Part shown: in pieces, positions 1-42,196 of the stretch
Layout of the letters: the number at the start of each line of letters is the position of its first letter
Numbering within the stretch: the stretch's first letter is position 1
DNA from: Anaerolineales bacterium
GTDB lineage: Bacteria; Chloroflexota; Anaerolineae; Anaerolineales; Villigracilaceae
Length of the DNA stretch: 42,196 bases
Reading direction: 5' to 3'
Assembly (NCBI GenBank): GCA_020060625.1
Contig: JAGUZU010000151.1
Span: 1 to 42,196, forward strand
Position numbers and translations under genes: made by a program
The notes under the pieces: model-generated
Database searches by the model: none
Seen by the model: only the letters and a program-made list of their open reading frames with translations
Told to the model about the DNA's origin: nothing

Positions 1-295
1 CGCCCGTGTAGGGTCCGCTGACGGGCGGATAATGCACCAGCACCGTATGTTCCGCATCGTCTGAGAAGCCGTTTTGCGCGGCAACCAGCAGGGCGGCGGC
101 TTGCCAATCCTGCCCGCGGACCTTCGCCAGCGCGGCGCTCAATGCGGCTGCATCCGCCGCGTTTTGCGCCTCGCGGCGGTCGGCGTAAGCCAGACTTCCG
201 TCAACAGCCACCCCCGTCAAACCGATCAGCGCCACCATCCCCAGAACGATCAGGATTAACGCCTGCCCCCGTTCGGTGTTGTGTCTTTTTTTCAT
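1..295 (-). CDS. TadG/TadE-like Flp pilus-assembly protein, N-terminal part (runs off the window)
   Basis: Reading the minus strand from the ATG at 295 gives a basic N-terminus, MKKRHNTERGQA, one hydrophobic segment (LILIVLGMVALIGLTGVAVD) and then the sequence DRREAQNAADAAALSAA. This pattern is the putative Flp pilus-assembly TadE/G-like N-terminal domain, a single-pass membrane protein exposed outside the cell. A GGAGGG ribosome site lies just upstream of the ATG. Only about 98 codons are inside the window, so the extracytoplasmic part and any von Willebrand domain cannot be judged. The gene is divergent from the cytochrome b operon. The family call rests on the N-terminal pattern alone. Confidence 0.8.
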   Translation of the reverse strand, partial: MKKRHNTERGQALILIVLGMVALIGLTGVAVDGSLAYADRREAQNAADAAALSAALAKVRGQDWQAAALLVAAQNGFSDDAEHTVLVHYPPVSGPYTG

Positions 296-529
296 ACTGC
301 CCTCCGCAATCCGATTGTGTGAACGAAGAGGCGCGACTGGAATGCCTCCACACTTTGTGACGTGGAATCGGGCGGATGGATACCACCGGAGCCTTTCAGA
401 TTTGAAATGCGCCGCTCAAAGGACTTTTACAGAATCTTTGCAATTCCTTTCCGCTGCTTTCAAAATAATATTGATAATCACCCATAACATGTTTTGAAAG
501 AAAATTCACGGTATTTACAGGAAAACATG
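296..529. other. Divergent intergenic region between tadG-like gene and cytochrome b operon
   Basis: These 234 bases separate two divergent genes and must hold promoters for both. The stretch at about 455-490 is AT-rich and contains -10-like hexamers (TAATAT, GATAAT), but I could not pair one convincingly with a -35 box. No RNA gene or repeat is evident. Confidence 0.4.
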
Positions 530-1924
530 ATGACCGAACAAACTCCCGAACCTTCCATCTTTCAACGGATGCGAAAGAAACTTGTGCCCGAAGGAATCCC
601 CGAAGACGACCGCGGACGAATCCGCATGGTGGTGGATAGTCTTGTCCTCCACATTCACCCCTCCAAAGTGGAAGTCTCCACCCTCAAGTGGACATACACC
701 TGGGGCTTGGGCGGACTCTCCGCCTTGCTCATGACCATCCTCGGTCTCACGGGCATTATTCTGCTCAACAATTACACGCCCGCCGCGCCGCAAGCCTATT
801 TCGACATTCTCGAAATCAACTCCAACGTTTGGTTTGGCGAATTGATCCGCAACCTGCATCACTGGAGCGCGAACCTGCTTATCGTGGTGGCAGTGCTGCA
901 TTTAATACGCGTCTTTGTCACAGGCTCGTATCGTCCGCCGCGCGAACTCAACTGGCTGATCGGTGTTGCCATGCTTCTTCTGGTACTCGGCGCAAACTTT
1001 ACAGGCTATCTGCTTCCGTGGGATCAACTTGCATTTTGGGCGATCACTGTTGGTACAAGCATCATCAGTTATGTCCCAGTCGTCGGCAGTTGGCTCAGCC
1101 AACTCATCCTCGGCGGACCCGAAGTGGGCGCCAATACCTTGCTCAACTTCTATTCCATGCACATCTCATTTATTCCGCTCGCCATCTTCGGGTTGATGAT
1201 GTATCACTTCTGGCGTGTCCGCAAAGACGGCGGTCTGACGCGTCCCAAATCTGCGAATCAAATTGAAGTGGAAAAAGTCGAGCGTGTGACCACCATCCCG
1301 AATCTCGTCCACAAGGAATTGATCTTCGCCCTCGCATGGATTGCCGCGCTTCTTCTCTTCTCCATGCTTGTTCCGGCTCCATTGGAAGGAATCGCCAACC
1401 CAGCCTTATCTCCCAACCCCGCCAAAGCGCCGTGGTATTTCATGGGCTTGCAGGAACTTTTGCTGCACTTCCACCCGCTTGTTGGGGCAATTGTCATTCC
1501 AAGTATCGTGGTGATCGGCATCTTCCTCCTCCCGTTCTTTGACTTGAATCTCGCAAGCGTAGGCGTCTATTTCCGCTCCCACCGCGGACGCGCCCTTACC
1601 TTGCTCGCCGCCGGGTTGGCATTGATCGCCACTCCCATCTGGGTGCTGCTCGATGAATATCTGCTCAACTGGACGGAGTGGCTCCCAACCTGGAACACCC
1701 TACTCTCGAACGGACTCATCCCGCTCACGGTCATCCTCCTTCCGCTCATTCTGCTCGACGATTGGATGACGAAAAAATACAAAGCCGATATTGAAGAGCG
1801 CGTCCTGTTCATTGCCACGTTCATCTTCACCGCCTTCATCGTCCTCACCCTCATCGGCATCTTCTTCCGCGGACCCGGCATGAGCCTCTACCTCCCCTGG
1901 AATATGCCCGTTGTAGTTCATTAG
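530..1924 (+). CDS. Cytochrome b (fused b6/subunit IV type) of a quinol:cytochrome c oxidoreductase
   Basis: This is the membrane subunit that oxidises quinol and carries two b haems. Counted from the ATG at 530, the likely haem ligands are H110 and H124 in one helix and H211 and H226 in another. The 15-residue spacing of the second pair is b6-like rather than bc1-like. The quinol-site region reads NPAKAPWYFMGLQE, replacing the classical PEWY with APWY as in many bacterial menaquinol enzymes. About eight hydrophobic segments span one 464-residue chain, so the b6 and subunit IV halves are fused. AGGA at 519-522 favours 530 (or 527) over the TTG at 494. The Rieske and cytochrome c genes follow. 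Confidence 0.92.
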   Translation: MTEQTPEPSIFQRMRKKLVPEGIPEDDRGRIRMVVDSLVLHIHPSKVEVSTLKWTYTWGLGGLSALLMTILGLTGIILLNNYTPAAPQAYFDILEINSNVWFGELIRNLHHWSANLLIVVAVLHLIRVFVTGSYRPPRELNWLIGVAMLLLVLGANFTGYLLPWDQLAFWAITVGTSIISYVPVVGSWLSQLILGGPEVGANTLLNFYSMHISFIPLAIFGLMMYHFWRVRKDGGLTRPKSANQIEVEKVERVTTIPNLVHKELIFALAWIAALLLFSMLVPAPLEGIANPALSPNPAKAPWYFMGLQELLLHFHPLVGAIVIPSIVVIGIFLLPFFDLNLASVGVYFRSHRGRALTLLAAGLALIATPIWVLLDEYLLNWTEWLPTWNTLLSNGLIPLTVILLPLILLDDWMTKKYKADIEERVLFIATFIFTAFIVLTLIGIFFRGPGMSLYLPWNMPVVVH

Positions 1925-1973
1925 TGAATCGGTAAATCGGTAGGCTGATAACTCACGCATTACGCATCACGCA

Positions 1974-2029
1974 CCTTCAACCTGCAACCTGCAACCTGCA
2001 ACCTTCAACCTCCAACCTGCAACCTTCAA
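1974..2029. repeat. Heptanucleotide tandem tract (CCTGCAA-type)
   Basis: Eight consecutive 7-base units run head to tail: CCTTCAA, CCTGCAA three times, CCTTCAA, CCTCCAA, CCTGCAA, CCTTCAA. The tract fills the gap between the cytochrome b stop and the Rieske ribosome site. It resembles the short tandemly repeated repetitive heptamers known from cyanobacteria in design, not in sequence. Related 7-base-period tracts occur inside hypF and at the end of hypB in this window. Confidence 0.9.
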
Positions 2030-2048
2030 CTTATAACTGGACCTTCCC

Positions 2049-2537
2049 ATGACTGAAACCTCCTCCTCCCCCCTCTCCCGCCGCGACTTTTTCAAAATTG
2101 CCTGGGCATTCCTCGGCGGAGTTGCCGCACTCGAAACGGCGGGCGTCTTCCTTGCCTATCTCCAACCGCGTTTGACAGAAGGCGAATTTGGCTCTGTCAT
2201 CACCGCCGGCTTGGTGGATGACTTCCCGCCCAACTCTGTCACCCACATCCCAAACGGACGCTTTTACATCGTCCGCATCGGTGACGGCGGTTTCCTCGCC
2301 GTATATCACCGTTGCACACATCTCGGCTGCACCGTCCCGTGGGACTCCACCGCACAGAAATTCATCTGTCCGTGTCACAACTCGCAGTTCGACCAGCAAG
2401 GCGTGGTGGAGAATCCGCCCGCGCCGCGTCCGCTTGATCTGTTTGCGCTCACCATCGAAAACGGCGAAGTCAAAGTGGATACGGGCAATATCAGCCAACG
2501 CCAAACCTACGAAACCGCGCAGGTTGTTTATCCGTAA
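2049..2537 (+). CDS. Rieske iron-sulfur protein
   Basis: This subunit carries the [2Fe-2S] cluster that takes the first electron from quinol and passes it to the c-type cytochrome. The N-terminus has a twin-arginine-type signal (SRRDFFKIA, residues 10-18) followed by one membrane anchor (about 20-38). The cluster-binding motifs are CTHLGC (residues 89-94) and CPCHNSQF (107-114), giving two Cys and two His ligands. The length of 162 residues is normal for a bacterial Rieske subunit. It lies between cytochrome b and a triheme cytochrome c in a clear operon. Confidence 0.95.
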   Translation: MTETSSSPLSRRDFFKIAWAFLGGVAALETAGVFLAYLQPRLTEGEFGSVITAGLVDDFPPNSVTHIPNGRFYIVRIGDGGFLAVYHRCTHLGCTVPWDSTAQKFICPCHNSQFDQQGVVENPPAPRPLDLFALTIENGEVKVDTGNISQRQTYETAQVVYP

Positions 2538-2542
2538 CTTTG

Positions 2543-2557
2543 AGACCTGTCAGGTCT
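2543..2557. repeat. Short palindrome AGACCTGTCAGGTCT
   Basis: This 15-base perfect palindrome lies five bases after the Rieske stop codon and before the ribosome site of the next gene. The same core (ACCTGTCAGGT) recurs as both arms of the inverted repeat at 6137-6203. Confidence 0.85.
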
Positions 2558-2573
2558 TACACAGGACACACTC

Positions 2574-3860
2574 ATGAACCCCAAATCTCATCTCATCGAA
2601 TCCTTCATAGGCTTGGGCGCCCTCCTTATCGTCGTCTCTGCCCTTGGCTATTACATTCTCAATGAACCTGTCCGCATTGTGCAGGCGCAGGATGAAGTGC
2701 TCGCGCTTCAATTGGATGAAGCCATGACCCTCTACGCCGAAAACTGCGCCGTCTGCCACGGCATGAGCGGCGAAGGCATTGGCGCGACACCCCCACTGAA
2801 CAACCCTGCTCTGGTCACCATGCCTTTTGAAGAAATTTCAAAAACCATCGCTCGCGGACGCTACCAAACTGCCATGCCTGCCTGGGCAATCGAAGATGGC
2901 GGTCCGCTCAGCGATTATCAAATTGACGAGCTTGTCATGCTGATTCAATACGGCGATTGGGGCGCGACGGGGAATCGCGTCGTCAATCTGGGGCTTGCTC
3001 CGCTGATTCCTTTCACCACCGAAGTAGACCCAGCCTTGCTTGCAGAGATTGGCTCCTTGCTCGATGGCGCAACCCTGCAAACCGCCGTGACCCTTTTTGC
3101 CGCCAACTGCGTCTCCTGCCACGGCGCGGATGGACTTGGCACAGGCATTGCCCCCGCATTGAATGACCCTGCCGTTCGCGAGAAAACAGCGGATGAAATT
3201 CAACGCGTTATCACCTACGGAAATACGGGTACGCTCATGGCGGGCTGGAGCAATATCCTTGCCCCCGAAGAGATTACTGCGCTGGTGAGTCTTGTCCAAC
3301 GCTGGGACGAAGTTCCTCTTGGAACCATCCCCGCGCCGGATGTTCCCATCCCTGTCACTGAAGAGAGTCTTGCGTTGGGAAGTCAACTCTACGCGGCGAA
3401 TTGCTCACGCTGTCACGGACCTGAAGGACAGGGCACGCCGCGCGCGCCATCGCTTAACGTCAAATCCTTCCTCACCGACACCAGTGACCAAGCCATTCAG
3501 CAGATCATCACGCTCGGCGTGCCGGGTACTGCCATGCCCACCTGGGGCGACCGCATGACCGATGCCGACATACAAGCCATTGTAGGTTTCATCCGTCAAT
3601 GGGAGCCGACCGCGCCTGAGGTTGCCACCATCACCCGCCCAGGCGGAGGCGGTCCGCCGTGGAGGAACAACAATTCCACAACGCCAAACCTGCTGCCAAG
3701 CACAAACCCTCCGAGTACGATTTCCGGGAACAGCGCGGGCGGGCAAACCGCCTTGCAAACCCTTCTCGATTGGCGGCTGCTCATCCTGCCTGGCATTCTC
3801 CTGTCCATTGCTTTCACGCTGATTTATTCAGGCTGGGATTCCCTGCGGCGACTCCGCTAA
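2574..3860 (+). CDS. Membrane-anchored triheme cytochrome c
   Basis: The 428-residue protein has three c-type haem sites: CAVCH (C58-H62), CVSCH (from C179) and CSRCH (from C277), each starting a separate cytochrome c domain of about 90 residues. There is an N-terminal membrane segment at about 10-29 and a C-terminal one at about 398-420, so the haem domains are held on the outer face. A Gly/Pro/Asn/Thr-rich linker (about 345-385) precedes the last helix. By position it replaces cytochrome c1/f as electron acceptor of the cytochrome b/Rieske pair. Whether all three haems transfer electrons in series is inference. Confidence 0.9.
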   Translation: MNPKSHLIESFIGLGALLIVVSALGYYILNEPVRIVQAQDEVLALQLDEAMTLYAENCAVCHGMSGEGIGATPPLNNPALVTMPFEEISKTIARGRYQTAMPAWAIEDGGPLSDYQIDELVMLIQYGDWGATGNRVVNLGLAPLIPFTTEVDPALLAEIGSLLDGATLQTAVTLFAANCVSCHGADGLGTGIAPALNDPAVREKTADEIQRVITYGNTGTLMAGWSNILAPEEITALVSLVQRWDEVPLGTIPAPDVPIPVTEESLALGSQLYAANCSRCHGPEGQGTPRAPSLNVKSFLTDTSDQAIQQIITLGVPGTAMPTWGDRMTDADIQAIVGFIRQWEPTAPEVATITRPGGGGPPWRNNNSTTPNLLPSTNPPSTISGNSAGGQTALQTLLDWRLLILPGILLSIAFTLIYSGWDSLRRLR

Positions 3861-3867
3861 TTGAATC

Positions 3868-3902
3868 AAAAGAGCGACTCGCCATTTACGAGCCGCTCTT
3901 TT
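3868..3902 (+). terminator. Rho-independent terminator of the cytochrome operon
   Basis: AAAAGAGCG (3868-3876) pairs with CGCTCTTTT (3894-3902), with a partly paired interior and a T-run. It sits between two convergent genes and is A/T-flanked on both sides, so it may also stop the minus-strand DUF1786 transcript. Confidence 0.8.
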
Positions 3903-3905
3903 GAT

Positions 3906-5096
3906 TTATGGATTCGCATCCCACGGCGTGACGCCTCGTCCGCCCCCGCCTCGCAACGACCCGATAACTGCTTCTGTCAACTCGGGCAGTATCTCCGCTG
4001 TCGCCGCCAGCAGACCGAAACACCCCGCAATCATCATGTCGCCAAAAGGGACGGCGAAATACGGGCGCAATGCCCCCCTCTCCTTTTGGGAGAGGGGTTG
4101 GGGGTGAGGGGAAGGTGTGAGGACAAACATACTCCTCCTTGGTCCCGTTACCACCACGTCGAAATCATCCTGCCCAAATTCAAATTTCTTGTCCGAATAC
4201 ATCAACGCGCCATGACCCATGTCATCGAACACATCTTCGTGCTTCAACGAACCATCCGCCAGTTTGCGAATGAAACCTTCCAACTTCGGCAAATCGATCT
4301 CACCCGTGTGATGTTCGAAGACTCCCTCGATGCCCTTTTCCCCCAACCGGAACGCCAGCGCGTGGAAGTTGCCAACATTGCAGACGATCTTCTGTTTGCG
4401 TGTAGCCACTTGAAAATCAAGGCATGCGCCCAACACCGCTGCGGGAGCCGTGTCCATCACCACCAGCGGACAAGGCAGCTCCCCCGCCGAATCTGCAACG
4501 GATTGCAGGCGTGTCATGATCTTGGGAATATCTGAAGAAAGATAAGCAAAAGCGGATAGGGAGTTCTTCGCGCGGATGCGTTCGTCCAGATAATCGAATC
4601 GAAACTGACGATCCGAAACTCCCGCAGGCGCATTACCATGATCGAACACAGCCACAGCGATTGCGGACAAGTCATCCAGCGAAACGCCATAATCATTGAA
4701 CGTCTTTGAGATCAGCTTGAAATCAAAATCCTTCAACTCCAAACTTTCGACCTTCGACGGTAGACCTTTGACCTCGTCGTCGGAGATGATGCGAATCCCC
4801 AACGCCTCCACTTTATCTAACTCATCGTTCAGCGTCGTCGCGGCGGAAGGCGTCATGTACACGGGAATCCCCGCGCGAGCATATTCCTCGATTGCCCAGG
4901 CGGAAGGTCCGCCGCCCATCTGGTGTCCGGCGAGCAGGATCGGGGTCCGAAGATGAAGCGACTGCTTGAGACGGCGATGAACCATCATCGTAGGCGAAGG
5001 CAGGACGAGTTTGAATCCGTTCTCGATGTCGAGATTCGAATCGTAAAGAAAAATATCCTGCGTGCCTGTTCCAATATCAACGGCTAAAATTTTCAT
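3906..5096 (-). CDS. DUF1786 family protein (actin-like ATPase fold), with an in-frame repeat element
   Basis: The N-terminus MKILAVDIGTGTQDIFLYD has the phosphate-1 pattern of the ASKHA (actin/hexokinase) fold, and the rest matches my recollection of DUF1786 proteins, sometimes mislabelled as pyruvate formate-lyase activating protein. The biochemical role is unknown. The start is the ATG at 5096, preceded by GAGGT; upstream codons read as non-protein sequence. Around residues 328-343 the segment TPSPHPQPLSQKERGA is encoded by a GC-rich repeat (4073-4111) that also occurs in RNase P RNA here. This insert interrupts otherwise plausible protein between GPRR and VPFGDMM. Total length is 396 residues. 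Confidence 0.75.
   Translation of the reverse strand: MKILAVDIGTGTQDIFLYDSNLDIENGFKLVLPSPTMMVHRRLKQSLHLRTPILLAGHQMGGGPSAWAIEEYARAGIPVYMTPSAATTLNDELDKVEALGIRIISDDEVKGLPSKVESLELKDFDFKLISKTFNDYGVSLDDLSAIAVAVFDHGNAPAGVSDRQFRFDYLDERIRAKNSLSAFAYLSSDIPKIMTRLQSVADSAGELPCPLVVMDTAPAAVLGACLDFQVATRKQKIVCNVGNFHALAFRLGEKGIEGVFEHHTGEIDLPKLEGFIRKLADGSLKHEDVFDDMGHGALMYSDKKFEFGQDDFDVVVTGPRRSMFVLTPSPHPQPLSQKERGALRPYFAVPFGDMMIAGCFGLLAATAEILPELTEAVIGSLRGGGGRGVTPWDANP
4073..4111 (-). repeat. GC-rich palindromic element inside the DUF1786 coding region
   Basis: On the coding strand it reads CCCTCACCCCCAACCCC followed by a CTCCC/GGGAG hairpin and AGGGG. The first 17 bases are identical to the element inside rnpB at 35854-35903. 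It is read in frame as TPSPHPQPLSQKERG, adding about 16 residues without a stop. Confidence 0.85.
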
Positions 5097-5121
5097 AGTT
5101 ACCTCGCGCGTCGATGATAAC

Positions 5122-5149
5122 AAAAAAAGACGCGCCGCGAGGCGCGCCC
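5122..5149 (-). terminator. Rho-independent terminator downstream of the methyltransferase
   Basis: On the minus strand a GCGCGCC/GGCGCGT stem with loop TCGC is followed by a run of seven T. It starts six bases past the methyltransferase stop codon. Confidence 0.85.
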
Positions 5150-5154
5150 TTGAT

Positions 5155-5958
5155 CTATGCCTTCTGCAGGACGAAGAACCAATACCTGCGGTTATCCAGG
5201 TGGGGCAGGGCGTTGGGAGAATTGGGAGACAGCCCGGCAAAGTGCAGGAACTGTTTTCGCAAAATGGCGGGGACGTAGGTATTCACAAGGGAAATGCGCC
5301 GTTCGCGGTCGAGTTCCATGGCTTTCAACACGTTGTCGGTGATGTCTTCCTCTTTGATGAGTTTCAACCCCATGGACTTGACCTGTTTATGCCAGTCTTC
5401 CAGTTTTTCTTCGTAGCGCAGATCGGTGTAGAGAAAATACCCGCCGGGTCTTAGCGCGCGCTTGACGTGCTGGAAAAACTTCATGATGTTTGGATAATAC
5501 AGCGACGCCTCGACATTCACCACGATATCGAAGGAGTTGTCGGGAAAGTTCAACGCTTCGGCGTTGCCGTGCTGGAACGCGAGTCCCTCCTCGTCGTAGT
5601 GATCGCGGCAGAATTCGATGGCGCGCGCCGAAAAATCCACGCCTGTATAAGACCTGGGTTTGAAACGCTTCATGATGAAGTGCGCGCCTCCACCCCGCCC
5701 GGAACTGACCTCCAACACCTCGGCGTTTTCCCACTCTGCATGTTTGGCGACGTAATGATAGAGCTGAATCGGGTAGCGGTGGCTCTCATCATCGGGGTCG
5801 AGCGGGATTGGCTCATATCCCTGATGATGGGCGGCGTACCCGAAGTTCATGAAGATCACATCCCTTTTGACGTTGAGCGCGGAGATGAACTCGTATTGCA
5901 GGCGCGCGAGCAGGCTCTTGATGTTTGGGAATCGATGGAATAATAGCTTGTTGAGCAT
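5155..5958 (-). CDS. Class I SAM-dependent methyltransferase
   Basis: The 267-residue protein has the Rossmann methyltransferase core: motif I is VLEVSSGRGGGAHFI (about residues 81-95), the acidic residue ending strand 2 lies in YTGVDFS, and motif post-I/IV is FDIVVNVEASLYYP. The MNFGYA and NVEAS patterns resemble small-molecule/lipid methyltransferases of the phthiotriolone/erythromycin 3''-O type, but the substrate cannot be read from sequence. GAGAGAAC upstream of the ATG at 5958 is a good ribosome site. A TATAAT at 6007-6012 may be its -10 box. It has its own terminator, so it is probably monocistronic. Confidence 0.85.
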   Translation of the reverse strand: MLNKLLFHRFPNIKSLLARLQYEFISALNVKRDVIFMNFGYAAHHQGYEPIPLDPDDESHRYPIQLYHYVAKHAEWENAEVLEVSSGRGGGAHFIMKRFKPRSYTGVDFSARAIEFCRDHYDEEGLAFQHGNAEALNFPDNSFDIVVNVEASLYYPNIMKFFQHVKRALRPGGYFLYTDLRYEEKLEDWHKQVKSMGLKLIKEEDITDNVLKAMELDRERRISLVNTYVPAILRKQFLHFAGLSPNSPNALPHLDNRRYWFFVLQKA

Positions 5959-6091
5959 GGTTCTCTCCTCGGAATTGGCTTGGGCTGGCTGGATTTAATG
6001 CCGCACATTATAACCCTGCGGACATGTCGGGGAGGCATACATTTTTGAAAACAAAGGAGTCGTTTATATCACTGTACGGTATGAATCAAAT

Positions 6092-6125
6092 AAAAAGCCC
6101 CGCAGACTTTCGCCCGCAAGGCTTT
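6092..6125 (-). terminator. Rho-independent terminator of the gcv operon
   Basis: On the minus strand AAAGCCTTGC pairs with GCGGGGCTTT (10 pairs, two of them G-U), with loop GGGCGAAAGTCT, followed by TTTT. It lies downstream of gcvPB. Confidence 0.75.
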
Positions 6126-6136
6126 ACTGTTTTACC

Positions 6137-6203
6137 AAACCTGACAGGTCTCGTGGATAATGAGGCAGATTGAGAGAGTCTCTCGTGGAGACCTGTCAGG
6201 TTT
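6137..6203. repeat. Perfect 16-base inverted repeat (AACCTGACAGGTCTC arms)
   Basis: Arm 6137-6152 (AAACCTGACAGGTCTC) and arm 6188-6203 (GAGACCTGTCAGGTTT) are exact reverse complements around 35 bases. Each arm is itself nearly palindromic. The element ends four bases from the gcvPB stop codon. Confidence 0.85.
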
Positions 6204-6207
6204 TTAC

Positions 6208-7698
6208 TTACGCGTTCAAGTCATACCCCTCCGGCAGCCAGCAGCATAGGACTAATTCACGCGCGGCTTTCACTTCATCCATCCTTCCAAACCTCGTGGT
6301 GATCGGCGCGTTGTGCAACAGTTCGGGCTGGGACTTCGACTCTTCCGCGATCTTGACCAGGGCGTCGGCGAACGCGTCGAGCGTGTCTTTGTTTTCGGTT
6401 TCGGTTGGCTCGATCATCAGCGCTTCGGGGACGATGAGCGGAAAGTAGTTTGTCGGCGGGTGGAAACCGTAATCCATCAGCCGCTTGGAGATGTCCAACG
6501 CGCGAACGTCGCTGCCTTCAAAACGTCCCTCCGCGACGAACTCGTGCATGCAGATACGGTCATAGGGAATCTTGTAGGTGTCGCGCAGTTTGGCTTGCAG
6601 GTAGTTGGCATTGAGAACGGCGTACTGCGCGATGTCCTTCAAACCGTCCGGTCCGTGCATGGCGATGTAGGTGTAAGCGCGGACCAGTCCGCCGCCGAAG
6701 TGACCATGAAAGGCTTTCATGCGTCCGATGCTTTGTTTGGGGGTGACGAAGCCGTAGAGTGGCGCCATCTCATCTTCGTCGCCTTCTTCGATAATGCCGA
6801 CGAGCGGCGCGGGCAGGAAGTCCGCGAGGACAGGACCGACTCCAACGGGACCCGAGCCCGGTCCCCCGCCACCGTGTGGGACGGAGAAGGTCTTGTGCAG
6901 GTTGAAGTGCATCACGTCGAAGCCGAGGTCGCCGGGGCGCACGATGCCGAGCAGGGCGTTGAGGTTCGCGCCGTCGCCGTACATCAAGCCGCCGCAGCCA
7001 TGCACCAGCTTGATGACATCTTCAATGTGTTCATCGAACATGCCGAGTGTGTTCGGGTTGGTGAGCATCATCCCGACGACGGTATCGTCGCAGGCGGCTT
7101 CAAGGGCTTTCAAATCCACATTGCCGCGTGAATCGGACGGGCTGGTGACAACCGTGAAGCCCAACATGCCGACGGAGGCGGGGTTGGTCCCGTGCGCGGC
7201 GTCGGGGATGAGCATCTTCGTGCGTTTGCTGTCGCCGCGTGATTTGTGGTACGCCGCCATCATCAGCACGCCGGTAAATTCGCCGTGCGCGCCGGCGGCG
7301 GGCTGCAAGGTCACGCCGGCAAAGCCGCTGATTTCCTTGAGCCATTCCTGCATTTCAAACATCAACGCGAGGTTGCCTTGCACCGTTTCAATCGGCTGTA
7401 ATGGATGTGTGAAGAGGAAGCCCGGCAGGCGGCAGGTATCTTCGTTGATCTTCGGGTTGTATTTCATGGTGCATGAGCCGAGCGGATAGAAGCCGTCGTC
7501 CACGCTGTAGTTGAATTTGCTCAGGCGCGTGTAATGCCGCACGACGTCCACTTCGGCGAGTTCGGGCAGGGGAAGGTCGGAGCGGAGCAAAGGCTTGGGG
7601 GGCAGGGCAGTTTCGGGCACGTCAGAGGCGGGCATGGTCACGCCGCGCCGCCCGGGGGAGGAGAGTTCAAAAATGGTGGGTTCGACTATGGTTGCCAT
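6208..7698 (-). CDS. gcvPB: Glycine dehydrogenase (aminomethyl-transferring) subunit 2
   Basis: This is the C-terminal half of the glycine cleavage P-protein, which decarboxylates glycine and passes the aminomethyl group to GcvH. The PLP site region NLHKTFSVPHGGGGPGSGPV contains the Schiff-base lysine (K of LHKTF). Other family blocks are GFYPLGSCTMKYNPK, AAHGEFTGVLMM and DAAHGTNPASVGM. The start is the ATG at 7698, with AAGGAG upstream, two bases after the gcvPA stop, so the two halves are translationally coupled. The 496-residue length is normal for the split enzyme. Confidence 0.96.
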   Translation of the reverse strand: MATIVEPTIFELSSPGRRGVTMPASDVPETALPPKPLLRSDLPLPELAEVDVVRHYTRLSKFNYSVDDGFYPLGSCTMKYNPKINEDTCRLPGFLFTHPLQPIETVQGNLALMFEMQEWLKEISGFAGVTLQPAAGAHGEFTGVLMMAAYHKSRGDSKRTKMLIPDAAHGTNPASVGMLGFTVVTSPSDSRGNVDLKALEAACDDTVVGMMLTNPNTLGMFDEHIEDVIKLVHGCGGLMYGDGANLNALLGIVRPGDLGFDVMHFNLHKTFSVPHGGGGPGSGPVGVGPVLADFLPAPLVGIIEEGDEDEMAPLYGFVTPKQSIGRMKAFHGHFGGGLVRAYTYIAMHGPDGLKDIAQYAVLNANYLQAKLRDTYKIPYDRICMHEFVAEGRFEGSDVRALDISKRLMDYGFHPPTNYFPLIVPEALMIEPTETENKDTLDAFADALVKIAEESKSQPELLHNAPITTRFGRMDEVKAARELVLCCWLPEGYDLNA

Positions 7699-7700
7699 GT

Positions 7701-9044
7701 CTACATCTCCTTCAATACTTCCACGAGCGCGTCGATCTCTTCCCTGCTGTTCATTTCGGTTACGGCGACGAGGAGGTGATTGGCAAGCGATGGGTAATCC
7801 CTGCCGAGGTCGCAGCCGCCGAGGATGCCGTTGTCGAGCAGGTATTGATTGACTTCGCCCGCGGGTTTGGGCGTGCATAAAACGAATTCGTGGAAGAAAG
7901 GATCGGGGAAACACAAACCGAAGCCTTCGATCTTGCTGAGTTCGTTCGCGGCGTAATGCGCTTTTTGATAGCAAAGATTGGCGACTTCCTGCAAACCCGT
8001 TTTGCCAAGCGTGGACATGTATACCGCGGACGCGAGCGCAAGCAGACCCTGGTTGGTGCAAATGTTGGAGGTGGCGCGTTCGCGTTTGATGTGCTGTTCG
8101 CGCGCGGTGAGCGTCAACACGTAGGCGCGCTGCCCGCGATTGTCAACGGTCTCGCCGACGAGCCGCCCCGCCATTTTATGCACGTACGATTTTTTGGTGG
8201 TGAAGAAACCGAGATAGGGTCCGCCATACCAAAGCGGAATGCCGAACGGCTGCGCTTCGCCGACGACGATATCCGCGCCCATTTCACCGGGCGTTTTCAG
8301 CATGAGCAATGCAGTGGGATTTGCAACGACGCAGACGAGCGATCCTTTCGCGTGCGCGTCTTCGATGAGTTTGGCGTAATCGTAAATGCGCCCGAAGAAG
8401 TCGGGATACTGCACGATGACGAGCATGGTGCTCTCGTCTATCAGGGAAGTCAACGCTTCGGGACCGACCTCGAAGTTGGTTGCGTCATCCCCGGCAGTTT
8501 CCACGCCCATGCCTTGTGTGTACGTGCGGATGACTTCGCGGTATTGCGGATGCACGGTGGGGGAGATGACCACCTTTTTGCGTTTGCCGCGGAATTGGGC
8601 GTAGGCGAGGTTGACCGCTTCGGCTGCGGCTGTCGCGCCGTCGTAGTGCGAGGCGTTGGAGACTTCCATGCCGGTCAGGTTGGTCATCAACGATTGATAT
8701 TCGAAGATGGCTTGCAATGTGCCTTGCGAGATTTCGGGTTGATAAGGCGTGTAGGCTGTAAAGAATTCGCCGCGCCTGAGCATGTGATCCACGACGGAGG
8801 GGACGTAGTGGTTGTACGCGCCTGCGCCGAGGAAGGAGATCAAATCTTCGCGCACGTGTTCGTTGCTGGCAGCCATTTCCGCGAGGTGGGCGGCGGCTTC
8901 CATTTCGGTCAGCGCGGGGGGGAGGTCGAGTTTGGGGAAGCGGCGCTTTTTTGGAACGGCGTCGAAGAGATCATCGAGCGATTTCACTCCGACGGTCTTC
9001 AGCATCGCATCCCGTTCGGTGGGGGAAATGGGGATGTAGGTCAT
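7701..9044 (-). CDS. gcvPA: Glycine dehydrogenase (aminomethyl-transferring) subunit 1
   Basis: This is the N-terminal half of the split P-protein, forming an alpha2beta2 enzyme with GcvPB. Recognisable blocks are FLGAGAYNHYVPSVVDHML, FFTAYTPYQPEISQGTLQ, YDGATAAAEA and GEAQPFGIPLWYGGPYLG. The start chosen is the ATG at 9044 because GGAG lies six bases upstream, giving 447 residues, the usual length. In-frame codons further upstream run into a palindromic repeat (9056-9135) and are not part of the protein. gcvT and lpd are not in this window. Confidence 0.96.
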   Translation of the reverse strand: MTYIPISPTERDAMLKTVGVKSLDDLFDAVPKKRRFPKLDLPPALTEMEAAAHLAEMAASNEHVREDLISFLGAGAYNHYVPSVVDHMLRRGEFFTAYTPYQPEISQGTLQAIFEYQSLMTNLTGMEVSNASHYDGATAAAEAVNLAYAQFRGKRKKVVISPTVHPQYREVIRTYTQGMGVETAGDDATNFEVGPEALTSLIDESTMLVIVQYPDFFGRIYDYAKLIEDAHAKGSLVCVVANPTALLMLKTPGEMGADIVVGEAQPFGIPLWYGGPYLGFFTTKKSYVHKMAGRLVGETVDNRGQRAYVLTLTAREQHIKRERATSNICTNQGLLALASAVYMSTLGKTGLQEVANLCYQKAHYAANELSKIEGFGLCFPDPFFHEFVLCTPKPAGEVNQYLLDNGILGGCDLGRDYPSLANHLLVAVTEMNSREEIDALVEVLKEM

Positions 9045-9055
9045 GGGTTTCTCCA

Positions 9056-9135
9056 TGTCATTGCGAGGAGGGCGCTCTTCCCGACGAAGCAATCCCCAAC
9101 GACAAGGAGATTGCTTCGCTTCGCTCGCAATGACA
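9056..9135 (-). repeat. Palindromic repeat element, copy 1 (TGTCATTGCGAG ends)
   Basis: The 80-base element has perfect terminal inverted repeats TGTCATTGCGA/TCGCAATGACA and inner AAGCAATC/GATTGCTT repeats. It fills the gap between gcvH (stop 2 bases away) and gcvPA (start 11 bases away). Two further copies lie at 27121-27203 and 38524-38623, all in the same orientation relative to transcription. Confidence 0.9.
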
Positions 9136-9137
9136 TA

Positions 9138-9515
9138 TTAATGGCTTCTCCCCTCACAATACTTTTCGTACTCCGCGGCGTCCATCACTTCGCCTGCCGC
9201 GCCGCCTTCGATCTTGATCATCCACGCTTCGCCGTAAGGGTCGGAGTTGAGGGTTTCGGGGGCGTCGGAAAGCCCCTTGTTCACCGCGCTGACTTTCCCT
9301 GCGGCGGGAGCGTAAATTTCCGCCGAGGCTTTCACCGATTCAACGGAAGCGATGGGTTTGCCGACTTCGATCTCCTCGCCTTCGTCTACGAGCAGTTCAA
9401 CGAAGACGATGTCGGAGAGTTGGCTTTGGGCGTAGTCGGTAATCCCAGCCGCGCCGGTGGCGGGATCGAACCATTCATCGGATTTGGTGTATTTGAGGTT
9501 GGATGGGGTGTTCAT
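9138..9515 (-). CDS. gcvH: Glycine cleavage system H protein
   Basis: This is the lipoyl carrier that shuttles the aminomethyl intermediate between the P-, T- and L-proteins. The lipoylation lysine is in SVESVKASAEIYAPAAG (about residue 61), and the hammerhead fold is typical, with the terminal block NSDPYGEAWMIKI. The start is the ATG at 9515 after AGGAG, giving 125 residues; upstream in-frame codons belong to a repeat. It is first of the three gcv genes but has a GxxExxY gene wedged between it and the glycine riboswitch. Confidence 0.95.
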   Translation of the reverse strand: MNTPSNLKYTKSDEWFDPATGAAGITDYAQSQLSDIVFVELLVDEGEEIEVGKPIASVESVKASAEIYAPAAGKVSAVNKGLSDAPETLNSDPYGEAWMIKIEGGAAGEVMDAAEYEKYCEGRSH

Positions 9516-9544
9516 AGATTTATCTCCTGTAATTTTTGAAATTG

Positions 9545-9572
9545 AACCGCCAAGGCGCCAAGTCCGCCAAGG
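9545..9572. repeat. Left CGCCAAG-type repeat flanking the GxxExxY gene
   Basis: AACCGCCAAGGCGCCAAG followed by TCCGCCAAGG is nearly the reverse complement of the block at 10021-10048. The pair brackets the GxxExxY gene. Confidence 0.8.
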
Positions 9573-9592
9573 GGTAAAAAGACACGCCGGGA

Positions 9593-9892
9593 TCAAGGGT
9601 TGAAAATGACACGCTTGATTCCATGTTTTAGCAAAGGCACATTGAAATTGATGAGCAATCCCAATTGAAGATTGGTCATTTTGAGATACGAGATCAACTG
9701 CGCCTGATGAACAGGCAACAGTGCGCTGACCGCCTTGATTTCAACAGGTAAAAGGCTGCCGACAAGAAAGTCAATTCTGCCTTGACCGATCAAGTGACTT
9801 TTATAAGCAACTTGAACTTTGGGTTGATTCTCAAACGCAACTCTTTTTGATTCGAACTCGATTCGCATCGCCTTCTCGTAAACGTTTTCCAA
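9593..9892 (-). CDS. GxxExxY family protein with a damaged 5' end
   Basis: The protein matches the GxxExxY family, small proteins of unknown function with a PD-(D/E)XK-like core: RIDFLVGSLLPVEIKAV has the D...EIK pattern, followed by HQAQLISYLKMT and LGLLINF. The only standard start is TTG at 9892, which removes the Gly of the naming motif. In the same frame upstream (to about 9975) the bases still encode AHLVIGIALEVHRVLGPGYL, clear family sequence, up to a stop at 10007-10009, with no ATG or GTG. An ATG at 10032 is in another frame. The simplest reading is a frameshifted or decaying gene, or a non-standard start. CGCCAAG-type repeats flank it in inverted orientation. Confidence 0.7.
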   Translation of the reverse strand: MENVYEKAMRIEFESKRVAFENQPKVQVAYKSHLIGQGRIDFLVGSLLPVEIKAVSALLPVHQAQLISYLKMTNLQLGLLINFNVPLLKHGIKRVIFNP

Positions 9893-10020
9893 ATAGCCTG
9901 GTCCAAGGACACGATGAACCTCTAATGCGATGCCAATGACTAGATGTGCAAGATCATCCGCCTCTTTGCTGGGCTCTTTTCGGGACGGGAAAATTGCTCT
10001 CGGAGTTTACATGGAATGAT

Positions 10021-10048
10021 CCTTGGCGACATGGCGTTCTTGGCGGTT
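10021..10048. repeat. Right CGCCAAG-type repeat flanking the GxxExxY gene
   Basis: The plus strand reads CCTTGGCGACATGGCG followed by TTCTTGGCGGTT. Its reverse complement aligns with 9545-9572 over 28 bases with few mismatches. Confidence 0.8.
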
Positions 10049-10055
10049 TTAATGG

Positions 10056-10089
10056 AAAAAGGACGCACGATTTTATATTCGCGCGTCCT
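10056..10089 (-). terminator. Expression-platform terminator of the glycine riboswitch
   Basis: On the minus strand AGGACGCGCGA pairs with TCGTGCGTCCT (one G-U pair) and is followed by five T. Its 5' arm overlaps the 3' side of aptamer 2 P1 (CAGAGGA). Glycine binding should therefore stabilise P1 and disfavour the terminator, an ON switch. Confidence 0.85.
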
Positions 10090-10359
10090 CTGTAATGGAA
10101 CCTGAGAGATTGGTTTAGTCTTGTAGTTTTTTTAGTCTCGTAGTCGCTTAGTCATCTGGCTTTTGACCACTAGACTATCAGACTATCCGACTACCTGACC
10201 ATTCGACTAACTTTACACCGTCGGTATCCCGCGAAGGGATTTTCCAGAGCGATTTCGGATGCAGGGTCCTTTTGCCTGAGAGTTTCGTCTGGGTTCGCCT
10301 GTTCCAGACTTGCACCTTCGGCGCCCCGCGAGTACGCGGGGTCTCTTCCCTGCGATCCG
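10085..10359 (-). promoter_or_regulatory. Tandem glycine riboswitch controlling the gcv operon
   Basis: Aptamer 1 (10257-10359, minus) has P1 arms GCAGGG/CCCTGC, GGGAAGAGACC, GCCGAAGGTGCAAG and AAACTCTCAGGCAAAAGGAC. Aptamer 2 (10085-10252) has CTCTGGAAAATCCC, ACCGACGGTGTAAAG and AATCTCTCAGG, closed by CAGAGGAC. Both contain the conserved glycine-riboswitch cores. Aptamer 2 is interrupted at 10112-10210 by about 99 bases of TAGTC/GACTA-type repeats in its variable stem. A terminator follows directly. The switch lies upstream of the GxxExxY gene and gcvH. Confidence 0.93.
10112..10210. repeat. TAGTC/GACTA repeat tract inside glycine aptamer 2
   Basis: The left half of the plus strand is rich in TTAGTC, GTAGT and TAGTCG, and the right half in GACTATC, GACTACC and GACTAA. 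The tract can therefore fold into one long imperfect hairpin. It occupies the variable P3 stem of aptamer 2, leaving conserved core bases on both sides intact. Confidence 0.85.
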
Positions 10360-10430
10360 TTCGATTGTGCTTCCATTGTATGAGCGAGCGGAGGGGGAGT
10401 CAAGGGAAAAAACTCCTTGATTTGAAATTA

Positions 10431-11768
10431 TTAATCCCTTGGCGGGGATGTCCGCGGCACTCGTTCCTTTTCGAGGATGGCTTTTAAGTCCAGAATAATG
10501 GACTGATATTCCTTGCCGTTGATCATGTTTTCCATTTGGTAGGGGTCCGCTTCCAGGTCATAGAACTCGGACAAGTCGCCTTCCGTTTCGATGTAGATGT
10601 ATTCTCCCGTGTGAATGGCAGACCAGTGTCCGCGGTCGGGCCACGCCTCCAGCAGAAGGTGGGTGCGCCATTCGTCCGTTCCGTTGAGGAGGCTGACAAG
10701 GGAAAGACCGTCAATGATCTTCGGCATCCTTGTTTCGGAGAGTTCGTAGAGCGTTGGGGTGATGTCAATGTTGGCGACGAGACGGTCTTCGATGTACGGC
10801 GTGGGGATGAGCGGCGGGTATCTCACCGCAAAAGGCACCAACACCGATTCCTGGTAGGCGGTGCTTTTGGTATCCATGCGATGCTCGCCCCAGTGTTTCC
10901 CGTTATCCGAGATGAAGAAGATGACGGTGTTGTCCAATTCGCCGGTGGATTCCAGCTTATCCATGATCTCCTTGATCGAGCGGTCAAGGGACGCCAGAGT
11001 GAGGATTTGCCTGCGGCGGGTGTTGTCTATGATTGTTATATCCTCTTCTGTAAGGATCGGTTTTCCGCCGATTGACATGGGTTTATCGGAGATGTCCTCT
11101 TCGTTGAAGTTTTCCGGGCGATAGGGCGGCAGGTCTTGATAAAGCCCTTTATCCTCCTCCGCAGGTGTGAAGGGGGCGTGAGGCGCGTTCGGGGCGAAGA
11201 TCAAAAGGAACGGCTTCTTTTGATTGGACGCTTCGTCCAGGAACTCGATGACATGATCCTTGAAAAGATAGGTGATGTACCCTTCGTATTTGTTCCACAT
11301 GCCGTTAACGTACAGATCCGGGTCATAATAGGATGGAACCGTGCCGCCCCAGATCGAGACGAAGTAGTCGAATTCCGGTCGCTGTTCTCCCCTCCATGAG
11401 TTTAAATATTTTCCCACCAGCCCCGTGAAATATCCGTTCCTGTGCATATCTTCCACGACGGTCTTGAATTTCAGCGGTTCTTCATTGACGAATACATAGT
11501 GATTGTGGGCGTACAAGCCCGTAAGGATGCTGGAGCGGCTCGGACAGCAAAACGGCGTGGTGATGTAGCCGTTCGAAAAGGTGACACCCTGGTCGAAGAT
11601 GAGTTCCTGGGTATTCGGCATGAACTCCATGGTGTCGAAGCGTTGATCGTCCGTGATGATGATGATGAAGTTCGGTCTTGTGTCGTTGACGCGCGGCAGG
11701 GACATGCAGGAGGACAAAGTCAACAACGCCAGCATGACCGCCATGATGAGTTTTTTCTTCTTTTTCAT
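10431..11768 (-). CDS. Arylsulfatase-type sulfatase lipoprotein
   Basis: This is a sulfate-ester hydrolase of the formylglycine type, exported as a lipoprotein. A lysine-rich N-terminus and hydrophobic stretch end in the lipobox LSSC (C21). The active-site signature TTPFCCPSRSSILTG contains C-x-P-S-R, whose Cys would be oxidised to formylglycine. Metal ligands fit TDDQRFD near residue 40 and FISDNGKHWGEHR near 290. The overall pattern resembles N-acetylglucosamine-6-sulfatases. AAGGAG precedes the ATG at 11768. It is divergent from radC. A formylglycine-generating enzyme is not in this window, and the substrate is not predictable. Confidence 0.92.
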   Translation of the reverse strand: MKKKKKLIMAVMLALLTLSSCMSLPRVNDTRPNFIIIITDDQRFDTMEFMPNTQELIFDQGVTFSNGYITTPFCCPSRSSILTGLYAHNHYVFVNEEPLKFKTVVEDMHRNGYFTGLVGKYLNSWRGEQRPEFDYFVSIWGGTVPSYYDPDLYVNGMWNKYEGYITYLFKDHVIEFLDEASNQKKPFLLIFAPNAPHAPFTPAEEDKGLYQDLPPYRPENFNEEDISDKPMSIGGKPILTEEDITIIDNTRRRQILTLASLDRSIKEIMDKLESTGELDNTVIFFISDNGKHWGEHRMDTKSTAYQESVLVPFAVRYPPLIPTPYIEDRLVANIDITPTLYELSETRMPKIIDGLSLVSLLNGTDEWRTHLLLEAWPDRGHWSAIHTGEYIYIETEGDLSEFYDLEADPYQMENMINGKEYQSIILDLKAILEKERVPRTSPPRD

Positions 11769-11856
11769 TATTCTCCTTCATTGATGAAACGTGCGCGTAT
11801 TGTAACGCAGGGCGGGAAAACGGTTGTAAAATAGGAAAAATTATGCTGAGGGACCT

Positions 11857-12564
11857 ATGACCGAACCCAACTCCAAACCCGCTTATCGGATTTCAGATTT
11901 ACATGAATCAGACCGCCCGCGTGAACGGCTGGCTTCGCTTGGCGCGCCGGCATTGACCAACGCGGAACTGATCGCCATTTTGCTGCGCGTGGGTGTGCCG
12001 GGCGAAAACGCGGTGGAGGTGGGGCAGCGCCTTTTGAATAAGTTCGGCGGATTGAGCGGATTGCATCGCGCGCCGCTCAGCGAATTGACCGGTCAGCACG
12101 GCATCGGGGAAGCGAAAGCCGCGCAGATCAAAGCCGCGATTGAACTGGGGCGCAGGCTTACGCTTGAGTCGCCGGAGGAACGCGCCTCCATTAACAGCCC
12201 TGCCGATGCGGCGGCGCTGGTTCAATATGAAATGTCCGCATTGGAGCAGGAGCATTTGCGGGTTTTGCTTTTGGACAGAAGAAACCGCGTGCTGGAGATC
12301 GTCGAAGTCTATAAAGGTTCGGTCAATTCGTCGCAGGTGCGGGTGGGGGAGTTGTTCAAGGATGCGGTCCGGGCGAATGCTTCGGCGATCATTGTCGTTC
12401 ACAACCATCCCAGCGGCGACCCGACTCCCAGCCCGGATGATGTTGCCGTGACGCGCGCGATTGTGCAGGCGGGCAAATTGCTGGATGTGGAAATCCTTGA
12501 TCATCTGGTGATCGGACAGGGGAGGTGGGTTTCGTTGAAGGAGAGGGGATTGGGGTTCGCCTGA
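11857..12564 (+). CDS. radC: RadC family protein (JAMM/MPN+ domain)
   Basis: The 235-residue protein has an N-terminal helix-hairpin-helix region ([31 protein letters not shown]) followed by the UPF0758/RadC JAMM domain with the metal motif [14 protein letters not shown] (about residues 181-194) and an upstream conserved Glu. The original link to DNA repair in E. coli is doubtful, and the molecular function is unresolved. GAGGGA lies upstream of the ATG. It is an isolated plus-strand gene convergent with the acylphosphatase. Confidence 0.93.
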
Positions 12565-12585
12565 TTTATCAATCACTGTGACAAA

Positions 12586-12885
12586 TCACATGCTTCTCTT
12601 CACTGTGAAGCCTGTCAATTGACCGAGCGGCTCCTCGTAATTGACTTCCGCCTCGTCCACGCGGGAGAGGTTGGGACCCCGCTTCACGCTTTCGACAAAC
12701 TGTTCGACCTGTTCGCGCGCGCCTTCCGCCACCGCCTCCACCGTATCCCTGCCGACGTTTCCCACCCAGCCCAATACCCCGATTTGCAGCGCGGCATATT
12801 CGACGTGAGCGCGGAAGCCCACGCCTTGCACGCGCCCTTTCACACGGATGTGAACACGGACGATCTCATTTGGATTGGTTTCCAT
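12586..12885 (-). CDS. acyP: Acylphosphatase
   Basis: This small enzyme hydrolyses acyl phosphates. The 99-residue protein has the family signature VKGRVQGVGFRAHVEYAA with the phosphate-binding Arg, and GWVGNVGRDTVEAVAEG with the catalytic Asn. The start is the ATG at 12885, preceded by AAAGGAGG. The gene's start overlaps the 3' end of the upstream peptidase gene by 20 bases, suggesting co-transcription. Confidence 0.93.
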   Translation of the reverse strand: METNPNEIVRVHIRVKGRVQGVGFRAHVEYAALQIGVLGWVGNVGRDTVEAVAEGAREQVEQFVESVKRGPNLSRVDEAEVNYEEPLGQLTGFTVKRSM

Positions 12886-14095
12886 ATTTCCTCCTTTGGC
12901 GAAGCAGGTCAATTGCGCCCCATAACGGGACGATTAGAACGAGAGCCAGCAACAAAACGAAGGGCGAAAGATTCCGCATGGCAACGCCCATCACGTTTTG
13001 TCCCAGTACGGATTCGCGCCAGCGCGCGTCCAACTGGCTGAGCGGAACGCCGAGCGCCTGCGTTGCGCCTAGTTCGCAACCAAATCCTTCGCCGTAGGTA
13101 TCGGTCAGCCGCGTCAGCCCGGAGGTGCCGAACGAATCGCGGATGTAGGAGACAAAGGATTGGGACTGGGCATACGCCAGAAACGCAGACCCGGCGTCGG
13201 CGGGGAAGGAGGCGCACAAGTCATTGAACGCGATCAACGAATTATTATCTCTCGCGATTCCCAGGGCGCGCGCATAGTCCGGGTTTGGGTAAAGTTCCAC
13301 CATCGAGGCGATGCCTTCGATCAGCCAGGCGGGCTGTCTTGAATATTTTTCACCCAACGCGCGGAACAACATAACGTGCGCCAGTTCGTGCGGGATTTTC
13401 GTTTCCATTTCGATGAACTGACTCTCGCCCGGCGCGACAGCAGCCAGCACAACGCCGAGTTCGGGGTGGGCATGCCCGCCCGTCCATTCCTCGCCGCCAA
13501 GCAGCAGGGTATCCTGCAAGTCGGTGATGTTGGAGTAAACGTAGACTTGTATGGGTTCTTCGAGCGAGATGGAGATGAATTCGCTCATGGAGAGCAAGCC
13601 CCTTGCGGCGGTATCCAGCGCGGCGGCGCCAAAGGCATCATCGCCCGCATACCAGTTGATGACGATGTTGGCGCGGCTGGTTTGCCGCCAGGGAAAACGG
13701 TCGTCGAAATATTGAAACTGGATCGGCGCGCTGGTGTAAGTGATCCCGTCGTCGAGCGTGGCTTGGAACCAGAACACCACCCAACTGAACGGCGGGATGG
13801 TATTCAGCGTGGCGTCGTAGGTGTAACTCACCGCGCCGTCTTCCGCAACCTGCAAGGTTTCCACGCGGGTGACATCCTCGTTCATCCCGCGGAAAAGCAG
13901 GGACACTTGCCGGATGGGGATCGGGGCTTTGATCTTCGCCGCGAATGTGATCGTCTCCCCAAAGTTGACGCCCACTGTCGGCTCTTCCACCTCGATTCCA
14001 CCCTGACCTCTAACCTGCCCCGGTTTCAGGAGCAGGGACGCCGCAATCAGCGTGACTGCGACCAGCCGAAGAATCAATCCGCGCAGAGTGGACAT
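12866..14095 (-). CDS. Peptidase MA-like gluzincin metalloprotease, secreted and membrane-anchored
   Basis: The 409-residue protein starts with a signal peptide (LILRLVAVTLIAASLLLKPG). A beta-rich N-terminal half is followed by a zinc protease motif KIPHELAHVMLF (HExxH, about residues 234-238) and a third ligand in PAWLIEGIASM, the arrangement of the peptidase MA family. A C-terminal membrane segment (LSPFVLLLALVLIVPLWGAI) and a basic tail anchor it. It would act outside the cell; the substrate is unknown. It starts four bases from the AEC transporter stop and overlaps the acylphosphatase gene. Confidence 0.85.
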   Translation of the reverse strand: MSTLRGLILRLVAVTLIAASLLLKPGQVRGQGGIEVEEPTVGVNFGETITFAAKIKAPIPIRQVSLLFRGMNEDVTRVETLQVAEDGAVSYTYDATLNTIPPFSWVVFWFQATLDDGITYTSAPIQFQYFDDRFPWRQTSRANIVINWYAGDDAFGAAALDTAARGLLSMSEFISISLEEPIQVYVYSNITDLQDTLLLGGEEWTGGHAHPELGVVLAAVAPGESQFIEMETKIPHELAHVMLFRALGEKYSRQPAWLIEGIASMVELYPNPDYARALGIARDNNSLIAFNDLCASFPADAGSAFLAYAQSQSFVSYIRDSFGTSGLTRLTDTYGEGFGCELGATQALGVPLSQLDARWRESVLGQNVMGVAMRNLSPFVLLLALVLIVPLWGAIDLLRQRRKYGNQSK

Positions 14096-14099
14096 GTCG

Positions 14100-15017
14100 T
14101 TACCTCATTAAGTAAACAAGCAGCGGCGTAAGCGTGAGCGGGCTGAGCGCCGTGCCGAGAAAGACGATCGCCGTGACCAGCGACGGGCGCAGGTTGTATT
14201 CGGTGGCGACGACGGTGGTGGCAACGGCGGCGGGCATGGCGGATTCGATGACGCTTCCCTGCCGCGTATGTCCTTCCAGACCGAAGAGGGCGGCAAGCGC
14301 GAGCCCCACCAGCGGACCGAACACCAGTTTTGTGAACACGCCCAGTCCCATGGCGCGGAAACTGTGCGACCATTCGATGCGGGTCAGTTCCAGCCCAAGC
14401 AGAATGAGCATGACGGGAATGGCTCCGTTTGCGGCGATCTCGATGGTGCGCGCAAGCGGCAATGGCAATTGTATTCCGAATCCCTTGATGAGAAGGGCAA
14501 GGAAAACCCCGTACACAACGGGAATCTTGAACAACCCAAGCACGGCGGATTTCAAATCCATGTGACCAAGCGAGGCGATGACCACGCCGACCGTGTTGAA
14601 CAAAATGGTGGTGGTGACGTAAAACAGCGAAGCCACGGCGAGCGCGTCGTCGCCAAATGCGAACTTGGTCAGCGGCAGACCGTAGTTGCCTGTATTCCCA
14701 AATGAAACGGTCAGCACGACGGCAAGCAGGGCAGTGCGTTCGAGTTGAAAGAGTTTTCCGAGCAAAAAAGCAAGAATGCCCAGTACAAGAATCACCGACG
14801 ATGTATAACCGACGGTGGTCAGCGCCTGGCGTAAATTCAATTGGCTTTTCACCATCAGGTCGAAGACCAGCAGGGGGCTGAAGACGTAAAAGACCACACG
14901 TCCGAGCGAGCGCGAATCAATGACGAGCAGCTTTCCGAGCGCGAATCCTGCGCCCGCCACGAGCATGATGGGGAGGAGATTATTGGCAAATGTGGTGATG
15001 AGTTCGGTGAGGGACAT
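14100..15017 (-). CDS. AEC family transporter (auxin efflux carrier-type permease)
   Basis: The 305-residue hydrophobic protein has about ten membrane segments in two halves. Family-typical pieces are FGNTGNYGLPL in the first half and SAMPAAVATTVVATEYNL in the second, the crossed-helix regions of AEC/BART-type carriers. The substrate is probably a small organic anion but cannot be assigned. There is no ribosome site before the ATG; a TATAAT lies seven bases upstream. It leads a tight cluster with the peptidase and acylphosphatase genes. Confidence 0.88.
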   Translation of the reverse strand: MSLTELITTFANNLLPIMLVAGAGFALGKLLVIDSRSLGRVVFYVFSPLLVFDLMVKSQLNLRQALTTVGYTSSVILVLGILAFLLGKLFQLERTALLAVVLTVSFGNTGNYGLPLTKFAFGDDALAVASLFYVTTTILFNTVGVVIASLGHMDLKSAVLGLFKIPVVYGVFLALLIKGFGIQLPLPLARTIEIAANGAIPVMLILLGLELTRIEWSHSFRAMGLGVFTKLVFGPLVGLALAALFGLEGHTRQGSVIESAMPAAVATTVVATEYNLRPSLVTAIVFLGTALSPLTLTPLLVYLMR

Positions 15018-15045
15018 GCAAGGAATTATAACCCCCGATATTTAT

Positions 15046-15074
15046 GTAGGGGCGCAGCGACGCTGCGCCCCTAC
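15046..15074. repeat. Palindrome GTAGGGGCGCAGC...GCTGCGCCCCTAC
   Basis: Two 12- to 13-base arms surround a very short loop. The element ends five bases from the miaB stop codon. It lacks a T-run, so it is a repeat-type hairpin rather than a classical terminator. Confidence 0.85.
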
Positions 15075-15079
15075 GGGAA

Positions 15080-16435
15080 TTACAGGGAAATCAATTCGGG
15101 CTGGTTTTGCAATCGCGCCTGCATGGACCACGGTCCCGTCCATGTGACGGTGACGGGCAGAAGTTTGCCGCGTAAATCATCATCGCTTTCAACAAAGACG
15201 AGTTTGTTGGTGGGGGTGCGTCCCTTCCAGCGGTTCTTGACCTTTTCCTCGAACAAGACATTGACAGTCTGACCGAGATACTTTTGGTTGATCTCGCCGA
15301 CGATCCCTTCCTGTAAATCTTCCAACATGCGGAAGCGGCGCATCTTCTCTTCGTCGGTCACGTCATCCACCATGCGGCGGGTGGCAACGGTCCCTTCGCG
15401 GACGGAGTAGCGGGCTAAATGGGCAACATCCAGCTTGAGGTCCGATAAGACGCGGTGCGTTTCCATGAACTGTTCCTCGGTCTCGCCGGGGAATCCGACG
15501 ATGATGTCCGTTGCGATGGAACAGTCTGGAATGTGCTGGCGAATTTTGGCAACGAGGTCGCGGAATTGCTGCTGGGTGTATCCGCGCTTCATGTTTTCGA
15601 GGACCATGTCATCACCGGCTTGGATTGGCAGTTCGATGTGAGGCATGACGCGCGGCAGCTCGGCAATGGCATGGATGAGGTCGTCGTCGAAGTAGTTGGG
15701 ATGCGAGGTCAGGAAGCGGATGCGTTCGATGCCTTCCACTTCGTGAAGGATGCGCAGAAGCGCGGCAAGATTGGGACCACTTGTGCCCGTCAGGGTATCG
15801 GGAATGTCCTTGCCGTAACGGTCCACGATCTGACCGAGCAGGGTGATTTCCTTCACGCCTTGCTTTGCCAGTGAGCGGACTTCACCGACAATATCGCCGA
15901 CAGGGCGCGAGCGTTCGATGCCGCGCTTGTAGGGAATGATGCAGAAGGTGCAGGCGTGCGAACAGCCATAGACAATGGGCACATGCGCGCTGACGGTCTT
16001 GCCTTGTTCGGCGACGGGCAATTTGAGTTCCTCGTCCATCATCAGGAAGCGGCGCGCCGTCTCGGCGTCTTCGAGCGATTGGACTTCGCCCTGAGTGAGA
16101 TGCGAGATCAACGGACCGGGGTCAGAGGGAGGGGAGAAGACATCCACATAAGGCAGTTTGGCTTTGAGCTTCTCCGCGCCGCGCACGCCGACAAGACACC
16201 CCATCAAATTGATGATGAGGTTGGGATTTTTCTCTTTGAGTTTCTTAAATGAACTGACGCGCCCCATCGCCTTGTCTTCGGCAGACTGGCGCACGACGCA
16301 GGTATTCAGAACAATAACGTCTGCTTCTTCGGGATTTTCAGTAAGGGAATAGCCGAGATGTTCCAAGGACGAGCCGACACGCTGTGAGTCGGCCACGTTC
16401 ATTTGGCAGCCCTCGGTCCAGATGTGATATTTCAT
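15080..16435 (-). CDS. miaB: tRNA-2-methylthio-N6-dimethylallyladenosine synthase
   Basis: This radical-SAM methylthiotransferase converts i6A37 to ms2i6A37 in tRNAs reading UNN codons. The N-terminal UPF0004 domain supplies three Cys of the auxiliary cluster (EGCQMNVAD, LNTCVVR, LMGCLVG). The radical SAM cluster is in YGCSHACTFCIIPYKRG (CxxxCxxC). The C-terminal TRAM domain covers about residues 370-440. The 451-residue length is normal. No ribosome site precedes the ATG; an extended -10 (TGGTATAAT) lies ten bases upstream, compatible with a nearly leaderless transcript. Confidence 0.93.
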   Translation of the reverse strand: MKYHIWTEGCQMNVADSQRVGSSLEHLGYSLTENPEEADVIVLNTCVVRQSAEDKAMGRVSSFKKLKEKNPNLIINLMGCLVGVRGAEKLKAKLPYVDVFSPPSDPGPLISHLTQGEVQSLEDAETARRFLMMDEELKLPVAEQGKTVSAHVPIVYGCSHACTFCIIPYKRGIERSRPVGDIVGEVRSLAKQGVKEITLLGQIVDRYGKDIPDTLTGTSGPNLAALLRILHEVEGIERIRFLTSHPNYFDDDLIHAIAELPRVMPHIELPIQAGDDMVLENMKRGYTQQQFRDLVAKIRQHIPDCSIATDIIVGFPGETEEQFMETHRVLSDLKLDVAHLARYSVREGTVATRRMVDDVTDEEKMRRFRMLEDLQEGIVGEINQKYLGQTVNVLFEEKVKNRWKGRTPTNKLVFVESDDDLRGKLLPVTVTWTGPWSMQARLQNQPELISL

Positions 16436-16445
16436 AACTGGCGGA

Positions 16446-16451
16446 ATTATA
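16446..16451 (-). promoter_or_regulatory. Putative -10 box of miaB
   Basis: The minus strand reads TGG-TATAAT ten bases before the miaB ATG. It is a perfect hexamer with a TGN extension but lacks a clear -35. If used, the transcript would have only a few leader bases. Confidence 0.45.
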
Positions 16452-16596
16452 CCAAGAGCGGTCAGGATTTTTTATTCGGGTTAACGTACGTTGCCTTACA
16501 ACATGCCTCTATCACTCTGCATGACGGATTAACCTGTCAGTCAATTAAGGTTACTCAGAATAAGAAGTGTCTAAGATATTAAAGACGACGACGTTA

Positions 16597-17502
16597 TTAT
16601 TGCAGGGCTTGTTCCGCAAGCGCGATTGCCCCCAGAATCCCCGAGCGATTTCCAAGACCCGGCGAGACGATATACGATTCGATGTTTTCGAGGATGACCG
16701 GCGAATGAATATAGCCGTTGATAAGTTCCCGCGTCTTTTTCCGGACCTTGGGCAGGAGATGCGGCACCGAGCCCACGCCTCCGCCGATGATAATTCGCTG
16801 CGGCGAAAGCACGAACGAATAACTGGCAAGCGCCTGGGCGATGTATTCCGCTTCGAGTTCCCAGGCAATGTGACCGGGCGGAAGCGTGTTGCTGCGCCGT
16901 CCCCAACGCTTTTCGATGGCAAGACCGGAGGCAAGCCCTTCAAAACAATCGCCGTGAAACGGACAGGCTCCCTCGAACGAGTCTTTGTCAATATCGTGTT
17001 TCACTGCGATATGTCCCATTTCGGGGTGGATCAAGCCGTGCAGAAGTTTTCCCTCCACGAACGCGCCGCCGCCGATGCCAGTGCCGATTGTAAGATAAAT
17101 GAAGTTTTGCAGCCCCTGCGCTTTACCCCAGCGCCACTCGCCCAGCGCCGCGCCGTTGACGTCGGTATCGAACGCGATGGGGACATCGAAGACCTCGCGC
17201 AGCATCCCGACGACGTTTGCGCCCGCCCAGCCAGGCTTGGGCGTCGGGAGGATGCAGCCATAGGTCGGCGAAGCAGGATTCGGGTCGAGCGGACCGAAGC
17301 ATGCAAATCCAATGGCGGAGAGTTTGCCGAGGCTGTCCTCCTGATGCTTGAAGAAATCCACCACTTGGGAGATGGTCTCCTCCGGCGCGGTGGTGTGAAT
17401 GCGGGCTTCCGCGCGGATGTTATCGGGTCCCGTGCCGATGGCGCAGACGAATTTCGTCCCGCCGCCTTCGATGCCGCCGTAAAGACGATGGTTGTTTTTC
17501 AT
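16597..17502 (-). CDS. ROK family sugar kinase (fructokinase/glucokinase-like)
   Basis: This ATP-dependent hexose kinase would phosphorylate the free sugar released by the neighbouring glycosidases. The N-terminus [20 protein letters not shown] has the ATP phosphate loop. [12 protein letters not shown] contains the catalytic Asp region, and [13 protein letters not shown] the sugar-binding loop. The zinc site HPEMGHI plus [14 protein letters not shown] is typical of ROK fructokinases. The start is the ATG at 17502, overlapping the treS stop by four bases (ATGA). Its 301 residues are a normal length. Specificity for glucose or fructose is not certain. Confidence 0.88.
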
Positions 17503-19100
17503 TTTTGCATTTGCAGCCAGTGATAGGAGTGTGGGTCGAGCGCGAGGACATCGGCGATGACATGCTCGTTGCCTGCAAAGAGGTCGAGATATTTCTTCTG
17601 GTATTGCGGCGGCAGTTTCACGGTCTGTGCGGACGCGCTCAGGTTGTTCAGGATCAGCATGGTATCGTCCCCGTGCCGGCGGATGTAGGCGGCGACATGT
17701 GGATTTCCACTTTCGACCCATTCCATGCCGCTGCTCCCAAACGCCTCGTGCTTCTTGCGGACGGCGATCATGCGTTTGATGGAATTGAACAGCGAATCGG
17801 GGTCATTCATCTGTCTGGCAACGTTGACATTGCGATAGCCCAACCTGCCTTTGACGAATTCGGAATACGGCTTGCCGCTGGTGAAGCCCGCGTTGGGCGA
17901 ATCGTCCCATTGCATCGGCGTGCGGACGCCGTTGCGGTCGGGCAGGTCGAGGTTGTCGCCCATGCCGATCTCGTCTCCGTAATAGATGATGGGCGAGCCG
18001 GGAAGTGTGAACAGCAGGGAATTGGCGAGTTCGATCTTGCGGCGGTCGTTATCGAGCAGCGGCGCGAGGCGGCGGCGGATACCGAGATTGATCTTCATGC
18101 GCGGTTCGGGCGCGTACTGTTCCCACATCCACTGGCGTTCTTCGGGCGTGACCATTTCCAGCGTCAGTTCATCGTGGTTGCGGAGGAAGGTACACCACTG
18201 GCAGTTCTCAGGGATGGGCGGCGTGCGCTGCATGATCCGCGCCATGTCTTCGTAGCGTTCCTTTTTGAGCGCCATGTAAATGCGCGGCATGATCGGAAAG
18301 TGGAAGCCCATGTGGAATTCGTCGCCGTCGCCGAAATACGGGCGCACGTCTTCGGGTCCCTGGTTCGCTTCACAAAGCAGGATGCGGTCGGGATAATGCT
18401 CGTCCATGAAGGCGCGCAGCTTTTTGAGGTAGGCATGGGTTTCGGGCAGGTTCTCGCAGTGGGTGTCTTCGCGCTCGAACAAGTAGGGGACGGCGTCGGC
18501 GCGGAATCCGTCGATCCCCAGGTTCAGCCAGAAGCGCGCCACATTGATCATTTCCTCCTGAACTTTTGGATTATCAAAATTCAAGTCGGGCTGGCTGGAA
18601 TAAAACCGATGCCAGTAATATTTGCCCGCCTTTTCATCCCACGTCCAGTTGGATGTTTCGGTATCCAAAAAGATGATGCGCGCATCCTTGTATTTTTGAT
18701 CCGTATCGCTCCAGACGTAGTAATCGCGGTGGGGCGAGTTTGGGTCGGAGCGGGAAGCCTGGAACCAGGGATGTTGATCGGAGGTGTGATTCAGCACGAG
18801 GTCCATGATGATGCGGACGTTTCGCCGATGCGCCTTTGCGATCAATTCCTTCAAGTCGTCCAGCGTGCCGTAGGATTTGTCCACGTTGTAATAATCCGCG
18901 ATGTCGTAGCCGTCATCATTCAAAGGCGAAGGGTAGATCGGCATGAGCCAGATGCAATCGATGCCAAGCGTTTGCAGATAATCCAATTTTTCGGCAAGCC
19001 CGTGCAGGTCGCCGCGTCCGTCGCCGTTGCTGTCTTTGAATGACCGCACGGAGATTTCGTAAAAGACCGCGTTTTTGTACCAGAGATTTTTATCCATCAT
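17499..19100 (-). CDS. treS: Trehalose synthase (maltose alpha-D-glucosyltransferase), GH13
   Basis: This enzyme interconverts maltose and trehalose. The GH13 catalytic set is visible: [15 protein letters not shown], the nucleophile in [17 protein letters not shown], the acid/base in [13 protein letters not shown] and the transition-state Asp in [13 protein letters not shown]. The blocks [12 protein letters not shown] and [18 protein letters not shown] are TreS-typical. The 533-residue protein has no fused maltokinase domain. The start is the ATG at 19100 overlapping the upstream stop (ATGA). It belongs to the sugar-uptake operon, where it would process imported alpha-glucosides. Confidence 0.9.
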
Positions 19101-20860
19101 GAGATTTTGTTCGACGTTTCCAAATGTTCCTGAATTGCCAATTCGATGAAGACCGCCGCGCTCCACCCGAAACCTGGCGCGGCGGACCCGGGCGCTTCTC
19201 CACTCTGCGAGTTGTAATACTCATGCATGCCCGCTCGACCGGCAATCATGTTCAGCGTTCCATCGCGCAGTTCCTTCGCAAGCCGATGCTCGCCGATGGT
19301 TTGCAGCGCTTCGATGAAAAAGTAATTGATGTTTGCCCAAACGGGCCCGCGCCACATTATTTCGGGGTTGTAGGCTGGGTCGTTATAAGCGACGGTCGGC
19401 AGGACGAACCTGCCCCAAAATTCGGAGGGGTTTTTCAAATGGGCGAGCAGGCGTTGATTGATTTCCCTGGGCAGTTGACCCGTCCATAAGGGATACAGGT
19501 TGAACGGCGTCAGCACGGGAATCGGTTTCTCGTTATGCAGGGCGCGGAAGATGCCCGCTTTTTCATCCCAAAGATGCTCGATGATATGGCTGGTCAATTC
19601 ATCCGCTTTTCTTTGCCATTGTTTTGCCTCGTCGTTTTTTTCGATGAATTCCGAGATTTGCGCCAGTGATTTCATTTGGATGACCAGATAGGTGTTGATG
19701 TCCGGCGATTCGACGGGCATGCCATAATCCCAAAGCGGGCAGTTATCCAGCCCCGATGAGTATGGATGTGTGTATTGCACGATACCGTCGCCGTCATCGT
19801 CGTTGTGGTTGAACCACCAGGCATTTTCACGCTTCAGCGGCTCGTAGATTTCCCGAAGGAAAGCCATGCTGGGCTCGCTCTCGTGAATTTTCAGCGCTGC
19901 CCATGCCATGATTGGGGGTTTCGTCACCCGCGCATGGATGGGATGACTGATTTCGGAGACAACGCCTTCATCAAAGATTGCGTCAGGGAGCATTCCGTCT
20001 GGCAGTTGATTTGCCAGCATCACGCGGATCTGATCCCGGGCGAGTTCGGGGTCAACGTGGCGGAAGGCGATGGCATGCAGGGCGCTGTCCCACAGCCACG
20101 CGCCCACGTAAAAGGCTTTGGTTGGCATCATGGCTTCGTATTTGACATAGCCCGACGGGCTGACCAGGTTATTCGCCATGACCCACCAGGCATAGGCATA
20201 TTTCTCGCGGCGTTTTTCGTCCACTTCCGGCGCGCGGCTGAACCATGCCTCCCAGCGGGTTTGCGCGTTTCCGCGAACGACTGAAAAAGGCATTGACGGA
20301 GGAGGGTTGTCATTGCCGATGTGGAGCGTGATCGAGCTATCTTCCTCCGCCTGCACGATGAATTCCATGATGAAGTTTTGTTCATCCGCCAGCGCTTGGT
20401 TGGATATCACCATGCCGTTGTTCACGCTGTATACCGCATCGCGGACATGCCTTATTTCGCCGCCAGTGTCGGTTTTGTGCCAGTGGTGCGGGCGCACTCG
20501 AAAGCGAATCCCCATGGCTTGGTGGTTGGGGAGTCCAAACGTCAGCGTGGATTCATTTTGAAAGACGAGGCAGACGTCCCCGGCGCGGGTTTGAAGCGTC
20601 AGCATGTCCGGCGAGGAGGATGTTTTGAAGTCCAGCGGATTCCCCTGTTTGTCAACGAATTGCAGGTCGTCAATGAAGGGGGGGCGGCGCAGGTAACTTT
20701 CGATGCCCGGTTCCACTTTGATAAGCCGCTCTGCCAGTTTGATGTACAGAGCGGACTTATCGAAATGTTTGTAAACCAGCAGGCGCGAACCCCGGTCGCT
20801 GAATGGTACGCGCGTTATATCGATTTGGTCGCGCAGGAGCGTCAGCAGCGATGTGTTCAA
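19097..20860 (-). CDS. GH63/GH37-like (alpha/alpha)6-barrel glycoside hydrolase
   Basis: The 587-residue cytoplasmic protein has an N-terminal beta-sandwich (about residues 1-200) and a C-terminal (alpha/alpha)6-type domain. Visible blocks include [20 protein letters not shown] (about 250), [26 protein letters not shown] and [16 protein letters not shown], with [20 protein letters not shown] near the end. These match MGH1/trehalase-like hydrolases, so trehalose, glucosylglycerate or another alpha-glucoside is a plausible substrate. It follows the permease genes directly and overlaps treS. Confidence 0.82.
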
Positions 20861-22045
20861 TTATCCTTTGACTGCGCCAGCCAGCATTCCGCGCACGAAG
20901 TAGCGTTGTAATCCGAAGAAGACGATCATGGGCAGCAGCATGGAAAGGAACGCCGAGGCGGTCAGTAACTGCCAGCCTGCGCCAAGCGATGTGACCATGT
21001 TGCTGATCTGATAGGTCATCACGGGTGTTGTGCCGCCGAGGAAGACCAGCGCCACCAGCAGGTCGTTCCAGACCCACAGGAATTGGAAGATGCCAAGCGA
21101 TGCGATGGCGGGCATTGCCAGCGGGATGACGAGCCTGTAAAACGCCGTCCAGTGGGATGCTCCGTCCAGGTAGGCGGACTCGAACAAGTCGCGCGGGAGC
21201 GAGCCGAGGAAGTTTCGCATCAGGTAGATGGCGTAGGGCATTCCAAACCCCGTGTGGAAGAGCCAGACGCCGAGGAAGGTTCCATTCAAGCCGAGTTGGG
21301 CGTACAGGCGGGAAATCGGGACGAGCGTCATTTGAAGCGGGACGACCTGCAAGCCGACCAGGATCGCGAAGAGCAGGAAGCGTCCCTTGAAATCAAGCCA
21401 TGCAAAGGCATAGCCTGCAAATGCGGCAAAAAGGATGGGGAGGAAGGTGGCGGGGATGGTCACGAGCAGGCTGTTGACGAAGGCGCGTCCCATGCCGCGC
21501 GGGTTGAGAATGTCGCTGGTGTTGCAATGGATGTCGAGCGGGGCTGTGCCGGCTTCGCAGTCTTTCAGGTACGTGCTTGTGCCGCGATAGCCCACGAGCG
21601 CGTCGATGTAATTGCTGAATGTGAAGCGCGGCGGGGCGTCCAGTTCGGAGATGCGGCGCAGGTAGGTGGCAATGTCCGCGGCGGCTTGGGATTCGGGGAT
21701 GGGGATGTCCTGCATGTGGGGCTGCCCGTTGATTTCCTCTCGCAGCGCTATGAGAAGCTGTAATGAACGCGGGTATTGGGCGATCAAAGCCGGGTCGGTC
21801 AAATCCGCTTCAGGGATGGCGGAGCCGTCGTCGCCGTGGCAGGAGGCGCAGTATTCGTTGTATTCCCCGGAGCCGCGCGGAGGCGAAAGCACCGTCCACC
21901 AGCCGGATGTGTTGATTTCCTGGGGCGGGCGCAGGGAGGTAATCAGCAGACCGAACGTCGGCACCACCCAGACGAGAATCATAAAAATGATGATGGCGTG
22001 GGTTGGAATGCGATTCAGAATCTTGTTGATGCGGTCGCGGTTCAT
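20861..22045 (-). CDS. Sugar ABC transporter permease (AglG/MalG type) with an inserted cytochrome c domain
   Basis: This is one of two inner-membrane subunits of an alpha-glucoside importer. Membrane segment 1 is residues 16-37. The binding-protein-dependent transport domain starts near residue 185 (GRAFVNSLLVTIPATF) and contains the EAA loop FESAYLDGASHWTAFYRLVIPLA. Between them, residues 58-138 form a c-type cytochrome domain with CASCH (C66-H70) and Met111 as a possible sixth ligand. AglG proteins have an extra loop domain at this place, preceded by GWWT as here, but a haem motif there is unexpected. The frame is continuous over 394 residues. It overlaps the upstream permease by four bases. 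Confidence 0.88.
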   Translation of the reverse strand: MNRDRINKILNRIPTHAIIIFMILVWVVPTFGLLITSLRPPQEINTSGWWTVLSPPRGSGEYNEYCASCHGDDGSAIPEADLTDPALIAQYPRSLQLLIALREEINGQPHMQDIPIPESQAAADIATYLRRISELDAPPRFTFSNYIDALVGYRGTSTYLKDCEAGTAPLDIHCNTSDILNPRGMGRAFVNSLLVTIPATFLPILFAAFAGYAFAWLDFKGRFLLFAILVGLQVVPLQMTLVPISRLYAQLGLNGTFLGVWLFHTGFGMPYAIYLMRNFLGSLPRDLFESAYLDGASHWTAFYRLVIPLAMPAIASLGIFQFLWVWNDLLVALVFLGGTTPVMTYQISNMVTSLGAGWQLLTASAFLSMLLPMIVFFGLQRYFVRGMLAGAVKG

Positions 22046-23004
22046 CGCATCTCCTCCTGCGCGAGGAAGCGCCTGATGTTGAAATAAATAAATGGGATGA
22101 TTGCAATGACCAGAACCACTGCCACCGCCGTGCCGCGCCCCACATTAAAGTTGATGTACATTTCGGTGTACATGCGGTTGGCGATCACGTCCGTGCCGAA
22201 GTTGCCGCCCGTCATCACGTAGACGATGTCGAATAACTTTAGCACATTGATGACCATGGTGGTGATGACCACCGTGATGGTGGGCATGATGATCGGAACC
22301 ATGATCTTCCAGAAGATCGTCCATTCTTTCGCGCCATCCACGCGCGCCGCTTCGATGACTTCATCCGGCACGGCTTTGAGGGCGGCGGAGAGTATGGTCA
22401 TGCAGAAGCCTGTCCATATCCACACGCCAACGACGATGAGCGCAACCGTGTTAAGCTGCGGGACGGTAAGAAAGGCGATTGGTTTGCCGCCGAACGATGT
22501 GATGATGGAATTCAGCAGCCCGATCTGCACCTGCTGGGTTCCGTAGTCATAGACGAATTTCCAAATGATGCCCGCGCCCACGAAGGAGACCGCCATCGGC
22601 ATGAAGATGATGGACTTCGCGAGCGCTTCATACTTGACCCGGTCTGCCAGCACGGCGAACATCAGTCCCAACCCGACAGTTCCACTCACCATCAGGACGA
22701 TCCATTTGAGCGTGTTTCCGTAGGAAGACCGCCAGAACGAGGACCAAAAGGCGGGAAGGGAGGAGGTGTCCATTTCCGCCGTCAGCGCGTAATGATAGTT
22801 TTCGAAGATTCCCCAACAGGGTTTTCCCTCCACGCAGGTGGTCGCGGCGGAGGCGGTGCCGTTCTTATTGCTGAAACTCAGCGCAATCGTATTGACCATC
22901 GGATAGACGATAAAAAAGGACATGACCAGCAAAGCCGGCAGGAGATAAAGCCACGGCGCCAGCCTGCCCTGTTTCATAATATTGGGTACGGAACGCTTTG
23001 CCAT
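22042..23004 (-). CDS. Sugar ABC transporter permease (AglF/MalF type)
   Basis: The 320-residue protein has six membrane segments and the EAA loop EVIEAARVDGAKEWTIFWKIMVPIIMP characteristic of binding-protein-dependent permeases. The loop after segment 1 carries two Cys (TTCVEGKPCW) that could form a disulfide. FSNKNGT and the following loop resemble the AglF branch of alpha-glucoside importers. AAAGGAGG precedes the ATG at 23004. The ATGA overlap with the next gene implies a 1:1 permease pair. No ATPase gene is in the operon; a shared MsmX-like ATPase elsewhere is likely. Confidence 0.9.
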   Translation of the reverse strand: MAKRSVPNIMKQGRLAPWLYLLPALLVMSFFIVYPMVNTIALSFSNKNGTASAATTCVEGKPCWGIFENYHYALTAEMDTSSLPAFWSSFWRSSYGNTLKWIVLMVSGTVGLGLMFAVLADRVKYEALAKSIIFMPMAVSFVGAGIIWKFVYDYGTQQVQIGLLNSIITSFGGKPIAFLTVPQLNTVALIVVGVWIWTGFCMTILSAALKAVPDEVIEAARVDGAKEWTIFWKIMVPIIMPTITVVITTMVINVLKLFDIVYVMTGGNFGTDVIANRMYTEMYINFNVGRGTAVAVVLVIAIIPFIYFNIRRFLAQEEMR

Positions 23005-23033
23005 TTGAACCTCCTTTGTAGGGGGAATCAATG

Positions 23034-23061
23034 CTGGGGACGCCTCATGAGACGTCCCCAG
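23034..23061. repeat. Palindromic hairpin between binding protein and permease genes
   Basis: CTGGGGACG and CGTCCCCAG flank CTCATGAG. There is no T-run on the transcribed (minus) strand. Such hairpins after a binding-protein gene often stabilise the upstream mRNA, giving more binding protein than permease; that role is inference. Confidence 0.8.
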
Positions 23062-23076
23062 TTTTTGGTTGTTCTT

Positions 23077-24363
23077 TTACTTCAACGCTTCCGCTTGAAC
23101 GGCCGCAGCCTGGTCTAGCGCCGCTGTCAGGTCGCCGCCGTTGAGGTAATCCACAATGGCTGTCCATTCAGCGCTGCCGAAGCCGCTGGGGATCGAATCG
23201 CCGATGTCAGGCGTGAATCCCTGTGTGTTGTAGAAGGCTTCCGCTTTCTTGATCAGGGACGGGTCGGTGTAGTTGCCAGCCGCGCCCTTGTTCGGAGAAA
23301 GGTCGAAGCCAGCCTTCGCCCAGTTCGCGCCGCCTTCGGGCGAGGACAAATAGGTCACCAGCGCCTTGACTGCGGGTTTGTCGCTGAACGCCATCATCCA
23401 GTCCGAGCCGCCTTGGAGACCCTTCGCGCCGGGGACGACAAAGAAGTCATAATCGGTGCCGAAGACAAGGTCGGGGTACTGCTTTTGGACTTCGCCGCCC
23501 GCAAAGCCGGATTGCTTGACCATCATGGCTTCCGGGGGATCGCTGAACGGTTTGTAGATCGCGTCCAGGAATGCGGTTGAGAGCGTGCCTTGCGCGCCGC
23601 CGACCGTATACGCCGGATCTGTTGCCCACTTTCCGTAGGTTTCGTAGGCTTGGACGACGCCTGCGTCATTGTAGGGGACCGTGCCATTGATGATGTTCAT
23701 GACGTATTCAGGTCCCTGCTGAACGAGCAGAATGTCCTGCAAGAAGTCAGAGCCGGTCCAGCCGGTGGCGTCGCCGGATTCAAGACCCATGGACCAGGGC
23801 ACGTTTCCATCGGCGACCATCTTTTCGACGAGCGCATCCAGTTCGTCCCATGTGGTTGGGACGCTGTAACCGAAGGTCTCAAAGTTTGCAGGGCTGTACC
23901 AGATAATGGTCTTGATGTCGGATTTTACAGGAAGTCCGAGCCATTTGCCGTCCACGACGCCGGAATCGATCGCGCCGGGGATGTAGGCATCCTTGCTGGC
24001 GCCAAGCGCATCCATGGCGAACAATTTATCCTGATACTGTTGAAGCTGGGTGATGTTCCAGAAGGCGATATCAGGCGGCGTGCCAGCCTGGACGCGCGTA
24101 TCGAGGAGCGCCTGGTCGCGGGTCGATTCGGGTTTGAGGACAATGCCGCATTTTTCGACAAGCGGCTGGAGGATCTGGTTGAGGCGTTCCTCTTCCTGCC
24201 CGGACCATTGATAAAGCAGGCTGATCTCGTCGCCGGGGTTCGCTCCCATGCACATCGCGTCGGTTGAAGCGGCGGGCGCTTCCGTGGCAGTTCCGCCGCA
24301 CGCCGTCAGGAGCATGGCGGTAACTACAAACATGGCAAAAATTTGCCAGAATACTTTTTTCAT
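23077..24363 (-). CDS. Sugar ABC transporter substrate-binding lipoprotein (AglE-like)
   Basis: This extracellular receptor for the importer is 428 residues long. A signal peptide ends in the lipobox LLTACGG (C about residue 22). The mature protein has the two-lobed family-1 solute-binding pattern (WSGQEEERLNQILQPLVEK, QAGTPPDIAFWN, PTTWDELDALV, GGSDWMMAFSDKP). Two cysteines, near MCMGANP and EKCGI, could pair. AAGGAG lies before the ATG at 24363. It is the first gene of the operon driven by the promoter at 24516-24543. Alpha-glucosides such as trehalose or maltose are the likely ligands by context. Confidence 0.92.
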   Translation of the reverse strand: MKKVFWQIFAMFVVTAMLLTACGGTATEAPAASTDAMCMGANPGDEISLLYQWSGQEEERLNQILQPLVEKCGIVLKPESTRDQALLDTRVQAGTPPDIAFWNITQLQQYQDKLFAMDALGASKDAYIPGAIDSGVVDGKWLGLPVKSDIKTIIWYSPANFETFGYSVPTTWDELDALVEKMVADGNVPWSMGLESGDATGWTGSDFLQDILLVQQGPEYVMNIINGTVPYNDAGVVQAYETYGKWATDPAYTVGGAQGTLSTAFLDAIYKPFSDPPEAMMVKQSGFAGGEVQKQYPDLVFGTDYDFFVVPGAKGLQGGSDWMMAFSDKPAVKALVTYLSSPEGGANWAKAGFDLSPNKGAAGNYTDPSLIKKAEAFYNTQGFTPDIGDSIPSGFGSAEWTAIVDYLNGGDLTAALDQAAAVQAEALK

Positions 24364-24496
24364 TCTTCTCTCCTTATTTAAGAAAAGGTTGCAGGTTTTC
24401 TGGGGACGAAAACGGGGGATTGGGTTATTTGATCGCACACCTCCTCTATGTTAATGGATTTTGCGGGTGGAAACATCGAATGAAAGTCACTTTTCA

Positions 24497-24510
24497 TGAA
24501 AGCACTTTCA
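24497..24510. promoter_or_regulatory. LacI-type operator of the sugar operon
   Basis: TGAAAGCACTTTCA is a perfect 14-base palindrome immediately downstream of the -10 box of the binding-protein promoter, a position where a bound LacI-family repressor would block initiation. The identical palindrome lies at the lacI-like gene promoter (25639-25652). A degenerate second site, TGAAAGTCACTTTTCA, lies next to it at 24481-24496. Confidence 0.88.
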
Positions 24511-24515
24511 AAATG

Positions 24516-24543
24516 AGTATAGCATATCCCGAAAAAAAGTCAA
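24516..24543 (-). promoter_or_regulatory. Sigma-70-type promoter of the sugar uptake operon
   Basis: On the minus strand TTGACT (24538-24543) and TATACT (24516-24521) are separated by 16 bases. The operator palindrome begins six bases downstream of the -10 box. Confidence 0.8.
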
Positions 24544-24619
24544 TAAGAAGATTAAATTGTCGAAGAAAACGGCGGGAATTTCAGGCGGTTTGTTTGATAA
24601 ACGGACGCTGCCTTGCCGC

Positions 24620-25630
24620 CTAGGTGGTCACGCGCTCGACAAGTTTCAACGGCAGGTTGATATGCTGCAACGGACGTTCCGATTCCCCGATTCGCGAAAG
24701 CAATATCTCAGCCGCCAGCCTGCCGGATTCATCCAAATGCTGGCGGACTGTCGTTAAATCCACATGCTCGGCAACATCGATGTCGTCAAACCCCACAATG
24801 GCGAGATCATCCGGCACTTTCACGCCCAGTTGGCGCGCCACCTTCATGATGCTCAACGCCTGCGTATCCGAAGCCGCAAAGATGGCAGTGGGCGGTTTCG
24901 GCAGGCTCATCAATTCGTGCGCCGCCTGACGCGTTTCCGCAGGCGTGTAAGGGACCGAACGGATATATGTCTTCGATAATGAGAAGCCAGCCTCCTGCAA
25001 AGACTGCTTGAACCCCGTAAGACGCGATTTCACCGGATGGATCGCAAACCGTTCCGGCGGTTCAATGTCCCCGAGAAATGCGAAGGTTTTATGTCCCTTT
25101 TTGATGAGATGTTCCGCGACCAATTGCCCGCCATGCGTGTCATTGATCAGAATGCTGTTCAACTGCGGGTGTGAATATTCGATCATAACGGTTTCCATCC
25201 CGTTCGTAATCAAGCGCTGCGCATCCTGGTCGCCAAGCGCCAGCGACATGATGATCAACCCGTCGATGTTTCTCATCAAAGGAATGGAGGAAAGATACCC
25301 CTGCAAGTGATCCATTGAATCGACCGGATAGATCACCAGTTCGTAATTGGCTTTCGAGAGCGCCGAAGCCACTCCTCGAAGCCGCTGCACAAAGGACGGC
25401 GCGGTAAAAAAAGGCGTCAACACCCCGATGCGGTCTGTGTTTTGCAAAGCGCGCGCGCGCGCGTCCGCCCTGGGTACATACCCCAATTTATCTATGGCAT
25501 CCATCACCCGTTTGTGGGTTTCAGGATTTACCTTGTCCGGCATGTTCAGTACGCGCGAGATGGTCGAAATGCTCACGCCGGAAAGCCTGGCAACATCGTA
25601 GATCGTTGGAGATTTTTTGGAAGACACCAT
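24620..25630 (-). CDS. LacI family transcriptional regulator of the sugar operon
   Basis: The 336-residue repressor has an N-terminal helix-turn-helix (PTIYDVARLSGVSISTISRVLN, about residues 8-29), a hinge near residues 50-62, and a periplasmic-binding-like effector domain (DRIGVLTPFF, LLINDTHGGQ-like ILINDTHGGQLVAEHL, AIFAASDTQALSIMKVA, DLAIVGFDDIDVAEH). It lies directly upstream of, and in the same direction as, the uptake operon. Identical palindromes at both promoters indicate autoregulation and control of the operon. The ATG at 25630 has no ribosome site and lies about 20 bases from the -10 box, so its leader is very short. A (GC)7 run in the hinge codons is unusual. Confidence 0.92.
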   Translation of the reverse strand: MVSSKKSPTIYDVARLSGVSISTISRVLNMPDKVNPETHKRVMDAIDKLGYVPRADARARALQNTDRIGVLTPFFTAPSFVQRLRGVASALSKANYELVIYPVDSMDHLQGYLSSIPLMRNIDGLIIMSLALGDQDAQRLITNGMETVMIEYSHPQLNSILINDTHGGQLVAEHLIKKGHKTFAFLGDIEPPERFAIHPVKSRLTGFKQSLQEAGFSLSKTYIRSVPYTPAETRQAAHELMSLPKPPTAIFAASDTQALSIMKVARQLGVKVPDDLAIVGFDDIDVAEHVDLTTVRQHLDESGRLAAEILLSRIGESERPLQHINLPLKLVERVTT

Positions 25631-25638
25631 GTCGTTTA

Positions 25639-25652
25639 TGAAAGTGCTTTCA
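25639..25652. promoter_or_regulatory. LacI-type operator at the regulator's own promoter
   Basis: TGAAAGTGCTTTCA on the plus strand equals TGAAAGCACTTTCA on the minus strand, exactly the palindrome at 24497-24510. It lies between the -10 box and the start codon. Confidence 0.88.
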
Positions 25653-25681
25653 GTTTAGCATACCCGCTTGCAAAACGTCAA
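25652..25681 (-). promoter_or_regulatory. Putative promoter of the LacI-type regulator
   Basis: On the minus strand TTGACG (25676-25681) and TAAACT (25652-25657) are separated by 18 bases, with an upstream TG-extended -10. The operator overlaps the end of the -10 box. Confidence 0.65.
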
Positions 25682-25790
25682 CGTTCGGTGGATTAATGGA
25701 GCGGATTGCGTTCAACGATCATGCTTTTCGCCTCATCCCGGACCCGGAACCTGTTCCCCTGACCTTACCGTTTTTCAAACCGTTACAACA

Positions 25791-25815
25791 GGGCAGGGTT
25801 CATTGAACCCTGCCC
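25791..25815. repeat. Hairpin GGGCAGGGTTC...GAACCCTGCCC
   Basis: Arms of about 11 bases surround a very short loop downstream of the unrecognised gene at 25841-27100. No T-run follows on the minus strand. A related GGCAGGGTT/AACCCTGCC hairpin occurs at 28093-28123, on the other side of panB. Confidence 0.75.
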
Positions 25816-25840
25816 CGTCCGCTTTTATGACGACCCCTGT

Positions 25841-27100
25841 TTACTTGTGCAAATTCGGCGCAGCAATAAAACTCAAACCAGCCTTTGTCAGATCCCGGGC
25901 GGTGTGATTTAACGCAGCGACTTTCTCGATGAAGTTGCGCTGCAGGTTATCCCAATCGCCGCTTTCGATGACCTCCTTTTTCTCGCGGAAGTAATCGAGG
26001 ATGTCGGAGGGGTGGGCGAGGGTTTGCTCCACTTCCGGGTCGCCGCCTTCGTGCTTGGCGGCGATGTTCGCCACATGATCGGCGATCTCCACCAGTTCGG
26101 CACGGCGGTTGTACGGCTGGACGACGATGCTCTTCCACGTTTCGACGATATGATGCTCGAAGCGCACCACGTTCTCGAAGCCCAACGCTTTGCGGAACTC
26201 GGCGGTCAGTTCCATGGTCTGGTTGTTGATCGAGTTCGACCAGTTGAAGCCGATCAGCGGACTCGTCCCGTCGTCGCGGCTGAACAGTTTTGCCATCGTC
26301 ATGATCCACAGCGCATGGTAGGGATTGTCCGAACCGAAGAAGACCGAGATCTTGAATTGAATGTCCACGCCGAGTTTGTAAAGCATGAAGCCGAGCAGGA
26401 TCGTCCCGGCGTTGAAATTCAACACGTGCTGAACGCCGTAATGGGTGTAGTAATACAAAAACTCGTCCAGCCACATCAGCGCGTGTTCGTTGGGCTGTCC
26501 GATTCCGCCGAAGTAACCTGTGATTGTTTCGGGTCCGCCGAGGTGCGGGTTCGAGCCGTCAGTGCCTTTCGTGTCGAGCGTTTCCACGAATGACGCGCCG
26601 ATGATGTCCATCGCGGCGACGATGGCGGGCAGGTCGCCATCCGCTTCGGACTCCTTCATCTTGCGGACTGCGATAAACCGCCCCGGCACGAGCGTCTTGT
26701 TCGCGATTGCCTGTTCAGCCATGACTCGCACCCAGGGAAAATATTGCAGCGCGGAAACTTCCAGCGTGACGGCATACTCGTCCTTGAAGTTGGTCGTCTT
26801 CGCCGCTTCTCCCAGGACCTGTTGCCTGTACTCCGCGACCGAAACGAATGCGCCGCTGTCGCGCTGCTCGATCAGCCACTTGAGGTCTTTGACATATTCG
26901 GGCGCTTTGGCTTCCACCTGTTTGAAGAGATTCTCCATTTTCCGCGATTCGCGGTGCTTGCGGTTGATCTCTTCGGGCGTGCCGTATTTGGCAACGACAT
27001 CGAGGAAGTTCTTCATCACGCGCGAGTTTGGGTCGAGAAAAACGGAGTTGATGGCTTCGAGGCGGTTAGGATTAATTTTGAGGAGGGATTGGGGATTCAT
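25841..27100 (-). CDS. Conserved-looking protein of unknown function upstream-operon partner of panB
   Basis: I do not recognise this 419-residue soluble protein. It has no signal peptide or membrane segments, I find no cysteine, and it is rich in aromatic and His residues. Notable blocks are EVSALQYFPWVRVMAEQ, GYFGGIGQPNEHALMWLDEF, KISVFFGSDNPYHALW, FNWSNSINNQTMELTAEF and VVRFEHHIVETWKSIVVQ. The repeated strand-helix alternation (FKISVFFGS, LIGFNWSNS, VVRFEHHIVE) would fit a barrel-type enzyme, but that is speculation. AAGGAAA lies before the ATG at 27100. It follows panB in the same direction, separated by a repeat element. Confidence 0.75.
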   Translation of the reverse strand: MNPQSLLKINPNRLEAINSVFLDPNSRVMKNFLDVVAKYGTPEEINRKHRESRKMENLFKQVEAKAPEYVKDLKWLIEQRDSGAFVSVAEYRQQVLGEAAKTTNFKDEYAVTLEVSALQYFPWVRVMAEQAIANKTLVPGRFIAVRKMKESEADGDLPAIVAAMDIIGASFVETLDTKGTDGSNPHLGGPETITGYFGGIGQPNEHALMWLDEFLYYYTHYGVQHVLNFNAGTILLGFMLYKLGVDIQFKISVFFGSDNPYHALWIMTMAKLFSRDDGTSPLIGFNWSNSINNQTMELTAEFRKALGFENVVRFEHHIVETWKSIVVQPYNRRAELVEIADHVANIAAKHEGGDPEVEQTLAHPSDILDYFREKKEVIESGDWDNLQRNFIEKVAALNHTARDLTKAGLSFIAAPNLHK

Positions 27101-27120
27101 TTTGATTTCCTTTTATGCGA

Positions 27121-27203
27121 TGTCGTTGCGAGGAGTGACGCCGAGGCGCTGCGACGAAGCAATCTCCAGATACGATGAGACTGCTTTGTTCCTCGCAGTG
27201 ACA
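27121..27203 (-). repeat. Palindromic repeat element, copy 2
   Basis: The 83-base element has ends TGTCGTTGCGAGGA and TCCTCGCAGTGACA and an inner AAGCAATCTC/GAGACTGCTT repeat. It directly abuts the panB stop codon (27204-27206) and ends 20 bases before the next start. Same orientation as copies 1 and 3. Confidence 0.88.
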
Positions 27204-28061
27204 TTAATCCAGCATCTTCAACAGTTCGTCATATTCTTCATCCGGCATGCCGAACCAGTTCTCCGGCGCGGGGAAGGTCTTCTCTGTCACTTCCTTGACG
27301 TAGCCGTTCAACCCCTCGCGGATGACCGCGCCCGCATCCGCGAAGACCTTTGCCATGCGCGGCTTGAATTTGGGATAAAGCGCGAAGGCATCATGATAGA
27401 TCAGCAACTGCCCATGCGCGTGCGGACCCGACCCCAGCGACATGATGATGCAGTTCTTTGCGCGTTCGGTGATGAGTTGACAGAGTCTATCAGGGACGAG
27501 TTCGAGCAGGATGCAGAACGCGCCCGCTTCCTCGAGCGCCTTGGCATCGTCCACGATCTTTTTTGCCAGCGCGGCAGACTTTCCCTGTAACTTGAACCCG
27601 CCCAGAGCGGAGACAGATTGAGGCGTCAGTCCGAGATGCCCGATGGCGGGGATGCCCGAGTCGACGATCCCCCTGATGCGGTCCGCCATTGCCGCGCCGC
27701 CTTCCAGTTTGATGCAGTCGCAGCCCGCTTCCGCCATGAAACGTCCCGCATTGCGGATGGCGGTTTCGACGCTCGGTTGGTAGGTCATGTACGGCATGTC
27801 GCCGACCAGCCAGACGTTGGGCGCGCCGCGCCGCACCGCCGCGGAATGGCGGATCATGTCGTCCATCGTCACCGGCAGGGTGGAGTCGTAGCCGAGCATG
27901 GTCATGCCGAGGCTGTCGCCCACGAGGATCATGTCCACGCCCGCCTGGTCCTGCAAATACGCGGTGGGATAATCGTAGCAGGTCAGCCAGGTGATGGGCT
28001 GCCCCTCCTCCACTTTTTTGAACAGACCCGGCAGGGTCATTTTCTTTCTTGGTTCAGTCAT
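27204..28061 (-). CDS. panB: 3-methyl-2-oxobutanoate hydroxymethyltransferase
   Basis: This is the first committed enzyme of pantothenate synthesis, making ketopantoate from 2-oxoisovalerate and methylene-tetrahydrofolate. The family signature is clear: TCYDYPTAYLQDQAG, MILVGDSLGMTMLGY, TLPVTMDDMIRHSAAVRRG, CIKLEGG and PAIGHLGLTPQS, with metal-binding Asp residues in VGDS and GDMP. The start is the ATG at 28061 with GGAGG five bases upstream; the TTG twelve bases further is less likely. The 285 residues are typical. panC, panE and panD are not in the window. Confidence 0.96.
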   Translation of the reverse strand: MTEPRKKMTLPGLFKKVEEGQPITWLTCYDYPTAYLQDQAGVDMILVGDSLGMTMLGYDSTLPVTMDDMIRHSAAVRRGAPNVWLVGDMPYMTYQPSVETAIRNAGRFMAEAGCDCIKLEGGAAMADRIRGIVDSGIPAIGHLGLTPQSVSALGGFKLQGKSAALAKKIVDDAKALEEAGAFCILLELVPDRLCQLITERAKNCIIMSLGSGPHAHGQLLIYHDAFALYPKFKPRMAKVFADAGAVIREGLNGYVKEVTEKTFPAPENWFGMPDEEYDELLKMLD

Positions 28062-28092
28062 TGCTTCCTCCAATGATTTCCTTCAAATATGG

Positions 28093-28123
28093 GGCAGGGT
28101 TGACGCGAATTCACAACCCTGCC
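28093..28123. repeat. Hairpin GGCAGGGTTG...CAACCCTGCC
   Basis: Ten-base perfect arms enclose an 11-base loop, in the gap between the Nudix stop codon and panB. Related in sequence to the hairpin at 25791-25815. Confidence 0.75.
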
Positions 28124-28231
28124 ATTGCGCGTTTCGTGAAACTTTCACTTTGTATCCATTCTACAATTTGCAAATTTCAAAGAAAAGTGACAGAATTCCC
28201 TTTTTTGGTTGACTTATGGATTCGGGCAGAT

Positions 28232-28720
28232 TCAAACACCCAGGATTTTTTGCGTGGCTTTGAACGCCAGCGGAGGCAGATTGCCGCGTTCGAACCACTC
28301 CGCCGCATCGGCATCGTCTGCGGGGGCGAGAACGCCGCCGAGGACTTCCGCCGCAAAGACGATGACGAAGTCCGCGCCGCGCTCGTGTTCGCGCCCGGCG
28401 ATGACATCCAGCACGCGCCTCACGCGCACGCTCAAGCCTGTTTCTTCCAGGCATTCCCGTTTCGCCGCCTCAGCCGGGTCTTCGCCTCCATTCACGAAAC
28501 CTGCGGGCAACGTCCACAAACCGCGAAATGGCTCATTTACGCGCCGCACAAGCAAAACGCGGCTGTTCTCTTCGATGAGAACAGCCGCGGCAACTTTCGG
28601 GTCTTGAAAATAGATCCAGCCGCATTGCGGGCAAACGGGGCGCACCTTTCCGAACTTTTCCTCGCGCGTCATTTGCGCCGCGCAGCGCGGGCAGAACTTT
28701 ATGAAATTATCGCGCGCCAT
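28232..28720 (-). CDS. Nudix hydrolase with N-terminal zinc ribbon (NudC-like)
   Basis: The 162-residue protein begins with a four-cysteine zinc ribbon (FCPRCAAQM ... PVCPQCGWIYF, residues 7-38) followed by the Nudix box GFVNGGEDPAEAAKRECLEE (GX5EX7REUXEEXGU). It would hydrolyse a nucleoside diphosphate derivative. It resembles NADH pyrophosphatases but is shorter than NudC and lacks an obvious SQPWPFPxS motif, so substrate is uncertain. The start ATG at 28720 is eight bases after the anti-sigma stop and has no strong ribosome site. It is the last gene of the ECF sigma operon. Confidence 0.88.
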   Translation of the reverse strand: MARDNFIKFCPRCAAQMTREEKFGKVRPVCPQCGWIYFQDPKVAAAVLIEENSRVLLVRRVNEPFRGLWTLPAGFVNGGEDPAEAAKRECLEETGLSVRVRRVLDVIAGREHERGADFVIVFAAEVLGGVLAPADDADAAEWFERGNLPPLAFKATQKILGV

Positions 28721-28728
28721 CGAGGAGA

Positions 28729-29400
28729 TTATCGCCACTTGCGCAGGGCGGATAGGCGCATGAACCACATCACAGCCGCGCCCAAAAGACCGATGACCAA
28801 AAATGTGACCAGCCACACAGCCGAAACAGGCGCTTCGCTCTTGGCTTCAACCTGATTCTCCTGCGGAGCCGAATCAGCGCCCGAATCTTTTGGCGTTTGC
28901 ATCGCGTCCATGGTTGGCTCGGGGGCGCGGGCAGTTTCGCCTTCAGCGCCATCCTCTTGAGGAGCCATTTCCAGCATGGGCGCTTCCGCGGCGGGTTCTT
29001 CTGCGATGGCAGGACCGCCTCCGCAGGGTTCCTCGCATCCGCCGCCCAATCCGAAGACCGGCGCCTGCGGGGCGCTGAAACTTACATAGGGCGATAACGC
29101 GTTCGCCGAAAACGAGAAGACGAACAACAGCGCGGCAAAGACGGTTGCAAGCCGCAGGAGCGGGTACGATCTTGGCAATGGCGGCTTCATCCCGACCATT
29201 TGGCGGGTCAACGTGAAATTGCGGGGGGCTTTGCGTTTGGGGAGTTCGCGGAGAATGCCCCGGGCGGCGCGAAGGTCGTTTAAAACAGCAACAAGTTCGG
29301 TGTCCGAATTGAGGCGGGATTCCATCCTTTTTAATTCTGATGTATTGAGTTGTCCGTCCAGATAAGCGGAGAGTTGTTCGATCTCGCGGAATTTTTTCAT
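28729..29400 (-). CDS. Anti-sigma factor-like membrane protein
   Basis: The N-terminus EIEQLSAYLDGQLNTSELKRMESRL resembles the anti-sigma/zf-HC2 helix bundle, but the HxxxCxxC zinc motif is absent. A membrane segment lies at about 82-103. A long Ala/Pro/Glu-rich outer segment with CEEPCGGG follows, then a second membrane segment at about 194-213 with a short basic tail. Both ends would be cytoplasmic. The gene overlaps the ECF sigma factor by four bases (ATGA), the usual sigma/anti-sigma arrangement. The role is inferred from position and the N-terminal domain. Confidence 0.78.
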   Translation of the reverse strand: MKKFREIEQLSAYLDGQLNTSELKRMESRLNSDTELVAVLNDLRAARGILRELPKRKAPRNFTLTRQMVGMKPPLPRSYPLLRLATVFAALLFVFSFSANALSPYVSFSAPQAPVFGLGGGCEEPCGGGPAIAEEPAAEAPMLEMAPQEDGAEGETARAPEPTMDAMQTPKDSGADSAPQENQVEAKSEAPVSAVWLVTFLVIGLLGAAVMWFMRLSALRKWR

Positions 29401-30005
29401 AAGGCGCTCTCCCCTTCAAGACGAAATGAAGCGGGTAAAAGTTCCTCGAACGAACGCAAACACTCGCGTAATCTTAATCGCGCGCGCGCAAGCCGGCTTT
29501 TGATGGTGCCGAGCGGCACATGCACTGTGGCGGCTACTTCGGTGTAATCCATGCCTTGGATATCTGCAAGCACGACGGCGGTGCGGAAATCTGTGGGGAG
29601 CGCGTCGAGGCAATGCTGGATGGCATGTTCGAGTTCGTCGGCTTCGGCTTGCTGGTCTGGCGTCATGTTGGGGTCGGCGAGCCACCTGGGCGAATCCATC
29701 TCTTCGCCGTCGCTGGTTTCAGGCTCGAGCGGGGAGGTGGGACGCCGCTTTTGTCGGCGGAGTTCGTCGTAGCAGGCGTTGGTGACGGTGCGCATGAGCC
29801 AGGCTTTAAAGGAGCCGCCGCGAAAGGTTGCGATGCTGCGAAAGGCGGAGATGAAGGCTTCCTGTGCGGCGTCTTCCGCCCGGTCTTCGTCGCCGAGGAT
29901 GCGCAGGGCTGTGTTGAAGACGGCATCCTGATAATGCAGGATGAGCGTATTGAACGCATCGAGATCGCCTTTTTGCGCGGATTGGATGAGAGCGGTTTCG
30001 TCCAT
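29397..30005 (-). CDS. ECF-type RNA polymerase sigma factor
   Basis: The 202-residue protein has the sigma-2 region (DAFNTLILHYQDAVFNTALRI, EDAAQEAFISAFRSIATFRG, FKAWLMRTVTNACYDELRRQ) and the sigma-4 helix-turn-helix (YTEVAATVHVPLGTIKSRLARARLRLRE), separated by a linker with SPLEPETSDGEEMDSP. It lacks region 1 and 3 of primary sigma factors. It heads a three-gene unit with an anti-sigma factor and a Nudix hydrolase. No own promoter motif was recognised. Confidence 0.93.
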   Translation of the reverse strand: MDETALIQSAQKGDLDAFNTLILHYQDAVFNTALRILGDEDRAEDAAQEAFISAFRSIATFRGGSFKAWLMRTVTNACYDELRRQKRRPTSPLEPETSDGEEMDSPRWLADPNMTPDQQAEADELEHAIQHCLDALPTDFRTAVVLADIQGMDYTEVAATVHVPLGTIKSRLARARLRLRECLRSFEELLPASFRLEGESAL

Positions 30006-30031
30006 GGGTTTATCTGATCAAGATACGATGC

Positions 30032-30622
30032 CTAAAATTCATCGTCTTCATCTGTGGTTTGGATTTCCTGCGCAACAACTTCATGCCACAGATTGAGAAT
30101 TTCGTCCCCCGCACTTTCCGCATGAAGCCGATCCGCGACCAATCCTGCATTCTGTTTTAGTTCTGGAAATGCCAGTAGGAGCATTGCCAGATCGCGCCAA
30201 TCGGTCCCTGATTTGGGTTGTCCGCGGCGTTGATGATAGGCAATGACTTTTAGCGCCACAAGCTGTTCCGGGGAGGCAACCAACACTTCCGCAATTCGTC
30301 TTGCGGGGGGAAGGGTCTGCGCCAAACGAATATCGACAAGGTAGCGGTTGCCCGATTTTCGCGCCTGATACAACCTGCAGCCGCGTCCATCGGCAACTTC
30401 ACGGATGCGAACCGCGATATGGAAGCGTTCACTCAAAAAAGCGCGCAATTCTTCTGCAAGTTCGGCGGCGCGGGTGGAGAGCAGGTCAATATCCTGACTC
30501 ATGCGCGGCTCGGCGACATAGGCATTGACTGCTTGCGCGCCAAATACCACTGCGTCGTCGCGCCCGCGAAGGAAATCGAGGACGGCATCCTGAAGGACCG
30601 CCAAGGGGAGGGGTTCGTTCAT
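30032..30622 (-). CDS. Nucleotidyltransferase-fold protein (AbiEii/DUF6036-like)
   Basis: The 196-residue protein has the pattern VVFGAQAVNAYVAEPRMSQDIDLLSTRAAELAE, matching the G...A...R.S.DxD core of minimal nucleotidyltransferases found in AbiEii-like toxins and their relatives. Further on, LVASPEQLVALKVIAYHQRRGQ and DWRDLAMLLL are also typical. It could be a toxin component or an orphan, as no clear antitoxin partner is adjacent. The start is taken at the ATG at 30622; a longer reading from 30661 is possible. Neither start has a strong ribosome site. Confidence 0.75.
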   Translation of the reverse strand: MNEPLPLAVLQDAVLDFLRGRDDAVVFGAQAVNAYVAEPRMSQDIDLLSTRAAELAEELRAFLSERFHIAVRIREVADGRGCRLYQARKSGNRYLVDIRLAQTLPPARRIAEVLVASPEQLVALKVIAYHQRRGQPKSGTDWRDLAMLLLAFPELKQNAGLVADRLHAESAGDEILNLWHEVVAQEIQTTDEDDEF

Positions 30623-30844
30623 TGCGAACTCATGAAAGGTAAGTGAACCTGCGTTAAACATAAAAAGATTTTAACACAGATTGAATGGCGAAAGATTGAA
30701 GTCAAAACTACTGTATGCGCGCAAAGGTTGTCAGAGGACATGGCTCAAGCCGCTGTCTTCGGCGGCGTATTACTGGAAAACTCCTGTGCCGGGGATGTAT
30801 GCCCATATATGGGTACGGCGGCAGGGAGCAGCCTTGCCCTGTGA

Positions 30845-32209
30845 TTATTCCCGCCGCCCCTTTGTCACGATGCGAATGGGCGTCCCCAAAAAACCGTATT
30901 CCTTGCGGATCTGGTTTTCGAGATAGCGCAAATATGTGAAGTGAATCAACTTCGGATCATTGACATAGATCATGAAGGTCGGCGGGTCACTGCGGACTTG
31001 CGTGCCGTAGAACATCTTGACCAAACGCCCGGCGTGAGACGGGTGCGGATGCGCATCCTGCGCATTGTGGATGATCTCGTTGATGGTGGAAGTCGTCAGG
31101 CGGGCGAGGCGTTCCTCCTGCACGCGCAGCGCCATCGGCAGGACCTGGTCCACGCGCTGACCGGTTTTGGCGGAAATATAAAGGATGGGGACATACGACA
31201 TAAAGTTCAAGTCGTTGAGAATCTTTTCCGTGTAGGCGTCCATGGTCGTGCCGTCTTTTTCGACGGCGTCCCATTTGTTGACGAGTACCACGCAGGATTT
31301 CCATTCATCTTTGATGTATCCCGCAATGTGGGCGTCCTGCGCTGTGATGCCTGTGGTCGCATCGATCATCAACAACGAGACGTCCGCCCGCTCGATGGAT
31401 TTGAGCGAACGGATGACGCTGTATTCCTCCACGCCCTTTTCGATCTTTCCGCGCCGGCGAATGCCAGCCGTATCGATCAACGTGACGGGTATGCCTTGAA
31501 ATTCGATCTGCGTGTCGATTGAATCGCGCGTCGTCCCGGCGATGGGGCTGACGATGACCCGTTCCTCGCCGACCAGTCTGTTCAACAGGCTGGATTTTCC
31601 CGCATTCGGCTTGCCGACGATGGCGATTTTGATGTTGTCATCTTCCTCCTCCTCGGTTCGTTCCGGGAAGGATGCCACGAGCGCGTCGAGCAGGTCGCCG
31701 GTGTTCGTGCCGTGAATGGCGGAGATGGCGAAGGGGTCGCCCAAGCCGAGTTCGTAGAATTCCGCCGCCTGGTCGCGCCTTTCTTTCGACTCGCATTTGT
31801 TCACCACCAAAAAGATCGGCGGCATGAACATGCCATTCGGCTCTTTCTTTTGCATGCGGCGCAGGATTTCCGCTACTTCCCGATCCGGTTCGGTGACGCC
31901 TGTCTCGCCGTCGTTGATGAAGAGGATTGCATCCGCCTCCTGGATCGCGGCTTGAGCCTGTCGGCGGATGTCTTCGATAAAATCAACGGAACCAACCGAG
32001 AGCGGAGTCCGACCGCCGTGCGCGGGGTCTATCCCGCCGGTGTCCACAATGGTGAATTCATGCCCGGTCCATTCGGCATCGCCGAATAAACGATCGCGCG
32101 TGGTGCCGGGAGTTTCATCCACGATGGCGAGGCGTTCGCCGACAAGCCGGTTGAAAAGCGTGGACTTCCCGACATTCGGTCTGCCTACAAGTGCAACAAT
32201 GGGTTTCAT
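30845..32209 (-). CDS. der: Ribosome biogenesis GTPase Der (EngA)
   Basis: This tandem GTPase is needed for 50S subunit assembly. Domain 1 has GRPNVGKSTLFNRL, DTGG and NKCESKE; domain 2 (about residues 195-370) has GKPNAGKSSLLNRL, DTAGIRRRGK and NKWDAVEKD; a C-terminal KH-like domain ends with the basic KEYGFLGTPIRIVTKGRRE. The NKxD of domain 1 reads NKCE, a conservative change in the guanine-recognition motif. The 454-residue length is normal. It follows cdaR by 24 bases. Confidence 0.96.
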   Translation of the reverse strand: MKPIVALVGRPNVGKSTLFNRLVGERLAIVDETPGTTRDRLFGDAEWTGHEFTIVDTGGIDPAHGGRTPLSVGSVDFIEDIRRQAQAAIQEADAILFINDGETGVTEPDREVAEILRRMQKKEPNGMFMPPIFLVVNKCESKERRDQAAEFYELGLGDPFAISAIHGTNTGDLLDALVASFPERTEEEEDDNIKIAIVGKPNAGKSSLLNRLVGEERVIVSPIAGTTRDSIDTQIEFQGIPVTLIDTAGIRRRGKIEKGVEEYSVIRSLKSIERADVSLLMIDATTGITAQDAHIAGYIKDEWKSCVVLVNKWDAVEKDGTTMDAYTEKILNDLNFMSYVPILYISAKTGQRVDQVLPMALRVQEERLARLTTSTINEIIHNAQDAHPHPSHAGRLVKMFYGTQVRSDPPTFMIYVNDPKLIHFTYLRYLENQIRKEYGFLGTPIRIVTKGRRE

Positions 32210-32233
32210 GTTAGAAGAGTTTCCAAAAATTCT

Positions 32234-33487
32234 TTAAGGAGCGGGCGTTTGCGTCGGGGTGGGCGTGGTGATGGGCGTGATGACCACTTCGACCGCATTG
32301 GGAAGGATGGATTCGACCACGATGTTCGTGATTAAAATCTCCACCTTGGGCGTAACCTGATATGTGCCGGCGGATAACCCTGTCAGGTCTACGGTTGCGC
32401 GAACAGACTGCCGTGTGAGCGTATCCAGCAGGGATAGCGGTCCGGAGAGGATGATATCCAGACTGGTGGGCGAGACCTGCGCGGTCAACCCATCTTCAAG
32501 CCCGATGATTTCGATCCTTTCGCCTGCCAGCGTCACGCTGCTTTCGATTGGCGAGACGCCAGCCTGCACCAGCACGGTCTGCTCGCCGATGACCGAAACG
32601 CCTGTGGGCAGGTTGAGCGCCAACCGCGTGTTGATGTCGTCCTGCGCATTTTGCAAATCCAGCGGCTGGGTTTCCAAAACGCCGGGCAGGTTGCTTACCA
32701 ATTGAGGATCGAGTGAGAATACCGTCACCACAGGCGGGAAGACCGAGATATCCGTCAGGCGATAACCGCTTGCCACGCGCCCAATCGTCGTCACCTTGAC
32801 CGCCACATCGCGGTAGCCGCCCTGCTGGCTGACCGGCAATGTGACGCGGATTGATTCGGGGGATACCGTCAGCCCCTCCACTTTTTGACCGTTTTCATCG
32901 AGGACTTCGACCTTTACGATTTGATCGAAATTTTCTCGAATGCCGTCCAGATTGATCGGCACGCGGACGCGCATCACTTTCTCGACCTGGGACTGGGCGC
33001 CCGCCACGACAACTTCTTCAGAATCCAGTACTGCTTCTCCCGCCTGGTAGCCAATGGCGGCTTCGCCTGAAATGCTCAAGTCGGCATCGAAGGTCTTCGT
33101 GATAAGCGGTTCCAGAAGAAATGTGATCGTGTGCGGCGCCACTGAAACGATCTGCACCGGGCGCGCATTGACCTGGATCTGCAAATCCTGCGTGTGATCG
33201 CCCGAACTCAACCCTGAAAGGTCAAGGATGACTCGCACGAGTTGAGGATCCGCTTCGATGAGATTCCAAACGGAGCGGGGCGCGCGCAGGCTCACTTCCA
33301 CTTCCCCGGGGATATTGCTGCTCAGCACCAGGTTGGAAGACTGCCCAACGACCTGCACAGGCACGGGCGAGGGAAGCGTCCGCGTTTCATCGGGGTCTGC
33401 GGCTGTGACGGCGGAAATCCAGACCGCAGACGCCAGCGCAAACGCCCATAGGAAAGTGCGATAATTATTGGCTATCCAGCGAAACAT
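32234..33487 (-). CDS. cdaR: YbbR-domain protein (CdaR-like regulator of the diadenylate cyclase)
   Basis: The 417-residue protein has an N-terminal membrane helix (TFLWAFALASAVWISAV) and then repeated beta-rich YbbR domains of about 80 residues on the outside, ending in a Thr/Pro-rich tail (ITPITTPTPTQTPAP). In Firmicutes the equivalent protein binds and modulates CdaA. Its start overlaps the cdaA stop by one base (TAATG), so the two are made together. Function is inferred from domain and pairing. Confidence 0.9.
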   Translation of the reverse strand: MFRWIANNYRTFLWAFALASAVWISAVTAADPDETRTLPSPVPVQVVGQSSNLVLSSNIPGEVEVSLRAPRSVWNLIEADPQLVRVILDLSGLSSGDHTQDLQIQVNARPVQIVSVAPHTITFLLEPLITKTFDADLSISGEAAIGYQAGEAVLDSEEVVVAGAQSQVEKVMRVRVPINLDGIRENFDQIVKVEVLDENGQKVEGLTVSPESIRVTLPVSQQGGYRDVAVKVTTIGRVASGYRLTDISVFPPVVTVFSLDPQLVSNLPGVLETQPLDLQNAQDDINTRLALNLPTGVSVIGEQTVLVQAGVSPIESSVTLAGERIEIIGLEDGLTAQVSPTSLDIILSGPLSLLDTLTRQSVRATVDLTGLSAGTYQVTPKVEILITNIVVESILPNAVEVVITPITTPTPTQTPAP

Positions 33488-34359
33488 TATTTATCGTCTT
33501 TTCGTCGGAACAACCCTGGAAAAAGCTGTTCGAAAAAGTTGGGTTTATAGTCCCTGCCGCTCGGGCGGAAGAAGGCGGTCAAAATATTCTCCAGTCGTTC
33601 CGGGTCGAGCCGCCTCAACATCCGACCGGCATGGGCGATGGAGATGGCTCCCGTCTCCTCCGAGACCACGATCGCTATCGCATCGCTCACTTCGGATGTT
33701 CCAAGCGCGGCGCGGTGACGCAGACCCATCTGACGTTCCGGCGTGCGGTTGAGAATGCCGCTCGCCGAAAGAGGCATAACGCAAGCCGCGGCGGCAATTT
33801 TGGGTCCAACCACGATCACGCCGCCGTCGTGCAGGGGCGTGTTTGGATAAAAGATTTGCAACAGCAGTTCCGGCGTGATCTCTGCATTCAACTGCACGCC
33901 GGTTTGGATGTATTCTTCCAAATTATCCAGCCGCTGCATGATAATCAACGCGCCGTGCTGGCGGGCGGACAGTCTCGCCGACGCCGTCACCACCGCGCGG
34001 ATCGTCTCTTCGAGGGCGAGGTCTGCCGGTTTGGCAGTCACAGGCCAGACGGTTCCGGCGCGCCCGATGCGTTCCAACGCCCGGCGGATCTCCGGCGCAA
34101 AAATTACGGGCAGCGCAAGCAATAACGCCGGCAGGGAATTTTGCGCAAGCCATGAAAAGGCGGGCAATTCGACCAGACTCGTCAGGAGAATCAACGCCAC
34201 AACCAAAATAATCATCCCCCTCAACAACGCCATCGCTTGTGTGTCCCGCAGGGAATATAACAGGATAAAGAACACCAGCGTGACGAGCATGATATCGATC
34301 ACGCTCAGCCAGTCGATGCGTTGGAATATGAAGAAGAGGTTGTTGAGAAAATCAGTCAC
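33487..34359 (-). CDS. cdaA: Diadenylate cyclase CdaA (c-di-AMP synthase)
   Basis: The 290-residue enzyme condenses two ATP to c-di-AMP. Three membrane helices (about 18-38, 43-62, 65-84) precede the DAC domain. Catalytic motifs are FYPNTPLHDGGVIVVG, where the usual DGA reads DGG, and GLRHRAALGTSEVSDAIAIVVSEETG (RHR). The start is GTG at 34359; no strong ribosome site is seen. It is paired with cdaR downstream, and coaE lies upstream. Confidence 0.93.
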   Translation of the reverse strand: MTDFLNNLFFIFQRIDWLSVIDIMLVTLVFFILLYSLRDTQAMALLRGMIILVVALILLTSLVELPAFSWLAQNSLPALLLALPVIFAPEIRRALERIGRAGTVWPVTAKPADLALEETIRAVVTASARLSARQHGALIIMQRLDNLEEYIQTGVQLNAEITPELLLQIFYPNTPLHDGGVIVVGPKIAAAACVMPLSASGILNRTPERQMGLRHRAALGTSEVSDAIAIVVSEETGAISIAHAGRMLRRLDPERLENILTAFFRPSGRDYKPNFFEQLFPGLFRRKDDK

Positions 34360-34430
34360 GGTAAAAAAGGTGTTGGGTCATCCGCGCCGGGGGGCAGGAT
34401 TCTCCTGCCTAATGGAGCGAACGACCTGCC

Positions 34431-35582
34431 CTAAATCGGGCGTAAAACGCGGTCCTGCCGTAATTGCTTGAAAAGCATTACGCTTCCCGCGGCGTTGGTT
34501 TCAGCTGCCGCATCCTGCCAGGCTTGCACGCCGAGAGTTTCCGACGTGCGTTTATCGTACCCCATCTGTTTCCAGATCGATTCCTGTTTGGAAAGATCGT
34601 TCATAATGAAGACGAGAGATGCTTCACTCTGCAGCTCGCTGGACGCCCGTTCCACTTCCTTGATGAGAATATCAAGAGATTTTTGAACATCCAGGGTTTC
34701 TTCGAGAAAAATATCGGTGGTGCAGGTTACAAGGTTCTCCACCTGCCAGCCAGCCACGCCTGCCAGCCTGCCGTCCTGTTGAAGGAGCATGTAGGCTTTG
34801 TCGCCAAAACTTTCCATCACATCCGCCGCCGTCATCTTGCGCTTGCCCTTGCTCAGGCGCGTAACCAGTTCCGCAATCGCAGACGAATCCTTCGGCTTGC
34901 CGCGTTGTACCGAAAGTTCGCCGCTGGCTGCGGCGGGCTTCCCGGCGGCGATGCTTGTGCTGGCAGCGGCTTGTGTTGCGCCGGGAACGACCTCCTTCCA
35001 GGATTCGCTGACCTGCTTCCATAGATCCTCATAAGAGCCGGTATTGGTGATGACAATGTTTGCAACCGCCACCTTTTGGCTTTGCGGCGACTGCGCGCGC
35101 GCCCGTTCCAACGCCTGTTCTTTGGGCATTCCCCGCTTCCGCATCAATCGTTCGACTTGAACATCCTCCGGGGCGTTCGTCACCCAGATCGAATCGCACA
35201 CCTTTCGCAAGTCGCCCTCGAGCAGTTTTATCGCCTCGATCACGACCACTGGTTGGGTTGCGCGTTGGATGAGAATTTCCGCCGCCTGTCGCACCAGTGG
35301 ATGGACAATTGCTTCCAACTGCTTCATTGCTTCAAGGTCGCTGAACACCAACCTGCCAAGTTTTTTCCGGTCGATCTCCCCTTCGCGAGTAACCAGCCAC
35401 TTCCCGAATTTGTCGATCACCGGCTGGTAACCCGGCGCTCCCTTTGCATAAGCGCGATGGGCGAGCGCGTCCGCATCGATGGTGTATGCGCCCAAATGCT
35501 CCAACATGCGGCGGACAACGCTTTTTCCCGTTGCAATATTGCCTGTTAAACCAATGACGAACTTATCCGGCCAGTTACTCAA
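34431..35582 (-). CDS. coaE: Dephospho-CoA kinase fused to a C-terminal extra domain
   Basis: Residues 1-200 are dephospho-CoA kinase, the last step of CoA synthesis: P-loop GLTGNIATGKSVV, DADALAHRAY, and the lid region ERLMRKRGMPKEQALERARAQ. A low-complexity Ala/Ser linker (about 205-225) leads to a second domain (about 230-383) with KGKRKMTAADVMESFGDKAYMLLQQDGRLAGVAGW and SLVFIMNDLSKQESIWKQMGYD, which looks like a degenerate GNAT acetyltransferase fold. Total 383 residues is almost twice the usual CoaE length. The start is TTG at 35582, preceded by GAGGAA. Confidence 0.88.
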   Translation of the reverse strand: MSNWPDKFVIGLTGNIATGKSVVRRMLEHLGAYTIDADALAHRAYAKGAPGYQPVIDKFGKWLVTREGEIDRKKLGRLVFSDLEAMKQLEAIVHPLVRQAAEILIQRATQPVVVIEAIKLLEGDLRKVCDSIWVTNAPEDVQVERLMRKRGMPKEQALERARAQSPQSQKVAVANIVITNTGSYEDLWKQVSESWKEVVPGATQAAASTSIAAGKPAAASGELSVQRGKPKDSSAIAELVTRLSKGKRKMTAADVMESFGDKAYMLLQQDGRLAGVAGWQVENLVTCTTDIFLEETLDVQKSLDILIKEVERASSELQSEASLVFIMNDLSKQESIWKQMGYDKRTSETLGVQAWQDAAAETNAAGSVMLFKQLRQDRVLRPI

Positions 35583-35666
35583 GGGAATTCCTCATTCGAT
35601 CATTTTTTGGGTATAAATCTCGTCCTTATTTTAATGTCTTTTCCCCAAATGTCCACCTTTCAAACG

Positions 35667-35695
35667 TTGACTCTACCATTATCAACGTGTATGAT
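35667..35695 (+). promoter_or_regulatory. Sigma-70-type promoter of rnpB
   Basis: TTGACT (35667-35672) and TATGAT (35690-35695) are separated by 17 bases. The RNase P RNA begins about 11 bases downstream. Confidence 0.85.
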
Positions 35696-35706
35696 AAAAA
35701 TTACCT

Positions 35707-36172
35707 CAGGCTGGTCGGGCAGTCGCGGTCCTGCGTTGACGGGATCGAGGAAAGTCCGCACTCCTGTAGAGCGCGGCGTCGGATAGCACCCGGGGCGGGG
35801 AAACCGCCGAGAGGCGTGAACCTGCCGGATAAGGGCCACAGAAACAAGTCGCTCCCTCACCCCCAACCCCCCTCCCTCAGGGAGAGGGGCGAAGGGGTGA
35901 GGGCAGTCAGAGTGAAAAGGTGGTGTAAGAGACCACCGGCGCGCGCAGTAATGCGCGTGGCCAGGTAACCCCCGCCGGGAGCAAGGCCAAGCAGGGACGA
36001 AATCGTCTGTGGACGATGGGAGGCTGCTCGTCTCCTTACGTGCCTTTCCCTTTTGTGGGAGGGGCCAGTCCCGGGTAGGCCGCATCGAGCGTCGCGGCAA
36101 CGCGGCGCCCAGAGAGATGACTGCACACGTGGTTAACCCCACCGGACAGAATGCGGCTTATAGACCAGCCTG
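35707..36172 (+). ncRNA. rnpB: RNase P RNA (type A) with an enlarged P12 region
   Basis: This is the catalytic RNA that matures tRNA 5' ends. P1 is formed by CAGGCTGGTC (5' end) and GACCAGCCTG (3' end). The universally conserved P4/J elements GAGGAAAGTCCGCACTCC (35747-35764) and ACAGAATGCGGCTTATAG (36147-36164) are intact, as is GTGTAAGAGACCACCG. At 466 bases it is longer than usual. Part of the excess is a 50-base GC-rich hairpin element at 35854-35903 where P12 should be. A strong promoter precedes it and a terminator follows. Confidence 0.96.
35854..35903 (+). repeat. GC-rich palindromic element inside rnpB
   Basis: CCCTCACCCC (35854-35863) pairs with GGGGTGAGGG (35894-35903), and an inner CTCCCT/AGGGAG hairpin sits in the loop. 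The 5' half, CCCTCACCCCCAACCCC, is identical to the element in the DUF1786 gene at 4073-4111. It occupies the P12 position, between the conserved GCCACAGAAAC and GTGAAAAGGTGG segments. Confidence 0.88.
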
Positions 36173-36216
36173 GGGATCGTTGTAAAACCCCAAAATTAAA
36201 AAAACTCCCTCAACAA

Positions 36217-36245
36217 CCTGACGACAATCAGCGTCAGGGCTTTTT
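36217..36245 (+). terminator. Rho-independent terminator of rnpB
   Basis: CCTGACG pairs with CGTCAGG around an eight-base loop and is followed by GCTTTTT. A second hairpin with trailing CTTTT (36261-36292, CGGCTGGG/CCCAGCCG) lies between rnpB and hypE and may act as back-up. Confidence 0.82.
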
Positions 36246-36296
36246 CGCGTCATTTGATTTCGGCTGGGAATAAAATCTCCCCAGCCGCTTTTAAGT

Positions 36297-37361
36297 TCAA
36301 CAAATTCGCGGCAGCATTTCCCCCGCCAGCATGTCCACGACGCGCGTGCTCCCGATGGCGGTCTTGAGCAGGACGCGTTCCCTGGGTCCGGCAATCACTT
36401 CGCCGATGATTACCGCGCCTTCACCGTAGCGCGTCTTCTTCATAACGGACAAAACCTTCCCCGCGTCTTCATGTGGAACAAAGCAAACAAGTTTCCCCTC
36501 GTTGGCGATGTAGAGGGGGTCGAATCCAAGCATCTCGCAAGCCGCGCCAACTTCGGGGTGGACAGGAAGCGTCCGTTCGTCCAGCAGGATGCCCGCGTTC
36601 GATTGAGCCGCAATTTCGTTGAGCGTTGTCGCCAGTCCGCCGCGCGTCGGATCGCGCAACACGTGGATGTTCGGACTCGCATCCAGCATCGCCTCGATGA
36701 GATGATTGAGCGGCGCGATGTCGCTTTGGATGCTGGACTCGAATCCCAATTCGCCGCGCGCGCCGAGGACCGCGATGCCATGATCCCCGATCGTGCCCGA
36801 CAAAATAACTGCGTCGCCCGCCCGGGCATTCGCCCCGCTGACGTTGATCCCCTCGCGCACCACGCCGACTCCCGCTGTGGTGATGTAGAGTCCGTCGGCT
36901 TTTCCTTTTTGCACCACTTTGGTATCGCCCGCCACGATTTGCACGCCCGCCTCCTCCGCCGCCTCTCGCATGGACTCGATCACGCGCTGGAGCGTGCTCA
37001 TTGGCAAGCCTTCCTCGAGGATGAAACCAGCCGTGAGATACAACGGCTTTGCCCCAAGCATCGCCACGTCGTTGACCGTGCCGCACACCGCCAGCCTGCC
37101 GATGTCGCCGCCGGGGAAGAACAGCGGCGAAACCACGTGCGCGTCTGTGCTGATGGACAACCGCTGACGCGAATCGGGCATCACCAACGCCGCATCGTTT
37201 CCGACATTCAACGCTGGATTCTGGAACGCAGGCAGGAAGGCTTTTTGAATCAACTGATGACTCATCCGCCCGCCCGCGCCGTGACCCATCACGATCTGCT
37301 CGTTGTGGGTGAGCGGCGGCGCGCAGACCGCGCCTTCGATGTTGGTTGGTTCGTCAGTCAT
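36297..37361 (-). CDS. hypE: Hydrogenase maturation protein HypE
   Basis: HypE dehydrates the carbamoyl group passed to its C-terminal Cys to make the cyanide ligands of the [NiFe] site. The protein ends in PRIC, the required C-terminal cysteine. Earlier blocks are GHGAGGRMSHQLI, the ATP-binding AIRS-type ISTDAHVVSPLFFPGGDIG and NDVAMLGAKP, and DPTRGGLATTLNEIA. The start is the ATG at 37361 after GAGG, giving 354 residues. It is last in the hypABFCDE cluster. Confidence 0.96.
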   Translation of the reverse strand: MTDEPTNIEGAVCAPPLTHNEQIVMGHGAGGRMSHQLIQKAFLPAFQNPALNVGNDAALVMPDSRQRLSISTDAHVVSPLFFPGGDIGRLAVCGTVNDVAMLGAKPLYLTAGFILEEGLPMSTLQRVIESMREAAEEAGVQIVAGDTKVVQKGKADGLYITTAGVGVVREGINVSGANARAGDAVILSGTIGDHGIAVLGARGELGFESSIQSDIAPLNHLIEAMLDASPNIHVLRDPTRGGLATTLNEIAAQSNAGILLDERTLPVHPEVGAACEMLGFDPLYIANEGKLVCFVPHEDAGKVLSVMKKTRYGEGAVIIGEVIAGPRERVLLKTAIGSTRVVDMLAGEMLPRIC

Positions 37362-37378
37362 AAAACCTCGCAATAAAC

Positions 37379-37429
37379 GAAAGAGGAAAGAAGAAAGAAA
37401 TGCAGAATTTCTTTCTTCTTTCCTCTTTC
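37379..37429. repeat. Purine/pyrimidine inverted repeat at the hypD stop codon
   Basis: The all-purine arm GAAAGAGGAAAGAAGAAAG is followed, after a short centre (AAATGCAGAATT), by its exact complement. The arms together span 51 bases. The element overlaps the last base pairs of the hypD stop codon and ends before the hypE ribosome site. It lacks a long T-run. Confidence 0.9.
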
Positions 37430-38510
37430 ATCCTTTGTACTTGTAATACGCCGCGCACGCGCCCTCGGACGAGACCATCGTCGCACCCAACGGACGTTCG
37501 GGCGTGCATTCCTTCCCAAAGGCGGAACAATCGTGCGGTTTTTTCAATCCCTGCAAAATTTGTCCCGCAATGCAAAGCGGCGACTCTTCCGCTTGAATGG
37601 ACTCCACGTCGAAACGTTTCTCAGCGTTGAACTCATCGAACTCGGGACGCAGGTCCCAGCCGCTCATGGGAATCATGCCGATGCCGCGCCACTTGCGGTC
37701 GCATTCCATGAAGACCTTGTTGATCGCATCCTGCGCAGGCTTCAAACCCTCGAATGTCACTGCGCGCGAATAAGCGTTGGCAACCTCCACTTCCCCCGCT
37801 TCGAGCAGTTGCACAGCCTGTAAAATTCCCTGCACGATGTCGAGCGGCTCGAAGCCGGTCACCACCATCGGGATGTTGAACTTCTCCACCAGCGGCGGAT
37901 ATTCCCAATATCCCATCACCGCGCATACGTGACCCGCCAGCAAAAATCCCTGCACCCGATTGTGCGGCGAGCTTAAGATCGCCTGTATCGCAGGCGGAAC
38001 GCGCACGTGCGAAACCAAAATGGAAAAGTTCTTCAAGCCGAGTCTCTGCGCCTGCAACACGCTCATCACGTTGGCGGGAGCGGTCGTTTCAAACCCGATC
38101 GCAAAGAAGACAACCTGCTTATCTGGATTCTGTTGCGCCAACGCAACCGCATCCAATGGCGAATAAACCACACGCACATCGCCCCCCTGTGCCTTCACCG
38201 AGAACAGGTCGTGTCCCGAACCCGGCACGCGCAGCATATCGCCATACGAGCAGAAGATCACATCGGGATGTGATGCGATTGCCAATGCCTTGTCAATCAA
38301 CTCCAACGGAGTCACGCACACGGGACAGCCCGGTCCATGCACCAACTCGATCTCAGGCGGAAGCAACTGGTCAATCCCGTGACGGACGATGGCGTGTGTC
38401 TGCCCTCCGCAGATCTCCATCATTGTCCACGGGCGCGTCACGGTGCGGCGGATCTCCTCGATCACGCCTTTTACCAGCGCCGCGTCGCGATACTCGGTGA
38501 CGTATTTCAT
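37428..38510 (-). CDS. hypD: Hydrogenase maturation protein HypD
   Basis: HypD is the [4Fe-4S] scaffold on which, with HypC, the Fe(CN)2CO unit is built. Signature motifs are [47 protein letters not shown] and, at the C-terminus, [25 protein letters not shown]. All conserved cysteines are visible. The 360-residue length is normal. It is separated from hypC by a palindromic repeat element. The stop codon lies inside the purine-rich inverted repeat at 37379-37429. Confidence 0.96.
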
Positions 38511-38523
38511 GTCATTTCACCTA

Positions 38524-38623
38524 TGTCGTTGCGAGGAGAGTGGTCTTCTCGACGACGTGTGCCACGAAGTGGTAAGCAACCTTCCAATTAACAGGAGATT
38601 GCTTCGCGGCGCTCGCAATGACA
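38524..38623 (-). repeat. Palindromic repeat element, copy 3
   Basis: The 100-base element has ends TGTCGTTGCGAGGAGA and GCTCGCAATGACA and an inner TAAGCAACC/GATTGCTT pair. It starts two bases after the hypC stop codon and ends 13 bases before the hypD start. It is longer than copies 1 and 2 because its centre is expanded. Same orientation relative to transcription. Confidence 0.88.
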
Positions 38624-38625
38624 AG

Positions 38626-38871
38626 TCACCCTCCCAACTCTTCCTCGATATTCGAAATCTGCTTCAACAGATCGAGCGTCTCCATCGCCTCCGATTCGCT
38701 CACCACGCTGATCGCAAACCCGACATGGATGATGCAATACTCGCCCACCTTTGCATCCGGCACGTAATCCAGACAGGCTTCGCGGAAGATGCCCCCAAAA
38801 TCCACCTTCGCCATTTTCAATCCGCCCCTTTCATAGATTTCAACGATCTTTCCTGGCACGCCTAAACACAT
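38626..38871 (-). CDS. hypC: Hydrogenase maturation chaperone HypC
   Basis: HypC carries the iron complex with HypD and delivers it to the hydrogenase large subunit. The protein begins MCLGVPGKIVEI; the Cys after the initiator Met is the essential residue. The start is therefore the ATG at 38871, after GGAGAG, and not the longer MESS form. The 81 residues are typical. An inverted repeat separates it from hypF. Confidence 0.95.
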   Translation of the reverse strand: MCLGVPGKIVEIYERGGLKMAKVDFGGIFREACLDYVPDAKVGEYCIIHVGFAISVVSESEAMETLDLLKQISNIEEELGG

Positions 38872-38885
38872 ACTACTCTCCATTT

Positions 38886-38918
38886 CAGACCCTAAAGGTC
38901 TCCGAGACCTTTAGGGTC
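38886..38918. repeat. Inverted repeat AGACCCTAAAGGTCT/AGACCTTTAGGGTCT
   Basis: Two 15-base arms that are exact reverse complements enclose CCG. The right arm supplies the last codons and stop of hypF (Arg-Pro-TAA). The arms resemble the AGACC...GGTCT palindromes at 2543 and 6137 with a different centre. Confidence 0.88.
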
Positions 38919-41268
38919 TCAACTTATTCGCCGCGATAACCGCTTGTCCCAGCGAGAGTCCGCCATCGTTCGTCGGCACCTCTCGATGTATGTATACAAT
39001 GAAACCGTCGTTCTGTAATAGTGATAAAGTTCGTCGCAATAGTGTGATATTCTGCCAAACCCCGCCAGACAAAACGACCAACCGAATTCCCGTCTCGACG
39101 TTGATCTTCTTCACCGTTTCACGCACGGACTCTGCCAGACCGTTGTGGAAGCGCGCCGAAATTTTCTGAATTGAGACTCCCGCCATCACATCCTTGACCA
39201 ACGCCTCAACAACGCTTCTGACTCCGACCTGACCTGATTCCACACCAAAGGCATAAGCTCCCACCTCAGCCTCATCTGCCAAAGCCTCGAACTCGATTGC
39301 TGCCTGCCCCTCGTAATTGACTCTCTGCCGCACACCCGCCAACGCCGCCGCCGCATCGAACAAACGTCCCATCGAAGAGGTCAGCGGCGTGTTGATCTTC
39401 TTTTCCAATTGCATCCGCAGCGTGACCAAATCCTCCGCGCAAAATTCTTTGACAGGCGCGAGACGGTCATCCCATTCAATTCCGAGACTCCACAACAAAG
39501 CCAGCGCCGTGCGCGCGGGTCGTTTGATCGCCGCATCCCCGCCCGGCAGCGGAAAATATTCCAAATGCGCCGCGCGTTGATAGGACTTGTACTCCGCGAC
39601 CAGAAACTCCCCGCCCCAGATCGCGCCGTCCTCGCCATACCCCGTCCCATCGAACGCCGCGCCGATGACCGGTTCGTTCAGTCCATGCTCCGCCATGCAC
39701 GCCGCGACGTGCGCGTGATGATGCTGCACAGCCACAGTTGGCAAGCCCTCCCGTTCTGCGCGCTCGATTGCATAACGCGTTGCCAGGTAATTCGGGTGCA
39801 TATCATACGCAATTGCTTCCGGCTTCACGCGGAACAAACGCTCGAAATGTTCCACGCCCTGCTCGAAGGATTGCAGCGTCTCGTAGTTTTCCATATCGCC
39901 GATGTGATGACTGAGGAAAGCATAATTCCCGTTCGTGATGCAAAACGTGTTCTTCAACTCCGATCCTGTAGCGAGAAGTTGCGGAACCTCGAAGGGAAGT
40001 TTGACCGGGAAGGGGGAATACCCGCGCGAACGGCGAATGGGATACGTGTTTTGTGATCCGTGTTGCGTTTGACTGCTCACTGATGACTGATCACTGGTAA
40101 CTGGTAACTGCTCACTGATTACCCTCACCACCGAATCATCACACCGAACATGAATGTCACGGTCGTGCATCAGGAAGGCATCCGCAAGTTGGGAGAGACG
40201 TTCGCGCGCTTCAGCGTTACTGATAGCGATGGGCTCTTCGGAAAGATTTCCGCTCGTCATAACCAAAGGCGGAAGGTTGAAGGTCAAAGGTTGAAGGTCA
40301 GGATCTGCGAAGAGTAAATAATGCAGCGGCGTGTACGGAAGCATCACCCCAAGCCAATCCTGTTTGGGTGCAACCTCTTTGGCGATGTCCGATTCAGGTT
40401 TTCGCTTAAGCAAAACAATGGGACGGGCGGTGGAGGTCAGCAGTTGACGTTCCTCGTCGCTGACAAAGCAATGCTTCTCGATGGTTTCCGGGTCGGGCAT
40501 CATCAGCGCGAAGGGCTTGTCCACGCGCAGTTTGCGGGCGCGAAGGTCGGTCACAGACTGGACGTTTGTCGCATCACAAGCGAGGTGGAAGCCTCCCAAG
40601 CCTTTGACAGCGACAATTTTTCCTGCGGTTAACAGTCGTTGCGTCTGAAGCAGGGCATCATCGTTTTCGGCAAAACGTTCAAACGTTCCAACGTTCAAAC
40701 GTTCCAACCAAACCGATGGTCCACAAACAGGACACGCAACAGGCTGCGCATGGAACCTTCGATTCGTCGGGTCGGTGTACTCGCGTTCGCAGTCGGGACA
40801 TAACTTGAATCCCGCCATGGTTGTCTTCGGACGGTCGTAGGGAATGTCTTTGATGATGGTGAAGCGCGGTCCGCAGTTGGTGCAGTTGATGAAGGGATAG
40901 CGGTAACGCCTGTCGTGCGGGTCGAAGAGTTCACGCAGGCAATCGCCGCAGACGGCAACGTCGGGCGAGATGGGCTGGAAGGCGGAGGGAATGGATTCAG
41001 AGTGGACGATGTCGAAGGAGGCGAATCCGTTCGCGGGTCGGAAGGAGGCGGTCAGTTCGTCTATGCGGGAAAGAGGCGGGGCTTTGTCGCGCAATGCTTT
41101 GAGGAAGGCGTCAAGCACATCCTGTTCGCCATCCACTTCGATGTCCACACCTGCGGAGGTGTTGCGCACCCAGCCTTTGAGGTCGAGGCGGTTGGCGAGA
41201 TTGTACACAAACGGACGGAAGCCAACCCCCTGCACGACCCCCGTGATGTGGATTTGTAAGCCGTTCAT
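38911..41268 (-). CDS. hypF: Carbamoyltransferase HypF, carrying in-frame repeat-encoded inserts
   Basis: HypF activates carbamoyl phosphate and transfers the carbamoyl group to HypE. Domains in order are acylphosphatase (TGVVQGVGFRPFVYNLA), zinc fingers (CGDCLREL ... CTNCGP, CPDC ... CPVCGP), a YrdC-like domain (GKIVAVKGLGGFHLACDA, PLVMTSGNLSEEPI), and a Kae1-like domain (VQHHHAHVAACMAEHGL, VLSGGVWQN). The start is the ATG at 41268, overlapping hypB by four bases and lacking a ribosome site. At 785 residues it is slightly long. Three stretches (residues about 187-198, 323-333, 383-407) are encoded by heptamer-type repeats. Confidence 0.94.
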   Translation of the reverse strand: MNGLQIHITGVVQGVGFRPFVYNLANRLDLKGWVRNTSAGVDIEVDGEQDVLDAFLKALRDKAPPLSRIDELTASFRPANGFASFDIVHSESIPSAFQPISPDVAVCGDCLRELFDPHDRRYRYPFINCTNCGPRFTIIKDIPYDRPKTTMAGFKLCPDCEREYTDPTNRRFHAQPVACPVCGPSVWLERLNVGTFERFAENDDALLQTQRLLTAGKIVAVKGLGGFHLACDATNVQSVTDLRARKLRVDKPFALMMPDPETIEKHCFVSDEERQLLTSTARPIVLLKRKPESDIAKEVAPKQDWLGVMLPYTPLHYLLFADPDLQPLTFNLPPLVMTSGNLSEEPIAISNAEARERLSQLADAFLMHDRDIHVRCDDSVVRVISEQLPVTSDQSSVSSQTQHGSQNTYPIRRSRGYSPFPVKLPFEVPQLLATGSELKNTFCITNGNYAFLSHHIGDMENYETLQSFEQGVEHFERLFRVKPEAIAYDMHPNYLATRYAIERAEREGLPTVAVQHHHAHVAACMAEHGLNEPVIGAAFDGTGYGEDGAIWGGEFLVAEYKSYQRAAHLEYFPLPGGDAAIKRPARTALALLWSLGIEWDDRLAPVKEFCAEDLVTLRMQLEKKINTPLTSSMGRLFDAAAALAGVRQRVNYEGQAAIEFEALADEAEVGAYAFGVESGQVGVRSVVEALVKDVMAGVSIQKISARFHNGLAESVRETVKKINVETGIRLVVLSGGVWQNITLLRRTLSLLQNDGFIVYIHREVPTNDGGLSLGQAVIAANKLRP
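40046..40120. repeat. Heptamer-type tract within hypF, site C
   Basis: Seven-base periodicity (TCACTGG, TAACTGG, TAACTGC, TCACTGA) preceded by a related irregular part. It encodes about residues 383-407 (VISEQLPVTSDQSSVSSQ and following), just before the conserved PIRRSRGYSP. Confidence 0.82.
40271..40300. repeat. Heptamer-type tract within hypF, site B
   Basis: GGAAGGTTGAAGGTC and AAAGGTTGAAGGTCA alternate GGTTGAA and GGTCAAA units. It encodes PDLQPLTFNLPP, immediately before the conserved LVMTSGN block. Confidence 0.82.
40674..40709. repeat. AACGTTC tract within hypF, site A
   Basis: AACGTTC/AAACGTTCC units alternate four times. The tract encodes LERLNVGTFERF between the last zinc finger and the YrdC-like domain. 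Confidence 0.82.
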
Positions 41269-41945
41269 TTGTGTGTTGAATGTTGAATGTTGCGTGTTGC
41301 GTGTTGCGTGAGCCAATTGATCCAGGCGTCGAGACCTTCGCCCGTGACGCATGAAAGCGGAAACGTTGCGACGTTTGGGTTGAGCGCCTGCACGCCGCGT
41401 TGGAAGTAGTCCATGCGGAAGGGGACGTAGGGCAGGAGGTCTATTTTGTTGATGACGAGCGCGTCCACGCCGCGATAGGAGCCGGGGTATTTGTAGGGCT
41501 TGTCGTCGCCTTCGGGAATGGACGCCACGAGAACGGTCTTGTGCGCGCCGAGTTTGAAGTTGGCGGGACAGATGAGGTTGCCGACGTTTTCGACGATGAG
41601 CAGGTCGTATTGCGCGAGGTCGAGCTGGTCGAGCGCGCCTTTGAGCATCACCGCGTCAAGGTGACAATCGCCTCCGGTGTTGACCTGGATGGCGGCTTCC
41701 GCACCAGCCGCGGCAGCGCGGTCCGCGTCAATGGAGGTGGCGATGTCGCCGTCCACGGTTGCGACGCGCAGTTTTCCTTTCAGGCGCGGCAATGTCTGTT
41801 CGATGAGGGAGGTTTTGCCCGCGCCGGGGGAGGCGATGATGTTGATGGAGAAGACACCCGCGGCTTCGATGCGGGCGCGGTTCTCTTCCGCCAGGCGGTC
41901 GTTGGCATTGAGGATGTTTTCGACGATGGGGATTCGCTGTGTCAT
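41265..41945 (-). CDS. hypB: Hydrogenase nickel incorporation GTPase HypB
   Basis: HypB is the SIMIBI-class GTPase that, with HypA, inserts nickel. Motifs are the P-loop ASPGAGKTSLIEQ, VDGDIATSIDADR, the metal-binding TGGDCHLDA and ENVGNLICPANFKLG, and VINKIDLLPY for guanine. It lacks the N-terminal CxxCGC motif and His-rich nickel store of some homologues. The last 14 residues (TQHATRNIQHSTHK) come from a 7-base tandem repeat and look like a repeat-driven extension. The 226-residue reading starts at the ATG at 41945. Confidence 0.95.
   Translation of the reverse strand: MTQRIPIVENILNANDRLAEENRARIEAAGVFSINIIASPGAGKTSLIEQTLPRLKGKLRVATVDGDIATSIDADRAAAAGAEAAIQVNTGGDCHLDAVMLKGALDQLDLAQYDLLIVENVGNLICPANFKLGAHKTVLVASIPEGDDKPYKYPGSYRGVDALVINKIDLLPYVPFRMDYFQRGVQALNPNVATFPLSCVTGEGLDAWINWLTQHATRNIQHSTHK
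41275..41309. repeat. Heptamer tandem tract at the hypB/hypF junction
   Basis: Five units: GTTGAAT twice and GTTGCGT three times, on the plus strand. The tract encodes the C-terminal tail of HypB and occupies the place where a hypF ribosome site would be. Confidence 0.9.
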
Positions 41946-42044
41946 GTCAATTTCATTGTACGCGTTACGCCCGGAAGAACATAGTCACTTATTCCCGCAA
42001 TTGGGATGATTTTCGTCCGTGTTTCCCCATCGGACGGGAGCGTT

Positions 42045-42196
42045 TCAATCTTCGATGTCAATGGCTTCGACGAACAATTCCTCCCCGGCGATGACCTTCG
42101 CGCCGACGCCCCCGCAATTCGGACAGATCAATTCCCCGTCGGTGGGATGATACTTCTTGAAACAGGACATGCACTGCAACTCGGCGGGCACGCGGC
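42045..42196 (-). CDS. hypA: Hydrogenase nickel chaperone HypA, C-terminal part (runs off the window)
   Basis: The visible 50 residues read LQCMSCFKKYHPTDGELICPNCGGVGAKVI in pieces: a zinc ribbon of two CxxC motifs (QCMSC and ICPNCGG), which is the HypA/HybF signature, followed by a short acidic tail ending EAIDIED. The N-terminal nickel-binding MHE lies outside the window. It is first of the hypABFCDE cluster, 99 bases before hypB. A CGTCCG/CGGACG hairpin lies in that gap at about 42014-42036. Confidence 0.92.
   Translation of the reverse strand, partial: RVPAELQCMSCFKKYHPTDGELICPNCGGVGAKVIAGEELFVEAIDIED

Follow-up and report, generated by a model that had tools for sequence, protein, structure and literature searches.

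The window analysed here, a stretch of 42,196 nucleotides from an Anaerolineales bacterium of the phylum Chloroflexota (GenBank assembly GCA_020060625.1, contig JAGUZU010000151.1), carries on its minus strand a gene for a 394-residue ABC permease of the MalG/SugB type (20861..22045). A predicted cytochrome c-type domain, recognized by family matches and a structural model, is inserted in this permease (residues 54-138; 21632..21886) between transmembrane (TM) helix 1 (about residues 15-37; 21935..22003), modeled as a helix over residues 15-37, and the transport core (BPD_transp_1; residues 185-394; 20864..21493), delimited by Pfam, sequence and fold matches. The initial annotation had read a cytochrome domain into 21632-21874 (residues 58-138, which lie inside the domain as delimited here), in a continuous frame between TM helix 1 and a normal transport core, and this layout is borne out by the open reading frame, Pfam and conservation across the family. 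Its reading of the motif CASCH at C66-H70 (codons at 21836-21850), followed by GDDGS, also stands; the conservation of this motif marks it as a probable haem c attachment site with His70 as the proximal ligand.

The gene belongs to a run of minus-strand genes typical of a sugar importer. On one side it overlaps by 4 bases with the gene for a MalF-type partner permease (22042..23031), which bears a cysteine pair in the sequence TTCVEGKPC, followed by genes for a putative sugar-binding protein with a lipobox-like start (23077..24438), recognized by its conserved position and by weak matches to sugar-binding proteins far under the cut-off, and for a LacI-family regulator identified by domain matches (24620..25630). 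On the other side lie genes for: 1) an MGH1-like/GH63-type glycoside hydrolase (19097..20860; PF22422, 265 bits), which falls under the NCBIfam cut-offs for alpha-glucosidase and glucosylglycerate hydrolase; 2) a TreS-like GH13 enzyme (17499..19166; TIGR02456, 818 bits against a cut-off of 678); and 3) a ROK-family sugar kinase scoring below the curated cut-offs (16597..17721). We then counted these neighbors across the loci with enough flanking sequence, drawn from 40 domain-bearing and 15 domain-less loci. The MalF-type permease and the binding protein accompany the domain-bearing permease without exception (39/39 and 35/35), the LacI-family gene and the TreS-like GH13 gene in most cases (28/32 and 28/31), and the GH63-type gene in 12 of 31; the corresponding figures for the domain-less loci are 15/15, 14/14, 10/11, 6/8 and 1/8. 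The LacI matches across loci often show only about 30% identity and may therefore represent other members of the LacI family. A separate cytochrome gene adjoining the operon was considered and discarded, as the nine CxxCH-containing frames recovered (102-236 residues) occur in just 9 of 51 loci, with some genomes represented twice and some flanks short. The GH13 and GH63 neighbors suggest that the system transports sugars, and its substrate is likely to be trehalose, maltose or another alpha-glucoside.

In a Pfam search with the single protein, BPD_transp_1 matches residues 207-387 with 55.3 bits (cut-off 26.4), and the best solved sequence relatives are the trehalose transporter SugB chains 8ja7 and 7cad, with alignments beginning at or beyond residue 175. 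The model of the full permease has a mean pLDDT of 81.3, and its best fold matches are SugB and MalG, at no more than 28% identity for these chains. The transport core and the MalF-type partner are features shared with SugB of the trehalose importer LpqY-SugABC and with MalG of MalFGK2; unlike the window permease, the SugB/MalG relatives that we aligned have no cytochrome domain. The first 16 residues include four lysines or arginines against one aspartate or glutamate, which indicates that the loop after TM helix 1 should face the outside. The topology of MalG would place this loop, by homology, on the same side. The inserted domain would hence sit on the extracytoplasmic side of the membrane, where c-type haem could be attached.

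Taken singly, the permease gives only sub-threshold matches to cytochrome families in Pfam, with 20.5 bits for Cytochrome_CBB3 (cut-off 27) and 14.9 bits for Cytochrom_C (cut-off 21.3). This is the one point in favor of dismissing the domain as a chance CxxCH motif, a frameshift or an assembly chimera. When the domain alone is searched from each family member, Cytochrome_CBB3 is recovered in 35 of 36 and Cytochrom_C in 28 of 36 (Pfam, E<=0.01), and a family profile of the domain run against the PDB matches CcoP and other c-type cytochromes, with a best value of 1e-7. The isolated domain is modeled with a pLDDT of 90.4. A Foldseek search with this model places c-type cytochromes at the top, with a weak best E-value of 0.021 and none reaching 0.001. 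A second structural aligner lists 50 entries with Z-scores of 5.9-7.2, values below 8 being middling by the tool's own note, and all of these are by title c-type cytochromes or enzymes containing such a domain (e.g. 2zoo and 8gy2, which we take to be enzymes with a cytochrome c domain). The fold anticipated from the motif by the initial annotation is thus the one predicted by the domain model and recovered by both structural searches. Once the relatives are included, the case from sequence and modeling that the insert is a cytochrome c-type domain becomes strong.

We found that the domain is spread well beyond the window. A permease match at 1e-30 was obtained in 41 of the 61 genomes of relatives, 11 of these being full-length with CxxCH (the window's own genome included), and for the orthologue set 80 of 382 loci from named genomes were retained. 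Searches with the domain profile matched 28 of 396 Anaerolineae genomes at E<=1e-6, of which 26 are strong (5e-25 or better) and two are weak and without a permease match. Among 301 genomes across the phylum nine were matched: seven strongly, all from the window's own family, and two weakly with no permease match. Combining the relatives' set with the class-level profile search, the domain-bearing permeases extend across 16 family codes. Counting identical sequences once and leaving out paralogues (L002-L004, L006 and L007), there are 60 distinct domain-bearing permeases, and one-contig genomes (at least three, G021, G026 and G448) are among those that encode them. Because 60 distinct permeases and one-contig genomes conserve the domain across these 16 family codes, we consider a chance motif, frameshift or chimera to be refuted, its probability being negligible; the possibility of an assembly chimera, which the initial annotation had itself raised, is likewise excluded. 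In one permease (L089:5986-7566) the loop after TM helix 1 houses two cytochrome c units in tandem, each having a distal motif of the HIPE/HVPE type.

Examination of the conservation pattern of the domain revealed CxxCHG in all 61 units of the 60 distinct permeases, a set itself picked by the CxxCH pattern; in the search made without motif selection, all 26 strong profile matches are permeases carrying CxxCH. The invariant positions in an alignment of 36 rows (A2) are the two cysteines, histidine and glycine of CxxCHG, one leucine, His110 (21716..21718) and one proline. Over the larger set, residue 110 is a histidine in 60 of 61 units, the exception being L062. The initial annotation had proposed the adjacent Met111 (21713..21715) as a possible haem ligand. 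While the methionine is present in the window permease, residue 111 varies across the 61 units (33 M, 13 L, 9 V, 5 I and 1 T), in a pattern resembling a hydrophobic packing site. These counts speak against it as a conserved distal ligand, and the conserved distal methionine of class I cytochromes c is accordingly not a feature of the inserted domain. An alignment of the domain with other cytochromes left the placement of the distal ligand ambiguous; the residue counts make His110 a more likely distal ligand than Met111. We infer that haem c is covalently attached at C66 and C69, with probable His/His ligation through His70 and His110. His/Met ligation is usual in domains of the type found in cytochrome c6, OmcF and CcoP of cbb3 oxidase. 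These domains share with the insert the CxxCH motif, the predicted fold and a length of about 85 residues; they differ from it in that position 111 of the insert varies with His110 kept, and in that they serve as soluble carriers or belong to respiratory complexes, whereas the insert lies inside an ABC permease. A possible relative is found in a 656-residue frame on the minus strand at locus L148, which has two CxxCH units, the second with a histidine (GNHAAL) at the position of the usual distal methionine.

The homologues of the permease include orthologues that lack CxxCH, a finding that the initial annotation had named as a possible refutation if such proteins aligned through the loop. These orthologues are instead missing the entire domain. 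The stretch between the GWW and NY motifs spans 92-116 residues in 51 domain-bearing loci (190 in the two-unit L089, counted among them) and 16-34 residues in 15 domain-less ones, with none in between. The cores of the domain-less orthologues are up to 87% identical to that of the window permease (L080), and they mostly reside in the same operon. In a tree of 67 cores, a 58-row clade (support 100/99) unites 44 domain-bearing and 14 domain-less rows; L091, cut at a contig end, was left out of the trees, and L090, whose open frame starts inside the core, was excluded from the domain-less sets, though it figures as domain-less in one earlier tree. Domain presence requires three changes in all on this tree, fitting one gain and two losses. 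In an AU test the domain-less rows were not rejected as a single clade (p 0.163), and consequently a single loss is not rejected either. Close orthologues do not need the domain: as judged from these comparisons, it is an add-on to an alpha-glucoside/trehalose-type importer.

Between the inserted domain and the core lies a clade-specific loop (residues 150-182; 21500..21598) with two cysteines, Cys163 and Cys174, both invariant in the 35 rows of alignment A1. This pair is present in 60/60 domain-bearing and 14/15 domain-less permeases, the apparent exception (L091) being a cut end in which both cysteines are seen, and it is absent from the 16 outgroup rows, where L021 shows a single cysteine. 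The pair in the MalF-type partner follows the same distribution (38/42 domain-bearing, 14/15 domain-less and 0/9 outgroup). Both pairs probably form disulfides. Thus, outer loops of both permease subunits bear clade-specific cysteine pairs that persist in the orthologues without haem.

A further group of permeases from the same genus and order (L022-L026, L028-L031 and L034) combines a related core with a different insert of 77-79 residues after the GWWT motif, devoid of CxxCH. They may resemble the AglG proteins to which the initial annotation ascribed an extra loop domain at this position. We considered this insert as a haem-less ancestor of the cytochrome domain and set the idea aside, as a profile comparison found no relation between the two (probability 0.2% with gappy columns removed), though with ten sequences and an Neff of 2.3 this comparison has low power. 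The presence of another insert at the same loop site suggests that the site accepts different add-on domains. This would also suit a purely structural role, in which the haem stabilizes a module that docks or spaces the binding protein or the envelope and has no redox function. Another point that such a role would accommodate is the quicker evolution of the domain relative to the core, with dN/dS of 0.10-0.32 against 0.006-0.063 (rough estimates from pairs with computable dS, which is mostly >1). Against it, CxxCHG and His110 are conserved in a domain whose other positions mostly vary, and the domain-less orthologues manage with linkers of 16-34 residues and no replacement domain. We regard a structural role as rather unlikely.

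To place the domain in the context of haem delivery and respiration, we surveyed the genomes that encode these permeases. The window's own genome has two matches to Cytochrom_C_asm over the cut-off, in frames of 720 and 246 residues, lengths that presumably correspond to CcmF and CcmC. It also encodes COX1-type oxidases and gives 17 Cytochrome_CBB3 matches at E<=0.01, the inserted domain included. On the window's contig, a gene for a c-type cytochrome with three CxxCH units (2574-3860, plus strand) adjoins one (494-1924, plus strand) that we take, from its sequence, to code for a cytochrome b-like protein; both are respiratory genes. Cytochrom_C_asm is found in 36/36 domain-bearing genomes versus 8/15 domain-less ones, and COX1 over its cut-off in 27/36 versus 2/15. 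For the 50 rows placed in the tree, Fisher tests give p-values of 3e-5 and 2e-4 respectively. Only two of the pairs are independent, however, and within these COX1 is often the same; with just two such pairs, the link to genome content cannot reach phylogenetically sound significance. Moreover, 176 of 199 genomes in the class have Cytochrom_C_asm, so that 36/36 alone says little and the informative part is its absence from 7 of the 15 domain-less genomes. As proof, the co-occurrence is weakened by both this base rate and the scarcity of independent pairs. Among the genomes with a strong profile match that were also surveyed for the base rate, 17 of 18 have Cytochrom_C_asm; the exception, G163, is a domain-bearing genome, 73% complete, with no match. 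Two genomes with domain-less orthologues, G096 and G098 (L072 and L075), have a COX1 match and no Cytochrom_C_asm match.

These genome contents bear on the possibility that the permease anchors an electron-transfer module, with the cytochrome relaying electrons between periplasmic partners such as a sugar-oxidizing enzyme or a bc-type complex and an oxidase. The predicted c-type cytochrome fold, the oxidases and cytochromes of the window's own genome and the low frequency of COX1 among the domain-less genomes are all compatible with such a relay, as is the placement of X183 cytochrome domains in carbohydrate-linked extracellular proteins, described in the available passages of PMC10916295. On the other hand, no redox gene was found as part of the recurring operon in either the domain-bearing or the domain-less loci, and 9 of the 36 domain-bearing genomes have no COX1 match over the cut-off, which implies that an oxidase of the COX1 family is not required. 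On balance an electron relay seems unlikely.

Cytochrome c folds with a six-coordinate haem usually have little affinity for gases, which counts against the domain acting as a sensor in which NO, CO or O2 would take the place of the distal ligand and thereby alter the transporter. In favor of this notion, extracytoplasmic haem-c domains with NO-sensor properties are known, according to the available part of PMC12889525; we nevertheless hold it to be quite improbable. The same source describes haem-binding sCache domains (DUF3365/Tll0287) with extracytoplasmic covalent haem c, for which a sensor or redox role has been proposed. The likeness to the permease is that a protein of another fold has gained covalent haem c on the outer side; the difference is that sCache joins a Cache fold to a short cytochrome-derived fragment (PMC12889525, as available), whereas the permease appears to contain a whole domain. 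The X183 domains of Teredinibacter turnerae (TtX183) are, as here, c-type cytochrome domains of carbohydrate-linked proteins; unlike the window permease, they belong to large extracellular multidomain proteins thought to be carbohydrate-active, have His/Met haem and are not part of transporters (PMC10916295, as available). The word 'permease' is absent from the main text of both papers, and the passages available from PMC13106123, PMC5898192 and PMC8756737 contain no permease with a cytochrome domain. More generally, the literature searched has no description of a haem-carrying permease of an ABC importer, in line with the impression recorded in the initial annotation. The permease family and the kind of domain are both known, and it is their combination that appears to be new.

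We arrive at a reading to which we give about even weight: the locus encodes the MalG-side permease of an alpha-glucoside/trehalose-type importer with an inserted haem-c domain, most likely serving as an extracytoplasmic redox (or gas) input. A redox input fits best because close orthologues manage without the domain, because of its dN/dS values, and because the genomes without it are mostly those without COX1; other proteins also have extracytoplasmic haem-c sensor domains (PMC12889525). Counting against this reading are the lack of a redox gene in the recurring operon, the 9 of 36 domain-bearing genomes with no COX1 match over the cut-off and the faster evolution of the domain. The permease would have acquired this single-haem domain in its first extracytoplasmic loop at an early point in the history of the Anaerolineae clade in which the domain is now found. 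Haem c is most likely joined to C66 and C69 by the cytochrome c assembly system of the cell, its axial ligands being His70 and, probably, His110. The haem might then read the redox state outside by receiving electrons from carriers in the periplasm or the membrane, and a change in its own redox state could alter the transport cycle via TM helix 1 or the face on which the binding protein docks, thereby tying sugar import to respiration. Beyond what was computed, namely the domain, its motif, predicted fold, conservation, operon, and gain and loss, we hypothesize that the predicted haem domain confers redox gating on transport. The specific form of this proposal, in which the extracytoplasmic redox state gates sugar uptake through a bis-His cytochrome c domain of the permease and respiration would thus set carbon import directly, without gene regulation, is tentative and somewhat more apt to prove wrong than right.

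Control of ABC importers is known to operate via gene regulation, binding of EIIA or trans-inhibition. If the proposal is true, haem c in a permease would constitute a direct physical link from redox state or respiration to nutrient uptake. Because domain-bearing and domain-less orthologues both occur naturally, the redox question lends itself to a direct test. The permease would also add to the examples of membrane proteins into which an entire, unrelated cytochrome module has been inserted. In the uncultured Anaerolineae that carry it, a haem domain in an outer loop may allow respiratory or redox conditions on the outer side of the membrane to act on the uptake of sugars.
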